From Nakamurella endophytica (GTDB lineage: Bacteria; Actinomycetota; Actinomycetes; Mycobacteriales; Nakamurellaceae): 64,000 nucleotides of DNA. The DNA is taken from assembly GCF_014646215.1 (NCBI RefSeq), contig NZ_BMNA01000002.1:62001-126000 (forward strand), read 5' to 3'. The notes under the pieces are model-generated. The model worked only from the letters and a program-made list of their open reading frames with translations, ran no database searches and was not told the origin of the DNA. Below, piece by piece: positions 1-64,000 of this stretch (positions are counted from its first letter, which is position 1; each line of letters opens with the position of its first letter). The translations under genes and the position numbers were made by a program.

Positions 1-1032
1 GTCGAACCGGAACCCGTCGACGCCCAGGTCGTCCGCCCAGTACCGCAGCGAGTCGGTGACCATCCGGATGACGGCCACCGACGCCGGGTCCACGGTGTTC
101 CCGGTGCCGGTGATGTCGCGCCCGGGCACGTAGTAGACGTCGGGAGCCAGGCCGCGCCAGGACAGCGGCACGCTGGGGTCCGTGCCGCCCTCGCAGGTGT
201 GGTTGTAGACGACGTCGAGCAGCACCTCGAGCCCGGCGGCGTGCAGGGTGTCCACCATCTCGACGAACTCGGCCAGTTCCGCCCCGGACCGGCTGGCGTA
301 GCCCGGATGCGGCGCGAAGAAGCCGAGCGTCGAGTAGCCCCAGTAGTTCTCGCGGCCGGTGAGCAGCAGCCCGGGCTCGTCGGCGTGGGCGTGCACCGGC
401 AGCAGCTCCACCGAGGTCACCCCGAGCCGCACCAGGTGCTCGACCATCGCCGGGTGTGCCAGGCCGGCGTAGGTGCCGCGCAGCGCCGGGGGGATGCCGG
501 GGTGCTGGCGGGTCGCGCCGACGACGTGCGCCTCGTAGACCACGGTGTGCTCCCACGGCACGCGGGGGCGCTCGGACGTCGACCGCACCGGCTCCACCAC
601 CATGCCCAGCGGCGACCTGCCCAGCGAGTCGACCCCCGGTGCCGACACCACGGACACGTCGTAGGAGGTGGTGTCGATGCGCCGGGCGTACGGGTCGAGC
701 AGGATCTTGGCCGGGTCCCGGTCGGCGACCCGGTACCCGTAGCGCTGCCCGGGGCCGATGCCCGGCACGAAGCTGTGCCACAGCCCGTAGGTGCGTTCCT
801 CCATCGGCAGCCGCAGTTCCGCGCCGCCGGCGTCGACCAGGCACAGCTCGACCGCGGAGGTGCCGTCGGCGTACACCGAGAAGTTGGTGCCGTCGCCGGT
901 CCAGGTGGCGCCCACGGGGTAGGGCCGGCCGGGGAACACGCTGCCGCCCCGGCGGGGGCCGGTTCCCGCGGCCCCGGGTGCCCCGGCGGGGCGCGGCCGT
1001 GCCTGCAGGTCGGGAGTCGGCTCGGCGGGCAT
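1..1032 (-). CDS. glgX: Glycogen debranching enzyme GlgX, N-terminal 344 residues (cut by window edge)
   Basis: Glycoside hydrolase family 13 enzyme that cleaves alpha-1,6 branch points during glycogen breakdown in the cytoplasm. Translation from ATG at 1032 gives MPAEPTPD, an early CBM48-like region (FPGRPYPVGATW near residue 35, then NFSVYAD), the GH13 beta-strand motif DVVYNH near residue 272, and DGFRFD as the last six residues. The final Asp aligns with the GH13 catalytic nucleophile. About half of the roughly 700-residue family length is present; the rest lies before base 1. A GGGAGAA stretch just before the ATG could act as a ribosome site, or GAGAAT 7 nt upstream as a weak leaderless -10. 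It diverges from the ABC gene at 1172. The family is clear; the exact glucan preference is inferred. Confidence 0.93.
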   Translation of the reverse strand, partial: MPAEPTPDLQARPRPAGAPGAAGTGPRRGGSVFPGRPYPVGATWTGDGTNFSVYADGTSAVELCLVDAGGAELRLPMEERTYGLWHSFVPGIGPGQRYGYRVADRDPAKILLDPYARRIDTTSYDVSVVSAPGVDSLGRSPLGMVVEPVRSTSERPRVPWEHTVVYEAHVVGATRQHPGIPPALRGTYAGLAHPAMVEHLVRLGVTSVELLPVHAHADEPGLLLTGRENYWGYSTLGFFAPHPGYASRSGAELAEFVEMVDTLHAAGLEVLLDVVYNHTCEGGTDPSVPLSWRGLAPDVYYVPGRDITGTGNTVDPASVAVIRMVTDSLRYWADDLGVDGFRFD

Positions 1033-1171
1033 GGCGGGGATTCTCCCGTGTCGCGATCATGCCCGGCCAGTCGGAGCGCCGCTCGACGCGCCGCCGGCCG
1101 GCCCGCCCGGCGGGTGTCGACCGGTCCGGCGACCGCCGCGCCCGTCGGGCGCCGCGGACCGGTAGGCCACA

Positions 1172-2022
<851 letters not shown>

Positions 2023-2023
<1 letters not shown>

Positions 2024-2802
2024 TGACGGGCACGGTCCGGCTGGAACGCCAGGGTGCGGTGGGCATCCTGCGGCTCGACCGGCCGCCGGTGAACGCCTTG
2101 AACCGCGAGATGCACGGCGACCTGCTGGCCGCGGCGCAGGAGGCGCGCGACGACCCTGCCGTCCGCTCGGTCCTGCTCTGGGGTGGCGAGCGGGCCTTCG
2201 CCGCCGGTGCCGACATCCGCGAGATGGCAGATCTGGAGCCCGATGTCGTCGTCGAATTCGGCGCCGGCCTGACCCGGTCGATCGAGGCCGTCGCCGCTCT
2301 GCCGGTGCCGGTCGTCGCCGGGATCTCCGGGTACGCCCTCGGCGGCGGCTGCGAGCTGGCGCTGGCCGCCGACCTGCGGATCGCCGCCGCGGACGCGCGG
2401 ATCGGGCTGCCGGAGATCACCCTGGGCGTCATCCCGGGAGCCGGCGGCACGCAGCGGCTGGCCCGGCTGGTCGGCACCGCGCGCGCCAAGGAGCTGATCT
2501 TCACCGGCCGGCCGGTGACCGGCTCGGAAGCCGCGGCGATCGGGCTGGTGACCAGGGCGGTGCCGGCCGACTCGGTCTACGCGGAGGCGTTCGCCCTGGC
2601 CGAGCGGCTGGCCGCGGGACCGACCGCGGCGCTGGCGGCGGCCAAGGAGGTCGTCGACCGCGGCGTCGAGCTGGACCTGGCCTCGGGTCTGGCGCTGGAG
2701 GGCCGCCGGTTCGCCGAGCTGTTCGGCACCGCGGACCAGAAGGCCGGCATGGCCTCGTTCCTGCGGGACGGGCCCGGCAGGGCGACCTTCACCGGCCGGT
2801 GA
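2023..2802 (+). CDS. Enoyl-CoA hydratase/isomerase (crotonase) family protein
   Basis: Crotonase-fold enzyme of 259 aa, probably hydrating 2-enoyl-CoA in fatty-acid or amino-acid degradation. The oxyanion-hole and catalytic segments are intact: FAAGADI near residue 63, YALGGGCEL with Glu111, and IGLPEITLG with Glu131. The 20-residue spacing of the two glutamates matches true hydratases. The length is typical. The ATG start overlaps the stop of the upstream ABC ATPase by one base, and the 3' end overlaps the next methyltransferase by 4 nt, so the three genes look like one operon. The acyl substrate cannot be told from the sequence. Confidence 0.9.
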
Positions 2803-4007
2803 ACGGACCGCCCCGGCTGGGGCACCGGTTCACCGCCGCCGAGGTCGCCGCGCTGCGGTCGGCCCCGGGACGGGACGCGCTCGCCGCCGCCGGCGAGCTG
2901 GTGCTGGACGACCGGTCGCTGCTCGGCGACCTGGCCCGGCTGCGCCGCAGCTGCGGCGACCTGGCGGCGGCCGCGGCGGAGACCGTCCGGCTGCGCCGTC
3001 GCGCCACCGCCAAGTTCGGCCCCGAGGCCGCCGGTTGGCTGCTGACCGAGGCGGCGCTGCAGCAGGGCACGCCGGCGGCGGTCGCCCGGCACCGGGCCGG
3101 TCGGTTCGCCGCGGCCGGGACCGCGGTGCACGACCTGACGTGCTCGATCGGGGCGGACCTGGCGGCGCTGTCCGGCGCGGTGCCGGTGGCCGTGGGCTCC
3201 GACCTGGACCCGGTCCGGGTCGCCATGGCCGCCCACAACCTCGGCGACGCGGCGCGGTCGGCCCGGGTGTTCGTCGCCGATGCCCTGACCCGCACGTCCC
3301 GCGGGCTGCTCGGCTACGCCGACCCGGCCCGCCGCGACCAGGGTGGCCGCCGGGTCGGACCGGCCGACCTGCAGCCGTCGCCGCACGAGCTGGACCGGGT
3401 GCACGCCCACCGGCCGCCGGTGCTGCGGATGCCGCCGGGAGTCGACCACGTGGCCCTCGCCCGGCCCGGCGAGGCCGAACTGGTGTCGCTGGACGGCGAC
3501 GTCCGGGAGGCCGTGCTGTGGCCGCCCGAGCTCGCCGGACCGTCCCGGCGGGCCACCGTGCTGCGCACCGGGGCGCCCGGCTGGGAGATCAGCTCCGACG
3601 ACCCCGAGGACCGCGGGACCGGGCCGGTCGGCCGCTGGATCGTCGACCCGGACGGGGCCGTCGTCCGGGCCGGCCTCGTCACCCACTACGCCGCCCGGCA
3701 CGGCCTGCACCTGCTCGACCCCCACCTGGCCTACCTGACCGGTGACCGGCCGCCCCCCGGCGTCCGGGCCTTCCGGGTGCTGGACCACGCCCCGCTGCGG
3801 CCCGCGGTGGTCGCCGGCTGGATCCGCCGGGACGGCGCCGGCACGCTCGAGATCCTGCAGCGCGGCACGTCCGTGGTGCCCGACGAGCTGCGCCGCCGGT
3901 TGCGTCCCGCGCTCCGCCCGCACGACACCGCCGTGGCGGCGACCCTGGTGGTGGCCAGGGTGGGGGACCGGCCGCAGGCCTTCTGGTGCCGGGCCGAGCG
4001 CAGCTGA
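2799..4007 (+). CDS. Class I SAM-dependent methyltransferase with THUMP-like domain
   Basis: 402-aa protein read from a GTG that overlaps the preceding stop (GTGA). The central part resembles a Rossmann methyltransferase: HDLTCSIGADLA near residue 110 is the SAM-binding glycine loop, and GSDLDPVRVAMA is the acidic end of strand 2. The C-terminal ~200 residues match the THUMP-like domain found after this methyltransferase in many actinobacteria, which suggests an RNA substrate. The segment after ARVFVADALTRTS is unusually charged, and no clear NPPY-type catalytic motif was found. Family assignment is by pattern recognition; target and activity are inferred. Confidence 0.75.
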   Translation: MNGPPRLGHRFTAAEVAALRSAPGRDALAAAGELVLDDRSLLGDLARLRRSCGDLAAAAAETVRLRRRATAKFGPEAAGWLLTEAALQQGTPAAVARHRAGRFAAAGTAVHDLTCSIGADLAALSGAVPVAVGSDLDPVRVAMAAHNLGDAARSARVFVADALTRTSRGLLGYADPARRDQGGRRVGPADLQPSPHELDRVHAHRPPVLRMPPGVDHVALARPGEAELVSLDGDVREAVLWPPELAGPSRRATVLRTGAPGWEISSDDPEDRGTGPVGRWIVDPDGAVVRAGLVTHYAARHGLHLLDPHLAYLTGDRPPPGVRAFRVLDHAPLRPAVVAGWIRRDGAGTLEILQRGTSVVPDELRRRLRPALRPHDTAVAATLVVARVGDRPQAFWCRAERS

Positions 4008-4040
4008 GGACGCAGCACGGGCCGGACGGGTCGGCGCACG

Positions 4041-4140
4041 GGTCGACACCGTTCGGCACCGTTCGGCGCCGGTCGGCGCCGGTCGGCGCCGGTCGGCACC
4101 GGTCGGCACCGGTCCGCACCGGTCCGCACCGGTCCGCACC
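4041..4140 (+). repeat. Ten-copy 10-bp tandem repeat
   Basis: Ten directly adjacent 10-mers of the form GGTCSGCRCC fill 4041-4140 exactly. The first copies are slightly diverged (GGTCGACACC, GTTCGGCACC) and the last three identical (GGTCCGCACC). Junctions of A-ending copies create ACCGGT palindromes. The array lies between the methyltransferase stop and the hisA promoter, ending about 40 bp before the -10 box. The period is close to one DNA helical turn. Confidence 0.95.
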
Positions 4141-4181
4141 GGGGGCGTCGCCGCCCGTCCCAGGGTGTCGGTACCCGGCCG

Positions 4182-4187
4182 TAGGGT
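4182..4187 (+). promoter_or_regulatory. -10 box for leaderless hisA/priA transcript
   Basis: TAGGGT ends 8 nt before the GTG at 4196. This fits the actinobacterial TANNNT -10 element with transcription starting at or next to the start codon. No clear -35 is seen. Confidence 0.6.
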
Positions 4188-4195
4188 GAGCGCTC

Positions 4196-4915
4196 GTGGC
4201 CTTCGAACTGCTCCCCGCCGTAGACGTCGCCGACGGCCAGGCCGTCCGCCTGGTACAGGGCCGCGCCGGCACCGAGACCACCTACGGCGCACCGCTGGAC
4301 GCCGCGCTGGCCTGGCAGCGGGACGGCGCCGAGTGGATCCACCTGGTGGACCTGGACGCGGCGTTCGGCCGGGGCTCGAACGCGGCGCTGCTGGCCGAGG
4401 TGGTGGGCGCGCTGGACGTCCGGGTCGAACTGTCCGGCGGCATCCGGGACGACGCCTCGCTCGAGGCGGCACTGGCCACCGGCTGCGCCCGGGTGAACAT
4501 CGGCACCGCCGCGCTCGAGCAGCCGGAGTGGTGCGCCGGCGCGATCGCCCGGTACGGCGACCGGGTGGCCGTCGGGCTCGACGTCCGTGGCCGAACGCTG
4601 GCGGCCCGTGGCTGGACGCAGGACGGCGGTGACCTGTGGGAGGTGCTGGCCCGGCTGGACGGCCAGGGCTGCGCCCGCTACGTCGTCACCGACGTCACCA
4701 AGGACGGCACCCTGCAGGGGCCGAACCTGGACCTGCTCCGCGAGGTGTGCCGCGCCACCTCCGCGCCGGTGGTGGCCTCCGGCGGCGTCTCGTCGCTGGC
4801 GGACCTCGTCGCGCTGGCCGGCCTGGCGGGCGACGGCGTGGAGGGAGCCATCGTGGGCAAGGCCCTGTACGCCGGGGCGTTCACCCTCCCAGAAGCCCTC
4901 GCAGCGGTCCGGTGA
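4196..4915 (+). CDS. priA: Phosphoribosyl isomerase A (dual HisA/TrpF)
   Basis: TIM-barrel isomerase of 239 aa for the fourth step of histidine synthesis (ProFAR to PRFAR). In actinobacteria lacking trpF, the same enzyme also isomerises phosphoribosylanthranilate in tryptophan synthesis. Asp10 (LLPAVDV) and Asp166 ([10 protein letters not shown]) are the catalytic acid/base pair; Arg18 and the [11 protein letters not shown] loop match the PriA subtype rather than plain HisA. The trp cluster at 10-16 kb has no trpF, supporting the dual role. The gene overlaps ridA by 4 nt. The start is GTG 4196, set by the -10 box just upstream. Confidence 0.93.
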
Positions 4916-5328
4916 CCGGTCCGGCGGGCGATCCCGGCGAGGTGCCGCCGCCCGTGCTGCGGCACGCCTCCGGCGGACCCTGGGAGGACCGGTTCGGCTA
5001 CAGCCGGGTGGTGCGCAGCGGGCCGCTGGCGGTCACGGCCGGCTGCACCGCCGTGGTGGACGGCATGCTGCGCCATCCCGGGGACGCCGCCGGGCAGGCG
5101 CGGGTCGCGTTCCGGACGGCGCTGGCCGCGCTGGCCGCGGTGGGCATCACCGCCGAGCGGGTCGTCGGGTCGCGGATGTACGTCGTCGACCCTGCCGACG
5201 CCGAGGCGGTGGGCGACGTGCACGCCGAGGTGTTCGGTGACGTCCGGCCGGCCGCCACGATGGTCGTCGTGGCCGCGCTGCTGGACCCCGGGATGCGCGT
5301 CGAGGTCGAACTGACCGCCTGGGCCTGA
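4912..5328 (+). CDS. RidA family (YjgF/YER057c/UK114) protein
   Basis: 138-aa member of the RidA family, whose best-known members hydrolyse reactive enamine/imine intermediates from PLP enzymes. The C-terminal half carries the conserved Arg in VRPAATMV and Glu in VEVELTAWA, matching the two catalytic positions of RidA-type enzymes. The GTG start overlaps the hisA stop (GTGA), so the two are translationally coupled. Sequence alone does not say whether this copy is an imine deaminase or one of the divergent RidA subfamilies (Rid1-7). Confidence 0.85.
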
Positions 5329-5419
5329 GCGTCGCCCGGTCGTCGCGAGCAGGGCAGCGTGCCGGACGCGCCGCCGGCCCACGCTCCGCGGGGGCCTTCC
5401 TCCTCTCGTGCGCCGGCGC

Positions 5420-5425
5420 TACTGT
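5420..5425 (+). promoter_or_regulatory. -10 box for leaderless transcript of the 5432 gene
   Basis: TACTGT ends exactly 6 nt before GTG 5432, placing the transcript start on the start codon. The alternative GTG at 5408 lies upstream of this box and would then be untranscribed. Confidence 0.6.
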
Positions 5426-5431
5426 CCGGCC

Positions 5432-6364
5432 GTGGATCGGCGCAGGGCCGGGTGGGTGGTCGTCGCCGTCGCCGTGCTGGCGGCCGCGGGGCTGCCGGCC
5501 GCTGGTGGCCGGTGGATCGGCGGTTCGGCCGCCATCGCCCCGGTCGCCCCGGCTCCGGCGGTCGGCCAGTGCGTCACCGTCGACCGGAACGACCCGGTCG
5601 AGATCCGCCGCACCGGTGCGGGGGTCATCCAGATCCCGGCCGTGCACCCGATCGACTGCCGGTTCGCGCACGACGGCGAGGTCACGTCGGTCCTCGAGCG
5701 GCCGGACGCCTTCACGCCGCTGGACTACTTCGCCCCACCCACCGCCGACTTCCGGTCCTGCGGGGCCCCGGCGCAGGCGTACCTGGGGCTGACCGAGCCC
5801 AGCTCGGGACGGTCCCGGTTCAGCCCCTGGGCGCCGGTCGGCGTCGGCGCTGCGCAGGGTGCCGGACCCGACGCCCGGCAGCGGGCCGCCGGCCAACGGT
5901 GGCGGGCCTGCGTGCTGCTGCCCGCCGGCGCCCACCGCTATCCCGGCTCGGCGGCCGGGGCCTTCGACGGCGGCGTGCTGCCCGCCTCCTGGGCGACCTG
6001 CACGCTGCAGGTCTTCCCGTTGTGGCGCAGCAGCGTGCCGTGCTCCGGCCGGCACACGGTCGAGATCTTCGGTGTGGCGCCGGTGGCCGCGGCGGCCGAC
6101 GCCGCCGCCCTGCGCCGGCTGGAGACCGCGTGCCGGGGGCTGGTCGCCGCGGCGACCCGGATGCCGGATCCGGCGGCGGGTGGCGCGCTGCGGGTCGCCG
6201 TCCGCGTCGAGCACTACGACCGCTCCGGGCGGCCGATCGAGGGACCGCCCACGGCCGCCGACCAGCAGGGCCGGGCGGGGTGCGTGGTGCAGTCCGCGGC
6301 CGGCCGGCCGCTGGGCCGCACCCTGGCCGGCCTGGGCGCCGCGCCGCTGCCCTGGACCGGCTGA
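5432..6364 (+). CDS. Membrane-anchored septum-formation-like protein
   Basis: 310-aa protein with one N-terminal membrane segment ([17 protein letters not shown], residues ~8-24) and a cysteine-rich extracytoplasmic part. Two segments, [13 protein letters not shown] and [14 protein letters not shown], follow the C-x-x-x-H-x-x-E-V/I pattern of septum-formation (Septum_form, PF13845-like) proteins; about eight cysteines could form disulfides. GTG 5432 is preferred to GTG 5408 because a TACTGT box lies 6 nt before it. The gene sits between ridA and hisF but has no obvious link to histidine synthesis. Function is unknown beyond the family resemblance. Confidence 0.72.
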
Positions 6365-6446
6365 CCGCCGGGCCGGTCCGCGAGGCGGCCGTCCGCCGGG
6401 GACCGCCCGCCGGTCGCGGCCCGCCGGGACCGTCCGGGCCCGCACC

Positions 6447-6452
6447 TAGACT
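6447..6452 (+). promoter_or_regulatory. -10 box for leaderless hisF transcript
   Basis: TAGACT ends 7 nt before GTG 6460. The same hexamer at nearly the same spacing precedes polA. The internal promoter lets hisF-hisI be expressed independently of hisA. Confidence 0.62.
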
Positions 6453-6459
6453 GGGTGGC

Positions 6460-7254
6460 GTGACCGTGGCCGTGCGGGTGATCCCGTGTCTGGACGTCTC
6501 GGAGGGCCGGGTCGTCAAGGGCGTGAACTTCGTGGACCTGGTGGACGCCGGGGATCCGGTGGAGCTGGCCCGCCTGTACGACGCCGAGGGCGCCGACGAG
6601 CTCACCTTCCTGGACATCACCGCCACCTCGGACAACCGGGCGTCGGCGTACGACATGATCCGCCGCACCGCCGAGCAGGTGTTCATCCCGCTGACAGTCG
6701 GCGGTGGCGTCCGCACGGTCGACGACGTCGACGGGCTGCTGCGCGCCGGCGCGGACAAGGTGTCGGTGAACTCGGCGGCGGTCGCCCGTCCCGAATTCCT
6801 GGGCGAGGCGGCCCGGCGGTTCGGGTCGCAGTGCGTCGTGCTGGCCATCGACGCCCGCCGGGTGCCGGAGCCGGGTGACGGTTGCCCGAGCGGGTACGAG
6901 GTCACCACGCACGGCGGCCGGCGGGGCACCGGCATCGACGCGGTCGACTGGGCCAGGCGCGCCGAGGACGCCGGTGCCGGCGAGATGCTGCTCACCTCGA
7001 TGGACGCGGACGGCACCCGCGCCGGGTTCGACTTGGCCATGCTCGCCGCGATCCGCGCGGCCGTCGGCATCCCGCTGATCGCCTCGGGCGGCGCCGGCGC
7101 CCTCGGCCACTTCCCGGAGGCCGTCGCGGCCGGCGCCGACGCGGTGCTGGCCGCCTCGGTGTTCCACTTCGGGACCTTCCGCATCGACGCGGTCAAGCGC
7201 GAGCTGGCGGCGGCCGGCCACCCGGTCCGCCGGTCCACGGTGGCCGCGTCGTGA
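6460..7254 (+). CDS. hisF: Imidazole glycerol phosphate synthase cyclase subunit HisF
   Basis: 264-aa TIM-barrel subunit that cyclises PRFAR with ammonia supplied by HisH to give imidazole glycerol phosphate and [22 protein letters not shown] holds the first catalytic Asp, and [14 protein letters not shown] the second; GGGVRTV and SGGAGAL are phosphate-binding loops. Length is normal. hisH is not in this window, so the glutaminase partner must lie elsewhere. The stop overlaps the hisI start by 4 nt (GTGA). The GTG start is set by the TAGACT box. Confidence 0.95.
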
Positions 7255-7622
7255 CCGCCGACCCGGTGACCGCGGCCGCGCCGGACGGGCTGCGGTTCGA
7301 CGCGCAGGGGCTGGTCTGCGCGGTGGCCCAGCAGTTCGACACCCGCGAGGTGCTGATGGTCGCGTGGATGGACGCCGAGGCGCTGCGCCGGACGCTGACC
7401 ACCGGACGAGCGACCTACTGGTCGCGGTCCCGCCGGAGCTACTGGGTCAAGGGCGAGACGTCCGGGCACGTGCAGCGCGTGGTCGAGGTGCGGCACGACT
7501 GCGACGGCGACGCCCTGCTCGTGCTGGTCGACCAGACCGGTCCGGCCTGCCACACCGGCACCCGCAGCTGCTTCGACGACGAGCCCGGGGCGAGCCGCCG
7601 ATTGTCGACGTCCGGGAGCTGA
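7251..7622 (+). CDS. hisI: Phosphoribosyl-AMP cyclohydrolase HisI
   Basis: 123-aa zinc/magnesium enzyme that opens the purine ring of phosphoribosyl-AMP in histidine synthesis. Diagnostic motifs are [28 protein letters not shown] (metal-binding Asp residues) and [12 protein letters not shown] (zinc cysteines). It carries only the cyclohydrolase half; HisE is separate in actinobacteria. The GTG overlaps the hisF stop. It is the last his gene in this run; about 120 bp of slightly less GC-rich DNA follow before a membrane protein. Confidence 0.94.
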
Positions 7623-7746
7623 TATCGCTGCACGTCGGACACGGGAATCCCGAACTAACCGGTCAACCGTCACCCGTCCTGCGCTGTCGAACCGCCGCGA
7701 AGCCGTGTGAACTGGTAGCAGTGCATCGCCGACGCTGGGGGCCGGC

Positions 7747-8904
7747 ATGGCGTTCCTGCTCATCCTGCTGGACGTCATCGTGCTGCGCCCTGTTCGCGCG
7801 GTCCGTACGCTTCTCACCCCTCGCACACCGAGGGACCGCAGGATCGCGACACTGCAGACGGCTCGTGCTTGGTTGGGCGTGGCTTCCTTGGTCGTGGTCC
7901 TCATCAATGGCCAGGGCGATGCCCACTACGGCACGGTCGTCCGCTCGCTGGCCGGCGCGCCCGCCGTCAAGGCCCTGATCGCGTTCTGCGCCTTCGTCGT
8001 GGCGGGCCTGGTCCTGATCATCTCCGGACCGCGCGGACACCGCGCAGTGCTGGCCTGGCGGTCCATGCGCCCAGCGCTCGTCGCGGTCGGTGTGGTGGCG
8101 ATCCCGGCCCTGTTGTTCCTCGCGGCGGCCTGGCGGCTGGACCTGTTCACGGGCCATGTCACCGGTCGGACCGGGTTCCTGTTCGCCGTCTTTCTCCTCA
8201 CCGCACTTCCGCTGGTGCCGGCCGTTGTTGCAGCGGTCTACTTCGGGGTCCGCAACTCCTTCATGGCAACGGACGTGCACCCCGAGATGCCGGCCGTCGT
8301 CGGGTTGGTGGTGGGTGCCATCACCGTCGGTCAGAGCACTGGATCCATCGTCTCGGCCAGCGGAACGCTGGAACGGCGGCTCGGCTGGCTGGCACTCGGC
8401 GGCGGCATCGTCGTGCTAGCGCTGGCGGCGTGGGAGCTGTGGACCCTGGAGTCGTTGCACCGGAGAACCGTGGGTCCGTCGGCGAGATCCCTGTGGAGAT
8501 CACCGCCGGCGCCGATACCCGTCTCGGGCGTGATGTCCCGCGGACTGTTAGGCTTTGCAGTGCTGCCATTGGCGGTCGTGCTTCTCGGGCCGGTCGTCGT
8601 GTCGAACCATCGATCGTCAGCTCCAGCTTCGGCATCGGAAGCTTCGGCGCCCGCGAGGTCAACCGGCCGGCCGAGTCTTGGGACAGCCACGAGGGTGCCG
8701 GTCACGCATTCGGCGTCCACGGCGGCGCAGCCCCGGCGTCCGGTGACCTCGGTGGCCGCCGAGCCGCGCGGGGAACGTCGCAGACGGAGATCTCCGCACG
8801 GCTTGGGAGGCGCCTGGTGGCGGCCGTCACCGACTGAAAGTGACGCTGGCGCGGCCGTGCACGACGACGCAGCTCGGCGTGGTGCCGGGCTACGACAAGA
8901 TTGA
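7747..8904 (+). CDS. Multi-pass membrane protein, C-terminal domain out of frame
   Basis: The 385-residue reading frame has about seven or eight hydrophobic segments (for example [19 protein letters not shown] and [18 protein letters not shown]) and then a Ser/Ala/Pro/Thr-rich linker. After VTSVAA (around 8760) the frame turns into an Arg-rich tail that looks like noise. The next frame encodes a good discoidin/NADase-type glycan-binding domain ending at 9148. One extra base near 8755-8763 would explain this. The intact protein would be about 465 aa, membrane-anchored with an outside binding domain. A rare TTA codon (8548-8550) and softer GC bias hint at later acquisition. No known function. 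Confidence 0.6.
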
Positions 8905-9148
8905 CGATGCCACCGGGACGGACTGGTTCCCCTTGAACCGCCGGCTCCGCAGCGTGGTGTGGTCCGTCGCAGGCGGAGCGCACGTGACCCAGACCTTCCG
9001 TGATGACCGGGCGATGCAGACTGTCCCCGCATCGCTCGCCGCGGGGCACACCCTTTACCTGACCGTCACCGCCAGCAGGCCCGGTGCACCCGGATACGAC
9101 AACACAGCCATCTCGGAGATCCGTATCTCCTGTCGGACCGCTCGGTAG
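8747..9148 (+). pseudogene. Discoidin-like C-terminal domain, +1 frame relative to upstream gene
   Basis: The frame opens after a TGA at 8744 and encodes [44 protein letters not shown], and AISEIRIS near the end. This pattern is typical of the discoidin/NADase-type domain at the C-terminus of actinobacterial membrane proteins. It has no good start or ribosome site of its own, so it is best read as the displaced 3' part of the 7747 gene. It ends 24 bp before the convergent GNAT gene. A sequencing error, a true inactivating mutation and programmed frameshifting all remain possible. Confidence 0.65.
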
Positions 9149-9172
9149 GCGAGAACGCCGAAGCCGGCGCGC

Positions 9173-9988
9173 TCAGCCCGGCGGCCGGCGATAGCGGTAC
9201 TCGTGGTGCCGGCGGAACCCCAACCGGTCGTACAGCGCCAGCGCCGCCGCGTTGCCGCCGTCCACCTGCAGGTACACCGAGCGGGCCGACTGCGCGGCGC
9301 CCCACCGGGCCAGCTCGCCGACGAGGTGGCAGCCCAGGCCCCGGCGCCGGTGGCCCGGGTCGACGGTGAGCGCGGTGATGCCCAGCCAGCCCTCGTCGAC
9401 GACGGCCCTGGCGACGCCGGCCAGGCTGCCGTCGAGGACGAGCGAGGCGAACACCGGGCGGTCCGCCGCGAGCAGCACGTCGACCGCCGTGGGTGGCAGC
9501 GGCGCACCGCGGTAGAGGTAGCCGGACAGCCAGGCCGCGTCGGGGCGGGCGGCGAGTGCGGCCGGCGGCAGCACGTCGGCTGCCGGGGACCGGTCCAGCA
9601 CCTGCGCGAGCGGGGCGACCAGCACGAGCACCGGGTCGCTCGTCGACCAGCCCCGCCGGTCCAGCTCGGCGGCGAGGTCGGCGGCGGCCGTCCCCGGACC
9701 GGCGTCCGGCTGCTGCACGGCCACCGGCAGCCCGTGCCGCGCGTAGAACCGCTCGGCGTGCGCGATGGCCGCGGGCAGCGCGAGGCCGGGATCGCCGAGC
9801 GGCAGCACGGAGTTCGCGCGGCCGGTGAAGCCGGACCCGGCGCGCAGCAGCCAGCCACCCAGCCGCTCGACGGTGGTGCCGCGCCAACCCAGCGCCGCGA
9901 TCCGCTCCAGCTCGGTGACCGGCACCCGGTGCGGGTCGGGGTTCGGATCGGTGACGGGAACGGGCGTCGGGTCGACGGCGGGAGACAC
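9173..9988 (-). CDS. GNAT family N-acetyltransferase (cg3035/Rv0428c type)
   Basis: 271-aa protein with an N-terminal segment ([15 protein letters not shown], then [18 protein letters not shown]) characteristic of the cg3035/Rv0428c acetyltransferase family. A C-terminal GNAT domain follows, with acetyl-CoA loop RRRGLGCHL and the late motif [13 protein letters not shown]. Some relatives act as N-acetylglutamate synthase in arginine synthesis; whether this one does is not shown by sequence. GTG 9988 is chosen because TACGGT ends 6 nt upstream; longer in-frame starts would run through the promoter and into low-complexity Arg-rich sequence. It diverges from trpE. Confidence 0.82.
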
Positions 9989-9994
9989 CCGCCG

Positions 9995-10000
9995 ACCGTA
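9995..10000 (-). promoter_or_regulatory. -10 box for leaderless GNAT transcript
   Basis: On the minus strand TACGGT is followed by 6 nt and then GTG (9988). This is exact leaderless geometry. Confidence 0.6.
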
Positions 10001-10044
10001 ACGGGACGCCGGCACGTCCCGGCGCGGGCGGCAGAATGACCGGC

Positions 10045-11697
10045 ATGACCGCCGAGACCTCCGCGCCACCGGCCGGCCGCCGACCCGGGCGCGGGCGACC
10101 CGGCGGTGCGGACGGCAACCCCGGTCCGGCCGGCGGCGCCCCCGTCGTCGCGCCGGTCGGCACGCCCGCCCCGCTGGGTGCCACGGTGCCCGACCGCGAG
10201 GACTTCCGGGAGCTGGCACGGGACCGCCGCGTCGTCCCGGTCTCGCGGCGGCTGCTGGCCGACACGCTGACCCCCGTCGGGCTCTACGCGACGCTGGCCG
10301 GCGACCGCCCCGGCACCTTCCTGCTGGAGTCGGCCGAGCACGGCAGATCCTGGTCCCGGTGGTCCTTCGTGGGCGCCGGCAGCCCGGCGGCGCTGTCCGA
10401 ACGGGACGGCCGGGCGCACTGGATCGGCACCCCGCCGGCCGGCCTGCCCACGGACGGTGACGCGCTGGCCGCGCTCGCCGAGACCGTCCGGTTGCTGCAC
10501 ACCGAGCCGCTCGCCGGCCTGCCGCCGCTCACCGGCGGCATGGTCGGCTACCTGGGGTACGACGTGGTGCGCCGGCTGGAGCGGATCGACGGCGCGCACC
10601 CGGCGGTCGACGAGCTGCACGTGCCGGAGCTGGTGATGCTGCTGGCCACCGACCTGGCCGCGCTCGACCACCACGAGGGCACGGTGACCCTGATCGCCAA
10701 CGCGGTGAACTGGGACGCCACCGACGAGCGGGTGGACGCCGCCTACGACGACGCGGTGGCCCGGCTGGACGCCATGGCGGCCAGGCTGGCCCGGCCGGCG
10801 CCGATCCCGCCCGCCGTGTTCGACCGGCCGGCACCGCAGGTGCGGCGGCGGACCAGCTCGGCCGAGTACCGGGAGGTCGTCGAGACCGCCAAGGAGCACG
10901 TCCGGGCGGGCGACGCCTTCCAGATCGTGCTGTCCCAGCGTTTCGACATGGACACCGCGGCGGACCCGCTCGAGGTGTATCGGGTGCTGCGCACGACGAA
11001 CCCCAGCCCGTACATGTACCTGCTGCGGCTGCCGACCCCGGACGGCCGGCCGGTCTCGGTGGTCGGATCGTCGCCGGAGGCGCTGGTCACGGTCCGCGAA
11101 GGTCAGGTGACCATGCACCCGATCGCCGGCACGCGCCCGCGGGGCGCCACCGAGGAGGACGACGCGCTGCTGGCCAAGGACCTGCTGGCCGACCTCAAGG
11201 AGCGCAGCGAGCACGTCATGCTCGTCGACCTCGGCCGCAACGACCTGGGCCGGGTGTGCGCGGCCGGGACCGTGCGGGTCGTCGACTTCTTCACCGTCGA
11301 GCGGTACAGCCACGTCATGCACATCGTCTCGACGGTCACCGGCCGGCTCGCCCCCGGCCGGACCGCGATCGACGCGCTGACCGCCTGCTTCCCCGCCGGG
11401 ACGCTGTCCGGGGCGCCCAAGCCGCGGGCCATGCAGATCATCGACGAGCTGGAGCCGGCCCGCCGCGGCATCTACGGCGGGATCGTCGGCTACCTGGACT
11501 TCGCCGGCGACGCCGACACCGCGATCGCCATCCGCACCGCGCTGCTGGCCGGCGGGACGGCGCACGTGCAGGCCGGTGCCGGCATCGTCGCCGACTCGGT
11601 GCCGGAGTCCGAGGACGCGGAGTGCCGCAACAAGGCGGCCGCCGTGCTCGCCGCCGTCGCCGCGGCGGGCACGCTGCACCCGGTGACCGGTGGCTGA
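10045..11697 (+). CDS. trpE: Anthranilate synthase component I
   Basis: 550-aa chorismate-utilising enzyme making anthranilate, the first committed step to tryptophan. The C-terminal catalytic domain is complete: [36 protein letters not shown] and [12 protein letters not shown]. The glutaminase partner trpG is not nearby. ATG 10036 is also in frame, but CAGAAT at 10032-10037 overlaps it and lies 7 nt before ATG 10045, so 10045 is preferred. An [16 protein letters not shown] segment near residue 95 corresponds to the family's tryptophan feedback-site region. The 3' end overlaps trpM by 8 nt. Confidence 0.94.
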
Positions 11698-12556
11698 CCC
11701 GGCCACCGCCCCGGCGGCCGGCACGGTCCGGGTGCGCCGCCGGGTGCCGTCGTGGGCCGCGCCGGCCGCGCTCGTGCTGGGCGCTGCCCTGGCCCTGGCC
11801 GGCGCGCTGCCGCGGTGGCTGTCCCAGTCCTACGGCACCGACGGGTCCGGTCAGCTCACCCGGACGGGTCTGCAGGCGGCTCCGGCGATCGTGCCGCTCG
11901 CCCTGGTGGCCCTGGCCGCGCTGGGCGCCGGCCCGGCGGCCAGGGGCGTGCTGCGCCGCGCCGTCGGCGCGGTGACCGTGCTGGTGGGCATCGGGCTCGG
12001 GGTGGCGGCCGTCCTGGCCGTCTCCGCGCCGCCGCGGTACCTGTCCGCGGACGCCGGCCTGCCGGCTCCGCCCGACCTGATGGGACCCGTCCGGGCGCAC
12101 CCCTGGGGCGCCGCGGTGTCGGTGCTCGGCGCGGTGCTGGTCGTCGCCGGGGGACTGGTCACCGCGGTCGGCCGCGGGACCCGGACACTGGGTGCCCGGT
12201 ACGACCGCCGGACCGGCCCGGGGCAGTCGCCGGAGGATGCCGCCAGCACCGCCCGGGTCGCCGGAGGCCGTGCGGGCGTGGCGCCGACCCGATCGGCGGG
12301 TGCCCGGGGCGATGCCGCGGCGACCGAGGCGGACCTCGCGGCGCGGCTGTGGAAGGACCTGGACGCCGGTGTCGATCCGACGGCCGCCGCGGGCGGACCG
12401 GACGACCCGGCCGGGCAGCCGGGCGGCACCGGCGGCCCGCAGATCGCGGAACGTCATCCGGACGGGGACCCCGGCACCCGGCCGGGTGGAGATGCGGCGA
12501 GGGCTCCGGTCACCCGGGACGGTGTCCGCCCGGACCCGGCGAGGCAGTTACCATGA
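11690..12556 (+). CDS. Trp biosynthesis-associated membrane protein
   Basis: 288-aa protein of the family found between trpE and trpC in actinobacteria (TIGR02234 type). Four hydrophobic segments are visible: [48 protein letters not shown] and [20 protein letters not shown] long, hydrophilic Gly/Asp/Arg-rich tail of about 110 residues follows and is probably cytoplasmic and disordered. Its role in tryptophan metabolism is inferred only from its fixed position. It starts at a GTG overlapping trpE by 8 nt and ends in ATGA, overlapping a small reading frame. Confidence 0.82.
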
Positions 12557-12651
12557 TTGCCTGCGCGCCGAGCCGCGACTCGCGCGTGGGGGGCAGAGCA
12601 GATCGCCCGTCGCCCCAGTCGGACGGGTGCTCGAAGGAGACGACTCGGTGA
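12553..12651 (+). CDS. Possible 32-residue bridging ORF between trpM and trpC
   Basis: ATG 12553 overlaps the trpM stop (ATGA), and its TGA at 12649-12651 overlaps the GTG of trpC (GTGA). The frame reads [14 protein letters not shown] through KETTR and exactly fills the gap. It has no recognisable domain and contains no Trp codons, so it is not a classic trp leader peptide. A strong GAAGGAGA ribosome site for trpC lies inside it. It may be a chance frame or may keep ribosomes moving from trpM to trpC. Confidence 0.3.
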
Positions 12652-13457
12652 GCGTGCTGGCGGCAATCCTCGAAGGAGTGCGCGAGGACGTCGCCGCCCG
12701 TGAGGCGCAGGTCCCGCTCGCCGAGGTCCGCGCCGCCGCGCAGGCCGCTCCGCCGCCGCGCCCGGTGCTGCCGGTGCTGCGCGAGGCCGGGGTCGGCGTG
12801 ATCGGCGAGGTCAAGCGCGCCAGCCCGTCCAAGGGTGCGCTGGCGCCGATCGGCGACCCGGCGAAGCTTGCCCGGGCCTACGCCGCCGGCGGGGCCAGGG
12901 TGATCTCCGTCCTCACCGAGGGGCGCCGGTTCGGCGGCTCGCTGGCCGACCTGGACGCCGTCCGCGCCGCGGTCGACATCCCCGTGCTGCGCAAGGACTT
13001 CGTGGTCTCGCCGTACCAGGTGCACGAGGCCAGGGCGCACGGCGCCGACCTGGTGCTGCTGATCGTCGCGGCGTTGGAGCAGAACGTCCTGCACGGGCTG
13101 CTCGAGCGCGTCGAGTCGCTGGGCATGTCCGCGCTGGTCGAGGTGCACACCGAGGCCGAGGCCGACCGTGCCCTGGAGGCGGGCGCCCGGATCATCGGCA
13201 TCAACGCCCGGAACCTGACCACGCTCTCGGTGGACCGCGGCGTCTTCGCCCGGATCGCGCCCGGCCTGCCCAGCGACGTCGTGCTGGTCGCCGAGTCCGG
13301 CGTCCGCGGCACGGCCGACCTGCTGGCCTACGCCGGCGCCGGTGCCGACGCGGTGCTGGTCGGCGAGGGGCTGGTGACCAGCGGCGACCCGCGCGCTGCG
13401 GTCGCGGACCTGGTGACCGCCGGCGCACACCCGTCCTGCCCCCGCCCGACGCGCTAG
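12648..13457 (+). CDS. trpC: Indole-3-glycerol phosphate synthase
   Basis: 269-aa TIM-barrel enzyme closing the indole ring in tryptophan synthesis. [13 protein letters not shown] near residue 47, [30 protein letters not shown] and VAESGVRG are the family catalytic and phosphate loops; the Glu, Lys and Asn positions look intact. Length is normal. GTG 12648 is supported by GAAGGAGA 7 nt upstream. A perfect 8-bp stem-loop follows the TAG stop, before trpB. Confidence 0.95.
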
Positions 13458-13465
13458 CGTCGGAG

Positions 13466-13487
13466 GTGCCGGCGTCCCGGCCGGCAC
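13466..13487 (+). terminator. Stem-loop between trpC and trpB
   Basis: GTGCCGGC (13466-13473) pairs perfectly with GCCGGCAC (13480-13487) around a 6-nt loop. There is no T-run after it. It could be a weak terminator or an RNA-stability element that lowers or uncouples trpBA expression. Confidence 0.5.
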
Positions 13488-13509
13488 GGGGCTGTCGCGC
13501 CCCCGAGAC

Positions 13510-14916
13510 ATGTCTGGAGTGGTCACCGTGGTGAGCCCTGTCGTCGCACCCCTGGCCGTCGGGCCCGACCCGGACCGGGCCGGCGGGCGGTCGCCCTCGT
13601 GGCTCGGTCCCCGGCCCGACGGCCTGCCGCGGCCGTCCGCCGCCGTCACCGGGACGGCGCACGACCCCGACGCGCGCGGGTACTACGGCTCGTTCGGCGG
13701 CCGGTGGCTCCCGGAGGCGCTGGTCGTCGCCGTCGACGAGGTGGCCGACGCCTATGCCAAGGCGCGGCTCGACCCGGTCTTCCTGACCGAGCTCGACCGC
13801 CTCGCCGAGACCTACGCCGGGCGGCCCAGCCCGCTCACCGACGCGGAGCGGCTCACCGCGCAGGTCGGCGGCGCGCGGATCGTGCTCAAGCGCGAGGACC
13901 TGAACCACACCGGCAGCCACAAGATCAACAATGTGCTCGGACAGGCGCTGCTCACCCGCCGGATGGGCAAGACCCGGGTGATCGCCGAGACGGGCGCCGG
14001 CCAGCACGGTGTGGCGACGGCGACCGCCGCCGCGCTGCTCGGCCTGGACTGCACCATCTACATGGGCCGGGTCGACACCGAGCGGCAGGCGCTGAACGTC
14101 GCCCGGATGCGGCTCCTCGGTGCCGAGGTGGTCGCCGTGGACAGCGGCTCGGCCACCCTCAAGGACGCCATCAACGAGGCGTTCCGGGACTGGGTCACCA
14201 ACGTCGACCACACCTACTACCTCTTCGGCACGGTGGGCGGCCCGCACCCGTTCCCGCTGATCGTCCGCGACTTCCAGCGGATCATCGGGCTCGAGGCGCG
14301 GGCGCAGACGCTGGCCCTCACCGGGCGGCTCCCGGACGCCGTCGCCGCGTGCGTCGGCGGCGGGTCCAACGCCATCGGCATCTTCCACGCCTTCCTGGAC
14401 GACCCCGGTGTCCGGCTGCTGGGCCTGGAGGCCGGCGGCGACGGGATCGAGACCGGCCGGCACGCCTCGACGATCACCGGCGGCACCGTCGGCGTGCTGC
14501 ACGGCGCCCGGTCGTTCCTGCTCCAGGACGAGGACGGCCAGATCCGCGAGTCGCACTCGATCTCCGCGGGGCTCGACTACCCCGGGGTCGGGCCGGAGCA
14601 CGCGCACCTGGCCGAGGTCGGCCGGGCCGAGTTCCGCTCGGTCACCGACCGCGAGGCCATGGACGCCATGGCCCTGCTGGCCCGGACCGAGGGCATCATC
14701 CCGGCCATCGAGTCCGCACACGCCGTCGCCGGCGCCGTCGACCTGGCCCGCGAGCTCGGACCGGACGGGCTGGTGCTGGTCAACGTCTCCGGCCGGGGTG
14801 ACAAGGACATGGAGACGGCCATGCGGTGGTTCGGGCTGGGCGACCCGTCGACGGCGGAGGCGCAGGTCGCCGACCGCACCAGCACAGAGGGCGGCGTCGC
14901 CGTCGACGGCCGATGA
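13510..14916 (+). CDS. trpB: Tryptophan synthase beta chain
   Basis: PLP enzyme joining indole and serine to give tryptophan, working as an alpha2-beta2 complex with TrpA. The PLP lysine lies in [10 protein letters not shown] (Lys138 from this start), the ammonia/indole tunnel region in [13 protein letters not shown], the phosphate-binding loop is GGGSNAIG, and the C-terminal VSGRGDKDM is intact. From ATG 13510 the protein is 468 aa, a little long. GTG 13528 has a GGAG ribosome site 8 nt upstream and may be the real start. The 3' end overlaps trpA by 4 nt (ATGA). Confidence 0.94.
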
Positions 14917-15794
14917 CCGCGACGGACACGGGTGCGACGGCCCGGGGCACCGGGGACCGGCTCGCCGAGCTGTTCACCGCCACCCGCGGTGCCGGGCGGG
15001 CGGCGCTCGTCGGGTACCTGCCGGCCGGCTACCCGACCGCGGAGCGGTCCGCGCGGGCGTACGCCGCGCTGCTGGACTCCGGCTGCGACCTGGTCGAGGT
15101 CGGGGTGCCGTACTCGGACCCGGTGATCGACGGGCCGGTCATCCAGGCCGCGTCCGACACCGCGCGCGGCAACGGGTTCCGGCTGTCCGACCTGTTCGGG
15201 TTGGTCGAGGGCATCGCCGCGCGCGGCGGCCGGGCCGTGGTGATGACCTACATCAACCCGGTGCTGTCCTACGGCATGGACCGCTTCGCCCGCGACCTGG
15301 CGGCGGCCGGCGGCCTGGGCGTGATCACCCCGGACCTGATCGTCGACGAGGCCGACGAGTGGCTGGCGGCGGCGGACCGGCACGGCATCGACCCGATCTT
15401 TCTGGTCGCCCCGGCGTCGTCGGCGGAACGGATCGCGCGCACCGCGCAGCACACCCGCGGGTTCCTGTACGCGGCGTCGACGATGGGCGTCACCGGCGCC
15501 CGCGACCAGGTGTCCTCGGCCGCACCCGAGCTGGTCACCCGCTGCCGGGCGCTCACCGACCTGCCCATCGGTGTCGGTCTCGGCGTGCGCACCGGCGCGC
15601 AGGCCGCGGAGATCGCCCGGTTCGCGGACGCAGTGATCGTCGGCTCCGCCTTCACCTCGATGGCCGGCGCCGGGGACGCGGCCGAGGCCGACGCGGCGCT
15701 GGCCGGACTGGCCGCCGAGCTGGCGGACGGGGTGCGCATCGCCGCGGCGGCGGCCGCCCCGTCGGCCGGGTCAGCAGTGGGGGACCGGTCGTGA
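14913..15794 (+). CDS. trpA: Tryptophan synthase alpha chain
   Basis: 293-aa TIM-barrel subunit that splits indole-3-glycerol phosphate and passes indole to TrpB. Glu62 in [11 protein letters not shown] and Asp73 in VIDGPVIQ correspond to the catalytic Glu49/Asp60 pair, with the same 11-residue spacing. [11 protein letters not shown] and GVGLGVRTG are phosphate-binding loops. The ATG overlaps the trpB stop, and the gene ends in GTGA shared with lgt, so trpB-trpA-lgt are translationally coupled. Confidence 0.95.
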
Positions 15795-17014
15795 GCCTGG
15801 CCGGCGTCACCCGGCTGCCGGCGGCCATCCCGTCGCCGCCGCAGGGTGTCTGGTACGTCGGGCCGCTGCCGGTCCGCGCGTACGCGCTGTTCATCATCTG
15901 CGGCATCGTGCTGGCGGTCTGGTGGGGCGGCCGGCGACTCACCGCCCGCGGCGGCCGCCGCGGCGTGGTGACCGACATCGCCGTGTTCGCCGTCCCGTTC
16001 GGCCTGATCGGCGGTCGGCTGTACCACGTCATCACCGACAACGAGCTGTACTTCCGGCCCGGCCGCAACCCGTGGCGGGCCTTCGCCATCTGGGACGGCG
16101 GGCTCGGCATCTGGGGTGCCATCGCGCTCGGCGCGGTCGGCGCCTACCTGGGCTGCCGCCGCTACGGGATCTCGTTCGCCGCCTTCGCCGACGCGGTGGC
16201 CCCGGGCGTCGTCGCCGCCCAGGCGATCGGCCGGCTCGGCAACTACTTCAACCAGGAGTTGTTCGGCAGCCCCAGCTCGCTGCCGTGGGCCCTGGAGGTG
16301 TTCGTCCGGACCCCCGGCGGCGTCCCGGGCACCCAGGCGCTGTGCGGTCCGGCCGGGTCCGCACCGGAGTTCCCGACGCAGTACGTCAAGGCGGTGCCGG
16401 AGATCCTCTGCGGCACCTACCAGCCGACGTTCCTGTACGAGCTGCTCTGGGACCTGGCCGTGGCGGCGCTGCTGATCTGGGCGGACCGCCGGTTCCGGCT
16501 CGGTGCCGGGCAGGTCTTCTGGCTGTACGTCGCCGGGTACACCGCCGGCCGCGGATGGATCGAGATGCTCCGCATCGACACCGCCAACCACTTCCTGGGC
16601 CTGCGCATCAACGTCTTCACCTCGATCGCGCTGTTCCTCGTCGCGGTCGTCGTGCTCGTCGCCCGCCGCGGCCGGCCGCGATCCCGCGCCGTCGTCGACG
16701 CGCCGACGGCCCCCCGCCCCGGCACCGACGGCACGGAGGGCAGCAACGGTACGGGCGGCGAGGGTCCGGACGGCGCGGCGGGTGCGGTCGGCGGGAGCAG
16801 CGACGACGCCCGGGACGACACCCGGGACGACACCGTGGTGCGGTCGTCGCTCGGTGCCGCCGGGGACGGCGTCGCGCGGACCGGAGCGGCGGGGGAGGCA
16901 CTCGGGCCGGAGGCCCTGTCCACCGGGACGGTCACCGTCGACCCGACGCCGGCCGACCGGACGGACGCACCGTCGGCCGGCAGCCGGCCGGTCGCCCGGG
17001 ACGACACCGACTGA
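15791..17014 (+). CDS. lgt: Prolipoprotein diacylglyceryl transferase
   Basis: Integral membrane enzyme that transfers diacylglycerol from phosphatidylglycerol to the lipobox cysteine of lipoproteins such as LivJ (27.8 kb) and the 45.5-kb lipoprotein. The signature GRLGNYFNQELFG lies at about residue 147, GGRLYHVITD near residue 75, and the usual hydrophobic helices are present up to ALFLVAVVVLVA. A C-terminal tail of about 120 residues, rich in Asp, Gly and Thr with DDTRDDT repeats, extends well past the catalytic core. Such tails are common in actinobacterial Lgt. The GTG overlaps the trpA stop. Confidence 0.95.
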   Translation: MSLAGVTRLPAAIPSPPQGVWYVGPLPVRAYALFIICGIVLAVWWGGRRLTARGGRRGVVTDIAVFAVPFGLIGGRLYHVITDNELYFRPGRNPWRAFAIWDGGLGIWGAIALGAVGAYLGCRRYGISFAAFADAVAPGVVAAQAIGRLGNYFNQELFGSPSSLPWALEVFVRTPGGVPGTQALCGPAGSAPEFPTQYVKAVPEILCGTYQPTFLYELLWDLAVAALLIWADRRFRLGAGQVFWLYVAGYTAGRGWIEMLRIDTANHFLGLRINVFTSIALFLVAVVVLVARRGRPRSRAVVDAPTAPRPGTDGTEGSNGTGGEGPDGAAGAVGGSSDDARDDTRDDTVVRSSLGAAGDGVARTGAAGEALGPEALSTGTVTVDPTPADRTDAPSAGSRPVARDDTD

Positions 17015-17505
17015 CCTGGGGTCGGACCGCGTCGCCGTCCGTCGGGCACGGGTCGGGCCGCGACGTGCCGCGTTGTGCCGTGCCACCACGGCCGCAGCCG
17101 GTCACGAGCGGGTCACCGGACGCGACGAAGCAGGCGTCCGCAGGTCACAGGTCCGTTGCGGGCAGCCGCTGTGTGAAGCGGAGGTAGGGCGAGCGCGCCA
17201 CTGTCCTGTAATCTGCCGGTAACTGGGCCATCGCCGTCCCGGTGACCCGGAGGACGGGGTCGCGGGTCCGGCAGACATCCTGCAGCGCCGCGCGCCGACC
17301 GTTCCGTCCCGGCCGCCAGCCCGCCCGTGCACACCACACCACCGGGGACAGCGGCCTGTCCCGCGGGCGCGCGCCGTCGCCTCCCGCCCCCAGCCCCGCA
17401 CATCGTGCGGTGTGCGTACCACCGCCCGCCCCCGGGTCACCGGATCGGGTACCAGACCGGACACCGCAGGCACCCGCCCGCCCTGTCCACGACGGGAGGT
17501 CTGCC
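17015..17505 (+). promoter_or_regulatory. Gene-free region and long gltB leader with promoter
   Basis: The 491-bp region has no convincing gene. A clear -10, TGTAATCT (TAATCT at 17209-17214), is the most AT-rich spot and would give a leader of about 285 nt for gltB. Within that leader GGGACAG/CTGTCCC (17345-17351 and 17356-17362) forms a perfect 7-bp hairpin with a CGGC loop. GTGAC/GTAAC-type words occur around 17219-17255 but form no clear full operator. The length suggests regulation of gltBD, whose nature is unknown. Confidence 0.5.
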
Positions 17506-20500
17506 GTGCTGTTCTCCGCTGCGCCCGGTCCCCAGGGCCTGTACGACCCCGCCGCCGAGCACGACGCCTGCGGCGTCGCCGCGGTGGCCGACATCCGTGG
17601 GCGGCGGAGCAACAAGGTCGTCGCCGACGGCATCACGGCACTGATCAACCTGGACCACCGCGGCGCGGCCGGCGCGGATCCCGCCGTCGGTGACGGCGCC
17701 GGCATCCTGCTGCAGGTCCCGGAGGGCTTCCTGCGCGCCGTCGTGGACTTCGAGCTGCCGACCGTCGACGAGCCGCACAGTGCCGCCGGCGCCGACAGGG
17801 CGGACAGTGCCGGCACGGAGCCGGCGGACGGCTGCGCGTTCGCCGTCGGCCTCGGTTTCCTGCCCGTCGACGTGGCGCAGCGCCGCGCGGCCAAGCAGAT
17901 CGTCGCGCAGGTGCTCGCCGACGAGGGCCTGGAGCTGCTCGGCTGGCGGTCGGTGCCCACCGAGCCGGAGCGGTCCGGGGTCGGCCGGATGGCACTGGAC
18001 GTCATGCCGGTGTTCGAGCACCTGTTCGTCGCCGCGCCCGCCGGCGCGGACGGCCGACGGCCGCACGGCCTGCTCCTGGACCGCCTGGTGTACCCGGCGC
18101 GCAAGCGCATCGAGCGCGACACCGCCACGGCCGGGTGCGGCGTCTACTTCGCCTCGCTGTCCAGCCGGACCACGGTCTACAAGGGCATGCTGACCACCGT
18201 CCAGCTCCCCGAGTTCTTCACCGACCTGCGGGACCAGCGGATGGAGAGCGCGATCGTCGTCGTGCACTCCCGGTTCTCGACGAACACCTTCCCCGCCTGG
18301 CCGCTCGCGCACCCGTTCCGGTTCATCGCGCACAACGGCGAGATCAACACCGTCCGCGGCAACCGCAACCGGATGCGGGCCCGGGAGGCGCTGCTGGCCT
18401 CCGACCTGATCCCCGGCGACCTGGCGCGGGCCTTCCCGATCTGCTCGCCGGACGCCAGTGACTCGGCCTCGTTCGACGAGGTGCTCGAGCTGCTGCACCT
18501 GGGCGGCCGGTCGCTGCCGCACGCCGTGCTGATGATGATCCCCGAGGCGTGGGAGAACGGCGCCGCGACGATGGACCCGTCCATCCGCGCGTTCGCCGAG
18601 TTCCACGCCTGCCTCATGGAGCCGTGGGACGGCCCGGCCTGCGTCACGTTCACCGACGGGCGGCTGCTCGGCGCGGTCCTGGACCGCAACGGGCTGCGGC
18701 CCGGCCGCTGGTGGCTGACCTCGGACGACACCGTGGTGCTGGCCAGCGAGTCCGGCGTGCTGCCGATCCCGCCGGAGAAGGTGGTCGAGCGGGGCCGGCT
18801 GCAGCCGGGCCGGATGTTCCTGGTGGACACGGCCGCCGGCCGGATCCTGGACGACCTCGAGGTCAAGCGGTCGCTGGCCGCCGAGCACCCCTACGCCGAG
18901 TGGGTGCACGCGGGGCTGATCCACCTGGACGAGCTGCCGTCCCGCCCGCACAACACCTCGTCGCACGGCTCGGTGCTGCGCCGCCAGCAGGTCTTCGGCT
19001 ACACCGTCGAGGAGCTGCGGGTGCTGGTCACCCCGATGGCCAGGACCGGTGCCGAGGGCACCGGCTCGATGGGATCGGACACCCCCGAAGCCGTGCTCTC
19101 CACCCGGCCCCGGTTGCTGTTCGACTACTTCACCCAGCTGTTCGCCCAGGTCACCAACCCGCCGCTGGACGCCATCCGCGAGCAGGTGGTGACCAGCATG
19201 GCCAGCGTGATCGGTCCGGAGCGCAACCTGCTCGAGCCCGGACCGTCGTCCTGCCGGCTGATCAAGCTGCCCTACCCGATCCTGGACAACGACGACCTGG
19301 CCCGGCTGGCCGGCGTCAACGCCGACGGCGACCTGCGCGGCTACGCCTCGGCGACCATCTCCGGGCTGTACGACGTGGACGGCGGCGGCGCGGCCCTGGC
19401 CGCTGCGCTGGAGCGATGTCGGCGCGAGGCCGACGAGGCGATCGCCGCCGGCGCCCGGATCCTGGTGCTGTCCGACCGCGACTCCGACGCCCGGCGCGCC
19501 CCGATCCCGTCGCTGCTGCTGACCTCCGCCGTGCACCAGCACCTGGTGCGGGTCAAGTCCCGGACCAAGGTCGCCCTGGTGGTCGAGGCCGGCGACGCCC
19601 GCGAGGTGCACCACGTGGCGCTGCTGCTGGGCTACGGCGCCGGCGCGGTGAACCCCTACCTGGTCCTGGACTCCGCGGAGGACCTGGCCCGGTCCGGCGT
19701 GCTCGATGCCGTCCCCGCCGACCAGGCGGTCCGCAACGTCGTCACCGCGCTCGGCAAGGGCGTGCTCAAGGTGATGAGCAAGATGGGCATCTCGACGGTC
19801 GGCTCCTACCGCGGCGCGCAGGTGTTCGCGGCATTCGGGCTGGACGACGAGCTGCTCGCCGAGTACTTCTCGGGCACCACGTCCCGCACCGGCGGCAGCG
19901 ACCTGGCCGTGCTCGCCGAGGACGTGGCGTCCCGGCACCGGCTGGCCTTCGCAGGCAACACCGCGGTCCGGGAGCACCGCGGACTGGAGATCGGCGGCCA
20001 GTACCAGTGGCGGCGGGAGGGCGAGATCCACCTGTTCAACCCGGAGACCGTCTACCTGCTGCAGCACTCGTCGCGCACCAAGCAGGAGTCGGTGTTCCGC
20101 CGGTACACCGACACCGTCGACGAGCTGTCCCGCCGCGGCGGAACCCTGCGCGGCCTGTTCGGATTGCGCACCGACGTCCGGACACCGATCCCGCTCGAGG
20201 ACGTCGAGCCGGCGTCGGAGATCGTCAAGCGCTTCGTCACCGGCGCCATGTCCTACGGGTCCATCTCGCGGGAGGCGCACGAGACGCTGGCGGTGGCGAT
20301 GAACCGGCTGGGCGGCCGCTCCAACACCGGCGAGGGCGGCGAGGACGTCGACCGGCTGCTCGACCCGGTCCGCCGGTCGGCCATCAAGCAGGTGGCGTCC
20401 GGCCGGTTCGGCGTCACCAGCGCGTACCTGGTCAACGCGGCCGAGATCCAGATCAAGATGGCGCAGGGCGCCAAGCCCGGCGAGGGCGGCCAGCTGCCCG

Positions 20501-22126
20501 GGAACAAGGTGTACCCGTGGATCGCCGCGACCCGGCACGCCACCACCGGGGTCGGGTTGATCTCGCCCCCGCCGCACCACGACATCTACTCGATCGAGGA
20601 CCTCAAGCAGCTCATCCACGACCTGCGCAACGCCAACCCGCGGGCCGAGGTGTCGGTCAAGCTGGTGGCCGAGCCGGGCGTCGGCACGGTCGCGGCCGGC
20701 GTCGCCAAGGCGCACTCGGACCGGGTGGTGATCGCCGGGCACGACGGCGGCACCGGCGCCGCCGCGCTGACCTCGCTGAAGCACACCGGGCAGCCCTGGG
20801 AGCTCGGCCTGGCCGAGGCGCAGCAGACGCTGCGGCTGAACGGGCTGCGCGAGCAGGTCCGGCTGCAGGCCGACGGCGGCATGAAGACCGGTCGCGACGT
20901 CGTCATCGCCGCGCTGCTGGGGGCCGAGGAGTACGGGTTCGCCACCGCGCCGCTGGTCGTCGCCGGCTGCATCATGATGCGGGTCTGCCACCTGGACACC
21001 TGCCCGGTCGGCATCGCCACCCAGAACCCGGTGCTGCGCGAGCGCTACACCGGCACCCCGGAGTTCGTCGAGACGTTCTTCCTGTTCCTGGCCGAGCAGG
21101 TGCGCGAGTACCTGGCCGCGCTGGGCTTCGCCACGGTGCAGGAGGCCGTGGGCCACGCCGAGCTGCTGGACGTGGCGCCGGCCGTCGACCACCACCGGGC
21201 CCGCGGCCTGGACCTGGCGCCGCTGCTCGCGGTCGCCGACACCCCGTCCGGCCACTCGTGCACCGGCCTGCCGCGGCACGACCTGTCCCGCTCGCTGGAC
21301 GCCCGGTTCGTCGAGCAGGCGCACGAGGCGCTGCAGGACGGCACCCCGGTGGCGCTGCGCAGCGAGATCCGCAACGTCGACCGGACGACCGGGACGATGC
21401 TCGGCTCCGAGGTCACCCGGCGGTTCGGCCCGGACGGGCTGCCGGACGGCACCATTCGCGTGGCGTTGACCGGCACCGCCGGGCAGTCGCTCGGCGCGTT
21501 CCTGCCGGCCGGGATCACCCTGACGCTGACCGGTGACGCCAACGACTACGTCGCCAAGGGGCTGTCCGGCGGCCGGGTCGTGGTGCGTCCCGCGGAGAAC
21601 TCGCCCGCCCAGGCGCCGGGAGCCAAGGTGCAGGTCATCGCCGGCAACACCATCGGCTACGGCGCCACGTCGGGCGAGGTGTACCTGCGCGGCCGGGTGG
21701 GGGAGCGGTTCGCCGTCCGCAACTCCGGCGCGCTGTTCGTCGCCGAGGGCGCCGGCGACCACGCCTGCGAGTACATGACCGGGGGCCGGGTGGTGGTGCT
21801 CGGCCGCACCGGCCGCAACGCGGCCGCCGGCATGAGCGGCGGCATCGCCTACTTCCTGGATCCCGACCCGGCCCGGATCAACACCGAGCTGGTGGACGTC
21901 GAGCCGGTGACCCTGGAGGACGAGGTGCTCTGGCTCGGCCAGGTGATCGCCGACCACCAGCGGTGGACCGGGTCCACCGTCGCCGCGGCGCTGCTGGCCG
22001 ACTGGCCGGCGTCCGCGCAGCGGTTCCGCCGCGTCATGCCCCGCGACTACCGGCGGGTCCTGGACCTGCGGGCCGAGGCCGAGCGCAGCGGCACCGACGC
22101 CGACCGACTGATCATGGAGGCATCGC

Positions 22127-22134
<8 letters not shown>
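17506..22134 (+). CDS. gltB: Glutamate synthase large subunit
   Basis: 1542-aa enzyme making glutamate from glutamine and 2-oxoglutarate. The N-terminal Ntn amidotransferase nucleophile is Cys22 in [10 protein letters not shown], so a 21-residue propeptide is removed. FMN-barrel motifs include [14 protein letters not shown] and GEGGEDVDR. The [3Fe-4S] cysteines lie in [15 protein letters not shown] near residue 1155, and a C-terminal glycine-rich beta-helix follows ([19 protein letters not shown]). GTG 17506 is chosen over longer frames because GGGAGG lies 6 nt upstream and it gives a normal propeptide. It overlaps gltD by 8 nt. Confidence 0.96.
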
Positions 22135-23611
<1,477 letters not shown>

Positions 23612-23667
23612 CGCCGGCACACCCTCCGGCGCCCGGCCGGCGCCCGCCCGGTGAGGGTGCGCCGGCG
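23612..23667 (+). terminator. Terminator after gltBD
   Basis: CGCCGGCACACCCTC (23612-23626) pairs with GAGGGTGCGCCGGCG (23653-23667) with one mismatch. The loop holds further GC-rich self-complementary sequence. It directly follows the gltD stop. Confidence 0.75.
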
Positions 23668-23708
23668 GTGGTGTGACCCCGGCTTCAGAATCGGTTCAGA
23701 TGCGCCGG

Positions 23709-23714
23709 TAGGGT
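23709..23714 (+). promoter_or_regulatory. -10 box for leaderless pyk transcript
   Basis: TAGGGT ends 7 nt before ATG 23722. Two direct TTCAGA words (23684-23689 and 23695-23700) lie upstream and may be part of the -35 region or an operator. The GTG at 23713 overlaps the box, so it is not a usable start. Confidence 0.65.
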
Positions 23715-23721
23715 GGTCGGC

Positions 23722-25140
23722 ATGGAACGCCGCGCGAAGATCGTCTGCACCCTGGGCCCCGCAACGTCTTCCGAGGCGGCGATCACCTCGCTCATCGAGG
23801 CGGGCATGAACGTGGCCCGGATGAACTTCAGCCACGGCGACTACGCCGACCACCAGCAGGTGCACGGCTACGTGCGCGCCGCCGCAGCCCGGCTGGGCCG
23901 GACCGTCGGCATCCTCGCCGACCTGCAGGGCCCCAAGATCCGGCTCGGCCGGTTCTCCGACGGCCCGCACCACTGGGACACCGGCGACAGCGTGACCATC
24001 ACGGTCGAGGACGTCGTCGGGACCCGGGAGCGGGTCTCCACCACCTACAAGGGTCTGGCCAACGACGCCCGTCCCGGTGACCGGCTGCTCATCGACGACG
24101 GCAAGGTCGGCCTGGTCGTCACCGCCGTCGAGGGCGACGACGTGCACTGCACCGTCACCGAGGGCGGCCCGGTGTCCAACAACAAGGGCATCTCGCTGCC
24201 CGGCATGAACGTGTCGGTGCCCGCCATGTCCGACAAGGACATCGCGGACCTCAAGTTCGCGCTGTCCCTGGGCGTGGACTTCGTCGCGCTGTCCTTCGTC
24301 CGGTCCCCGTCCGACGTCGACCTGGTCCACCAGGTCATGGACGAGGTCGGTGCCGCGCGCGTCCCGGTCATCGCCAAGCTCGAGAAGCCCGAGGCGGTGG
24401 CCAATCTCGAGGCGATCGTGCTGGCGTTCGACGGGGTGATGGTGGCCCGCGGCGACCTGGGCGTCGAGCTGCCGCTGGAGCAGGTCCCGCTGGTGCAGAA
24501 GCGCACGGTGCAGATCGCCCGGGAGAACGCCAAGCCGGTCATCGTCGCCACCCAGATGCTCGACTCGATGATCGAGCACTCCCGGCCCACCCGGGCGGAG
24601 GCCTCGGACGTCGCCAACGCCGTCCTGGACGGCGCGGACGCGGTGATGCTGTCCGGCGAGACCTCGGTCGGCAAGTACCCGTTCGTCACCGTCGCGACGA
24701 TGGCCCGGATCATCGAGGCCGTCGAGCAGGAGACCACCGTGGTGCCGCCGCTGAGCCACGTGCCGCGGACCAAGCGTGGCGTGCTGTCCTACGCGGCCCG
24801 CGACATCGGCGAGCGGCTGGAGGCCAAGGCGCTGGTGGCCTTCACGCAGACCGGGGACACGGTGCGGCGGCTGGCCCGGCTGCACACCCACCTGCCGCTG
24901 CTGGCCTTCACGCCGCTCGAGTCGACGCGGAACCAGCTGTCGCTGACCTGGGGGACGAAGACCTTCGAGGTGGCGTCGGTCGATTCGACCGACGCGATGG
25001 TCGCGCTGGTGGACAGTGCCATGCTCGAGGTCCCCGGATACCACGCCGGGGACACGGTGGTCATCGTGGCCGGCTCCCCGCCGAACACCTCGGGATCGAC
25101 GAACCTGATCCGGGTGCACCGGCTCGGCGCCGACGACTGA
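23722..25140 (+). CDS. pyk: Pyruvate kinase
   Basis: 472-aa glycolytic enzyme converting phosphoenolpyruvate and ADP to pyruvate and ATP. MNFSHGDY, ILADLQGPKIRLG, VIAKLEKPEAV (active-site Lys/Glu) and MVARGDLGVELP (near residue 240) are all present; TRAEASDVANAV and GETSVGKYP follow. The length is normal for the bacterial single-chain enzyme. ATG 23722 is fixed by the -10 box. The next gene is an acyl-CoA thioesterase, the same pair as pykA-tesB1 in mycobacteria. Confidence 0.96.
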   Translation: MERRAKIVCTLGPATSSEAAITSLIEAGMNVARMNFSHGDYADHQQVHGYVRAAAARLGRTVGILADLQGPKIRLGRFSDGPHHWDTGDSVTITVEDVVGTRERVSTTYKGLANDARPGDRLLIDDGKVGLVVTAVEGDDVHCTVTEGGPVSNNKGISLPGMNVSVPAMSDKDIADLKFALSLGVDFVALSFVRSPSDVDLVHQVMDEVGAARVPVIAKLEKPEAVANLEAIVLAFDGVMVARGDLGVELPLEQVPLVQKRTVQIARENAKPVIVATQMLDSMIEHSRPTRAEASDVANAVLDGADAVMLSGETSVGKYPFVTVATMARIIEAVEQETTVVPPLSHVPRTKRGVLSYAARDIGERLEAKALVAFTQTGDTVRRLARLHTHLPLLAFTPLESTRNQLSLTWGTKTFEVASVDSTDAMVALVDSAMLEVPGYHAGDTVVIVAGSPPNTSGSTNLIRVHRLGADD

Positions 25141-25180
25141 CCTCCGGACGGACACCTCGACCCGGGAGGACAGGGCTGCC

Positions 25181-26083
25181 GTGACCGCCGCCGACGGAGG
25201 CCCGCTGCTGGACGACGACGGGGTCCCGCGCGGCCAGCCGGTGCTGGACGCGCTGGTCCGGCTGCTGGACCTGGAGCGCCTGGAGGAGGACCTGTTCCGC
25301 GGCGTCTCCCCGCCGATGTCGCCGGTCCGCGTCTTCGGCGGGCAGGTGGCCGCCCAGGCGCTGGTGGCCACCGGTCGCACCGTCCCGCCGGACCGCCGGG
25401 TGCACTCGCTGCACGCGTACTTCATCCGGCCGGGCGATCCGTCGGTGCCGATCGTCTACCAGGTCGACCGGACCCGGGACGGCCGCAGCTTCACGACCCG
25501 CCGGGTGGTGGCGATCCAGCACGGCAAGCCGATCTTCACCATGTCCAGCTCGTTCCAGGTCGACGAGCCGGGTGTCGACCATGCCGTCGACCTGCCGGCG
25601 GTGCCGGAGCCGGAGACCCTGCCGACCATGTCCGAGCGGCTGGCCGCGGCCGACCCCAAGCCGCCGTTCTTCGCCCGGGTGCCGCGCCCGTTCGACATCC
25701 GCTACGTGGAGGCGCCGCACTGGACCGGCCGCGCGCAGCCGCGCCCCGGTGTCCGGGTCCGGGTCTGGTTCCGGCCGGACGGCGCGCTGCCCGACGACGA
25801 CCTGCTGCACGTCTGCGTGCTGGCCTACCTGTCCGACCTGACGCTGCTGGACTCGGTGCTGGCCAGCCATGGCGTGGCCGTGGGCGAGGACGTCACGCAG
25901 CTGGCCTCGCTGGACCACGCCATGTGGTTCCACCGACCCATCCGGCTCGACGACTGGGTGCTCTACGACACCGACTCGCCGAGCGCGTCGGGCGGGCGCG
26001 GCCTGGCCACCGGCCGGTTCTTCGCCCGGTCCGGCGCGCTGCTCGCCACGGTGGTGCAGGAGGGGTTGATCCGGGTCCGCTGA
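25181..26083 (+). CDS. tesB: Acyl-CoA thioesterase II
   Basis: 300-aa double-hotdog thioesterase that hydrolyses medium- and long-chain acyl-CoAs. RVFGGQVAAQAL near residue 50, VHSLHAYFIRPGDP, AYLSDLTLLDSV (catalytic Asp), SLDHAMWFHRP and VVQEGLIRVR (catalytic Gln) match the TesB fold. Length is typical. GTG 25181 has GGGAGGA about 9 nt upstream. It is 40 bp after pyk and is probably co-transcribed. The physiological substrate is not predictable from sequence. Confidence 0.93.
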   Translation: MTAADGGPLLDDDGVPRGQPVLDALVRLLDLERLEEDLFRGVSPPMSPVRVFGGQVAAQALVATGRTVPPDRRVHSLHAYFIRPGDPSVPIVYQVDRTRDGRSFTTRRVVAIQHGKPIFTMSSSFQVDEPGVDHAVDLPAVPEPETLPTMSERLAAADPKPPFFARVPRPFDIRYVEAPHWTGRAQPRPGVRVRVWFRPDGALPDDDLLHVCVLAYLSDLTLLDSVLASHGVAVGEDVTQLASLDHAMWFHRPIRLDDWVLYDTDSPSASGGRGLATGRFFARSGALLATVVQEGLIRVR

Positions 26084-26148
26084 GGCCGCCGTCGCGGGTC
26101 GTGCGGTGTGTACGGATCGCGGTCGGGGCGGTGCCCGGCGTGCTGCTG

Positions 26149-26225
26149 TGGTGCCCCCGGTCAGACTCGAACTGACACTGGACGGATTTTGAGACCGCTT
26201 CCTCTGCCGATTGGGATACGGGGGC
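26149..26225 (-). tRNA. tRNA-Leu (anticodon CAA), class I shape, CCA encoded
   Basis: Read on the minus strand the acceptor GCCCCCG (from 26225) pairs fully with CGGGGGC, followed by A and an encoded CCA. The T arm is GTCAG-TTCGAGT-CTGAC, and the anticodon loop is CTCAAAA, giving anticodon CAA for UUG codons. The variable region is only five bases (CCAGT), whereas bacterial tRNA-Leu is normally class II with a long variable arm. The anticodon stem has a U-U at its loop end, and the D stem is short with an enlarged loop. The structure is clear; the amino-acid identity is inferred from the anticodon only. Confidence 0.88.
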
Positions 26226-26263
26226 CGAGCGGACCCGTGCCGGTGCCCGGCGTCCGCAGCACG

Positions 26264-26269
26264 ATCCTA
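26264..26269 (-). promoter_or_regulatory. -10 box for the tRNA gene
   Basis: TAGGAT on the minus strand lies 38 nt before the tRNA 5' end, which would give a leader of about 31 nt for processing. No good -35 was found. Confidence 0.5.
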
Positions 26270-26360
26270 GACGGGACCGGGCCGCAGCCCGGCACTGTGA
26301 GCCGCACTGCATCACGGCCCCCGGGACGGTCGTCGTCACGCAGGGGAAACCTGCGCTGGA

Positions 26361-26366
26361 TACGCT
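26361..26366 (+). promoter_or_regulatory. -10 box upstream of pdtaR
   Basis: TACGCT, in a locally less GC-rich stretch, would start a transcript about 50 nt before the ATG of the ANTAR regulator. That gene has a real ribosome site (GGGAGG), unlike the leaderless genes here. Confidence 0.4.
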
Positions 26367-26423
26367 GCTCGGGCTACGCGGGGCCGACCGACGGCCCGCG
26401 CATTCCGACCGGGAGGGTGACCG

Positions 26424-27011
26424 ATGACGGCACCGCGCCGTGTCCTCATCGCCGAGGACGAGGCCCTGATCAGGCTCGATCTCGCCGAGATGCTGACCGA
26501 GGAAGGTTTCGAGGTGGTCGGCCAGGCCGCCGACGGGGCCGAGGCGGTCACGATGGCCGGCGAGCTGAAGCCGGACGTCGTCATCATGGACGTCAAGATG
26601 CCGAACAAGGACGGCATCGACGCAGCCGCGGAGATCGTCACCGACCAGATCGCCCCGGTCGTCATGCTGACCGCGTTCTCCCAGCGCGACCTGATCGAGC
26701 GGGCCCGGGACGCCGGCGCGATGGCGTACCTGGTCAAGCCGTTCAACCAGGCGGACCTCCTGCCGGCGATCGAGCTGGCGGTGGCCCGCTACACCGAGAT
26801 GGTGGCGTTGCGCGAAGAGGTCGCCGACATCACGCAGCGGCTGGAGACCCGCAAGCTCATCGACCGGGCCAAGGGCCTGCTGATGACGGCACAGAAGATG
26901 ACCGAGCCCGAGGCGTTCCGCTGGATCCAGCGCACCGCCATGGACCGGCGGACCTCGATGCAGGTCGTCGCCCAGGCCGTGCTCGACGGTCTCGGAGCCA
27001 AGTCCTCCTGA
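26424..27011 (+). CDS. pdtaR: ANTAR-domain response regulator (PdtaR type)
   Basis: 195-aa two-component regulator with an N-terminal receiver and C-terminal RNA-binding ANTAR domain, expected to control transcription or translation by antitermination. The receiver has acidic residues in IAEDEALIRL, phospho-acceptor Asp56 in VVIMDVKMP, the Thr in MLTAFSQ and Lys in LVKPFNQ. ANTAR helices follow from ~130: TRKLIDRAKGLLM, EAFRWIQRTAMDRR. A cognate PdtaS-type kinase is not adjacent. GGGAGG lies before ATG 26424. Its place between pyk-tesB and polA matches mycobacteria and Streptomyces. Confidence 0.93.
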   Translation: MTAPRRVLIAEDEALIRLDLAEMLTEEGFEVVGQAADGAEAVTMAGELKPDVVIMDVKMPNKDGIDAAAEIVTDQIAPVVMLTAFSQRDLIERARDAGAMAYLVKPFNQADLLPAIELAVARYTEMVALREEVADITQRLETRKLIDRAKGLLMTAQKMTEPEAFRWIQRTAMDRRTSMQVVAQAVLDGLGAKSS

Positions 27012-27846
27012 TCCCTCTCGGTGGCGGTCGGGTGACGGTCAGGCGCTGACCGGTGGCCGGCCACCGCCGTGCGGTGATCGGCGCCGGTGAGGTCCGGTAC
27101 CGACCGGCCGCGGGTGACCGTCCCGGTCGCGCGGTCGGGAGCGGTACGGGCGACACCCGGTCGCCGTGGTCGCCACCGGCGGCTGATCCGGCCGGCGACG
27201 CGCCCGGTGCTGCGTCGCCGCACCGGCGTCGTCGCCGTCGATCGAGCCGGCACGCCCGCCGCCGGGCACCGCCGCGCCGATCCCGTCGACCTGGCCGATG
27301 CAGCCGGCGGCCCGCCCCGCTCGTCGCACCGTGGTTCCCCGGTCCGGCGCACGGACCGCGAGGCCCCGGCCGGCGGTGTCCCGGGCCGGAAGTCCCGGCG
27401 AACCGTGACCGTCTGTCACGGGTGCGGCTCGGCCGATGGGCCGAACGGGCGCACGGACTCAACTTGGTCACGATTGCCGACCTCGGGCGGTCGGTCCCTC
27501 CTGCTGCCGGATCCGTGGCGTTAGCCTCCCTGTCTGCGTAACTTTGTCGGATCACCCGAGCAGGGTCTGTGACCCCGATGACACGAACGGCAGGACAGGC
27601 ACGTCCCACCGGACATACCGGCGGGTAACCCCCTCGAAACAACCGTGGGTCAAGCTTCCGCCGACGATCACGCCGGTGGCTCCCGGTGTCCCCGCCCCGC
27701 GACCGCGGTGCGGCCGGCCAGAGGAGCCGGGGAGCGACCAACGGGCGGCGGTCCGGACGGAATGCCGTTGCCACGGTGCGTCCGACGTGCCCAGCACCAC
27801 CCGGTGGCCGCGTCCCGCGTCCGCCGGCACCTGACTAGGAGGAGCA
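27012..27846 (+). promoter_or_regulatory. 835-bp gene-free region upstream of livJ with GlnR-like sites
   Basis: No frame in either strand looks protein-coding. The last 300 bp are less GC-rich than the surroundings. GTGAC-n6-GACAC (27569-27584) and GTAAC-n6-GAAAC (27625-27640) match the GlnR half-site pattern of actinobacteria, the second perfectly. A possible -10, TAACTT, sits at 27539-27544. The liv promoter and its nitrogen control are therefore probably here; the remainder of the region shows nothing recognisable apart from the palindromes after pdtaR. Confidence 0.5.
27036..27066 (+). terminator. Paired palindromes after pdtaR
   Basis: CGGTCAG-GCG-CTGACCG (27036-27052) is a perfect 7-bp hairpin. 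It shares two bases with a perfect 16-bp palindrome CGGTGGCCGGCCACCG (27051-27066). The pair lies 25 bp past the pdtaR stop and is probably a terminator, though the palindrome could also bind a dimeric protein. Confidence 0.55.
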
Positions 27847-29190
27847 TTGCGAATTCGTCCGATCACCCGCGTGGTGGCCGTCGGTGCGGCGGCGGCCCTG
27901 ACGCTGACCGGCTGTGCCAGCGGCAACTCCGGGAGCGGTACCTCGTCGAGCAGCAGCAGCAGCAGCTCGTCCTCGTCCGCCGGCGGCGGCGCCACCAGTG
28001 GTGGCGGTGGTGGCGGCGGCGGGGCCGGCAAGACCGTGATCATCTCCACCGACCTGCCGCTGCAGGGGTCCAGCGCCTCGCAGTCCGACTCCACGAACAA
28101 GCTGATCCAGCTGTACCTGGAGCAGGTCGGCAACAAGGCCGGCAACTACTCGATCCAGTTCAAGGCCTACGACGACTCGACCGCCGCCAAGGGCGCCTGG
28201 GACGACGCCGCGTGCGCCAAGAACGCCACCGACCACGTCGCCAACAAGGACGAGGTGGCCGTGATGGGCACCTTCAACTCGGGCTGCGCCAAGATCGAGG
28301 TGCCGGTGCTCAACCGCGACACCACCGGCCCGATGCTGATGGTCTCGCACGCCAACACCAACCCCGGCCTGACCAAGACCTGGGACACCGGCGAGCCGCA
28401 GAAGTACTACCCGACGGGCAAGCGCAACTACGCCCGCGTGGTGACCACGGACGACTACCAGGGCAACGCCGCTGCGGCGTTCGCCGCGTCGGACCTCAAG
28501 GTCAAGAAGTGCTTCGTGCTCAACGACAACCAGACGTACGGCCTGGGTGTCGCGAAGTCCTTCGCGGACGCGGCGCAGAAGCAGGGCATCCAGATCGCCG
28601 GGCAGCAGTCGTGGGACGCCAAGCAGCCGAACTACACGGCGCTGTTCCAGTCGATCAAGGCGACCGGCGCGGACTGCGTCTACCTGGGCGGGATCTACGA
28701 CAACAACGGCGGCCAGCTGATCAAGGACAAGGTCGCCGTCCTGGGTGACAACAAGACGGTCAAGATGCTCGGCCCCGACGGTTTCACCGGGTACGAGGAC
28801 CTGCTCAAGCTGCCGCAGTCGGAGGGTCTGTACCTGACCTTCGCGGGTCTGACCACCGAGCAGCTGGTCAAGGCCGGCGGCGTGCCGGCCAAGCTGATCG
28901 ACGCCTACACCAAGAAGTACGGCCAGGCGCCGACGGGCAGCTACCCGCTCTACGGCGTGGCCGGCGTCCAGGTGATCCTGGCGGCCATCGCCAAGTCGGA
29001 CGGCACCCGCAAGGGCGTCACCGACGCGGTGTTCTCCGGCGAGGGCATCGACATCCCGCAGTCCGAGTCGGTGACCGGCAAGGAGATCAAGATCGACCCG
29101 AAGTCGGGCGACACCACGGCCAAGGACGTCACGGTGGAGCTCGTCACCGGCGGCAAGGAGACCTTCCTCAAGGCCCAGGCCGTCAGCTGA
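27847..29190 (+). CDS. livJ: Branched-chain amino acid ABC transporter substrate-binding lipoprotein
   Basis: 447-aa type-I periplasmic-binding-fold protein, tethered outside the membrane, that captures Leu/Ile/Val or a similar amino acid. The signal peptide ends in lipobox LTGC with Cys23; a 35-residue Ser then Gly linker follows, then IISTDLPLQG, an early motif of the family. YGVAGVQVILAAI near the end is also typical. The start is an unusual TTG at 27847, forced by the frame and by AGGAGG 4 nt upstream. A 19-bp stem-loop follows the stop, so this gene may be expressed more than livHMGF. Confidence 0.9.
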   Translation: MRIRPITRVVAVGAAAALTLTGCASGNSGSGTSSSSSSSSSSSSAGGGATSGGGGGGGGAGKTVIISTDLPLQGSSASQSDSTNKLIQLYLEQVGNKAGNYSIQFKAYDDSTAAKGAWDDAACAKNATDHVANKDEVAVMGTFNSGCAKIEVPVLNRDTTGPMLMVSHANTNPGLTKTWDTGEPQKYYPTGKRNYARVVTTDDYQGNAAAAFAASDLKVKKCFVLNDNQTYGLGVAKSFADAAQKQGIQIAGQQSWDAKQPNYTALFQSIKATGADCVYLGGIYDNNGGQLIKDKVAVLGDNKTVKMLGPDGFTGYEDLLKLPQSEGLYLTFAGLTTEQLVKAGGVPAKLIDAYTKKYGQAPTGSYPLYGVAGVQVILAAIAKSDGTRKGVTDAVFSGEGIDIPQSESVTGKEIKIDPKSGDTTAKDVTVELVTGGKETFLKAQAVS

Positions 29191-29194
29191 CCGC

Positions 29195-29235
29195 ACGCGT
29201 CGGGCCCGGCGAGTACCTCGCCGGGCCCGACGCGT
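29195..29235 (+). terminator. Perfect 19-bp stem-loop between livJ and livH
   Basis: Arms 29195-29213 and 29217-29235 are exact inverted repeats around a 3-nt TAC loop; both ends carry an ACGCGT word. No T-run follows. It lies right after livJ, before the transporter genes, and probably terminates part of the transcripts or protects the livJ mRNA 3' end. Confidence 0.85.
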
Positions 29236-29332
29236 TCCCCGGTCACCGGACCCGCGGCCAGTACCGTGCCGCGGGTCCTCCCCCTGTCAGCCGGCCTTGC
29301 GCCGGGCGCGCGGAGAAAGAGGTCCGGACGCG

Positions 29333-30379
29333 ATGACCGCTCTTGCCATCGGCGGTACCAACAGGAAGGCCAAGATCCGGCTCGGGCCGATCGTGGAACG
29401 GGTCCTCGGCATCCTGATCCTGCTGTTCGCCGTCTACTGGATCGTCATCAACGCGATCGACGGCCCCGACCAGTTCGTCGGCTCCGTGCTCGTCGGCCTG
29501 CAGAACGGCGCCCTGTACGCCCTGGTGGCGCTGGGGTACACGATGGTCTACGGGATCATCGAGCTGATCAACTTCGCGCACGGCGACCTGTTCATGCTGG
29601 CCAGCATCGTCGCCGCCAACCTGATGGTGAACGTGCTCGGCGTCGGTGACCTGACCACGGCGACGATCCTGCCGCTGATCGTCGCGCTGGTGGTGTGCAT
29701 GGCTTTCGGGGCGTTCGTCAACGTCTCCGCCGAGTTCCTGGCCTATCGCCGGCTGCGCACGGCGCCCAAGCTGGCCCCGCTGATGACGGCGGTCGGCCTG
29801 TCGTTCGTGTTCCGCGGCATCGCCCAGCAGGACTACATCAACGGGTCGACGCAGAAGAACTGGCCGGTCAACTGGGGCGGCCCGATCATCGAGGGCGTCT
29901 ACGTCTACAAGCTGCTGCTGGTGCTGGTGGTGACCATCCCGCTGCTGCTGGCGATGACGTACATCGTCGCCCGCACCCGGCGTGGTAAGGCCATGCGCGC
30001 GGTCGCCCAGGACCAGGACGGTGCCCGGCTGATGGGCATCAACGTGAACGGCACCATCTCGTTCACCTTCGCGCTGGGCGGCGCCCTCGCCGGCGCGGCG
30101 GGCGTCCTGTACTTCCTGGTGCAGACCCAGACCTACTACGACACCGGGACCCAGCTGGGCCTGATCGCGTTCACCGCGGCCGTGCTCGGCGGGATCGGCA
30201 ACCTGACCGGTGCCGTCGTCGGCGGCGTGGCGATCGGGCTGGTGCAGGCACTGAACGAGGGCGGCGCGCACGGCCTGGGTTCCAACTGGTCGCAGTCGCT
30301 GGTCTTCATCATCTTGATCGTGCTGATGGTCTTCAAGCCGGAGGGCATCTTCGGGCGCCGCACCACGGAGAAGGTGTGA
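29333..30379 (+). CDS. livH: Branched-chain amino acid ABC transporter permease LivH
   Basis: 348-aa inner-membrane permease forming the LivHM channel. LQNGALYALVALGYTMVYG (near residue 56) and ELINFAHGDLFML are the LivH signature helices, and AVLGGIGNLTGAVVGG marks the EAA-like coupling region near the C-terminus. About eight to nine hydrophobic segments are present. ATG 29333 is preferred over an in-frame GTG at 29297 because AGAGG lies about 10 nt before it. One base separates its stop from livM. Confidence 0.92.
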   Translation: MTALAIGGTNRKAKIRLGPIVERVLGILILLFAVYWIVINAIDGPDQFVGSVLVGLQNGALYALVALGYTMVYGIIELINFAHGDLFMLASIVAANLMVNVLGVGDLTTATILPLIVALVVCMAFGAFVNVSAEFLAYRRLRTAPKLAPLMTAVGLSFVFRGIAQQDYINGSTQKNWPVNWGGPIIEGVYVYKLLLVLVVTIPLLLAMTYIVARTRRGKAMRAVAQDQDGARLMGINVNGTISFTFALGGALAGAAGVLYFLVQTQTYYDTGTQLGLIAFTAAVLGGIGNLTGAVVGGVAIGLVQALNEGGAHGLGSNWSQSLVFIILIVLMVFKPEGIFGRRTTEKV

Positions 30380-30380
30380 C

Positions 30381-31859
30381 ATGACGACAACCCTGCAGCG
30401 GCCCCCGGCCACCGGACGCGGACCCCGCCGGTCCGGACCGGGCGCGGTCGCCCGTTTCCGCTGGCCCGCCGGCTACGTCGTGGTCATCGTGCTGCTCTTC
30501 CTGCTGTACCAGTCGATCCTGCCGACGCTGGTCACCCCGGTGGCCAACGGCATCGCCAGCTGGCTGCCGGTCGCCACCATCAACGAGTGCCTGATGTGGG
30601 CGATCATGGCCCTCGGCCTGAACGTCGTGGTCGGCTACGCCGGCCTGCTCGACCTGGGCTACGTCGCCTTCTGGGCGCTCGGCGGCTACACCGCCGGCTG
30701 GCTGATGGCCGCGCCGTTCAACTGGACCTGGAACGTGCACCTGGCGACCGCGGTGCCGGGCGACTACCCGGGGACGCACATCAACTTCTGGTTCGTGATC
30801 ATCATCGCCGGGGTGCTCTGCGCCATCCTCGGCATCATCATCGGCGCGCCGACCCTGCGGCTGCGCGGTGACTACCTGGCACTGGTGACCCTCGGCTTCG
30901 GCGAGGTGATCACCCAGTTCTTCCGCAACAGCAACAACATCGCCGGCCTCAACGTGGCCGGCGGCGACGGCGGCATCTCCAGCATCGACGGCATCGGTAC
31001 CGGCCCGTTCCACGTCGTGGACAAGAGCGTCCCGCAGGCGCTGTCGATCGACTCGACCAGCAACACCTACAAGATCCTGGTGCTCGGGCTGCTGGTCGGG
31101 GTCTGCATCTTCGTCTCGCTGCGGATCCGCGAGGGCCGGCTCGGCCGGGCCTGGCTGGCGATCCGCGAGGACGAGCTGGCCGCCAGCATGATGGGCGTGC
31201 CCCTGGTGCGCGCCAAGCTGTCCGCCTACGCGGTCGGCGCGTTCTTCGGCGGCATCGGCGGTGTCGCCAACGCCTCCGGCATCACCGGCGCGGTGTCGCC
31301 GTCCGGCTTCGACTTCGGCAAGTCGGTGCTGGTGCTGCTGATGGTCGTGCTCGGCGGCATGGGCAACGTCTGGGGCGTCACCATCGGCGCGTTCCTGCTG
31401 GCCTGGCTGAACGGCAACGGCCTCAAGCAGATCGGCGTGCAGCTGGACTCCTGGTTCGGCTGGGGTGCCGAAACCTGGTTGCCGCGCTACAACTTCGTCA
31501 TCCTCGGCCTGCTGCTGGTGCTGATGATGCTGTTCCGCCGCGAGGGCCTGATACCCGAGAAACGCACCAAGGCACTCCTGCGCACGCCCAACCGCACCGA
31601 GATGGAGTCGGTGGGCGCCGACATCACCGAGGCCGAGGCCGAAAGCGAGGCGGCGGAGGCCAATTCCGGCGACGACGCGGCGATCGCCTCGGCGGCGCGG
31701 GACGTCAGCCCCGTGCTGGGGCAGGCGCCGTCCGCGCGCGACGACGGAGCGGACGGTCCCGACGGGGTGGTTCGGGCGGACGGTGCCGGGACGTCGGACG
31801 GCACCGGTGCGGACCCGGCGGCCCGGCGGCGTGACGAGACCGGGGACGTGTCGCGATGA
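30381..31859 (+). CDS. livM: Branched-chain amino acid ABC transporter permease LivM
   Basis: 492-aa second permease subunit. LNVVVGYAGLLDLGYVAFW (residue ~76 on), LRLRGDYLALVTLGFGE and VLGGMGNVWGVTIGA are the LivM motifs. After the last membrane segment (LGLLLVLMMLF) comes a hydrophilic, Glu/Asp/Ala-rich tail of about 100 residues that is longer than usual and probably disordered in the cytoplasm. It starts 1 bp after livH and ends in ATGA shared with livG. Confidence 0.92.
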   Translation: MTTTLQRPPATGRGPRRSGPGAVARFRWPAGYVVVIVLLFLLYQSILPTLVTPVANGIASWLPVATINECLMWAIMALGLNVVVGYAGLLDLGYVAFWALGGYTAGWLMAAPFNWTWNVHLATAVPGDYPGTHINFWFVIIIAGVLCAILGIIIGAPTLRLRGDYLALVTLGFGEVITQFFRNSNNIAGLNVAGGDGGISSIDGIGTGPFHVVDKSVPQALSIDSTSNTYKILVLGLLVGVCIFVSLRIREGRLGRAWLAIREDELAASMMGVPLVRAKLSAYAVGAFFGGIGGVANASGITGAVSPSGFDFGKSVLVLLMVVLGGMGNVWGVTIGAFLLAWLNGNGLKQIGVQLDSWFGWGAETWLPRYNFVILGLLLVLMMLFRREGLIPEKRTKALLRTPNRTEMESVGADITEAEAESEAAEANSGDDAAIASAARDVSPVLGQAPSARDDGADGPDGVVRADGAGTSDGTGADPAARRRDETGDVSR

Positions 31860-32698
31860 CGCAGGCACCGCCGCGGCCGGAGACGGCTGGCACGCCCGAC
31901 CCGGTCGACGTCAACGCGCTCTACGCCGACCACATCACCATCCGCTTCGGCGGTCTGGTGGCGGTCAACGACGTCTCGTTCGCCATCCCGCCGCGGTCCG
32001 TGGTCAGCCTCATCGGGCCCAACGGCGCCGGCAAGACGACCTTCTTCAACGTGCTGACCGGGCTGTACGAGCCCACCGAGGGAGCGGTGTTCCTCGAGGG
32101 CAGGGACATCACCGTCGTCCCGCCGCACCGCCGCGCGGCGATGGGGCTGGCTCGCACGTTCCAGAACATCCGGCTGTTCAACCTGATGACGGCCGAGGAG
32201 AACGTCATGGTGGCCATGCACAGCCACCTGCGGTCCGGGATCATGAGCACGGTGCTGCGGTTGCCGGGCCAGCGGCGCGAGGAGCGGGAGGCGCGCGACG
32301 CCGCCCGCGAGCTGCTGGAGTTCGTCGGTATCGGCAAGGCCGAGGGCGAACTGGCCCGCAACCTGTCCTACGGCGACCAGCGGCGGCTCGAGGTAGCGCG
32401 GGCGCTGGCGCTCCGGCCCAAGATCCTGCTGCTGGACGAGCCCACCGCAGGCATGAACCCGCAGGAGTCCGAGCTGTTCAACCAGTTCGTGTACCGGGTG
32501 CGCGACGAGAAGGACCTGTCCGTCCTGCTCATCGAGCACGACATGAGTGTGATCATGAAGGTCTCCGAGCGGATCACCGTGCTGGACCGCGGCAACCTCA
32601 TCGCGGAGGGCACGCCGGACGACATCCGGAACAACCAGCAGGTCATCGAGGCCTACCTCGGCAAGACCGGTACCCGCGAGGGCAGGAGGCGCGCGTGA
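31856..32698 (+). CDS. livG: Branched-chain amino acid ABC transporter ATPase LivG
   Basis: 280-aa ATPase paired with LivF under the LivHM channel. FGGLVAVNDVSF, Walker A GPNGAGKTT (residue ~54), LARTFQNIRLFN (Q-loop, typical of LivG), signature LSYGDQRRLE, Walker B ILLLDEPTAGMNP and H-loop LIEHDM are all present. The ATG overlaps the livM stop and the stop overlaps the livF GTG. There is no sign of degradation. Confidence 0.94.
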   Translation: MTQAPPRPETAGTPDPVDVNALYADHITIRFGGLVAVNDVSFAIPPRSVVSLIGPNGAGKTTFFNVLTGLYEPTEGAVFLEGRDITVVPPHRRAAMGLARTFQNIRLFNLMTAEENVMVAMHSHLRSGIMSTVLRLPGQRREEREARDAARELLEFVGIGKAEGELARNLSYGDQRRLEVARALALRPKILLLDEPTAGMNPQESELFNQFVYRVRDEKDLSVLLIEHDMSVIMKVSERITVLDRGNLIAEGTPDDIRNNQQVIEAYLGKTGTREGRRRA

Positions 32699-33534
32699 GC
32701 CACCCCATCGGCACCTCGGCGGACGGGCCGAGCGGCACTGCAGGACCCGGCGTCCCGGCGGGCGACAGCGGCACGGCGACCCTGACCGCGCCGCAGCCGG
32801 CGGGCGAGCGGGGTGCCGGGCGGGAGGTGATCCTGGAGCTCAAGGACCTGAACGTGAGCTACGGGAACATCGCCGCCGTCAAGGATCTCAACCTCACCGT
32901 GTACGAGGGCGAGATCGTCACCCTGATCGGGTCCAACGGCGCGGGGAAGTCCACGACGCTGCGCACCATCTCGGGCCTGCTGAAGCCGCGCAGCGGCGAC
33001 GTGGTCTTCAAGGGCCGCAGGATCAACGGCATCCCCGGCCACGACGTCGTCAAGCTGGGAATCTGCCAGTCCCCGGAGGGTCGCAAGATCTTCCAGCGGA
33101 TGACGGTGTCGGAGAACCTGGACCTCGGCGCGTTCGTGCGCAAGGACGCCGACGGCATCGCCCGGGACCGGGAGCGGGTGCTCGAGCTGTTCCCGCGACT
33201 GCGCGAGCGCATCGACCAGAAGGCCGGGACGATGTCCGGCGGTGAGCAGCAGATGCTCGCGGTGGCCAGGGCGCTGCTGGGCAACCCGAGCCTGCTGCTG
33301 CTCGACGAGCCGTCGATGGGTCTGGCGCCCGTGCTGGTGGACCTGATCTTCGAGACCATCGAGACGATCCGGTCGCAGGGCACGACGGTGCTGCTGGTCG
33401 AGCAGAACGCGCTCGCGGCGCTCGAGATCGCGGACTACGCTTACGTCCTCGAGTCCGGACACCTCAACATGCAGGGTCCGGCGGCGCAGATGCTGGCCGA
33501 CGATTCGGTGGCAGCCGCCTACCTGGGCGGCTGA
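32695..33534 (+). CDS. livF: Branched-chain amino acid ABC transporter ATPase LivF
   Basis: 279-aa ATPase, second NBD of the Liv importer. LNVSYGNIAAVKDL, Walker A GSNGAGKST, CQSPEGRKIFQRMTV (LivF-specific Q-loop region), signature MSGGEQQML, Walker B LLLLDEPSMGLAP and LVEQNA are intact. The first ~45 residues are a Gly/Ala/Pro-rich extension lacking in most LivF proteins. It is kept because the GTG overlaps the livG stop (GTGA), though an internal start cannot be ruled out. Confidence 0.92.
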   Translation: MSHPIGTSADGPSGTAGPGVPAGDSGTATLTAPQPAGERGAGREVILELKDLNVSYGNIAAVKDLNLTVYEGEIVTLIGSNGAGKSTTLRTISGLLKPRSGDVVFKGRRINGIPGHDVVKLGICQSPEGRKIFQRMTVSENLDLGAFVRKDADGIARDRERVLELFPRLRERIDQKAGTMSGGEQQMLAVARALLGNPSLLLLDEPSMGLAPVLVDLIFETIETIRSQGTTVLLVEQNALAALEIADYAYVLESGHLNMQGPAAQMLADDSVAAAYLGG

Positions 33535-33540
33535 CCGCGG

Positions 33541-33571
33541 GACCCGGTCGGCCTCCGTCGGCGACCGGGTC
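33541..33571. terminator. Bidirectional terminator between livF and the convergent ABC operon
   Basis: GACCCGGTCG (33541-33550) and CGACCGGGTC (33562-33571) form a perfect 10-bp stem with an 11-nt loop. It lies in the 43-bp gap between convergent stops. Confidence 0.75.
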
Positions 33572-33577
33572 GGCTGA

Positions 33578-35527
33578 TCAGGCTGATCCGATCTGTCCGG
33601 CCCGGCCCTGCGGGTGCTGTGGAGTCCGCCCGTCCGTCGCGCCGTGCCGGCCGCGGCCCAGCGTCACGACCCGGTCCGCCACCGCCGCGACCGCGGCGTC
33701 ATGGGTGGCGACCAGCACGCCGCGACCGCGCCGGGCCTCCGCGGCGATGACCGCGGTGACCAGTGCGGCCGATGCCTCGTCCTGCTGCGACGTCGGCTCG
33801 TCCAGCACGACCAGGGGCGTGCCGGCCACCAGCGCGCGGGCGAGCGCGGTCCGCTGCCGCTCGCCACCCGAGCACGACCGCACCGGTTGGTCGAGCAGGC
33901 GGGTCAGCCGCAGCTGCTCGGCCCACTGCGCCGCGTCCGCGACGGGGGCCGCGGTCCCGTCCGACCCGCCGCGGTGGCCGGCCGGTCGGCGTCGCCGGGC
34001 GCCGGCCTGATCGTCGGGCCGGGATCCCGGGGGCGGAGCGGCGGCGTCCGACCGGGCGGCGCGGTGCACGTCGGCGGCGAGGACGACGTTCTCCCGGACG
34101 GTGAGCGACTCGGTCAGCACGGTCTGCTGCAGCACGACGGCCGCGCACCGTCCGCGCAACCGTGCCCGGTCCGCCCGGGACAGCGATGCGACCGGCGTCC
34201 CGCACAGCTGGACGTGGCCGGCCGCCGGGTCGGTCAACGCCGCGGCCAGGGCCAGCACTGTCGACTTGCCGGACCCCGACGGACCCCGCAGCACGACCAC
34301 CTCGCCGCCGTGGACGGCGAGGTCGAGATCCTCGAACAGCACCCGCCCGCCGAACCGGGCGGTGACCCGGTGCAGCGCGAGCAGCGGCGGCCCGACCGCG
34401 CCGCCGGGCAGCACCGCGACGACCGGGTCGTTCCCGGACAGCCCGGCCGCGCCGACGCCGGCCGGCACCGCTGCGGGCCTGAGTCGCGGTGGGACGATCA
34501 CGCCGGCCGGCCCCGGTGCGGCTGATCCGGGCGGCGGGACCGTCTCGCCGGCCGGCGCCGGTGCGGCTACGCCGGGCCGGGCGGCGCCGGCGGGCGGATC
34601 GGTCGGACGATCACCGGCGTCGTCCGGACGTGGAGCTGCCGGCGCCGGTCGCAGCACGATCTCCCCGCCCGGTCCGGCGCTCGCGAACACCGTGCTCGTC
34701 GCCGTGAGCGGACCGAGCAGCGAGGCCGGCAGGCGCAGCCAGCCGCGGGGATCCACCACCTGCTGTTCCGCCGCCGCGCCGGGTGGTCCTCCCGGCCACC
34801 ACTGCTCGGCCACCCGGCCGTCCCGGATCCGGACGGCCCGGTCGGCCACGCCCTGTGCCCGCCGGTCGTGGCTGACCAGCACCAGGCACGACCCCGGTGT
34901 CCGGCCGGCCTGCGACAACTGCTCGTAGACCCGGTCGGCGGCGTCCTCGTCGAGCTCGCCGGTCGGCTCGTCGGCCAGCACGACCGTCGGCCGGTGGGCC
35001 ACCGCAGCACAGATCGCCACCCGTTGCGCCTCGCCCCCGGACAGCGTGCCGACCGGGCGCCGGGCCAGGTCGGCCAGGCCAAACCGGTCGAGGGTCTCCA
35101 GGGCCGCCGCCCGGCCGGCGTCCGGACCGGCTCCCAGCAACCGGAGCTGCAGGGCCACGTTGTCGACGACCGGCCACTCCGGCAGCAGGCTGCGGCGCGC
35201 GTGCTGGTCGATGATGCCGATGTGCCGCGCCCGCCAGCGCCGGCGGTCCGCCGCCGACATCCCCGTCAGCTCTTCGCCGGCGACGTGCACGGAGCCCGCC
35301 GTGACGGCCTGCTCGCCGGTGACCACCCGCAGCAGCGTGGACTTGCCCGAGCCGTTCGGACCCTGCAGCAGCAGCCGCTCGCCGGCGCGGATCCGCAGTG
35401 TCACGCCGCGCAGCGCCATGACCGGCCCGGCCGGCGCGTCGAAGGCCACGAAGACGTCGTCGACCAGCGCGACCGGGACGTCCGCCGCCACGTCGAGCGC
35501 CGCCGGCCCGGTCCGCGCCGCGGTCAC
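33578..35527 (-). CDS. Tandem ABC ATPase (two nucleotide-binding domains in one chain)
   Basis: 649-aa cytoplasmic ATPase with two complete MacB/LolD-like NBDs. NBD1 (about 20-235) has [18 protein letters not shown] and VVLADEPTGELDED. NBD2 (about 375-640) has GPSGSGKST near 412, CSGGERQRT and LVVLDEPTSQQDE. They are joined by a ~140-residue Pro/Ala/Gly linker, and NBD2 holds an extra basic insert before its signature. GTG 35527 overlaps the permease stop (GTGA); the open frame upstream is an Arg-rich shadow of the permease. It probably powers the 1014-aa FtsX-like permease. Substrate unknown. Confidence 0.85.
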   Translation of the reverse strand: MTAARTGPAALDVAADVPVALVDDVFVAFDAPAGPVMALRGVTLRIRAGERLLLQGPNGSGKSTLLRVVTGEQAVTAGSVHVAGEELTGMSAADRRRWRARHIGIIDQHARRSLLPEWPVVDNVALQLRLLGAGPDAGRAAALETLDRFGLADLARRPVGTLSGGEAQRVAICAAVAHRPTVVLADEPTGELDEDAADRVYEQLSQAGRTPGSCLVLVSHDRRAQGVADRAVRIRDGRVAEQWWPGGPPGAAAEQQVVDPRGWLRLPASLLGPLTATSTVFASAGPGGEIVLRPAPAAPRPDDAGDRPTDPPAGAARPGVAAPAPAGETVPPPGSAAPGPAGVIVPPRLRPAAVPAGVGAAGLSGNDPVVAVLPGGAVGPPLLALHRVTARFGGRVLFEDLDLAVHGGEVVVLRGPSGSGKSTVLALAAALTDPAAGHVQLCGTPVASLSRADRARLRGRCAAVVLQQTVLTESLTVRENVVLAADVHRAARSDAAAPPPGSRPDDQAGARRRRPAGHRGGSDGTAAPVADAAQWAEQLRLTRLLDQPVRSCSGGERQRTALARALVAGTPLVVLDEPTSQQDEASAALVTAVIAAEARRGRGVLVATHDAAVAAVADRVVTLGRGRHGATDGRTPQHPQGRAGQIGSA

Positions 35528-38500
35528 CGCAGGTCCATCTCGGGGACGAGTGGCCGCGGCCCCCGCAGGCCGGCCGCCGCTGTCACCGTCGCGACGCCGA
35601 CGCCGCCGGCCACCGCGACGACGACCAGGACGGCGGCCCATACGCCACCCAGCGCCACCTGGACCGGCGGCTGCACGTCCACCCCGGCGCTGCCGAGGCC
35701 GATCAGCCGGACGGCGACGCCGGTGAGCAGCAACCCGACGGCCGCGCCGAACGGGATCCCGACCGCGAGCACGAGACAGGCGCGGAGCAGCAGCGTCCGC
35801 CGGACGCGGGCCGGGGGCAGCCCGTCCAGTTCCAGGGACAGCCCGTCCGCGGCGCCGTCACCGTCCTCGATGCGCACCGCCAGCGCGATCGCGACCAGGG
35901 CGAGCAGCAGCGCGACGATCCCGGCGAGCGTGAGCAGGGTGCCGGAGCGAGCGGCGACCGGGTCGGTGGCGACGGCGGTGCGGACGTCGGCCCGGTAGAC
36001 CACCGTCGCGGTCGACGCGGGCGGCGCCGCGAGCAGCTGGCGGACCGCGGGCAGCGCCCCGTCGGGGACGCCGAGCCAGACCTGTGTGACGGCGGCCGTC
36101 CCCGGCTCGGACCGGTCCAGCAACGCCGCCACGGCGGCCCGGTCCGCGACCAGGTACCGCCCGCCCATGGTCGGCATCCGCGGGAGCGTGGCCACCACCC
36201 GCCCGCGGACGGTCGTCGCCCCGACGTCGACGGGGACGATGCCGTCCACCGCGGATCCGGCGGTCTGCGGGTCGGTGGCGACCGGCAGCTCGGGAAGCCG
36301 GGCGAGCGGGACGAAGCCGGGCGTGAGCACGACCCGGACGTCGTCGATCCGGTAGTCCGCCGCGAGCCGGTCCGCACGGGCGTCGACGGTCGCCGCGTCC
36401 GACCCCCACCCGGCCCAGGACCACGGGACCGGTGTGCCGTCCGCGGTCACCGCGCCCAGGGTCAGCCGACCGGCGGCCAGCGGCTGGTCGGTGTTGCCCT
36501 CGCCGACCGCGTGCTGGCGGTGCACGAGGTGCGTGGCCGACTCGGCCAGCTCGACGGCGACCACCCGCAGCGGGACGTCCGTGGCGACCGGTGCCCGCAG
36601 CGCGTCGGTGCCGGCCTGCAGCAGCGGGACCTGCCGCTCGTCGCCGTCCGGACCGGCCACCCACAGCGAGACGTCGGCGTCCGCGGTGGCGCCGGCGGCG
36701 GCGATCCGCAGCACCCGGGTCCCGGCCGGGACGACGGGGCGGGCGACCGCCGCGGCGCCGGTGTCCGCGGACCCGAGCTCGCCGGCGAGCTGCACGGCCG
36801 GGACGGTGGCGCCCGTGGTGGCCGTCCAGCGGTGCATGGCCAGCACGGTGTCCGGGTCGAGGCCGACCAGCGGGAGGCCGGCCGCCCGGACCGTGCCGGG
36901 AAACGCCGTCACGGCGCTCGCGACGACCGGCCGCACCGTCACGCCGGGGACGGCGGCCAGCGCGGCGGTGTCGAGCGCCTCGAGCGGGGTGGCGACGTCG
37001 CGACTGGCCGACACGGCGACGTCCAGCGGCACCTGGTAGGCGGCCTGGTCGTCCGCGGAGTCCTGCAGTGTCGCCCGGTACGACCCGGCGAACAGCGTCG
37101 CGCACATGGCTGCGGCCACGAAGGCGGCGGTGACCGCGCTCGTCAACGGCCGCGTGCGGCCTCCGGTGACGGCCACCCGCCAGGTCACCGACCTCCGGCC
37201 GGCGGCGCCGAGCCCGGCGAGCACCAGCGGCCAGACCCGTGCGGCGACCAGACCGGCGGCGATCGCCACCAGCGTGGTGACGCTCGTCGTCAGGGGATCC
37301 GCGGTGCCGCCGCCGGGGGAGAGCACGGCCAGCCACGCCAACCCGACGGCGGCCACCAGCAGGCAGTCGAGCACGACCCGGGTGCCGCGTGCGGCGCCGG
37401 CCGGCCAGCGCACCACCGCCACCCCGAGCAGCACCGCGACCGCGCAGATCCAGCCGAGGGTCGGCAGGGCCGACGTGAGCGCCTCGCCGGCGACCGTCCA
37501 CCGGCCGTGCGGCAGCCCGCCCGACTGGCCGGCAACCACGACCGCGCCGACGCCGGCGCCGGCCAGCAGCCCGGCGGCGACCGCCACGACCAGCTGGACC
37601 AGCGGCGGGACCAGCAGCGCCGCCCGCGGGACGCCGCGGCGCACCAGGAGGGTGGCGACCAGTTGCTGGCGGCGTCGCATGCCGACGGCGGCAAGGACGC
37701 AGAAGCCCAGTTGCAGCGCCGCTGCCGCCGCGCCGAGCACGGTGAATCGCTCGGCGGACGCCGCGGCCCGCGCGGCCGCGCCGGCGACCTGGTCGGCGGG
37801 CCACCGGATGGTCAGCCCGTTGCCGTTGAGCAGGTTCAGCCGGTCGGCGAGGGCGTCCAGCCCGGCCGCGAACGGCGCGGCGCCGACGGCCGCGACGCCT
37901 TCGCCGGTCAGCCGGCCGATCCAGGCGGTGGTGCGGCCGAACAGCTCGAGCGTCGCCAGCCGGTCGAGTGCGGTCGTGGAGGTACCGAGCAGCAGCGGCT
38001 GCGTGCCGTCGACCAGGCCGGCGCCGACCGCGGTGGCGTCGACGAGCTCGGCCGTGCCCGTCACCACCAGCCCGAGCTGGCCGGCGGCCGGTCTCAACAG
38101 CGCGACGGACGTCGGCGACCCGCCCGCGCCGCCCGTCGCGGTCAGCAGCACCTCACAGCGCTGCGGCGTGCACGAGGCCGGCATCCGGCCGCCGGTCAGG
38201 TGCACGATCCCCGCCGCGTCGTCGGCGGCCGCCAGGGTGAAGGAGCTGCCGGCCACCGACAGCGGCCGGTACACCAGGTAGCGGCGGAGGTCCGGGACGC
38301 CGAGCGCGGCGGTGCCGGCCCGCAGGCGGGTGTCCAGCTCCGCGGATCTGTCCGGTGGCAGCCGGGCACTGGTGGTGGTGAGCACGGCGCGTTCCGCGGC
38401 CGGGAGCCGGTCGACGGCCTGGGCCACCGCCGCGGCCTCGGCAGACACTCGCATGCCGCCGGCGACGACCGGGACCACCACCGCCACGGCGACACCGAGC

Positions 38501-38568
38501 GCCAGCAGCAGTGCGCGGCCGGGGCGGTGGCGCAGGCCGGCCAGCGCCAGCGCCGCGACCACCCGCAT
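35524..38568 (-). CDS. FtsX/MacB-like ABC transporter permease
   Basis: 1014-aa membrane protein with an N-terminal helix (RALLLALGVAVAVVVPVVAGG), a large extracytoplasmic region, a central helix cluster (about residues 280-500), a second outside domain and C-terminal helices near 880-1000 (LLTLAGIVALLLALVAIALAV, VWAAVLVVVAVAGGVGVA). This is the double layout of FtsX-type permeases that use mechanical transmission or lipoprotein/lipid extrusion. The ATG follows GGGAGGA. It is the first gene of a two-gene operon with the tandem ATPase. Transported substrate is not evident. Confidence 0.8.
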   Translation of the reverse strand: MRVVAALALAGLRHRPGRALLLALGVAVAVVVPVVAGGMRVSAEAAAVAQAVDRLPAAERAVLTTTSARLPPDRSAELDTRLRAGTAALGVPDLRRYLVYRPLSVAGSSFTLAAADDAAGIVHLTGGRMPASCTPQRCEVLLTATGGAGGSPTSVALLRPAAGQLGLVVTGTAELVDATAVGAGLVDGTQPLLLGTSTTALDRLATLELFGRTTAWIGRLTGEGVAAVGAAPFAAGLDALADRLNLLNGNGLTIRWPADQVAGAAARAAASAERFTVLGAAAAALQLGFCVLAAVGMRRRQQLVATLLVRRGVPRAALLVPPLVQLVVAVAAGLLAGAGVGAVVVAGQSGGLPHGRWTVAGEALTSALPTLGWICAVAVLLGVAVVRWPAGAARGTRVVLDCLLVAAVGLAWLAVLSPGGGTADPLTTSVTTLVAIAAGLVAARVWPLVLAGLGAAGRRSVTWRVAVTGGRTRPLTSAVTAAFVAAAMCATLFAGSYRATLQDSADDQAAYQVPLDVAVSASRDVATPLEALDTAALAAVPGVTVRPVVASAVTAFPGTVRAAGLPLVGLDPDTVLAMHRWTATTGATVPAVQLAGELGSADTGAAAVARPVVPAGTRVLRIAAAGATADADVSLWVAGPDGDERQVPLLQAGTDALRAPVATDVPLRVVAVELAESATHLVHRQHAVGEGNTDQPLAAGRLTLGAVTADGTPVPWSWAGWGSDAATVDARADRLAADYRIDDVRVVLTPGFVPLARLPELPVATDPQTAGSAVDGIVPVDVGATTVRGRVVATLPRMPTMGGRYLVADRAAVAALLDRSEPGTAAVTQVWLGVPDGALPAVRQLLAAPPASTATVVYRADVRTAVATDPVAARSGTLLTLAGIVALLLALVAIALAVRIEDGDGAADGLSLELDGLPPARVRRTLLLRACLVLAVGIPFGAAVGLLLTGVAVRLIGLGSAGVDVQPPVQVALGGVWAAVLVVVAVAGGVGVATVTAAAGLRGPRPLVPEMDLR

Positions 38569-38699
38569 GGCCGTCCTCCCGTCCGGAACGGCTCCGCCCG
38601 CCGGCGGCCGCGCCGGCCCCGGGGCGGAGTGCGGTCATCGTAAGTGGCGGCACCGACATCCGGCCGGTCCCGCGGCGGTGCCGCTGGGGAACGGGCGGG

Positions 38700-39122
38700 C
38701 ACGGTCCTGCGGTCGAGGCCGTCGGCCGGTCGGGCCGTCCGGCGGGCTCCGCGGCGGCGCTGGTGTGGGGTCCGGGGCACGGTCCTGCGGTCGAGGCCGT
38801 CGGCGGGTCGGGCCGTCCGGCGGGCTCCGCGGCGGCGCTGGTGTGGGGTCCGGGGCACGGTCTTGCGGTCGAGGCCGTCGGCGGGTCGGGCCGTCCGGCG
38901 GGCTCCGCGGCGGCGCTGGTGTGGGGTCCGGGGCACGGTCTTGCGGTCGAGGCCGTCGGCCGGTCGGGCCGTCCGGCGGGCTCCGCGGCGGCGCGGGTGT
39001 GGCGTCCGGGGCACGGTCCCGCGGTCGAGGCCGTCGGCCGGTCGGGCCGTCCGGCGGGCTCCGCGGCGGCGCGGGTGTGGGGTCCGGGGCACGGTCCCGC
39101 GGTCGAGGCCGTCGGCAGGTCG
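38700..39122 (+). repeat. 78-bp minisatellite upstream of polA (5 full copies and a partial sixth)
   Basis: Copies begin with CACGGTC at 38700, 38778, 38856, 38934, 39012 and 39090, an exact 78-bp period; the sixth stops at about 39122. Small differences come in blocks: CCTGCGG in copies 1-2, CTTGCGG in 3-4, CCCGCGG in 5-6. That pattern suggests stepwise duplication. Because 78 is a multiple of three, open frames run through it on both strands, giving false long ORFs. It separates the divergent FtsX permease and polA and ends about 20 bp before the polA -10 box. Confidence 0.97.
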
Positions 39123-39142
39123 GCACTGTCGGACCCGGTCCC

Positions 39143-39148
39143 TAGACT
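39143..39148 (+). promoter_or_regulatory. -10 box for leaderless polA transcript
   Basis: TAGACT ends 7 nt before GTG 39156, with ATG 39159 as the next codon. It lies directly after the minisatellite. Confidence 0.65.
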
Positions 39149-39155
39149 CGGCCCG

Positions 39156-41954
39156 GTGATGGCCACCAGCACGGCAACCGCCCGCAGGTCGACGCGCTCG
39201 GGCACCCGGTCGGCGGCCGGTCGCAGCGCACCGGCAGCCGCGGCCGCGCCCGCCGGGGAGCGTCCGCCGCGGCTGCTGCTGCTGGACGGGCACTCGCTCG
39301 CCTACCGGGCGTTCTTCGCGCTGCCGGTCGAGAAGTTCGCCACCACCACCGGCCAACCCACGAACGCGGTGTACGGCTTCACCTCGATGCTGATCAACCT
39401 GCTGCGGGACGAGACGCCGACGCACGTCGCGGTGGCGTTCGACGTGTCCCGGCAGACCTGGCGCGCCGAGGAGTACCCGGAGTACAAGGCCAACCGGTCG
39501 TCGTCGCCCACCGACTTCCGCGGCCAAGTCGAGCTCGTCAAGGAGGTGCTGGCGGCGCTGCGGATCCCGGTGCTGACGGCGGACAACTTCGAGGCGGACG
39601 ACGTCATCGCCACGCTGACCGTCCGGGCGGCGGCGGAGGGCATGCAGGTCTTGATCTGCACGGGGGACCGGGACGCGCTGCAGCTGGTGACCGACCAGGT
39701 GACCGTGCTCTACCCGCGCAAGGGCGTCTCGGACATGACCCGGTTCACGCCCGAGGAGGTGGCCGAGCGCTACGGCCTGACCCCGGCCCAGTACCCCGAT
39801 TTCGCCGCGCTGCGCGGCGATCCCAGCGACAACCTGCCGAACATCCCCGGCGTCGGGGAGAAGACGGCGGCCAAGTGGATCCGCGACTTCGGTTCGCTGA
39901 CCGCGCTCGTCGACCGGGTCGACGAGGTGCCGGGCAAGGCGGGCGACGCGCTCCGGGCCGCGCTCTCGAGCGTGCTGCAGAACCGGCGGCTCACCGAGCT
40001 GGTCCGCGACGTCGACGTCCCGGCCGATCCGGTGGTCGACCTGCGGATGGCCCCGTACGACCGCGAGGCCGTCCACCGCATCTTCGACAACCTGCAGTTC
40101 AAGGTGCTGCGGGAGCGCCTACTGGAGACCTTCGAGCAGGCGGACGAGACCAGCACCGAGGGGTTCGAGGTCACCGGCGACCGGCTGCGGACGGGGCAGG
40201 TCGGCGGCTGGCTCGCCGAGCACGCGGCGGCCGGCGCCACCGGGCTGCACCTGGCGGGCGCGTGGGCCCCCGGCGGGGGGGACGTGCGCCGGGTGGCGCT
40301 GGCGACCGCGGACGGCGAGGCCGCGGTGCTGGAGACCACCGACCTGGACCAGGACGACGACGCGGCGCTCGCCGCCTGGCTCGCGGACGCCGACCGGCCC
40401 AAGGTCGGCCACGATCTCAAGCCGGCGATCAACGCGCTGGTGGCCCGCGGCTGGACGCTCGGCGGCCTGACCAGCGACACGGCCCTGGCCGCCTACCTGG
40501 CGCTGCCGGGACAGCGGGCGTTCGATCTCGGCGACCTGGTGCAGCGGTACCTGCACCGCACGCTCGACGCCGGCCAGGCCGAGGGCGGCGCGGACCAGCT
40601 CGAGCTGGCGTTCGAGACCGACGACCCGGCGCAGGCCGAGCACGCCGCCGACCAGGCCGACATGATCCAGGCCAGGGCCGTGATCGACCTGGCCGAGGCG
40701 CTGGACCAGCAGCTCGTCGCGTCGGGGCAGCACGACCTGTTGACCGACCTGGAGCTGCCCGTCATGCAGGTGCTGGGACGCATGGAGCGCACCGGCATCG
40801 CGGTCGACGCGGCATATCTCGCCGACCTGCACGCCACCTTCAGCACCGAGGCCGACACCGCCGCGCAGGCGGCGTACGCCGAGATCGGCAAGGAGGTCAA
40901 CCTGGGGTCGCCCAAGCAGCTCCAGGTGGTGCTGTTCGACGAGCTCGGCATGCCGAAGACCAAGCGCACCAAGACCGGCTACACCACCGATGCGGACTCG
41001 CTGGCGGCGCTGTACGAGCAGACCGAGCACCCGTTCCTGGCACACCTGCTGCGGCACCGGGACGTCACCAAGCTCCGGACCACGGTCGAGGGCCTGCAGA
41101 AGGCGGTCGGCGCGGACGGTCGCATCCACACCACGTACCTGCAGACGGTCGCCGCGACCGGCCGGCTGTCGTCCACCGAGCCGAACCTGCAGAACATCCC
41201 GGTCCGGACCGACGAGGGCCGCCTGATCCGCCGGGCGTTCGTGCCGGGCGACGGCTTCGAGTCGCTGATCACCGCGGACTACTCGCAGATCGAGATGCGG
41301 ATCATGGCGCACCTGTCGGGCGACGAGGGGCTCATCGAGGCCTTCCGGTCCGGCGAGGACCTGCACACCTTCGTCGCCATGCGCGCCTTCGGGCTGCCCG
41401 CCGAGCAGGTCACCGGCGAGATGCGGCGCCGCATCAAGGCGATGAGCTACGGCCTGGCGTACGGGTTGTCGGCGTTCGGCCTGTCGGGCCAGCTGAAGAT
41501 CAGCGTGGACGAGGCGCGGCAGCAGATGGAGGCGTACTTCGCCCGCTTCGGCGGCATCCGGGACTACCTGCGCCGCACCGTCGACGTGGCCCGGCAGGAG
41601 GGCTACACGCAGACCCTGCTCGGCCGCCGTCGCTACCTCCCCGACCTGACCAGCGACAACCGGCAGCGGCGCGAGCTGGCCGAGCGTGCGGCGCTCAACG
41701 CGCCCATCCAGGGCAGCGCGGCGGACATCATCAAGGTGGCCATGCTGCGGGTGCAGCGCCGGCTGGACCGGGAGGGGCTCCGCTCGCAGCTGCTGCTGCA
41801 GGTCCACGACGAGCTGGTGTGCGAGGTCGGTCCCGGCGAGCAGGAGGCGCTGACCACGGTGCTGCGCGAGGAGATGGGCGGCGCCTATCCCCTGACGGTC
41901 GACATGGACGTGTCCGTGGGCGTCGGCCGCAGCTGGGACGACGCGGCGCACTAG
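39156..41954 (+). CDS. polA: DNA polymerase I
   Basis: 932-aa replication and repair polymerase. The N-terminal 5'-nuclease domain (~40-335) has LLLLDGHSLAYRAFFAL, ADNFEADDVIATL and GVGEKTAAKW. The middle 3'-5' exonuclease-like domain lacks the acidic DxE motif and looks inactive, as in other actinobacteria. The polymerase domain has Asp708 (ADYSQIEMR), Asp885 (QVHDELV) and the O-helix KAMSYGLAYG with Tyr765 where E. coli has Phe762. The first ~40 residues are a disordered Ser/Arg/Ala extension. GTG 39156 is set by the -10 box; ATG 39159 is the alternative. Confidence 0.95.
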   Translation: MMATSTATARRSTRSGTRSAAGRSAPAAAAAPAGERPPRLLLLDGHSLAYRAFFALPVEKFATTTGQPTNAVYGFTSMLINLLRDETPTHVAVAFDVSRQTWRAEEYPEYKANRSSSPTDFRGQVELVKEVLAALRIPVLTADNFEADDVIATLTVRAAAEGMQVLICTGDRDALQLVTDQVTVLYPRKGVSDMTRFTPEEVAERYGLTPAQYPDFAALRGDPSDNLPNIPGVGEKTAAKWIRDFGSLTALVDRVDEVPGKAGDALRAALSSVLQNRRLTELVRDVDVPADPVVDLRMAPYDREAVHRIFDNLQFKVLRERLLETFEQADETSTEGFEVTGDRLRTGQVGGWLAEHAAAGATGLHLAGAWAPGGGDVRRVALATADGEAAVLETTDLDQDDDAALAAWLADADRPKVGHDLKPAINALVARGWTLGGLTSDTALAAYLALPGQRAFDLGDLVQRYLHRTLDAGQAEGGADQLELAFETDDPAQAEHAADQADMIQARAVIDLAEALDQQLVASGQHDLLTDLELPVMQVLGRMERTGIAVDAAYLADLHATFSTEADTAAQAAYAEIGKEVNLGSPKQLQVVLFDELGMPKTKRTKTGYTTDADSLAALYEQTEHPFLAHLLRHRDVTKLRTTVEGLQKAVGADGRIHTTYLQTVAATGRLSSTEPNLQNIPVRTDEGRLIRRAFVPGDGFESLITADYSQIEMRIMAHLSGDEGLIEAFRSGEDLHTFVAMRAFGLPAEQVTGEMRRRIKAMSYGLAYGLSAFGLSGQLKISVDEARQQMEAYFARFGGIRDYLRRTVDVARQEGYTQTLLGRRRYLPDLTSDNRQRRELAERAALNAPIQGSAADIIKVAMLRVQRRLDREGLRSQLLLQVHDELVCEVGPGEQEALTTVLREEMGGAYPLTVDMDVSVGVGRSWDDAAH

Positions 41955-41962
41955 GGACACGG

Positions 41963-42628
41963 GTGCGCATCCCGCCCGCCGTGGCGCAGGCGATCGCCGA
42001 CGGCCGGGTCACCGCGGCGTTCCGGCGCTGGGATGCTCCGCGGGTGCGGGCCGGCGGCAGCCAGCTCACCTCGGCGGGCGTCGTGGCGTTCGACCGGGTG
42101 ACCGAGGTGGATCCCGCGGTGCTGACGGACGACGACGCCCGCGCCGCCGGCGAGGCGGACCTGGCCGGGTTGCTGCGGTGGCTGACCGGGCGGGCCGGCC
42201 GGGCCGTCTACCGGGTCGACCTGCACTGGGCCGGGCCGGATCCGCGCGTGGCGCTGCGCGACGCGGTACCGGCCGACCCCGCGGAGATGGCCGCCCTCGT
42301 CGCCGCCGTCGACCGGTTGGACCGCGGCCGCCGCACCGGGCCGTGGACCCGGGAGATCCTCGAGTGGATCCGTGACCACCCGGCGACCGTGTCGACGGAG
42401 CTGGCGGCACTGCTGCGCCGGGACCTGCAGCCGATGAAGGCCGACATCCGCCGGCTCAAGGCCGTGGGCCTGACCGTCAGCCTGCCGGTGGGCTACCGGC
42501 TCTCGCCGCGCGGCCAGGCCTATCTGGCGGCCATCGGCGCCGCTCTCACGGCCGCGCCGACGGCCGCTCCGACGGCGGCTCCGACGGCTGCCGGGCCGGA
42601 GTCGCCGGGACCGACGGCCGACAGCTGA
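41963..42628 (+). CDS. ASCH-like domain protein with C-terminal winged-helix-like part
   Basis: 221-aa protein right after polA. The N-terminal half (RIPPAVAQAIADGRVTAAFR, then WDAPRVRAGG and VVAFDRVTEVD) resembles an ASCH/PUA-like fold that binds RNA or nucleotides. The C-terminal half (VSTELAALLRRDLQPMKADI, then LKAVGLTVSLPVGYRLSPRG) reads like a small winged helix. It ends in an Ala/Pro/Thr repeat (APTAAPTAAP). GTG 41963 is 8 bp past the polA stop, so co-transcription is likely. Domain calls are by eye; function unknown. Confidence 0.65.
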   Translation: MRIPPAVAQAIADGRVTAAFRRWDAPRVRAGGSQLTSAGVVAFDRVTEVDPAVLTDDDARAAGEADLAGLLRWLTGRAGRAVYRVDLHWAGPDPRVALRDAVPADPAEMAALVAAVDRLDRGRRTGPWTREILEWIRDHPATVSTELAALLRRDLQPMKADIRRLKAVGLTVSLPVGYRLSPRGQAYLAAIGAALTAAPTAAPTAAPTAAGPESPGPTADS

Positions 42629-42635
42629 CTGCGCA

Positions 42636-42682
42636 CCGGGGCCCGCGGGGGCTGTCCGGCCGCCCGTCCCGCGGCGCCCCGG
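42636..42682. terminator. Convergent terminator after the polA operon
   Basis: CCGGGGC plus CGCGGG on the left (42636-42649) pair with CCCGCG plus GCCCCGG on the right (42668-42682), with small bulges. It fills the 63-bp gap between convergent genes. Confidence 0.6.
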
Positions 42683-42691
42683 ACCGCTGTG

Positions 42692-43501
42692 TCAGCCGGG
42701 CAGGTGGCAGCAGAAGATCGCGGTCCCCGGGAAAATCTCGCCGCGTTCAGGCGACCACTGTCCCCAGCGGCCCTCGAACCCCTCCGGCCACTCCGGTTCC
42801 ACGACGTCGTCCAGCACGAAGCCGGCGGCCCGCAGCTCGCGGACGCGGTCGCCCAGCGTGCGGTGGTGCTCGACGTACGCCGGCACGCCGTCCTGGTCCA
42901 CCTCCACGTAGGGCGACCGGTCGAAGTAGGACTGGATGACGGTCAGCCCGCGCGGCCCGGGGTCGTCCGGGAACATCCAGCGCATCGGGTGGGTCACCGA
43001 GAACACCCACCGCCCGCCCGGCCGCAACACCCGGGCAACCTCGCGCAGCGCGCCGGCCGAGTCGGCGACGAACGGGATGGCGCCGAAGGCGCTGAACGCG
43101 AGGTCGAAGGCGGCGTCGGTGAACGGGAGCTCGCAGACGTCCGCCTGGACGAGCGGCACCGCGACACCGGTCCGGTCCGCGGCGTCCCGGGCGTGCCGCA
43201 GCATCCCGGCGGACAGGTCGAACGCCACCACGTCGGCGCCCCTGGCGCGCAGCCAGCGCGCGCAGGGGGCGGACCCGCAGCCGACCTCGAGCACCCGCCG
43301 GCCCTCGACCTCACCGAGCAGCCGGGCGTCGGCCTCGCGCAGGTTCTCGGGGCACCACACGAAGTCCGCGTCGCCGAGGAAGGCGCCGTGCTCGGCGTGG
43401 TAGTCGTCGGCGTCGGCGTCCCACCACCGGCGGTTCGCCGCACGGGAGCGGGCCTGGTCCGCCCCGATCATCCGGGGCCGCGTCGGGCCGAGCGAGGTCA
43501 C
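42692..43501 (-). CDS. Class I SAM-dependent methyltransferase (type 11)
   Basis: 269-aa methyltransferase. RRVLEVGCGSAPCARWL near residue 67 is the SAM loop, VVAFDLSAGML the strand-2 acid, QADVCELPFTDAAFDLAFS motif post-II, and VLRPGGRWVFSVTHPMRW motif III. The N-terminal RRWWDADADDYHAEHGAFLG is typical of the actinobacterial family next to polA/rpsA. GTG 43501 is chosen since CACGAT lies 6 nt upstream; ATG 43471 is also possible. It faces away from rpsA. The small-molecule or lipid target is unknown. Confidence 0.82.
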   Translation of the reverse strand: MTSLGPTRPRMIGADQARSRAANRRWWDADADDYHAEHGAFLGDADFVWCPENLREADARLLGEVEGRRVLEVGCGSAPCARWLRARGADVVAFDLSAGMLRHARDAADRTGVAVPLVQADVCELPFTDAAFDLAFSAFGAIPFVADSAGALREVARVLRPGGRWVFSVTHPMRWMFPDDPGPRGLTVIQSYFDRSPYVEVDQDGVPAYVEHHRTLGDRVRELRAAGFVLDDVVEPEWPEGFEGRWGQWSPERGEIFPGTAIFCCHLPG

Positions 43502-43582
43502 CTGTCGATCGTGCACCGGGCCGGCAGGGCGCAGGGACGTGGGGCGCAGGGACGGTGGGTGCGCGCGGGTGATCGACGCGGG

Positions 43583-43588
43583 TAGAGT
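43583..43588 (+). promoter_or_regulatory. -10 box of rpsA
   Basis: TAGAGT at 43583-43588 predicts a start near 43595 and a leader of about 230 nt, unlike the leaderless neighbours. Confidence 0.55.
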
Positions 43589-43664
43589 GGACGGAGCGCT
43601 GTGGGTTCGTGCTGCCTCGGAATGGAGCAGGCGCACTCACCAAGCCCTTCGATCGTGCCCGGGT

Positions 43665-43702
43665 CCGCTGACCGGGTGCCGGGTCAGCGGGGGAGCCGGC
43701 AC
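43665..43702 (+). promoter_or_regulatory. Possible pseudoknot in rpsA leader
   Basis: CCGCTGAC (43665-43672) is complementary to GTCAGCGG (43683-43690), and GTGCCGG (43676-43682) to CCGGCAC (43696-43702). Both helices are perfect and their arms interleave, giving H-type pseudoknot order with connecting loops of 3, 0 and 5 nt. If both cannot form at once, they are two exclusive hairpins. The element lies about 125 nt before the rpsA ATG and may be a site for S1 feedback, which is an inference. Confidence 0.5.
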
Positions 43703-43827
43703 ACGTCGACTGCTCCATGATGCCGCCGCGTCGTCGGGCCGCCGTGAAGTCCGCGGCGCACCCCTCTGGTCGCGACCGCGCCCGGCGGCCCACCGATCCC
43801 AGTCCACCCTTCGGAGCACCCCACCAC

Positions 43828-45300
43828 ATGTCAGCCCCCACCGTCCCCACCTCGAACGTCCCGCAGGTCGCGATCAACGACATCGGGTCGGCCGAGGACT
43901 TCCTCGCCGCCATCGACCAGACGATCAAGTACTTCAACGATGGCGACATCGTCGAGGGCACGATCGTCAAGGTCGACCGGGACGAGGTCCTGCTGGACAT
44001 CGGCTACAAGACGGAAGGGGTCATCCCCTCCCGCGAGCTGTCGATCAAGCACGACGTCGACCCCAACGAGGTCGTCGAGCTCGGCGAGCACGTCGAGGCC
44101 CTGGTCCTCCAGAAGGAGGACAAGGAGGGTCGTCTGATCCTGTCCAAGAAGCGCGCGCAGTACGAGCGAGCCTGGGGCACGATCGAGAAGATCAAGGAAG
44201 AGGACGGCGTCGTCTCCGGCACCGTCATCGAGGTCGTCAAGGGCGGCCTGATCCTGGACATCGGCCTGCGCGGCTTCCTGCCCGCCTCCCTCGTCGAGAT
44301 GCGCCGCGTGCGCGACCTGCTGCCCTACGTCGGCCGGCAGCTGGACGCCAAGATCATCGAGCTGGACAAGAACCGCAACAACGTGGTGCTGTCCCGCCGG
44401 CAGTGGCTGGAGCAGACCCAGTCCGAGGTGCGCAGCGAGTTCCTGAACCAGCTCGCCAAGGGTCAGGTCCGCAAGGGCGTCGTGTCCTCGATCGTCAACT
44501 TCGGTGCGTTCGTGGACCTGGGCGGCGTCGACGGCCTGGTGCACGTCTCCGAGCTGTCCTGGAAGCACATCGACCACCCGAGCGAGGTCGTCGAGGTCGG
44601 CCAGGAGGTCACCGTCGAGGTCCTGGACGTCGACATGGACCGCGAACGGGTCTCGCTGTCGCTGAAGGCGACGCAGGAGGATCCGTGGCGGCACTTCGCC
44701 CGGACCCACGCCATCGGCCAGATCGTCCCCGGCAAGGTCACCAAGCTGGTGCCGTTCGGCGCGTTCGTCCGCGTCTACGACGGCATCGAGGGCCTGGTGC
44801 ACATCTCCGAGCTGGCGGGCCGGCACGTGGAGATCCCGGAGCAGGTCGTCACCGTGGACGAGGAGATCTTCGTCCGGGTCATCGACATCGACCTGGAGCG
44901 CCGGCGGATCTCGCTGTCGCTCAAGCAGGCCAACGAGGGCATCACCCCGGAGACGGACTTCGACGAGGTGCGCGCCCAGTACGGCGTGGTCGACCACTAC
45001 GACGAGCAGGGCAACTTCCTGCCGCCGGAGGGCTTCGACGTCGCGACCGGCGAGTGGCTCGAGGGCTTCGACACGCAGCGCGAGGCGTGGGAGAAGCAGT
45101 ACGCCGACGCGCACGCCGTGTACGAGGCGCACCTCAAGCAGATCGCCAGCGCCCAGGCCGCCGACGCCGAGGCCGCGGGCCCGAGCAACTACTCCTCGGG
45201 TTCCGCAGCGACCACCGGCTCGGCCGGCAGCGAGCCCGCCGGCTCGCTGGTCAACGACGAGCAGCTCGCAGCGCTCCGCGAGCGGCTCGCCGGTAGCTGA
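43828..45300 (+). CDS. rpsA: 30S ribosomal protein S1
   Basis: 490-aa RNA-binding protein that helps mRNA bind the ribosome. Four S1 domains are visible: GDIVEGTIVKVDRDEVLLD (~35), VVSGTVIEVVKGGLILDI, GVVSSIVNFGAFVDLGGVDG and IVPGKVTKLVPFGAFVRVYDG, each ending in a SLSLK-like strand in the last two. The C-terminus is a Ser/Ala/Gly-rich flexible tail. ATG 43828 (MSAPTVPTS) is chosen rather than ATG 43717, which lies in the structured leader and would add an Arg/Pro-rich segment foreign to the family. A strong terminator follows. Confidence 0.95.
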   Translation: MSAPTVPTSNVPQVAINDIGSAEDFLAAIDQTIKYFNDGDIVEGTIVKVDRDEVLLDIGYKTEGVIPSRELSIKHDVDPNEVVELGEHVEALVLQKEDKEGRLILSKKRAQYERAWGTIEKIKEEDGVVSGTVIEVVKGGLILDIGLRGFLPASLVEMRRVRDLLPYVGRQLDAKIIELDKNRNNVVLSRRQWLEQTQSEVRSEFLNQLAKGQVRKGVVSSIVNFGAFVDLGGVDGLVHVSELSWKHIDHPSEVVEVGQEVTVEVLDVDMDRERVSLSLKATQEDPWRHFARTHAIGQIVPGKVTKLVPFGAFVRVYDGIEGLVHISELAGRHVEIPEQVVTVDEEIFVRVIDIDLERRRISLSLKQANEGITPETDFDEVRAQYGVVDHYDEQGNFLPPEGFDVATGEWLEGFDTQREAWEKQYADAHAVYEAHLKQIASAQAADAEAAGPSNYSSGSAATTGSAGSEPAGSLVNDEQLAALRERLAGS

Positions 45301-45322
45301 CCCGGCCGGCACAAGCGGCACC

Positions 45323-45358
45323 GACGGGCCGCCCTTCCACCAGGGAGGGCGGCCCGTC
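45323..45358 (+). terminator. Terminator after rpsA
   Basis: Arms 45323-45338 and 45343-45358 form a 16-bp stem (one G-U) with an ACCA loop, 22 bp after the rpsA stop. It is the strongest rho-independent-like hairpin here apart from livJ's, without a long T-run. Confidence 0.85.
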
Positions 45359-45502
45359 GCCGTTCCCGGTCCGTGGTCCCGGCCGTCCAGCGGCCGCCGC
45401 CCGGCGGATGTTCGCCTGGCGCAAGGGTTTCGACGCCACATCGTGACCTTGGAGAACCGGTCGGGCACGGCGGGTCAACGGTCTCCCCACACCGGTGCTG
45501 GT

Positions 45503-45508
45503 TACCGT
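45503..45508 (+). promoter_or_regulatory. -10 box for leaderless lipoprotein transcript
   Basis: TACCGT ends exactly 6 nt before ATG 45515. The same hexamer and spacing precede the S9 peptidase at 56049. Confidence 0.62.
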
Positions 45509-45514
45509 GGAACC

Positions 45515-46276
45515 ATGCGCCGCACCTCGATCGTTCCCGTGATGCTCGCCGTCGCCCTCGCCGTCGGAGCCTGCAACTCGTCGACGTCCGCCCCTCGGAC
45601 GGTCACGTTCACCAACACGGTCACCGGCGCGACGGGTGCCACCGGGACCGGCACGGCCGGATCCGGCGGGTCGGTCACCGTGGTGCCGCCGAGCGGATCG
45701 GCGACCGGCACCGCGGGGACCACCGCAGCCACCAGGACCACCGCCACGCGCACCGCAGCGACCACCACGGCGCCCTCCACGACCAAGTCGTCCGCGGCGC
45801 CGTTCGAGAAGGTGGACCCGCTGAGCGTGAGCTGCGCGCTGCTGCTCACCCAGTCGGACATCAAGAAGGCGCTCGGCGCCACCGTGCCCAGCGGGTCGGT
45901 CCGGGTCAAGGACGTCGCGGACCCGGAGCGCGGCGTGACGGGCAAGGCCCGGTGCCGCTTCGGCAGCACCGACGGCGGCAAGACCGGCAAGGTGACCGTG
46001 CTGCTGACCACCTACAACAACGCCGCCTCGGCGGCCAAGCAGGTCACGCTGACCCGGTCCAGCGAGGAGGACCTGGGTGCCACGTCGTCCGCGGCGACGG
46101 TGCGTGGCTACCCGGCCCGGATCCTGCTGCGCGACGGCGGCCTCATCGTCCTGCAGTACGACACCTGGACGCTGAGCGTGGTCGCGGCCGACAAGCTGGC
46201 ATCCGCGGACAAGCTGACCAGCGGGCTGCCGCTGCTCGCCGAGCAGGTCCTGGCCCGCATCCTGAAGAACGCCTGA
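45515..46276 (+). CDS. Predicted lipoprotein of unknown function
   Basis: 253-aa exported protein. The signal peptide MRRTSIVPVMLAVALAVGAC ends in lipobox VGAC (Cys20), so Lgt would lipidate it. A Thr/Gly/Ala-rich linker of ~75 residues follows, then a ~150-residue domain starting VDPLSVSCALLLTQSDIKKALG, with a second cysteine in GKARCRFGS. This resembles the small DUF3558-like lipoproteins of actinobacteria, but that is weak. The upstream in-frame GTG 45443 is rejected because the -10 box lies between it and ATG 45515. Confidence 0.75.
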   Translation: MRRTSIVPVMLAVALAVGACNSSTSAPRTVTFTNTVTGATGATGTGTAGSGGSVTVVPPSGSATGTAGTTAATRTTATRTAATTTAPSTTKSSAAPFEKVDPLSVSCALLLTQSDIKKALGATVPSGSVRVKDVADPERGVTGKARCRFGSTDGGKTGKVTVLLTTYNNAASAAKQVTLTRSSEEDLGATSSAATVRGYPARILLRDGGLIVLQYDTWTLSVVAADKLASADKLTSGLPLLAEQVLARILKNA

Positions 46277-46289
46277 CGGCCGGCCGGCC

Positions 46290-46309
46290 GCCCGTCCAGC
46301 CGGACGGGC
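46290..46309 (+). terminator. Terminator after the lipoprotein gene
   Basis: GCCCGTCC (46290-46297) and GGACGGGC (46302-46309) form a perfect 8-bp stem with an AGCC loop, 13 bp past the stop. From here to 46653 nothing gene-like is seen. Confidence 0.7.
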
Positions 46310-46653
46310 AGTAGGGCGGTGTCGGCGCCGGGGGAGCGCGCCGGCGGCGCGGCGGGGGGTCGCAGGCTGCGCCCGCCGGCGGCACGCCGCCGACCGGGCC
46401 CGGGCGACGGTCGGCGGGCACCCTCCGCTTGATGGCGGCTCCGGAGGGCGCGCGGCCCCGGACAGCCGACCCGCAACCGTGGAGGCAGGACGTCCCTGCT
46501 CACCCGCCGCCGGTCAGGGCCGGCAGACAGACAACGGACGTGACGCCCGGCAGCTGCCGAAAGGCGGCTCGTCCCGGACCTGCCGGACGGTCGCGATGCA
46601 GGCGGAACCGGGCGCCCGACCGCCGCACCGGAGGCGCGGCCCGCCGGACGCGC

Positions 46654-46851
46654 CTAGAGGGCGTGCGCCGGAGCCGGGCGTCGCAGAGGGCCGGTGACCT
46701 GGTCCGGCACAGCGCGGTGGCGGGCGGGACGGAACAGGGAGCGGAACCAGCCACGCCGCCGCACCTGGACCAGCATGGTGACCGGGACCAGTCCCGGCCC
46801 GCCGGCGCGGTGCCGGCCCATCCCGATCGCCGTCGCGAACGTCGTGCTCAC
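46654..46851 (-). CDS. Small basic protein, 65 aa, unknown
   Basis: The GTG at 46851 has an ideal ribosome site, AGGAGG, 4 nt upstream (complement of CCTCCT at 46856-46861), rare among the leaderless genes here. A -10 TAGCGT lies at 46917-46922 on the same strand, giving a leader of about 60 nt. The product starts MSTTFATAIGMGRHRAGG, has a short apolar run (GLVPVTMLVQV) and then a basic RRRGWFRSLFRPAR segment, perhaps membrane-associating. No domain is recognised. It diverges from coaE. Confidence 0.45.
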   Translation of the reverse strand: MSTTFATAIGMGRHRAGGPGLVPVTMLVQVRRRGWFRSLFRPARHRAVPDQVTGPLRRPAPAHAL

Positions 46852-47010
46852 CGATCCTCCTCGTGCGACCGGCGTCCGACCCCACCCGGGGCGGCCCCAC
46901 CTCGGTCGCTGCTGTCACGCTAGGTCCGGTCGGGGCCGCCGTCGCGCAGGTGCGCGGTGTGTCGTCGGCGCCCACACGAACGGCCCACGAGCACGGGGAA
47001 GGAGGTGGTC

Positions 47011-48204
47011 GTGGCGCTCACGGTGGCGGTGACCGGTGGCATCGGTGCGGGGAAGTCCACCGTCTCGCGGATGCTGGCGGAGCTCGGCGCGACCGTCGTC
47101 GACTCGGACCGGCTGGCTCGGGACGTCGTGGCTCCGGGGACACCCGGGCTGGCCGAGATCGTCCGGACGTTCGGACCGGGTGTCGTCGGCGCGGACGGCG
47201 CGCTGGACCGGGCTGCGCTCGCCGCGGTCGTGTTCGCCGACCCGGAGGCGCGCCGCCGGCTCGAGGCCATCACCCACCCCCGCGTCCGCGCCGCGTTCGA
47301 TGCCGTCGTCCGCGAGGCCGGGCGCGAGGCCGTCGTGGTCAACGACATCCCGCTGCTCCGCGACGTCGCAGCGGCTGCCGCCTTCCACCTGGTGATCGGC
47401 GTCCACGCCCCGGACGAGGTGCGGGTGCGCCGGCTGGTCGGCCGTGGGCTGGCCGAGTCCGACGCCCGGGCGCGGCTGGCGGCACAGATCGACGACCGGG
47501 CGCGGGCCAGGCTGTGCGACCTGTGGTGGTCCAACGACGGCTCCCCGGAGGCCCTCCGACCGCTCGTCGCCGACACCTGGAGGGGTCGCATCCTGCCCTT
47601 CCGGGACGCCGTCCTGGCGGGTGATCCCGCGCAACGCGGCGGCCCCGTCCTCGTGCCGGCCGATCCGGGCTGGCCGGAGGCGGCGGCCCGGCTGGCCGCC
47701 CGGGTCTCCCGGGCGACCGGGGGTGGCCGAGTCGACCACATCGGGTCCACGGCCGTGCCGGGGATGCCGGCCAAGGACGTCGTCGACCTGCAGCTCGCTG
47801 TGGACGACCTCGCGCAGGCCGACCAATGGTCGGACGCGCTGCGGGACGCCGGCTTCCCCCGGGTTCCGGGCCGGTGGAGGGACACGCCGCACCCGCCGGC
47901 CGACGAACCGGCGCTGTGGGACAAGCGGCTGCACGCCAACGCCGATCCGGGCCGTACCGTCAACCTCCACGTGAGGGTGAGAGACAGTCCCGGCTGGCGC
48001 TGGGCGCTGCTCTTCCCGGCCTGGCTGCGCGCCGATCCCGAGGCGGCGGCCGAGTACCTGGCGGTCAAGCGGTGGGCGGCGGTCGACCACGCAGCCGACC
48101 GCACCGCCGCCGGATACGCCGAGGCCAAGGAGCCCTGGATGGCGGAGGCGTACCGGCGCGGACTGGCGTGGGCGCGGCGCACGGGCTGGCATCCCGCCGG
48201 CTGA
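47011..48204 (+). CDS. coaE: Dephospho-CoA kinase fused to a GrpB-like (UPF0157) domain
   Basis: 397-aa protein. Residues 1-195 are dephospho-CoA kinase, the last step of coenzyme A synthesis: P-loop [10 protein letters not shown] (8-16), DSDRLARDV, and ITHPRVR. Residues ~205-375 form a nucleotidyltransferase-fold GrpB domain with [20 protein letters not shown]. The same fusion is known from mycobacteria, where the extra domain is thought to help folding or stability. GTG 47011 has AAGGAGG 5 nt upstream; longer frames are Arg-rich noise. Confidence 0.93.
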
Positions 48205-48301
48205 CGCTCAGTCCCGCGCCGTGGGGCCCGAATCCCGGGTCCCGGGTCCCGGGTCGCGGCTGCCGTTGTCGCACGTCAGGGTCGTTGTCGGGGGTGCCGC
48301 G

Positions 48302-48307
48302 TACCTT
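48302..48307 (+). promoter_or_regulatory. -10 box for leaderless uvrB transcript
   Basis: TACCTT ends 7 nt before GTG 48315. Three direct CCCGGGT heptamers (48234-48254) lie about 50 bp upstream. No obvious LexA-type box (GAACNNNNGTTC) was found. Confidence 0.58.
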
Positions 48308-48314
48308 GTGGTAC

Positions 48315-50495
<2,181 letters not shown>

Positions 50496-50505
50496 TCGAT
50501 GCCTG

Positions 50506-50540
50506 GCGACCCGCCCGGTCGGCCGGCCGGGCGGGATCGC
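50506..50540 (+). terminator. Terminator after uvrB
   Basis: CCCGCCCGG (50510-50518) pairs with CCGGGCGGG (50527-50535), extended by GCGA/TCGC with one bulged A. It starts 11 bp after the stop. Confidence 0.75.
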
Positions 50541-50648
50541 CTCGGCGGCCCCTCGCCCCGCACAGTCGCTGAGGCCGTCGGCCGCCCGGCCGTCCGCTGA
50601 CCGAACCCCGTCGGCCCGCCCGGCCGGCCCGAGGACACAGGAGTCGCC

Positions 50649-51089
50649 GTGACCGAGACCGTGAGCCTGCAGGTGGTGGTGGACGCGGGCAGCCCCGCGC
50701 TGCTCGCCGGTTTCTGGAGCGTGGCCCTCGGCTACCGGCTGGACGACCCGCCGCCCGGCTTCCAGACGTGGGAAGAGGCCTTGCGGGCCTCCGGCCTGCC
50801 CGAGGAGCGGTGGGACGACGCCAGCGCCATCGTGCCGCTGCACGGCCCGGGGCCGCGGATCTTCTTCCAGAAGGTGCCCGAGCACAAGCAGGTCAAGAAC
50901 CGGCTGCACCTGGACGTCGGTGTGGGACGGGGCATCAGCGACCCCCAGCAGCGTTGGGAACGGGTGATGCAGCACGTCGAGCGGCTGATCGGCGCCGGCG
51001 CGGCCGTGGTGCAGGAGCGCACCGGGGACTGGGGCGAGCGCTGGATGGTGATGACCGACCCGGAGGGCAACGAGTTCTGCGTGCAGTGA
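50649..51089 (+). CDS. VOC (glyoxalase/bleomycin-resistance fold) protein
   Basis: 146-aa protein with two beta-alpha-beta-beta-beta repeats typical of the vicinal oxygen chelate superfamily. SLQVVVDAGSPALLAGFW opens the fold, KNRLHLDV carries the mid-domain metal-type His, and DPEGNEFCVQ the C-terminal Glu. GTG 50649 has CAGGAG about 5 nt upstream. The substrate is unknown; members range from dioxygenases to drug-binding proteins. Downstream lies a long repeat-rich gap. Confidence 0.82.
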   Translation: MTETVSLQVVVDAGSPALLAGFWSVALGYRLDDPPPGFQTWEEALRASGLPEERWDDASAIVPLHGPGPRIFFQKVPEHKQVKNRLHLDVGVGRGISDPQQRWERVMQHVERLIGAGAAVVQERTGDWGERWMVMTDPEGNEFCVQ

Positions 51090-51187
51090 CCGACGTTGCG
51101 GCGGCGGCCCGTCCTCGCCGTCCCGGTCACCCGGCGCTGTGGTGACCGGGGCGTCTCGGCACCTCGGTGCCGGGGCGCCGACACCCC

Positions 51188-51237
51188 GATGCCGGCGCCC
51201 CGGTGATGCCGGCGCCCCGGTAATGCCGGCGCCCGAC
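51188..51237 (+). repeat. 17-bp direct repeat, about 2.7 copies
   Basis: GATGCCGGCGCCCCGGT occurs twice head to tail (51188-51204, 51205-51221), followed by a diverged copy AATGCCGGCGCCCGACA. Similar CACCTCGGTGCCGG words lie just upstream and downstream. Confidence 0.85.
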
Positions 51238-51386
51238 ACCTCGGTCATGTCGGCGCCTGGACTCTCCGAGATGCCGGCAGTCCGAGGTCTTCACCCTCCG
51301 CAGGTGGCGATTCCGTTGCCGCGGTGACCTGAGTGCCCTGAGTCCTCGGACGCCCGTACCGCGCCGGGATGCCGCGGGCGCTCCGC

Positions 51387-51628
51387 TACCGCGGTGCTCC
51401 GGTTACTGCCGGCGCTGCGGCACCGTGACGCTTCAGCACCGCGACGCTTCAGTACCGCGACGCTTCAGCACCGCGACGCTCCTGTACCGCGACGCTCCTG
51501 TACCGCGGTGCCCGGTTACTCCCGGCGCTGCGCCACCGCGACGCTCCAGCACGGTCAGGCTGCGGCACCTGACGCCTGAGCACCCCGACGCCTGAGCATC
51601 CCGACGCCCGGGCGCCGCGACGCTTGGA
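51387..51628 (+). repeat. 16-bp tandem array nested in a 45-bp duplication
   Basis: About twelve 16-mers of the form YACCGCGACGCTYCWG run from 51421; the first five (51421-51500) are nearly identical, later ones diverged. A 45-bp segment (51387-51432) recurs at 51501-51545 around the cleanest copies, showing a larger duplication. The array lies in the ~600-bp gap (51090-51692) between the convergent VOC and ABC permease genes. No coding signal was seen there. Confidence 0.9.
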
Positions 51629-51692
51629 TCACCGCGGCGCCGGGCGGCGCGCGCGGAGCCGGACACCACCGTCTCGTCCGGCGGTCGAGGTG

Positions 51693-52610
51693 TCAGCTGG
51701 TGATGTCCTTGCGCCGGAAGCGCAGCGCCGCCAGCGTGAAGAAGATTGCGGCGTAGGCCAGGCCGGAGAAGGCGCCGCGGACCATGTCGTCCCACCGGAT
51801 CGGCTGCACGACGGCGCCGGTCCACGCCAGCGAGTAGTGCGTGGGAAGCCAGTTCCGCAGCGTGCCGAGCGCCGAGATCTGGTCGAGGATCTGCGACACG
51901 ATGGACAGCAGCACGGCGCCGCCCACCGCGCCGAGCGGCGCGTCCGTGGTCACGCTGAGCAGGAACGCCAACCCGGCGACCCAGGTGAGCTGCACCGCGA
52001 CATAGGCCACCACGACGGACAACCGGACGACCGCGGTGCCCGGCGTGAACTGGTCGCCGATGGGGGTGGTGAGCGGCCCGGTGCCGTAGGCGAGCGCGCC
52101 CACCACCCAGCCGGTCGCGGTCAGCAGGACCAGCGCCACGAAGGACAGCAACGCCGCGACCACGACCTTCTGTCGCAGCAGCCGCAGCCGCGGCACCGGC
52201 ATGGCCAGCAGGTAGCGCAGCGACGACCACGACGCCTCCGACGCCACGGTGTCGCCGAAGAACAGGCTGATGACGACGATGAGCAGGAAGCTCGTCGAGA
52301 AGAACAGGCAGACGAGCGCGAAGTTCGCCGCGCCGCCCTGGGCGAGGTCGACGAACGAGCTGCGGGACCCGTTGTCGTCGGACCCGAACGAGAACGCCAA
52401 CCACAGGATCACCGGCAGCGCCACCATGAAGCCCAGCGACAGCTGGGTGCGCCGCCGGCGGAGCTGGCGCGCCACCTCGACGCGGACGGGCAGCGTCCGG
52501 CCCGGCCGGAACCCGTGCGGTACCCCGGAAGCCGTGGCGTCGACCGGCGGGCCGAGGGAGGCCAACGCGTGGGCCGCGGCCTCGGCGGACCGATCGTGGG
52601 CTGCGGTCAC
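51693..52610 (-). CDS. ABC-2 type transporter permease
   Basis: 305-aa membrane protein with six hydrophobic segments, including FMVALPVILWLAFSF (residue ~62), FLLIVVISLFFG, ALLSFVALVLLTATGWVVGAL and SGLAYAAIFFTLAAL, the pattern of ABC-2/NatB-like permeases. DTVASEASWSSLRYLLAMPV is the coupling-helix region seen in this family. The GTG lies 46 bp after the stop of the hydrolase-ATPase fusion, so the two make one operon and probably one exporter. Substrate unknown. Confidence 0.85.
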   Translation of the reverse strand: MTAAHDRSAEAAAHALASLGPPVDATASGVPHGFRPGRTLPVRVEVARQLRRRRTQLSLGFMVALPVILWLAFSFGSDDNGSRSSFVDLAQGGAANFALVCLFFSTSFLLIVVISLFFGDTVASEASWSSLRYLLAMPVPRLRLLRQKVVVAALLSFVALVLLTATGWVVGALAYGTGPLTTPIGDQFTPGTAVVRLSVVVAYVAVQLTWVAGLAFLLSVTTDAPLGAVGGAVLLSIVSQILDQISALGTLRNWLPTHYSLAWTGAVVQPIRWDDMVRGAFSGLAYAAIFFTLAALRFRRKDITS

Positions 52611-52656
52611 GCGCGTCCCTCCTCGCTGAGTACCTGCGGGCGTGCGGTCGCCGGCG

Positions 52657-55600
52657 TCACGGTGCCCCTCGTCCGGCGCCGACCGGCTCGGATCCGGTCC
52701 GGGTGTCCGCGGGCACCTCCGGCCCGGCGGCGCCGACCAGTTCCAGGAAGACGTCCTCGAGCCGGTTGCGGGGCGCGACGGAGCGCACGGCGATGCCGGC
52801 GCGGACCAGCGCCGCCACGGCCACGTCCGGCGGGCACCGGTCGAGGTCCACGCGCAGGGATCCGGACGCGTCGGCTGCCGTCGCGACCTCCGACGGGGCC
52901 TGCCCGATGCGGTCGTCGACGACGGCGCCGACTCCGTCGAGGTCGCGCAGCACGCGGGCGGCGGCCGGTACGTCGTCGACGGTGAAGACGGTGTCGCCGG
53001 AGGCCGACACCAGCTCGGTGACGGTGCCGGCGGCGATCGTGCGCCCGCGGTTGATCACGACCACATGGCTGCAGGTCTGCTCGACCTCGGACAGCAGGTG
53101 GCTGGAGACCACGACGGTGCGCCCGGTGGCGGCGTACCGGCGCAGGACCTCCCGCATGGCGTGGATCTGCGGCGGATCCAAGCCGTTGGTGGGCTCGTCG
53201 AGGATGAGCAGGTCCGGGAAGCCGAGCATGGCCTGGGCGATCGCGAGTCGCTGGCGCATGCCCTGTGAGTACGTCTTCACCCGCCGGTCGACCGCGGTCC
53301 CCAAGCCGGCGATCTCGAGCGCCTGCTCGAGATGGGCGTCCTCGCGGGGGCGGCCGGTGGCCCGCCAGTACAGGTCGAGGTTGACCCGACCCGACAGGTG
53401 CGGCAGGAACCCCGAACCCTCCACGAAGCTGCCGATCCTCGACAGGATCTCGGCTCCCGGCCGGACCGGCCGGCCGAACACCAGGATCTCGCCGGCCGTC
53501 GGGGTGATCAGTCCCATGACCATGCGCAGCGTGGTGGTCTTCCCGGCGCCGTTCGGGCCGAGCAACCCCAGGACCTGGCCGGGTTCCACCCGGAAACCCA
53601 CGTCGGTGACCGCGGTGACACCCCCCGGGTAGGACTTGCGGAGGCCCCGGATGAGCAGCGGCGCGGGAGACGCACCGGCCGGGTGCCCGTCGGCGTCCTG
53701 GGACGCCGGCGTGGACGGCCTGAAAGGTCCGGTGGTCCCGTTGGCTCCGGTCGTGCCGGTCGGAGTGATCGGCGCCGGCGTGCCGGTCCCCGCCGGCGTC
53801 CCGGTCGGCGCCGGCGTCCGGGACGGTGCGACGCCGGCGGTGCGGCGCCGGCGGACCCGGCCGGCCAGCACGAGACCGGCGAGCAGAGCAGCGGCCAGCA
53901 CGACGAGGCCGACGAGGGTGGCGACCGGCACGTCGCCACCGGACACCCGGACACCACCGACCTCGGGGAGGCTGACGGAACCGTCGCCGCCCAGCGCGAT
54001 CCGGTAGGCGGCCGGGGCGGTCGGGCCGGCGAAGCCCTGGTCGGTGGTCGACAGTCCCACCTGCAGTCGCGACCCGGCCTCGACCTGGAAGGCGACGCTC
54101 GGCAGGTCGATGGTGACCTCGTGCGGCCGGCCGTCCGCGGGCACGGCGACCCGCACCGGTGCCACCGCGTTGCCGGCCAGCGTGGTGGCCCCCGTCGCGG
54201 TGACCTTGCTGAGCGAGGCGAAGAGGACCGCCTCGTCGCCGGTGCCGGACGCACCGGACAGCGGCGCCGTCGGCAGCGCGGACAGCTGGATCGTCACGCG
54301 CGGAGTGCCGGCGAGGACCGTCAACGCCGACAAGGGCGCGGAGCGGAAGCGGGCCGTCTGTCCGGGCAGTCCTCCGGCGAGCGTCGACAGTGCCGTTCCG
54401 CCGAGCCCGGACAGAACGGGCAGGGACGAGATGCCGGCCGGCGAGCCGCCCGGCGGGTTCACCACGGTCTGCGTCGCGCCGGTCAGTGCGACGGCGCGCC
54501 GGGTGACCGCGGCGGCGCCGTCGAGCCCGGGGTAGTCCCCGGCCTGCAACGTGCGGGTCCGTGCCCGGCCGTTGTCGCCGAGCGGTCCCTGGACGCTGTA
54601 GACGAAGGCGTCGGACGGGATCGCCGCCGCCCCGGACAGGTAGTGCTGGAACCAGCCGCTGATCCGGTTGCGAGTGACCTGGTCCGGGCTGCCGCCGTCG
54701 TGCCCGCCGTCGTACCAGGTCATGGCCACGGTCGCGCCGTTCCCGGCGATCGCGCGGGCATTGGCGTCGGCCTGGTCGAGACCGAACAGGGTGTCGCGCT
54801 CGCCCTGGACGAGCAGGGTGGGAGCCGTGATGTCGCCGACCACCGCCTTGGGGCTCGACCTGGCCAGCAGCGCGGCCAGCGCCGGCGTGAGCCTGCCCGT
54901 CTGCGCCGCCTGGGCGTAGGCGGCGCACAACGTGGGCATCAGCCGGCCGCATCCGGCGGCGACGGCAGCCGCGGCACCCCCGGAGGTGCCCGTCGCGGCT
55001 CCGCCGGCGGACGGCGGGGCCGTGCCCGCCGGACCGGACGTGCCCGTGGCCGGCGTGGTCCCCGCGTCGCCGGGGTCGGCGGCCGGTGCTGTGGACGACG
55101 TCGACGACCCGCCGCCGCGGCCGAATCCGCTGTCGCCGTTGTCGGTCGGCGCGGTTCCCGCGGCGCCGGCGAGGCCGGCACCGGATGCCACGGACGCCAC
55201 CAGGGCGGCCGCCCACGCCTTCTTGAAGACGCCGTCGCCACCGGCGACCGCTCCGGCCGGCGTGGCCGGCTCGGACCCGCCGCCGCTCTCGGCGCGGTTC
55301 GGGAACAACGCCTGCTGCAGGTCGTTCCAGGTGATCACCGGTACGGCGGCGTCCACCCGACGGTCCGTGCCGGCGAGCATCAGCGCCAGCGCGCCTCCGT
55401 AGGAGGCGCCGGTGACGCCGACCCGCGGGTCGCCGGGCGAGTCCTGCACGACCTCGGGGCGTCGGGACAACCAGTCGACCAGCGCCCGGGCGTCCGGGAT
55501 CTCGTAGTCCAGCGAGTCGAGGCCGATCTGGCCCGTGGACGCCCCGAACCCGCGCGCCGAGTAGGCCAGCGCCACGAACCCCTGGCTCGCGAAGTCGCGG

Positions 55601-55884
55601 GCGTCCGCCGCGACGGACGCCTTGGAGCCGCCGAAGCCGTGGGCCACGATCACGGCCGGTGCCGGTAGTCGAGCGGGCAGGTACAGCGTCGCGTCCAGCT
55701 CCACGTCGCCGGTGACACGCGGACCGCCCGCCACGGTGATCCGTTCGTCCTCCGTGCGGATGGCGGGTGCCGCCGAGGCCGGCCACACCGCCCAGACCAG
55801 CGCAGCGACGACCACGACGGCGAGCGCTGCGGCGACCGCCTTGCGCCGCGGGCCCGCGAGCAGGGCTCGGAACCAGTGCCTCAC
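52657..55884 (-). CDS. Extracytoplasmic alpha/beta-hydrolase fused to ABC ATPase
   Basis: 1075-aa chimera. Order: N-terminal helix (17-39); X-Pro peptidase/CocE-like hydrolase with HGFGGSKAS, nucleophile elbow GASYGG (~160), Asp in VQGERDTLFG and His in YDGGHDGG, interrupted by a ~120-residue Gly/Ser/Thr insert; a beta-rich region to ~600; a second helix LVGLVVLAAALLAGLVLAG (~650); a Pro/Thr linker; and a complete ABC ATPase (GPNGAGKTT ~775, YSQGMRQRL, LILDEPTNGLDP). The topology puts the hydrolase outside and the ATPase inside. Its partner is the following ABC-2 permease. What it cuts or exports is unknown. Confidence 0.85.
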   Translation of the reverse strand: MRHWFRALLAGPRRKAVAAALAVVVVAALVWAVWPASAAPAIRTEDERITVAGGPRVTGDVELDATLYLPARLPAPAVIVAHGFGGSKASVAADARDFASQGFVALAYSARGFGASTGQIGLDSLDYEIPDARALVDWLSRRPEVVQDSPGDPRVGVTGASYGGALALMLAGTDRRVDAAVPVITWNDLQQALFPNRAESGGGSEPATPAGAVAGGDGVFKKAWAAALVASVASGAGLAGAAGTAPTDNGDSGFGRGGGSSTSSTAPAADPGDAGTTPATGTSGPAGTAPPSAGGAATGTSGGAAAAVAAGCGRLMPTLCAAYAQAAQTGRLTPALAALLARSSPKAVVGDITAPTLLVQGERDTLFGLDQADANARAIAGNGATVAMTWYDGGHDGGSPDQVTRNRISGWFQHYLSGAAAIPSDAFVYSVQGPLGDNGRARTRTLQAGDYPGLDGAAAVTRRAVALTGATQTVVNPPGGSPAGISSLPVLSGLGGTALSTLAGGLPGQTARFRSAPLSALTVLAGTPRVTIQLSALPTAPLSGASGTGDEAVLFASLSKVTATGATTLAGNAVAPVRVAVPADGRPHEVTIDLPSVAFQVEAGSRLQVGLSTTDQGFAGPTAPAAYRIALGGDGSVSLPEVGGVRVSGGDVPVATLVGLVVLAAALLAGLVLAGRVRRRRTAGVAPSRTPAPTGTPAGTGTPAPITPTGTTGANGTTGPFRPSTPASQDADGHPAGASPAPLLIRGLRKSYPGGVTAVTDVGFRVEPGQVLGLLGPNGAGKTTTLRMVMGLITPTAGEILVFGRPVRPGAEILSRIGSFVEGSGFLPHLSGRVNLDLYWRATGRPREDAHLEQALEIAGLGTAVDRRVKTYSQGMRQRLAIAQAMLGFPDLLILDEPTNGLDPPQIHAMREVLRRYAATGRTVVVSSHLLSEVEQTCSHVVVINRGRTIAAGTVTELVSASGDTVFTVDDVPAAARVLRDLDGVGAVVDDRIGQAPSEVATAADASGSLRVDLDRCPPDVAVAALVRAGIAVRSVAPRNRLEDVFLELVGAAGPEVPADTRTGSEPVGAGRGAP

Positions 55885-56036
55885 CGCTGCCGATCACTCC
55901 CGGCCGCCGTGCGGCCAGCTCGATCGGTCGTCAGGGGCGCCATGCACTCACAGTGCCACAGGCCCACGACAGACCCGGGGCGTGCGCGCTCCGGCCGTCG
56001 GGCGGGGCTCACCGCTGCCGGCGGACGACCAGTGGT

Positions 56037-56042
56037 TACCGT
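56037..56042 (+). promoter_or_regulatory. -10 box for leaderless S9 peptidase transcript
   Basis: TACCGT ends exactly 6 nt before ATG 56049, the same box and spacing as the 45.5-kb lipoprotein. Confidence 0.63.
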
Positions 56043-56048
56043 CGCCGG

Positions 56049-58049
56049 ATGCATCCCGAGGACATCGAGCGCTGGACCACGCTGGCCACCCCGGCGGTCG
56101 GCCCGGACGGCACCGTCATGGTCGCCGCCGCCCGCCCTGACGCCGACCAGGACCACTACCACAGCGAGATCGTGCGGATCGCCCCGTCGGCGGGCGCCGC
56201 GTCGGAGCCGGACCGGTTCACCGCGGGTGACCAGGACTCCGCGCCCGTGCTGTCCCCGGACGGGCGTCGCATGGTGTTCCTCCGCCGCACGGGCACCGGG
56301 CGGCCGCAGCTGTTCGAGTGTCCCGTCGACGGCGGTGAGCCCCGTGCGCTGGCCGAGCACCCGCTGGGCGCGGGGCCGGCCACGTTCTCGCCCGACGGCA
56401 CCCGGATCGTGTATCTCGCCGCCGTCCCGGAGCCCGGCCGCTACGGCACGGACGACGACGTCCCTGCCGACGGCGAGCGACCGCGCCGGATCGACCGGCT
56501 GGCCTACCGGTCCGACGGCAAGGGCTTCGTGCTGGACCGCCCCGACCAGGTGTTCGTCCAGGACCTCGGGACCGGTGCCGGTGCCGATGCCGTCCGCCTG
56601 ACCGACGAGCCGGCGGGCGCCCGCCACCCGGCCTGGACGGCCGACGGTACGGCCGTGCTCTACGCCCGGGCCTCCGGACCGGACCGGATCGACGACGAGA
56701 TCGTCCGGGTCGACGTGCCGTCGGCGGCCGACCGGCCGGCGGCACCCCAGGTGGTCGTCCGTCCCGGCGGCAGCGCGCAGCGGCTCGTCGTCGACGGTGA
56801 CACCGTCTACTACCTGGGCGCCGCGTTCCCGGACCAGGACTGGAACGGGCGCAACACCTCGTTGTGGGCGGCGCCCGCGGCCGGTGGGCCGCCGCGGCGG
56901 ATGACCGACGAGGAGACCGTGGACGTGGACGCCGCCGCCGGGAACCCGGTGGTGTCCGGCGACCGGGTCCTGGTCGCGGTCCTGGACCGCGGGGCGAGCA
57001 CCCTCGCCGCCGTGCCGCTCGACGCCCGCGACGTCCGGCTCGGCGACCTGCCGCTGCTGGTCGGCGGCGCCCGGGTGGTCAAGGGCTTCGCGGCCGCCGG
57101 CGAGCACGTCGTCGCCGTCGTCTCCGACCCGGGGACGCCCGGGGAACTGGTGCGGCTCGGCCCGCCGTCGTCCGCCACCCCGGGAGGGCCGGAGTCCGCC
57201 ACCCCCGGCACCGCTGTCACCGACGTCGCGGCACCGCTGCGCGAGGCGGGACTCGCCCGGCACGTCGAGCTGACCGCGACGTCGTCCGACGGCTACCCGG
57301 TGCACGGCTTCCTGGTCCTGCCGCCGGGACCCGGACCGCACCCGGTGCTGTTGGACGTGCACGGTGGTCCGCACGCCGCGTACGGCTGGGGACTGTTCGA
57401 CGAGGCACAGGTCTACGCGGGCGCCGGCTACGCGGTGGTACTGCCGAACCCCCGGGGATCGGCCGGGTACGGGCAGGACCACGGGCGGGCGGCCGTCCGC
57501 AGGTTCGGCACGGTGGACGTGGCCGACGTGCTCGCGCTGCTGGACGCGGCACTGGAGCTCCCGGAGTGCGACGGTCGGCGCGTCGGGGTGATGGGCGGCT
57601 CCTACGGCGGCTTCATGACGTCCTGGCTCGCCTCGCACGCGCCCGAGCGGTTCGTCGCCGGCATCAGCGAGCGGGCCGTGAACGCCTGGGACTCCTTCCG
57701 GGGGTCCAGTGACATCGGTTACTTCTTCGCGTCCGCGTACGTCGGCGACGACCGCGAGACGCTGTGGGAGATCAGCCCGCTGGCGCACGCCGACGACATC
57801 CGCATCCCGTTGTTGATCATCCACTCGGAGCAGGACTGGCGCTGCCCGGTGGAGCAGGCGCAGCGCCTCTACACGGCCCTCAAGCTCCGCGGGGCGGAGA
57901 CCGAGATGCTGCTGTTCCCCGGGGAGGGGCACGAACTGTCCAGGTCGGGCCGGCCACGCCACCGCCTGCAGCGCTTCGCCGCCATCCTCGAGTGGTGGTC
58001 GAGGTACCTGCCGGTCGAGGGGGGCGGGGTGGCGCAGCCCGCCGCCTGA
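56049..58049 (+). CDS. S9 family peptidase (prolyl oligopeptidase/acylaminoacyl-peptidase type)
   Basis: 666-aa serine peptidase. The N-terminal ~400 residues are WD/propeller-like repeats (VLSPDGRRMVFLRR, TFSPDGTRIVYLA, AWTADGTAVLYAR). The C-terminal alpha/beta-hydrolase has the triad Ser518 in GGSYGGFM, Asp596 in SEQDWRCP and His628 in GEGHELS, plus LLDVHGGPHAAYGW for the oxyanion hole. There is no signal peptide, so it is probably cytoplasmic. ATG 56049 is set by the -10 box. It diverges from the hydrolase-ATPase fusion and may share regulation with it. Confidence 0.92.
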   Translation: MHPEDIERWTTLATPAVGPDGTVMVAAARPDADQDHYHSEIVRIAPSAGAASEPDRFTAGDQDSAPVLSPDGRRMVFLRRTGTGRPQLFECPVDGGEPRALAEHPLGAGPATFSPDGTRIVYLAAVPEPGRYGTDDDVPADGERPRRIDRLAYRSDGKGFVLDRPDQVFVQDLGTGAGADAVRLTDEPAGARHPAWTADGTAVLYARASGPDRIDDEIVRVDVPSAADRPAAPQVVVRPGGSAQRLVVDGDTVYYLGAAFPDQDWNGRNTSLWAAPAAGGPPRRMTDEETVDVDAAAGNPVVSGDRVLVAVLDRGASTLAAVPLDARDVRLGDLPLLVGGARVVKGFAAAGEHVVAVVSDPGTPGELVRLGPPSSATPGGPESATPGTAVTDVAAPLREAGLARHVELTATSSDGYPVHGFLVLPPGPGPHPVLLDVHGGPHAAYGWGLFDEAQVYAGAGYAVVLPNPRGSAGYGQDHGRAAVRRFGTVDVADVLALLDAALELPECDGRRVGVMGGSYGGFMTSWLASHAPERFVAGISERAVNAWDSFRGSSDIGYFFASAYVGDDRETLWEISPLAHADDIRIPLLIIHSEQDWRCPVEQAQRLYTALKLRGAETEMLLFPGEGHELSRSGRPRHRLQRFAAILEWWSRYLPVEGGGVAQPAA

Positions 58050-58056
58050 CGGCGTT

Positions 58057-58097
58057 CCCACCCGGACGGCGGTCGCGACGGGCGGCGTCCGGGTGGG
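58057..58097 (+). terminator. Terminator after the S9 peptidase
   Basis: CCCACCCGGACG (58057-58068) and CGTCCGGGTGGG (58086-58097) form a perfect 12-bp stem with a 17-nt loop, 8 bp past the stop. Confidence 0.8.
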
Positions 58098-58222
58098 TCG
58101 GGATCCCGGTCAGGGTGACCCTGATCCTTCCCTGGTCCTGGTCCGCCCACGGTGAAATCGCTCGGGGACTGTCGGGGGGGTCGGACATACTTCCGGCGAC
58201 TCCGACGAAGGGCAGACAACCC

Positions 58223-59833
58223 ATGTCCGAACCGCTGCAGAAGACCTCCCCGGGGGCGGGCCCGGCGCCCACCGGCGAGCCGGACGGCGAGTTCCAGCAC
58301 CACCTCGACCCCAAGCGCTGGTGGGCGCTGGCGGTGATCGCCGTCAGCCAGCTCATGGTCGTGCTCGACGCCACCATCGTGAACATCGCGCTGCCGCACG
58401 CGAGCGCGGCGTTGCACATCGCACCGAACGACCGGCAGTGGCTGATCACCGCCTACGCGCTGCCGTTCGGCTCGCTGCTGCTGCTCGGCGGTCGCATCGC
58501 CGACTGGGTGGGCCGCAAGCGGATGCTGATCGTGGCGCTGTGCGGCTTCGCCATCGCGTCGGCGGTCGGCGGTGCCGCGCAGGAGCCGTGGATGCTGTTC
58601 GCCGCCCGCGCCCTGCAGGGCGTCTTCGGCGCGATCATGGCCCCGGCGGCCCTGGCCCTGATCACCGTGACCTTCATCGAGGCCCGCGAGCGCGCACGGG
58701 CGTTCGCCGTGTTCGGCGCCATCGCCGGCGGTGGATCGGCGATCGGTCTGCTGCTGGGCGGCATCCTGACGTCCTACGTCGACTGGCGCTGGTGCCTATT
58801 CGTCAACATCCCCATCGCCGCGGTGGCCCTGTTGGCCGCCCTGCCGATCCTGCGCGAGTCCAAGGCCCCCACCGGCGACAACTACGACGTGGCGGGCGCG
58901 CTGCTGGCGACGGCCGGACTGGCCTCCGTCGTCTGGGGCTTCACCCGGGCGCCGCTGCACACCTGGGGCTCGGTGCAGACCTGGGGTTGGCTGGTCGGCG
59001 GCGTCCTGCTGCTGGCGCTGTTCGTCCTGGTCGAGTCGCGCAGCTCGTCGCCGCTCATGCCGCTGCGGATCATCCGCAACCGCAACCGCGCGGGCGCCTA
59101 CATCGTCGGCCTGTTCGTCGGTACGGGCCTGTTCGGCATGTTCCTGTTCCTGACCTACTTCGTGCAGGGCACGCTGCAGTTCTCGCCGATCAAGGCCGGT
59201 GTCGCGTTCCTGCCGTTCAGCCTCGGCGTGGTGATCGGCGCCGGCGTCGGCTCGCAGCTGGTGCTGCGGGTCGGCGCCCGGGTGATGATCCCCGTCGGTC
59301 TGGTGCTGGGCACCCTGGGCCTGGCCTGGCTGGGCACCATCGAGGCCGGCAGCACCTACTGGGGCAAGGTGTTCCCGGCCGAGCTGGTGATCTCGGTCGG
59401 CATGGGCTTCATCTTCATGTCGACGACGAACGTCGCCCTGGTGGGCGTCTCCCCGGCGGACGCGGGCGTGGCCAGCGCGATGGTCAACACGACGCAGCAG
59501 ATCGGTGGCTCGCTGGGCACGGCGCTGCTGTCCACCGTCGCGGCGAACGCCACCACCAGCTACTTCTTCGGTCACCTGCCGACAGGGGTGACCGCGGCCC
59601 AGGCCGGTGCCGCGGTGCCGCAGCTCGGTGCGCTGGCCGAGGGTGTCCAGCCGTCCGATCCGTCGGTGCTGCAGCTCTTGCCGACCTGGGGCGCGGCCAA
59701 CGTCCACGGGTACGGCATGGCGTTCTGGTGGGGCTCCGCGCTCTTCGTCGTGGCAGCGGTGGCGTCGCTGCTGCTGATCAACGCCGGTCGGGCGGACCTG
59801 CCGCAGGGCGAGCACTCCGCCGCGATGGTCTGA
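58223..59833 (+). CDS. DHA2-type MFS drug/metabolite exporter
   Basis: 536-aa proton-driven exporter, about 14 membrane segments. VSQLMVVLDATIVNIALP is the DHA2 first helix (EmrB/QacA type), GGRIADWVGRKRM motif A, and ALQGVFGAIMAPAALALI motif C region. A soluble N-terminus of ~30 residues precedes helix 1. An exporter between uvrB and uvrA also occurs in mycobacteria. ATG 58223 has GAAGGG upstream; longer frames run into the peptidase gene. The substrate cannot be deduced. Its stop is 24 bp from the convergent hydrolase. Confidence 0.92.
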   Translation: MSEPLQKTSPGAGPAPTGEPDGEFQHHLDPKRWWALAVIAVSQLMVVLDATIVNIALPHASAALHIAPNDRQWLITAYALPFGSLLLLGGRIADWVGRKRMLIVALCGFAIASAVGGAAQEPWMLFAARALQGVFGAIMAPAALALITVTFIEARERARAFAVFGAIAGGGSAIGLLLGGILTSYVDWRWCLFVNIPIAAVALLAALPILRESKAPTGDNYDVAGALLATAGLASVVWGFTRAPLHTWGSVQTWGWLVGGVLLLALFVLVESRSSSPLMPLRIIRNRNRAGAYIVGLFVGTGLFGMFLFLTYFVQGTLQFSPIKAGVAFLPFSLGVVIGAGVGSQLVLRVGARVMIPVGLVLGTLGLAWLGTIEAGSTYWGKVFPAELVISVGMGFIFMSTTNVALVGVSPADAGVASAMVNTTQQIGGSLGTALLSTVAANATTSYFFGHLPTGVTAAQAGAAVPQLGALAEGVQPSDPSVLQLLPTWGAANVHGYGMAFWWGSALFVVAAVASLLLINAGRADLPQGEHSAAMV

Positions 59834-59857
59834 TCGCCGGCCGGGTGGCGCGCCGGG

Positions 59858-60526
59858 TCACCAGCCCCGCGCGCGCCACTCGGTCAGGTGCGGCCGTTCC
59901 CGGCCGACCGTGGTGTCGTCGCCGTGCCCCGGATACACCCAGGTGGTGTCCGGGAGGACGTCGAAGACCCGGCTCTCCAGGTCGTCCATCAGGCTGCCGA
60001 AGTCGGCCGGCGAGGTGGTGCGGCCGGGACCGCCGGGAAACAGCGAATCGCCGGTGAACAGGTGCGGGTCGCCACCCGGATCCCGGTACAGCAGGGCCAC
60101 CGACCCGGGCGTGTGCCCGCGGAGCTTGACGACCTCCAGCGAGCTGTCGCCCAGCGGCACCGTGTCGCCCTGCTCCAGCGGCACGTCGGTCGGCACCGGT
60201 AGCTCACCCGCGTCCTCGGCGCCGGCGTACAGGTTTGCGCCGGTCTGCCCGGCGATGGCGCCCAGCGCCTGCCAGTGGTCCTGGTGCCGGTGCGTCGTGA
60301 CGATGCTGCGCAGTCGCGGCCGGTCGGCCCCGGCCCCGAGCAGGTCGGCGATCCGGTCGGCGTCGGCCGCGGCGTCGATCAGCAGCGCGTCGCCGGTGGT
60401 CCGGCAGACCAGCAGGTAGGTGTTGTTGTCCATCGGCCCGACGGACATCTTCGTGATGGTCACCGCGGGCAGGGTCCGGGTGGCCGCTTCGCCGCGGGGA
60501 TCGACGTGGCCCGTGTACGCACTCAC
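59858..60526 (-). CDS. Metallo-beta-lactamase fold hydrolase (glyoxalase II-like)
   Basis: 222-aa cytoplasmic zinc hydrolase. THRHQDHWQAL is the metal motif HxHxDH, followed by LRGHTPGSVALLY and LFTGDSLFPGGPGRT (bridging Asp), then WVYPGHGDDT (final His). Related to glyoxalase II and persulfide dioxygenases, but too short to name the substrate. GTG 60526 is chosen since the region upstream is Arg/Pro-rich noise. A homologous gene lies next to uvrA in mycobacteria. Confidence 0.88.
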   Translation of the reverse strand: MSAYTGHVDPRGEAATRTLPAVTITKMSVGPMDNNTYLLVCRTTGDALLIDAAADADRIADLLGAGADRPRLRSIVTTHRHQDHWQALGAIAGQTGANLYAGAEDAGELPVPTDVPLEQGDTVPLGDSSLEVVKLRGHTPGSVALLYRDPGGDPHLFTGDSLFPGGPGRTTSPADFGSLMDDLESRVFDVLPDTTWVYPGHGDDTTVGRERPHLTEWRARGW

Positions 60527-60676
60527 CCGACGGATCCAACCAGAGCCGGGCTGCCCGGCGAGCGGTACCTCGGACCGGCCGGCCGGACCACCGGCGCCTC
60601 GCAAACGGCGATGCCGGTGGTCGCGGGGTGGCCCCTGGCACTTCCGGCAGCACGGCCGGACCATCGGCGCGACCGG

Positions 60677-61804
60677 TCAGCCGGCGGCGTCGGTCCCGGT
60701 GACGGGCACCAGGCGGCCGGTGCGAGCCGACTCGCGCGCCGCGTCGAGCACCTCGGCAGTGGCGACGGCGTCGCGGGGATCCACCGGGACCGCGCCTCGG
60801 CCTGAGACGGCCGCGGCGACCGCCGGGTAGAACACGTCCCACCGACCACGTTCGGACGGCACCGGGCGGCTGCCGTCCGCGGTGGTCAGCGTCCCCCAGG
60901 CGGACGGCGGTTCGACGCCCCACTCCGCACCCAGCGACGCTGGGGAGCCGCCGTCCTTGAGCTGCTGCTCCTGGACGTCGAAGCCGTGCACCAGGTAACC
61001 GCCGGCGTCCCCGTTCACCTGGAACCGCGGGCCCGCAGCGGCCGAGGCCATGCCGGCGACCAGCACGGACCGGACGCCGTCGCGGTGCAGCACGTGCAGC
61101 ACGATGTCGTCCTCCGCCGCCGCGCCGGCCCGGACCGTGCCCAACTCGGCGTACACCGACCGGGCTGGACCGAACAGGTGCAGGGCCTGGTCGACCAGGT
61201 GCGGACCGAGGTCCAGCAACGTGCCGCCACCCTGCTCGGGTCCGGCGGACCCCCAGCCGGGCTTCACCGGTCGGAAGCGGTCGATGCGCGACGTGAACCG
61301 GTGCACCGTGCCCAGCGCGCCGTCGGCCAGCAGCCGCCGGACGGTCAGGAGGTCGCTGTCCCAGCGCCGGTTCTGGTAGACGGTCAGCACCCCGCCCACC
61401 CGGCGGGCGTGCTCCACCAGTTCCGCCGCGGCTGCCGCAGTCAGGGCGAACGGCTTGTCGACCACCACCGCGAGCCCGAGGTCGAGCGCCCGGTGCGCGA
61501 GATCGGTGTGGGTGGCCGGCGGAGTCGTCACGGTGACGCCGCGGACGCCCAGCGCGGGCAGTTCCTCCAGCGACGGGACGGTCGCCACGCCGGGGTGGTC
61601 CGCCCGCGCCTGCTGCTGCCGTCCGGCGTCGGACGTCACCACGGCCGCGAAGCGGATCGCAGGCGCGGACGCCAGCAGCGGGGCGTGGAAGACGCGACCG
61701 CCCGACCCGTAGCCGCACAGCGCCCACGCCACCGGCTCCGGTCCCTCCGCCGTCCCGCGGTCCGCGGTGGAGGGTGACGAGGAGGCGGGGTCGGTCGGGT
61801 GCAC
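60677..61804 (-). CDS. Gfo/Idh/MocA family oxidoreductase
   Basis: 375-aa NAD(P)-dependent dehydrogenase acting on a sugar or cyclitol. WALCGYGSGGRVFHAPLL is the Rossmann start, VTVTTPPATHTDLAHRALDLG and VVVDKPFAL (catalytic Lys of EKP/DKP) follow, and GGGTLLDLGPHLVDQALHLFG includes the conserved DxxxH. It starts at GTG 61804, with CATCAT 6 nt before as a weak -10. A ~30-residue Ser/Thr/Pro leader precedes the domain. It diverges from uvrA (146 bp). Substrate unknown. Confidence 0.88.
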   Translation of the reverse strand: MHPTDPASSSPSTADRGTAEGPEPVAWALCGYGSGGRVFHAPLLASAPAIRFAAVVTSDAGRQQQARADHPGVATVPSLEELPALGVRGVTVTTPPATHTDLAHRALDLGLAVVVDKPFALTAAAAAELVEHARRVGGVLTVYQNRRWDSDLLTVRRLLADGALGTVHRFTSRIDRFRPVKPGWGSAGPEQGGGTLLDLGPHLVDQALHLFGPARSVYAELGTVRAGAAAEDDIVLHVLHRDGVRSVLVAGMASAAAGPRFQVNGDAGGYLVHGFDVQEQQLKDGGSPASLGAEWGVEPPSAWGTLTTADGSRPVPSERGRWDVFYPAVAAAVSGRGAVPVDPRDAVATAEVLDAARESARTGRLVPVTGTDAAG

Positions 61805-61935
61805 GCCACGATGATGGCGCACGCCGCGGAACACGCGGCTGCGACCCCGGACGGGCCGGTAACCGCCCGCTCCGCCGCCCGGTCCCGGGTCGGCCACCCC
61901 GACCTGCGGCGATGCCCGGTGTCGGGGCACCCGCC

Positions 61936-61941
61936 TAGCAT
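61936..61941 (+). promoter_or_regulatory. -10 box for leaderless uvrA transcript
   Basis: TAGCAT ends 8 nt before GTG 61950. Confidence 0.58.
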
Positions 61942-61949
61942 GGGTCATC

Positions 61950-64000
<2,051 letters not shown>

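Follow-up and report, generated by a model that had tools for sequence, protein, structure and literature searches.

Within the 64,000-nucleotide stretch of the Nakamurella endophytica genome analyzed here (hereafter the window), a tRNA gene combines a leucine anticodon with a short variable loop, which raises the question of the role played by a leucine tRNA that lacks the long arm of its usual bacterial counterparts. A first-pass annotation had hesitated between a diverged decoder of UUG, a tRNA of a different amino-acid identity and a regulatory tRNA. In our view (probability of about 0.92), the gene encodes a working elongator tRNA-Leu for UUG, which would be charged by the sole leucyl-tRNA synthetase (LeuRS) of the cell through A73 and the tRNA core, class I (short variable loop) and class II (long variable arm) forms being interchangeable.

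The tRNA-Leu(CAA) gene, 77 nt long, occupies positions 26149..26225 on the minus strand. It was detected by ARAGORN, and the Rfam model RF00005 matched positions 26152-26225 with 49.3 bits, for a gathering threshold of 29, and an E-value of 1.6e-7, as is the case for a tRNA fold. The anticodon CAA (26189..26191, anticodon position 35 in ARAGORN), the discriminator A73 (26152) with the encoded CCA (26149-26151) and the variable loop CCAGU (26177..26181), all on the minus strand, were found as first annotated by ARAGORN, Rfam and direct reading. This loop of 5 nt is not the long variable arm by which class II is recognized. Direct reading also agreed with the annotation on the perfect acceptor stem (GCCCCCG/CGGGGGC) and T stem (GUCAG/CUGAC), and on a U31.U39 mismatch in the anticodon stem; of the 27 class I rows in the alignment, 12 are mismatched at position 31.39. 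U48 of the variable loop stands opposite A15, forming a trans-Levitt pair. The D stem had been described as weak. Indeed, C13.A22 is unpaired, but three pairs are present in the D arm (U10-A25, C11-G24 and C12-G23) and the genome's two class II tRNA-Leu likewise leave 13.22 unpaired. In allo-tRNAs, the acceptor/T branch is of the 8/4 or 9/3 type, i.e., 8 or 9 acceptor pairs and 4 or 3 T pairs. Here, 7 acceptor and 5 T pairs were observed, with 100% of the cells paired over the 27 class I rows. Over the whole aligned class I set, 97.8% of the cells are paired and double changes occur in 15 of 20 pairs.

The genomic context is illustrated by two protein-coding genes, in agreement with the placement first given to the tRNA, between tesB and an ANTAR regulator, which Pfam matches supported. 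The convergent neighbor (25181..26083, plus strand) encodes a tesB-like acyl-CoA thioesterase (PF02551, PF13622 and PF20789), and the divergent one (26424..27011, plus strand) a PdtaR-like response regulator with an ANTAR domain (PF00072 and PF03861; best PDB match 1s8n). Among the best 80 of 540 loci, the closest PdtaR is that of Nakamurella lactea, with 82% identity. A candidate -10 element, TAGGAT (26264..26269, minus strand), starts 44 nt upstream of the tRNA. With a range of -50..-30 set around this very site, a TANNNT motif starts in 14 of the 16 genus loci, window included, for 0.94 of 16 in mononucleotide shuffles.

The tRNA can hardly be called diverged, as had been proposed at first: relatives are found in each of the 16 other genomes sampled in the genus and well outside it, and the neighbor and the promoter element are conserved. 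A BLAST search with tRNA-Leu(CAA) gave a match in 46 of 61 genomes, that of N. endophytica (G000) and the 16 others of the genus included. The class I model R1, at an E-value of 1e-14, matched 132 of 148 genomes of the host's class, again including G000, and 43 of 149 genomes in a phylum sample; 31 of the latter lie outside the host's class, out of about 136 such genomes, a number obtained by subtraction, 86 rows with no match being unlisted. The 30 loci from the BLAST search (that of G000 included) carried 28 CAA and 2 UAA anticodons, PdtaR adjoining 26 of the former and none of the latter. Similarly, the 30 loci from the class search comprised 15 CAA, of which 14 adjoin PdtaR, and 15 UAA, of which none does, and the 24 new phylum loci comprised 16 UAA, 7 CAA (6 adjoining PdtaR) and one called Phe(aaa). 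Since the fetched loci were the best-scoring ones, their anticodons are not a random sample. Besides, 27 phage records match the window's tRNA (E 1e-5), and in Mycobacterium phage Bonray (L256 1414-1649) a class II tRNA-Leu(CAG) lies next to class I (GAG) and (CAA). Another class I tRNA-Leu(CAA), at locus L234 (G172:C1:5308040-5308113), has a variable loop and a D arm unlike those of the main family, and is perhaps of separate origin.

Both classes were encountered beside pdtaR. Among the 80 named loci, i.e., the best 80 of 540, 78 have a tRNA-Leu(CAA) at this place, 65 of class I and 13 of class II, and two are without. Streptomyces is split, with four class II and five class I loci out of nine; class II is further found in seven Nocardia, in Pseudonocardia nigra and in Gordonia malaquae, and class I in the five remaining Pseudonocardia and two Gordonia. 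For five of the 78 loci, including G. malaquae, the sites do not correspond exactly, since the tRNA is oriented the other way. A tree built from PdtaR together with DNA polymerase I, which was present for 53 of the 80 rows, requires at least 7 class changes. This is a quick tree with Streptomyces poorly resolved; when Streptomyces was collapsed, at least 4 changes were retained (Nocardia, P. nigra, G. malaquae and one or more Streptomyces), or 3 without G. malaquae. The loci of two related Streptomyces, L157 (class II) and L159 (class I), share 95.9% identity over 172 nt. This stretch ends upstream of the tRNA, about 70 nt away from it; identity resumes at 87.8% from position 842, with only one 78-nt match at 79.5% in between. 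The difference thus extends from that point into the following gene, and its position between similar flanks points to the replacement of a block. Judging from these sequence comparisons, class I and class II forms appear to have been exchanged more than once beside pdtaR, and may be regarded as interchangeable versions of one tRNA in Actinomycetota, each replacing the other.

An alternative bears on the history only. Instead of an exchange between two old lineages, class I could have arisen in situ each time, the resident class II gene losing its arm, a scenario that we regard as possible but rather unlikely. The D-loop features A14 A15, A20a, G21 and the unpaired 13.A22, as well as the GU before the T stem, are shared by both forms and link them, and the variable loop is of another kind in a few class I tRNA-Leu(CAA) (L234 and phage locus L256), which suggests separate origins. 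However, most of the class I CAA, UAA and UAG sequences read have a loop ending in AGU and a CCCAA..GG..AGAGG arm in common, which fits one old family, and the block by which L157 differs from L159 fits replacement.

As regards the exchange of two lineages, candidate mobile elements were found at some of the loci. A LAGLIDADG-like gene that also has a helix-turn-helix lies near tRNA-Leu(CAA) in 10 of the 80 loci, namely seven of Streptomyces (L150, L151, L153, L154, L156, L157 and L159), that of P. nigra (L130) and two of Actinomycetospora (L141 and L149), and the same search returned none in the window. In the seven Streptomyces loci and in P. nigra, it is located 3' of the tRNA on the same strand; in Actinomycetospora, the tRNA is reversed and the gene is on its 5' side. 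At L157 and L159, the gene after the tRNA associates a LAGLIDADG-like part with a helix-turn-helix, the PF14528 scores of 20.2 and 19.6 bits being below the cut-off of 22.5. One of the seven Streptomyces genes is cut by a contig end and another is in two pieces. L130, the sole class II locus among six of Pseudonocardia, also carries such a gene. Overall, the LAGLIDADG-like gene has the appearance of a homing element associated with the tRNA gene. In Streptomyces, a link between the type of this gene and the class of the tRNA, considered by eye, was rejected, L156 and L159 having the same tRNA type and a differing first part of the neighbor gene. On plasmid 5 of Tsukamurella tyrosinosolvens (L257 3001-4280), a class I tRNA-Leu(CAA) is followed, 12 nt beyond its 3' end, by the end of a convergent gene for a site-specific integrase. 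This placement, which would be that of an integration site, fits the partial 3' tRNA copies near the full one in genomes G029 and G060. More speculatively, and with rather low confidence, two interchangeable tRNA-Leu lineages might be swapped at a fixed site across Actinomycetota, as a CAA cassette, by selfish elements such as homing-endonuclease-like genes, integrases and phage tRNA genes; such a change in tRNA architecture could protect the cell or the phage against nucleases and toxins that recognize one of the forms.

The leucine tRNAs of the N. endophytica genome were inventoried with RF00005, and ARAGORN on the 45 matches. Five tRNA-Leu were obtained: UAA, UAG and CAA of class I, CAG and GAG of class II. 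The gene at 26149-26225 is the only CAA tRNA found, and no class II UAA, CAA or UAG was detected by RF00005 up to an E-value of 10, including the second, class II tRNA-Leu(CAA) that the first-pass annotation had recommended to look for. The sole extra match at this threshold (C5:179322-179405, 84 bases, 17.5 bits) is the 3' part of the tmRNA and not a hidden tRNA-Leu. As the assembly is a draft (30 contigs, 99% complete), its gaps could conceal a class II copy; none was found in two finished, single-contig congeners, which have the same five tRNA-Leu. One bacterial-type LeuRS is encoded (TIGR00396), and the search for a second one returned five further TIGR00396 matches of 27-59 bits, for a cut-off of 548.

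The inventory was extended to 12 more genomes, each in one to three contigs, i.e., these two congeners and others spread over families, three of which were chosen after null class I searches (G030 and G107 with R1, G027 with BLAST). It relied on models R1 (class I, E up to 1e-12) and R2 (class II, E up to 1e-11) and on ARAGORN, so that weaker copies would be missed. All five leucine anticodons were present in each of them, one class II UAG being called Pro(agg) by ARAGORN with a loop that reads TTTAGGG. Over the 13 genomes, G000 included, class I was found for CAA in 9, UAA in 9 and UAG in 4, and CAG and GAG were of class II in all 13. Each anticodon occurs in one class only in 12 of the 13; the exception, G027, has class I CAA, GAG and CAG genes in a tRNA array, in addition to the full set of five in class II. 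In this array (L225 319-2612; G027:C1 near 8928973-8930081), the class I genes are located beside Trp, Pro, Arg, Phe and Glu tRNAs.

The gene might instead be a pseudogene or specify a regulatory tRNA-like RNA, UUG being read by tRNA-Leu(UAA), which could in principle do so by wobble under established decoding rules. It is the lowest scorer among the genome's 45 RF00005 matches above the cut-off, its anticodon stem contains the U31.U39 mismatch, and its neighbor is an ANTAR regulator. Nevertheless, we hold this reading to be very improbable: compensatory changes keep the stems, the promoter element is conserved, a tRNA with the CAA anticodon is kept at 78 of the 80 pdtaR loci and is present in class I or class II form in all 13 inventoried genomes, and the tRNA gene is directed away from pdtaR. 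No support was found for the regulatory tRNA initially suggested. The suggestion of a UUG decoder fared better, because no other CAA tRNA was found in the genome and leucine is the residue with which UUG aligns.

This alignment was established in two ways. At the 80 named pdtaR loci, codons were compared in pyruvate kinase, PdtaR and DNA polymerase I (21, 80 and 45 loci, respectively), in columns with at least 70% agreement, the rows being related and not independent. In class I loci, window included, UUG corresponds to leucine in 376 of 388 conserved columns (next residue, 6), UUA in 10 of 10 and CUA in 29 of 31; in class II loci, UUG does so in 63 of 63 conserved cases. The CUG control gave leucine in 2435 of at least 2503. 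The window itself contributes four UUG and one CUA in conserved columns, all leucine. Then, 204 kb of G000 were compared with 200 kb from each of three genomes, two of them congeners and the third more distant, over 68 ORFs, selected by score and identity only, some of which may be shadow frames. When at least two relatives agreed, UUG was leucine in 41 of 48 cases (next residue, 3), for 935 of 1006 with CUG, 311 of 345 with CUC and 2 of 2 with CUA; without this filter, the values were 125 of 185 for UUG, 2969 of 3776 for CUG and only 10 of 29 for CUA. UUA was used once, with 0 columns in agreement, and UUG is rare, representing 120 of the 3043 leucine-family codons compared. The reassignment of UUG was rejected on both sets of alignments.

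Leucine identity was also considered from the tRNA side. The determinants reported for E. coli LeuRS are A73, A15-U48, G18G19 and A20a, to which U8.A14 is added in Aquifex (reviewed in PMC9976931). The set A73, U8, A14, A15-U48, G18G19 and A20a, taken from this review, is complete in 5 of the 45 distinct tRNAs of G000, which are exactly the five tRNA-Leu, and incomplete in all 40 others. Among 84 distinct class I tRNA-Leu of the other fetched loci, a set that includes this genome's own CAA and UAA again, A73 is present in 83, A15-U48 in 82 and G15-C48 in 2, the latter being readable as covariation of the pair. The whole sequence behaves otherwise. When 34 class II tRNA-Leu of other genomes were made into a profile, the anticodon loop and variable region being cut out, GAG, CAG, UAG and UAA took ranks 1-4 of the 45 tRNAs and the CAA tRNA rank 34; by D-region identity, UAG ranked 8th, UAA 11th and CAA 28th. 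Hence, it is the determinants, the meaning of the codon and the shared locus that carry the leucine reading, and not an overall resemblance. With the covariance model R2 (11 rows, among them the two class II genes of G000), the three class I tRNA-Leu came right behind the two class II ones (65.7, 59.6 and 53.1 bits, the last for CAA; next non-leucine tRNA, 49.7), a ranking that is not independent since the model includes the anticodon. The anticodon alone proves little, as in humans a CAA anticodon is borne by a class I tRNA that is related to tRNA-Met and perhaps silent (PMC8450103).

Charging with another amino acid, UUG (or UUA and CUA) being reassigned or ambiguous in the lineage, is the least credible reading and highly improbable: it could draw on the class I body, the masked profile that fails to group the tRNA with leucine and the rarity of UUG, but the first-proposed different identity is contradicted by the codon counts (376 of 388 and 41 of 48, with next residues of 6 and 3), by a full determinant set, which is incomplete in all 40 non-leucine tRNAs, and by the relatives' class II tRNA-Leu with the same anticodon that adjoin pdtaR.

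Returning to the elongator reading, the tRNA would decode UUG after charging by the single bacterial-type LeuRS, which would rely on A73 and the core (U8.A14, A15-U48, G18G19 and A20a); the long variable arm, absent here, would be dispensable for this enzyme. The class I UAA, CAA and UAG tRNAs would serve UUA, UUG and CUA, and the class II CAG and GAG tRNAs the common codons. On the premise of the first annotation, that bacterial LeuRS uses the long arm, reviews disagree. In E. coli, the sequence and folding of the arm are uncorrelated with leucylation and variants without it stay active (PMC9976931), whereas another review places important recognition elements of LeuRS tRNAs in the variable arm (PMC7373986).

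Compared with canonical bacterial class II tRNA-Leu, the present tRNA shares the leucine anticodon, A73, U8.A14, A15-U48, G18G19, A20a, G21 and the unpaired 13.A22, as well as the place beside pdtaR in relatives. It differs by its 5-nt variable loop, instead of an arm of 13-18 nt, and, in this genome, by A9, A26 and C13 in place of G9, G26 and G or A13. Human mitochondrial tRNA-Leu(UUR), for which A73 and A14 act as determinants, is likewise leucylated without a long arm (PMC9976931); unlike that pair of mitochondrial enzyme and tRNA, one bacterial LeuRS must serve class II tRNAs too here.

Mycobacteria, of the same order, provide the closest precedents. In M. tuberculosis, long variable loops are named for tRNA-Leu-2, 3 and 5 (PMC11541572), which implies that others are without one, and a cluster-encoded mycobacterial tRNA-Leu(TAG) has a short loop, the usual one being long (PMC6582537). 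The short loop is thus stated or implied in both, but in the passages concerned these are incidental remarks, in which class I CAA, UAA and UAG genes are presented neither as the only decoders nor as a state of the whole phylum. Elsewhere, tRNA-Leu is described as class II, for the cytosolic tRNA in PMC9976931 and in general in PMC7609411. A table of tRNAs from six Streptomyces gives one CAA gene each, uncommented as to structure in the section concerned (PMC4932002), and the text of a screen for genetic-code changes (PMC8629427) does not contain the words tRNALeu, Actinobacteria or Nakamurella. Among the open-licence papers of PubMed Central, the two mycobacterial glimpses were found, but no account of the general pattern or of class I tRNA-Leu acting as the sole decoders.

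From these data, a class I tRNA-Leu is the only tRNA found for UUG in this organism and, by the counts, in much of the phylum; in this genome, the same holds for UUA and CUA. It would be a natural counterpart of the in vitro report that the variable arm is not required by a bacterial LeuRS. This is also a warning for isotype callers and surveys that expect a long arm, which may misjudge class I tRNA-Leu genes. Besides, the presence of class I or class II beside one and the same gene in mycobacteria, streptomycetes and others is a natural experiment on the purpose of the long arm, and the replacement of one tRNA gene by another becomes directly testable.
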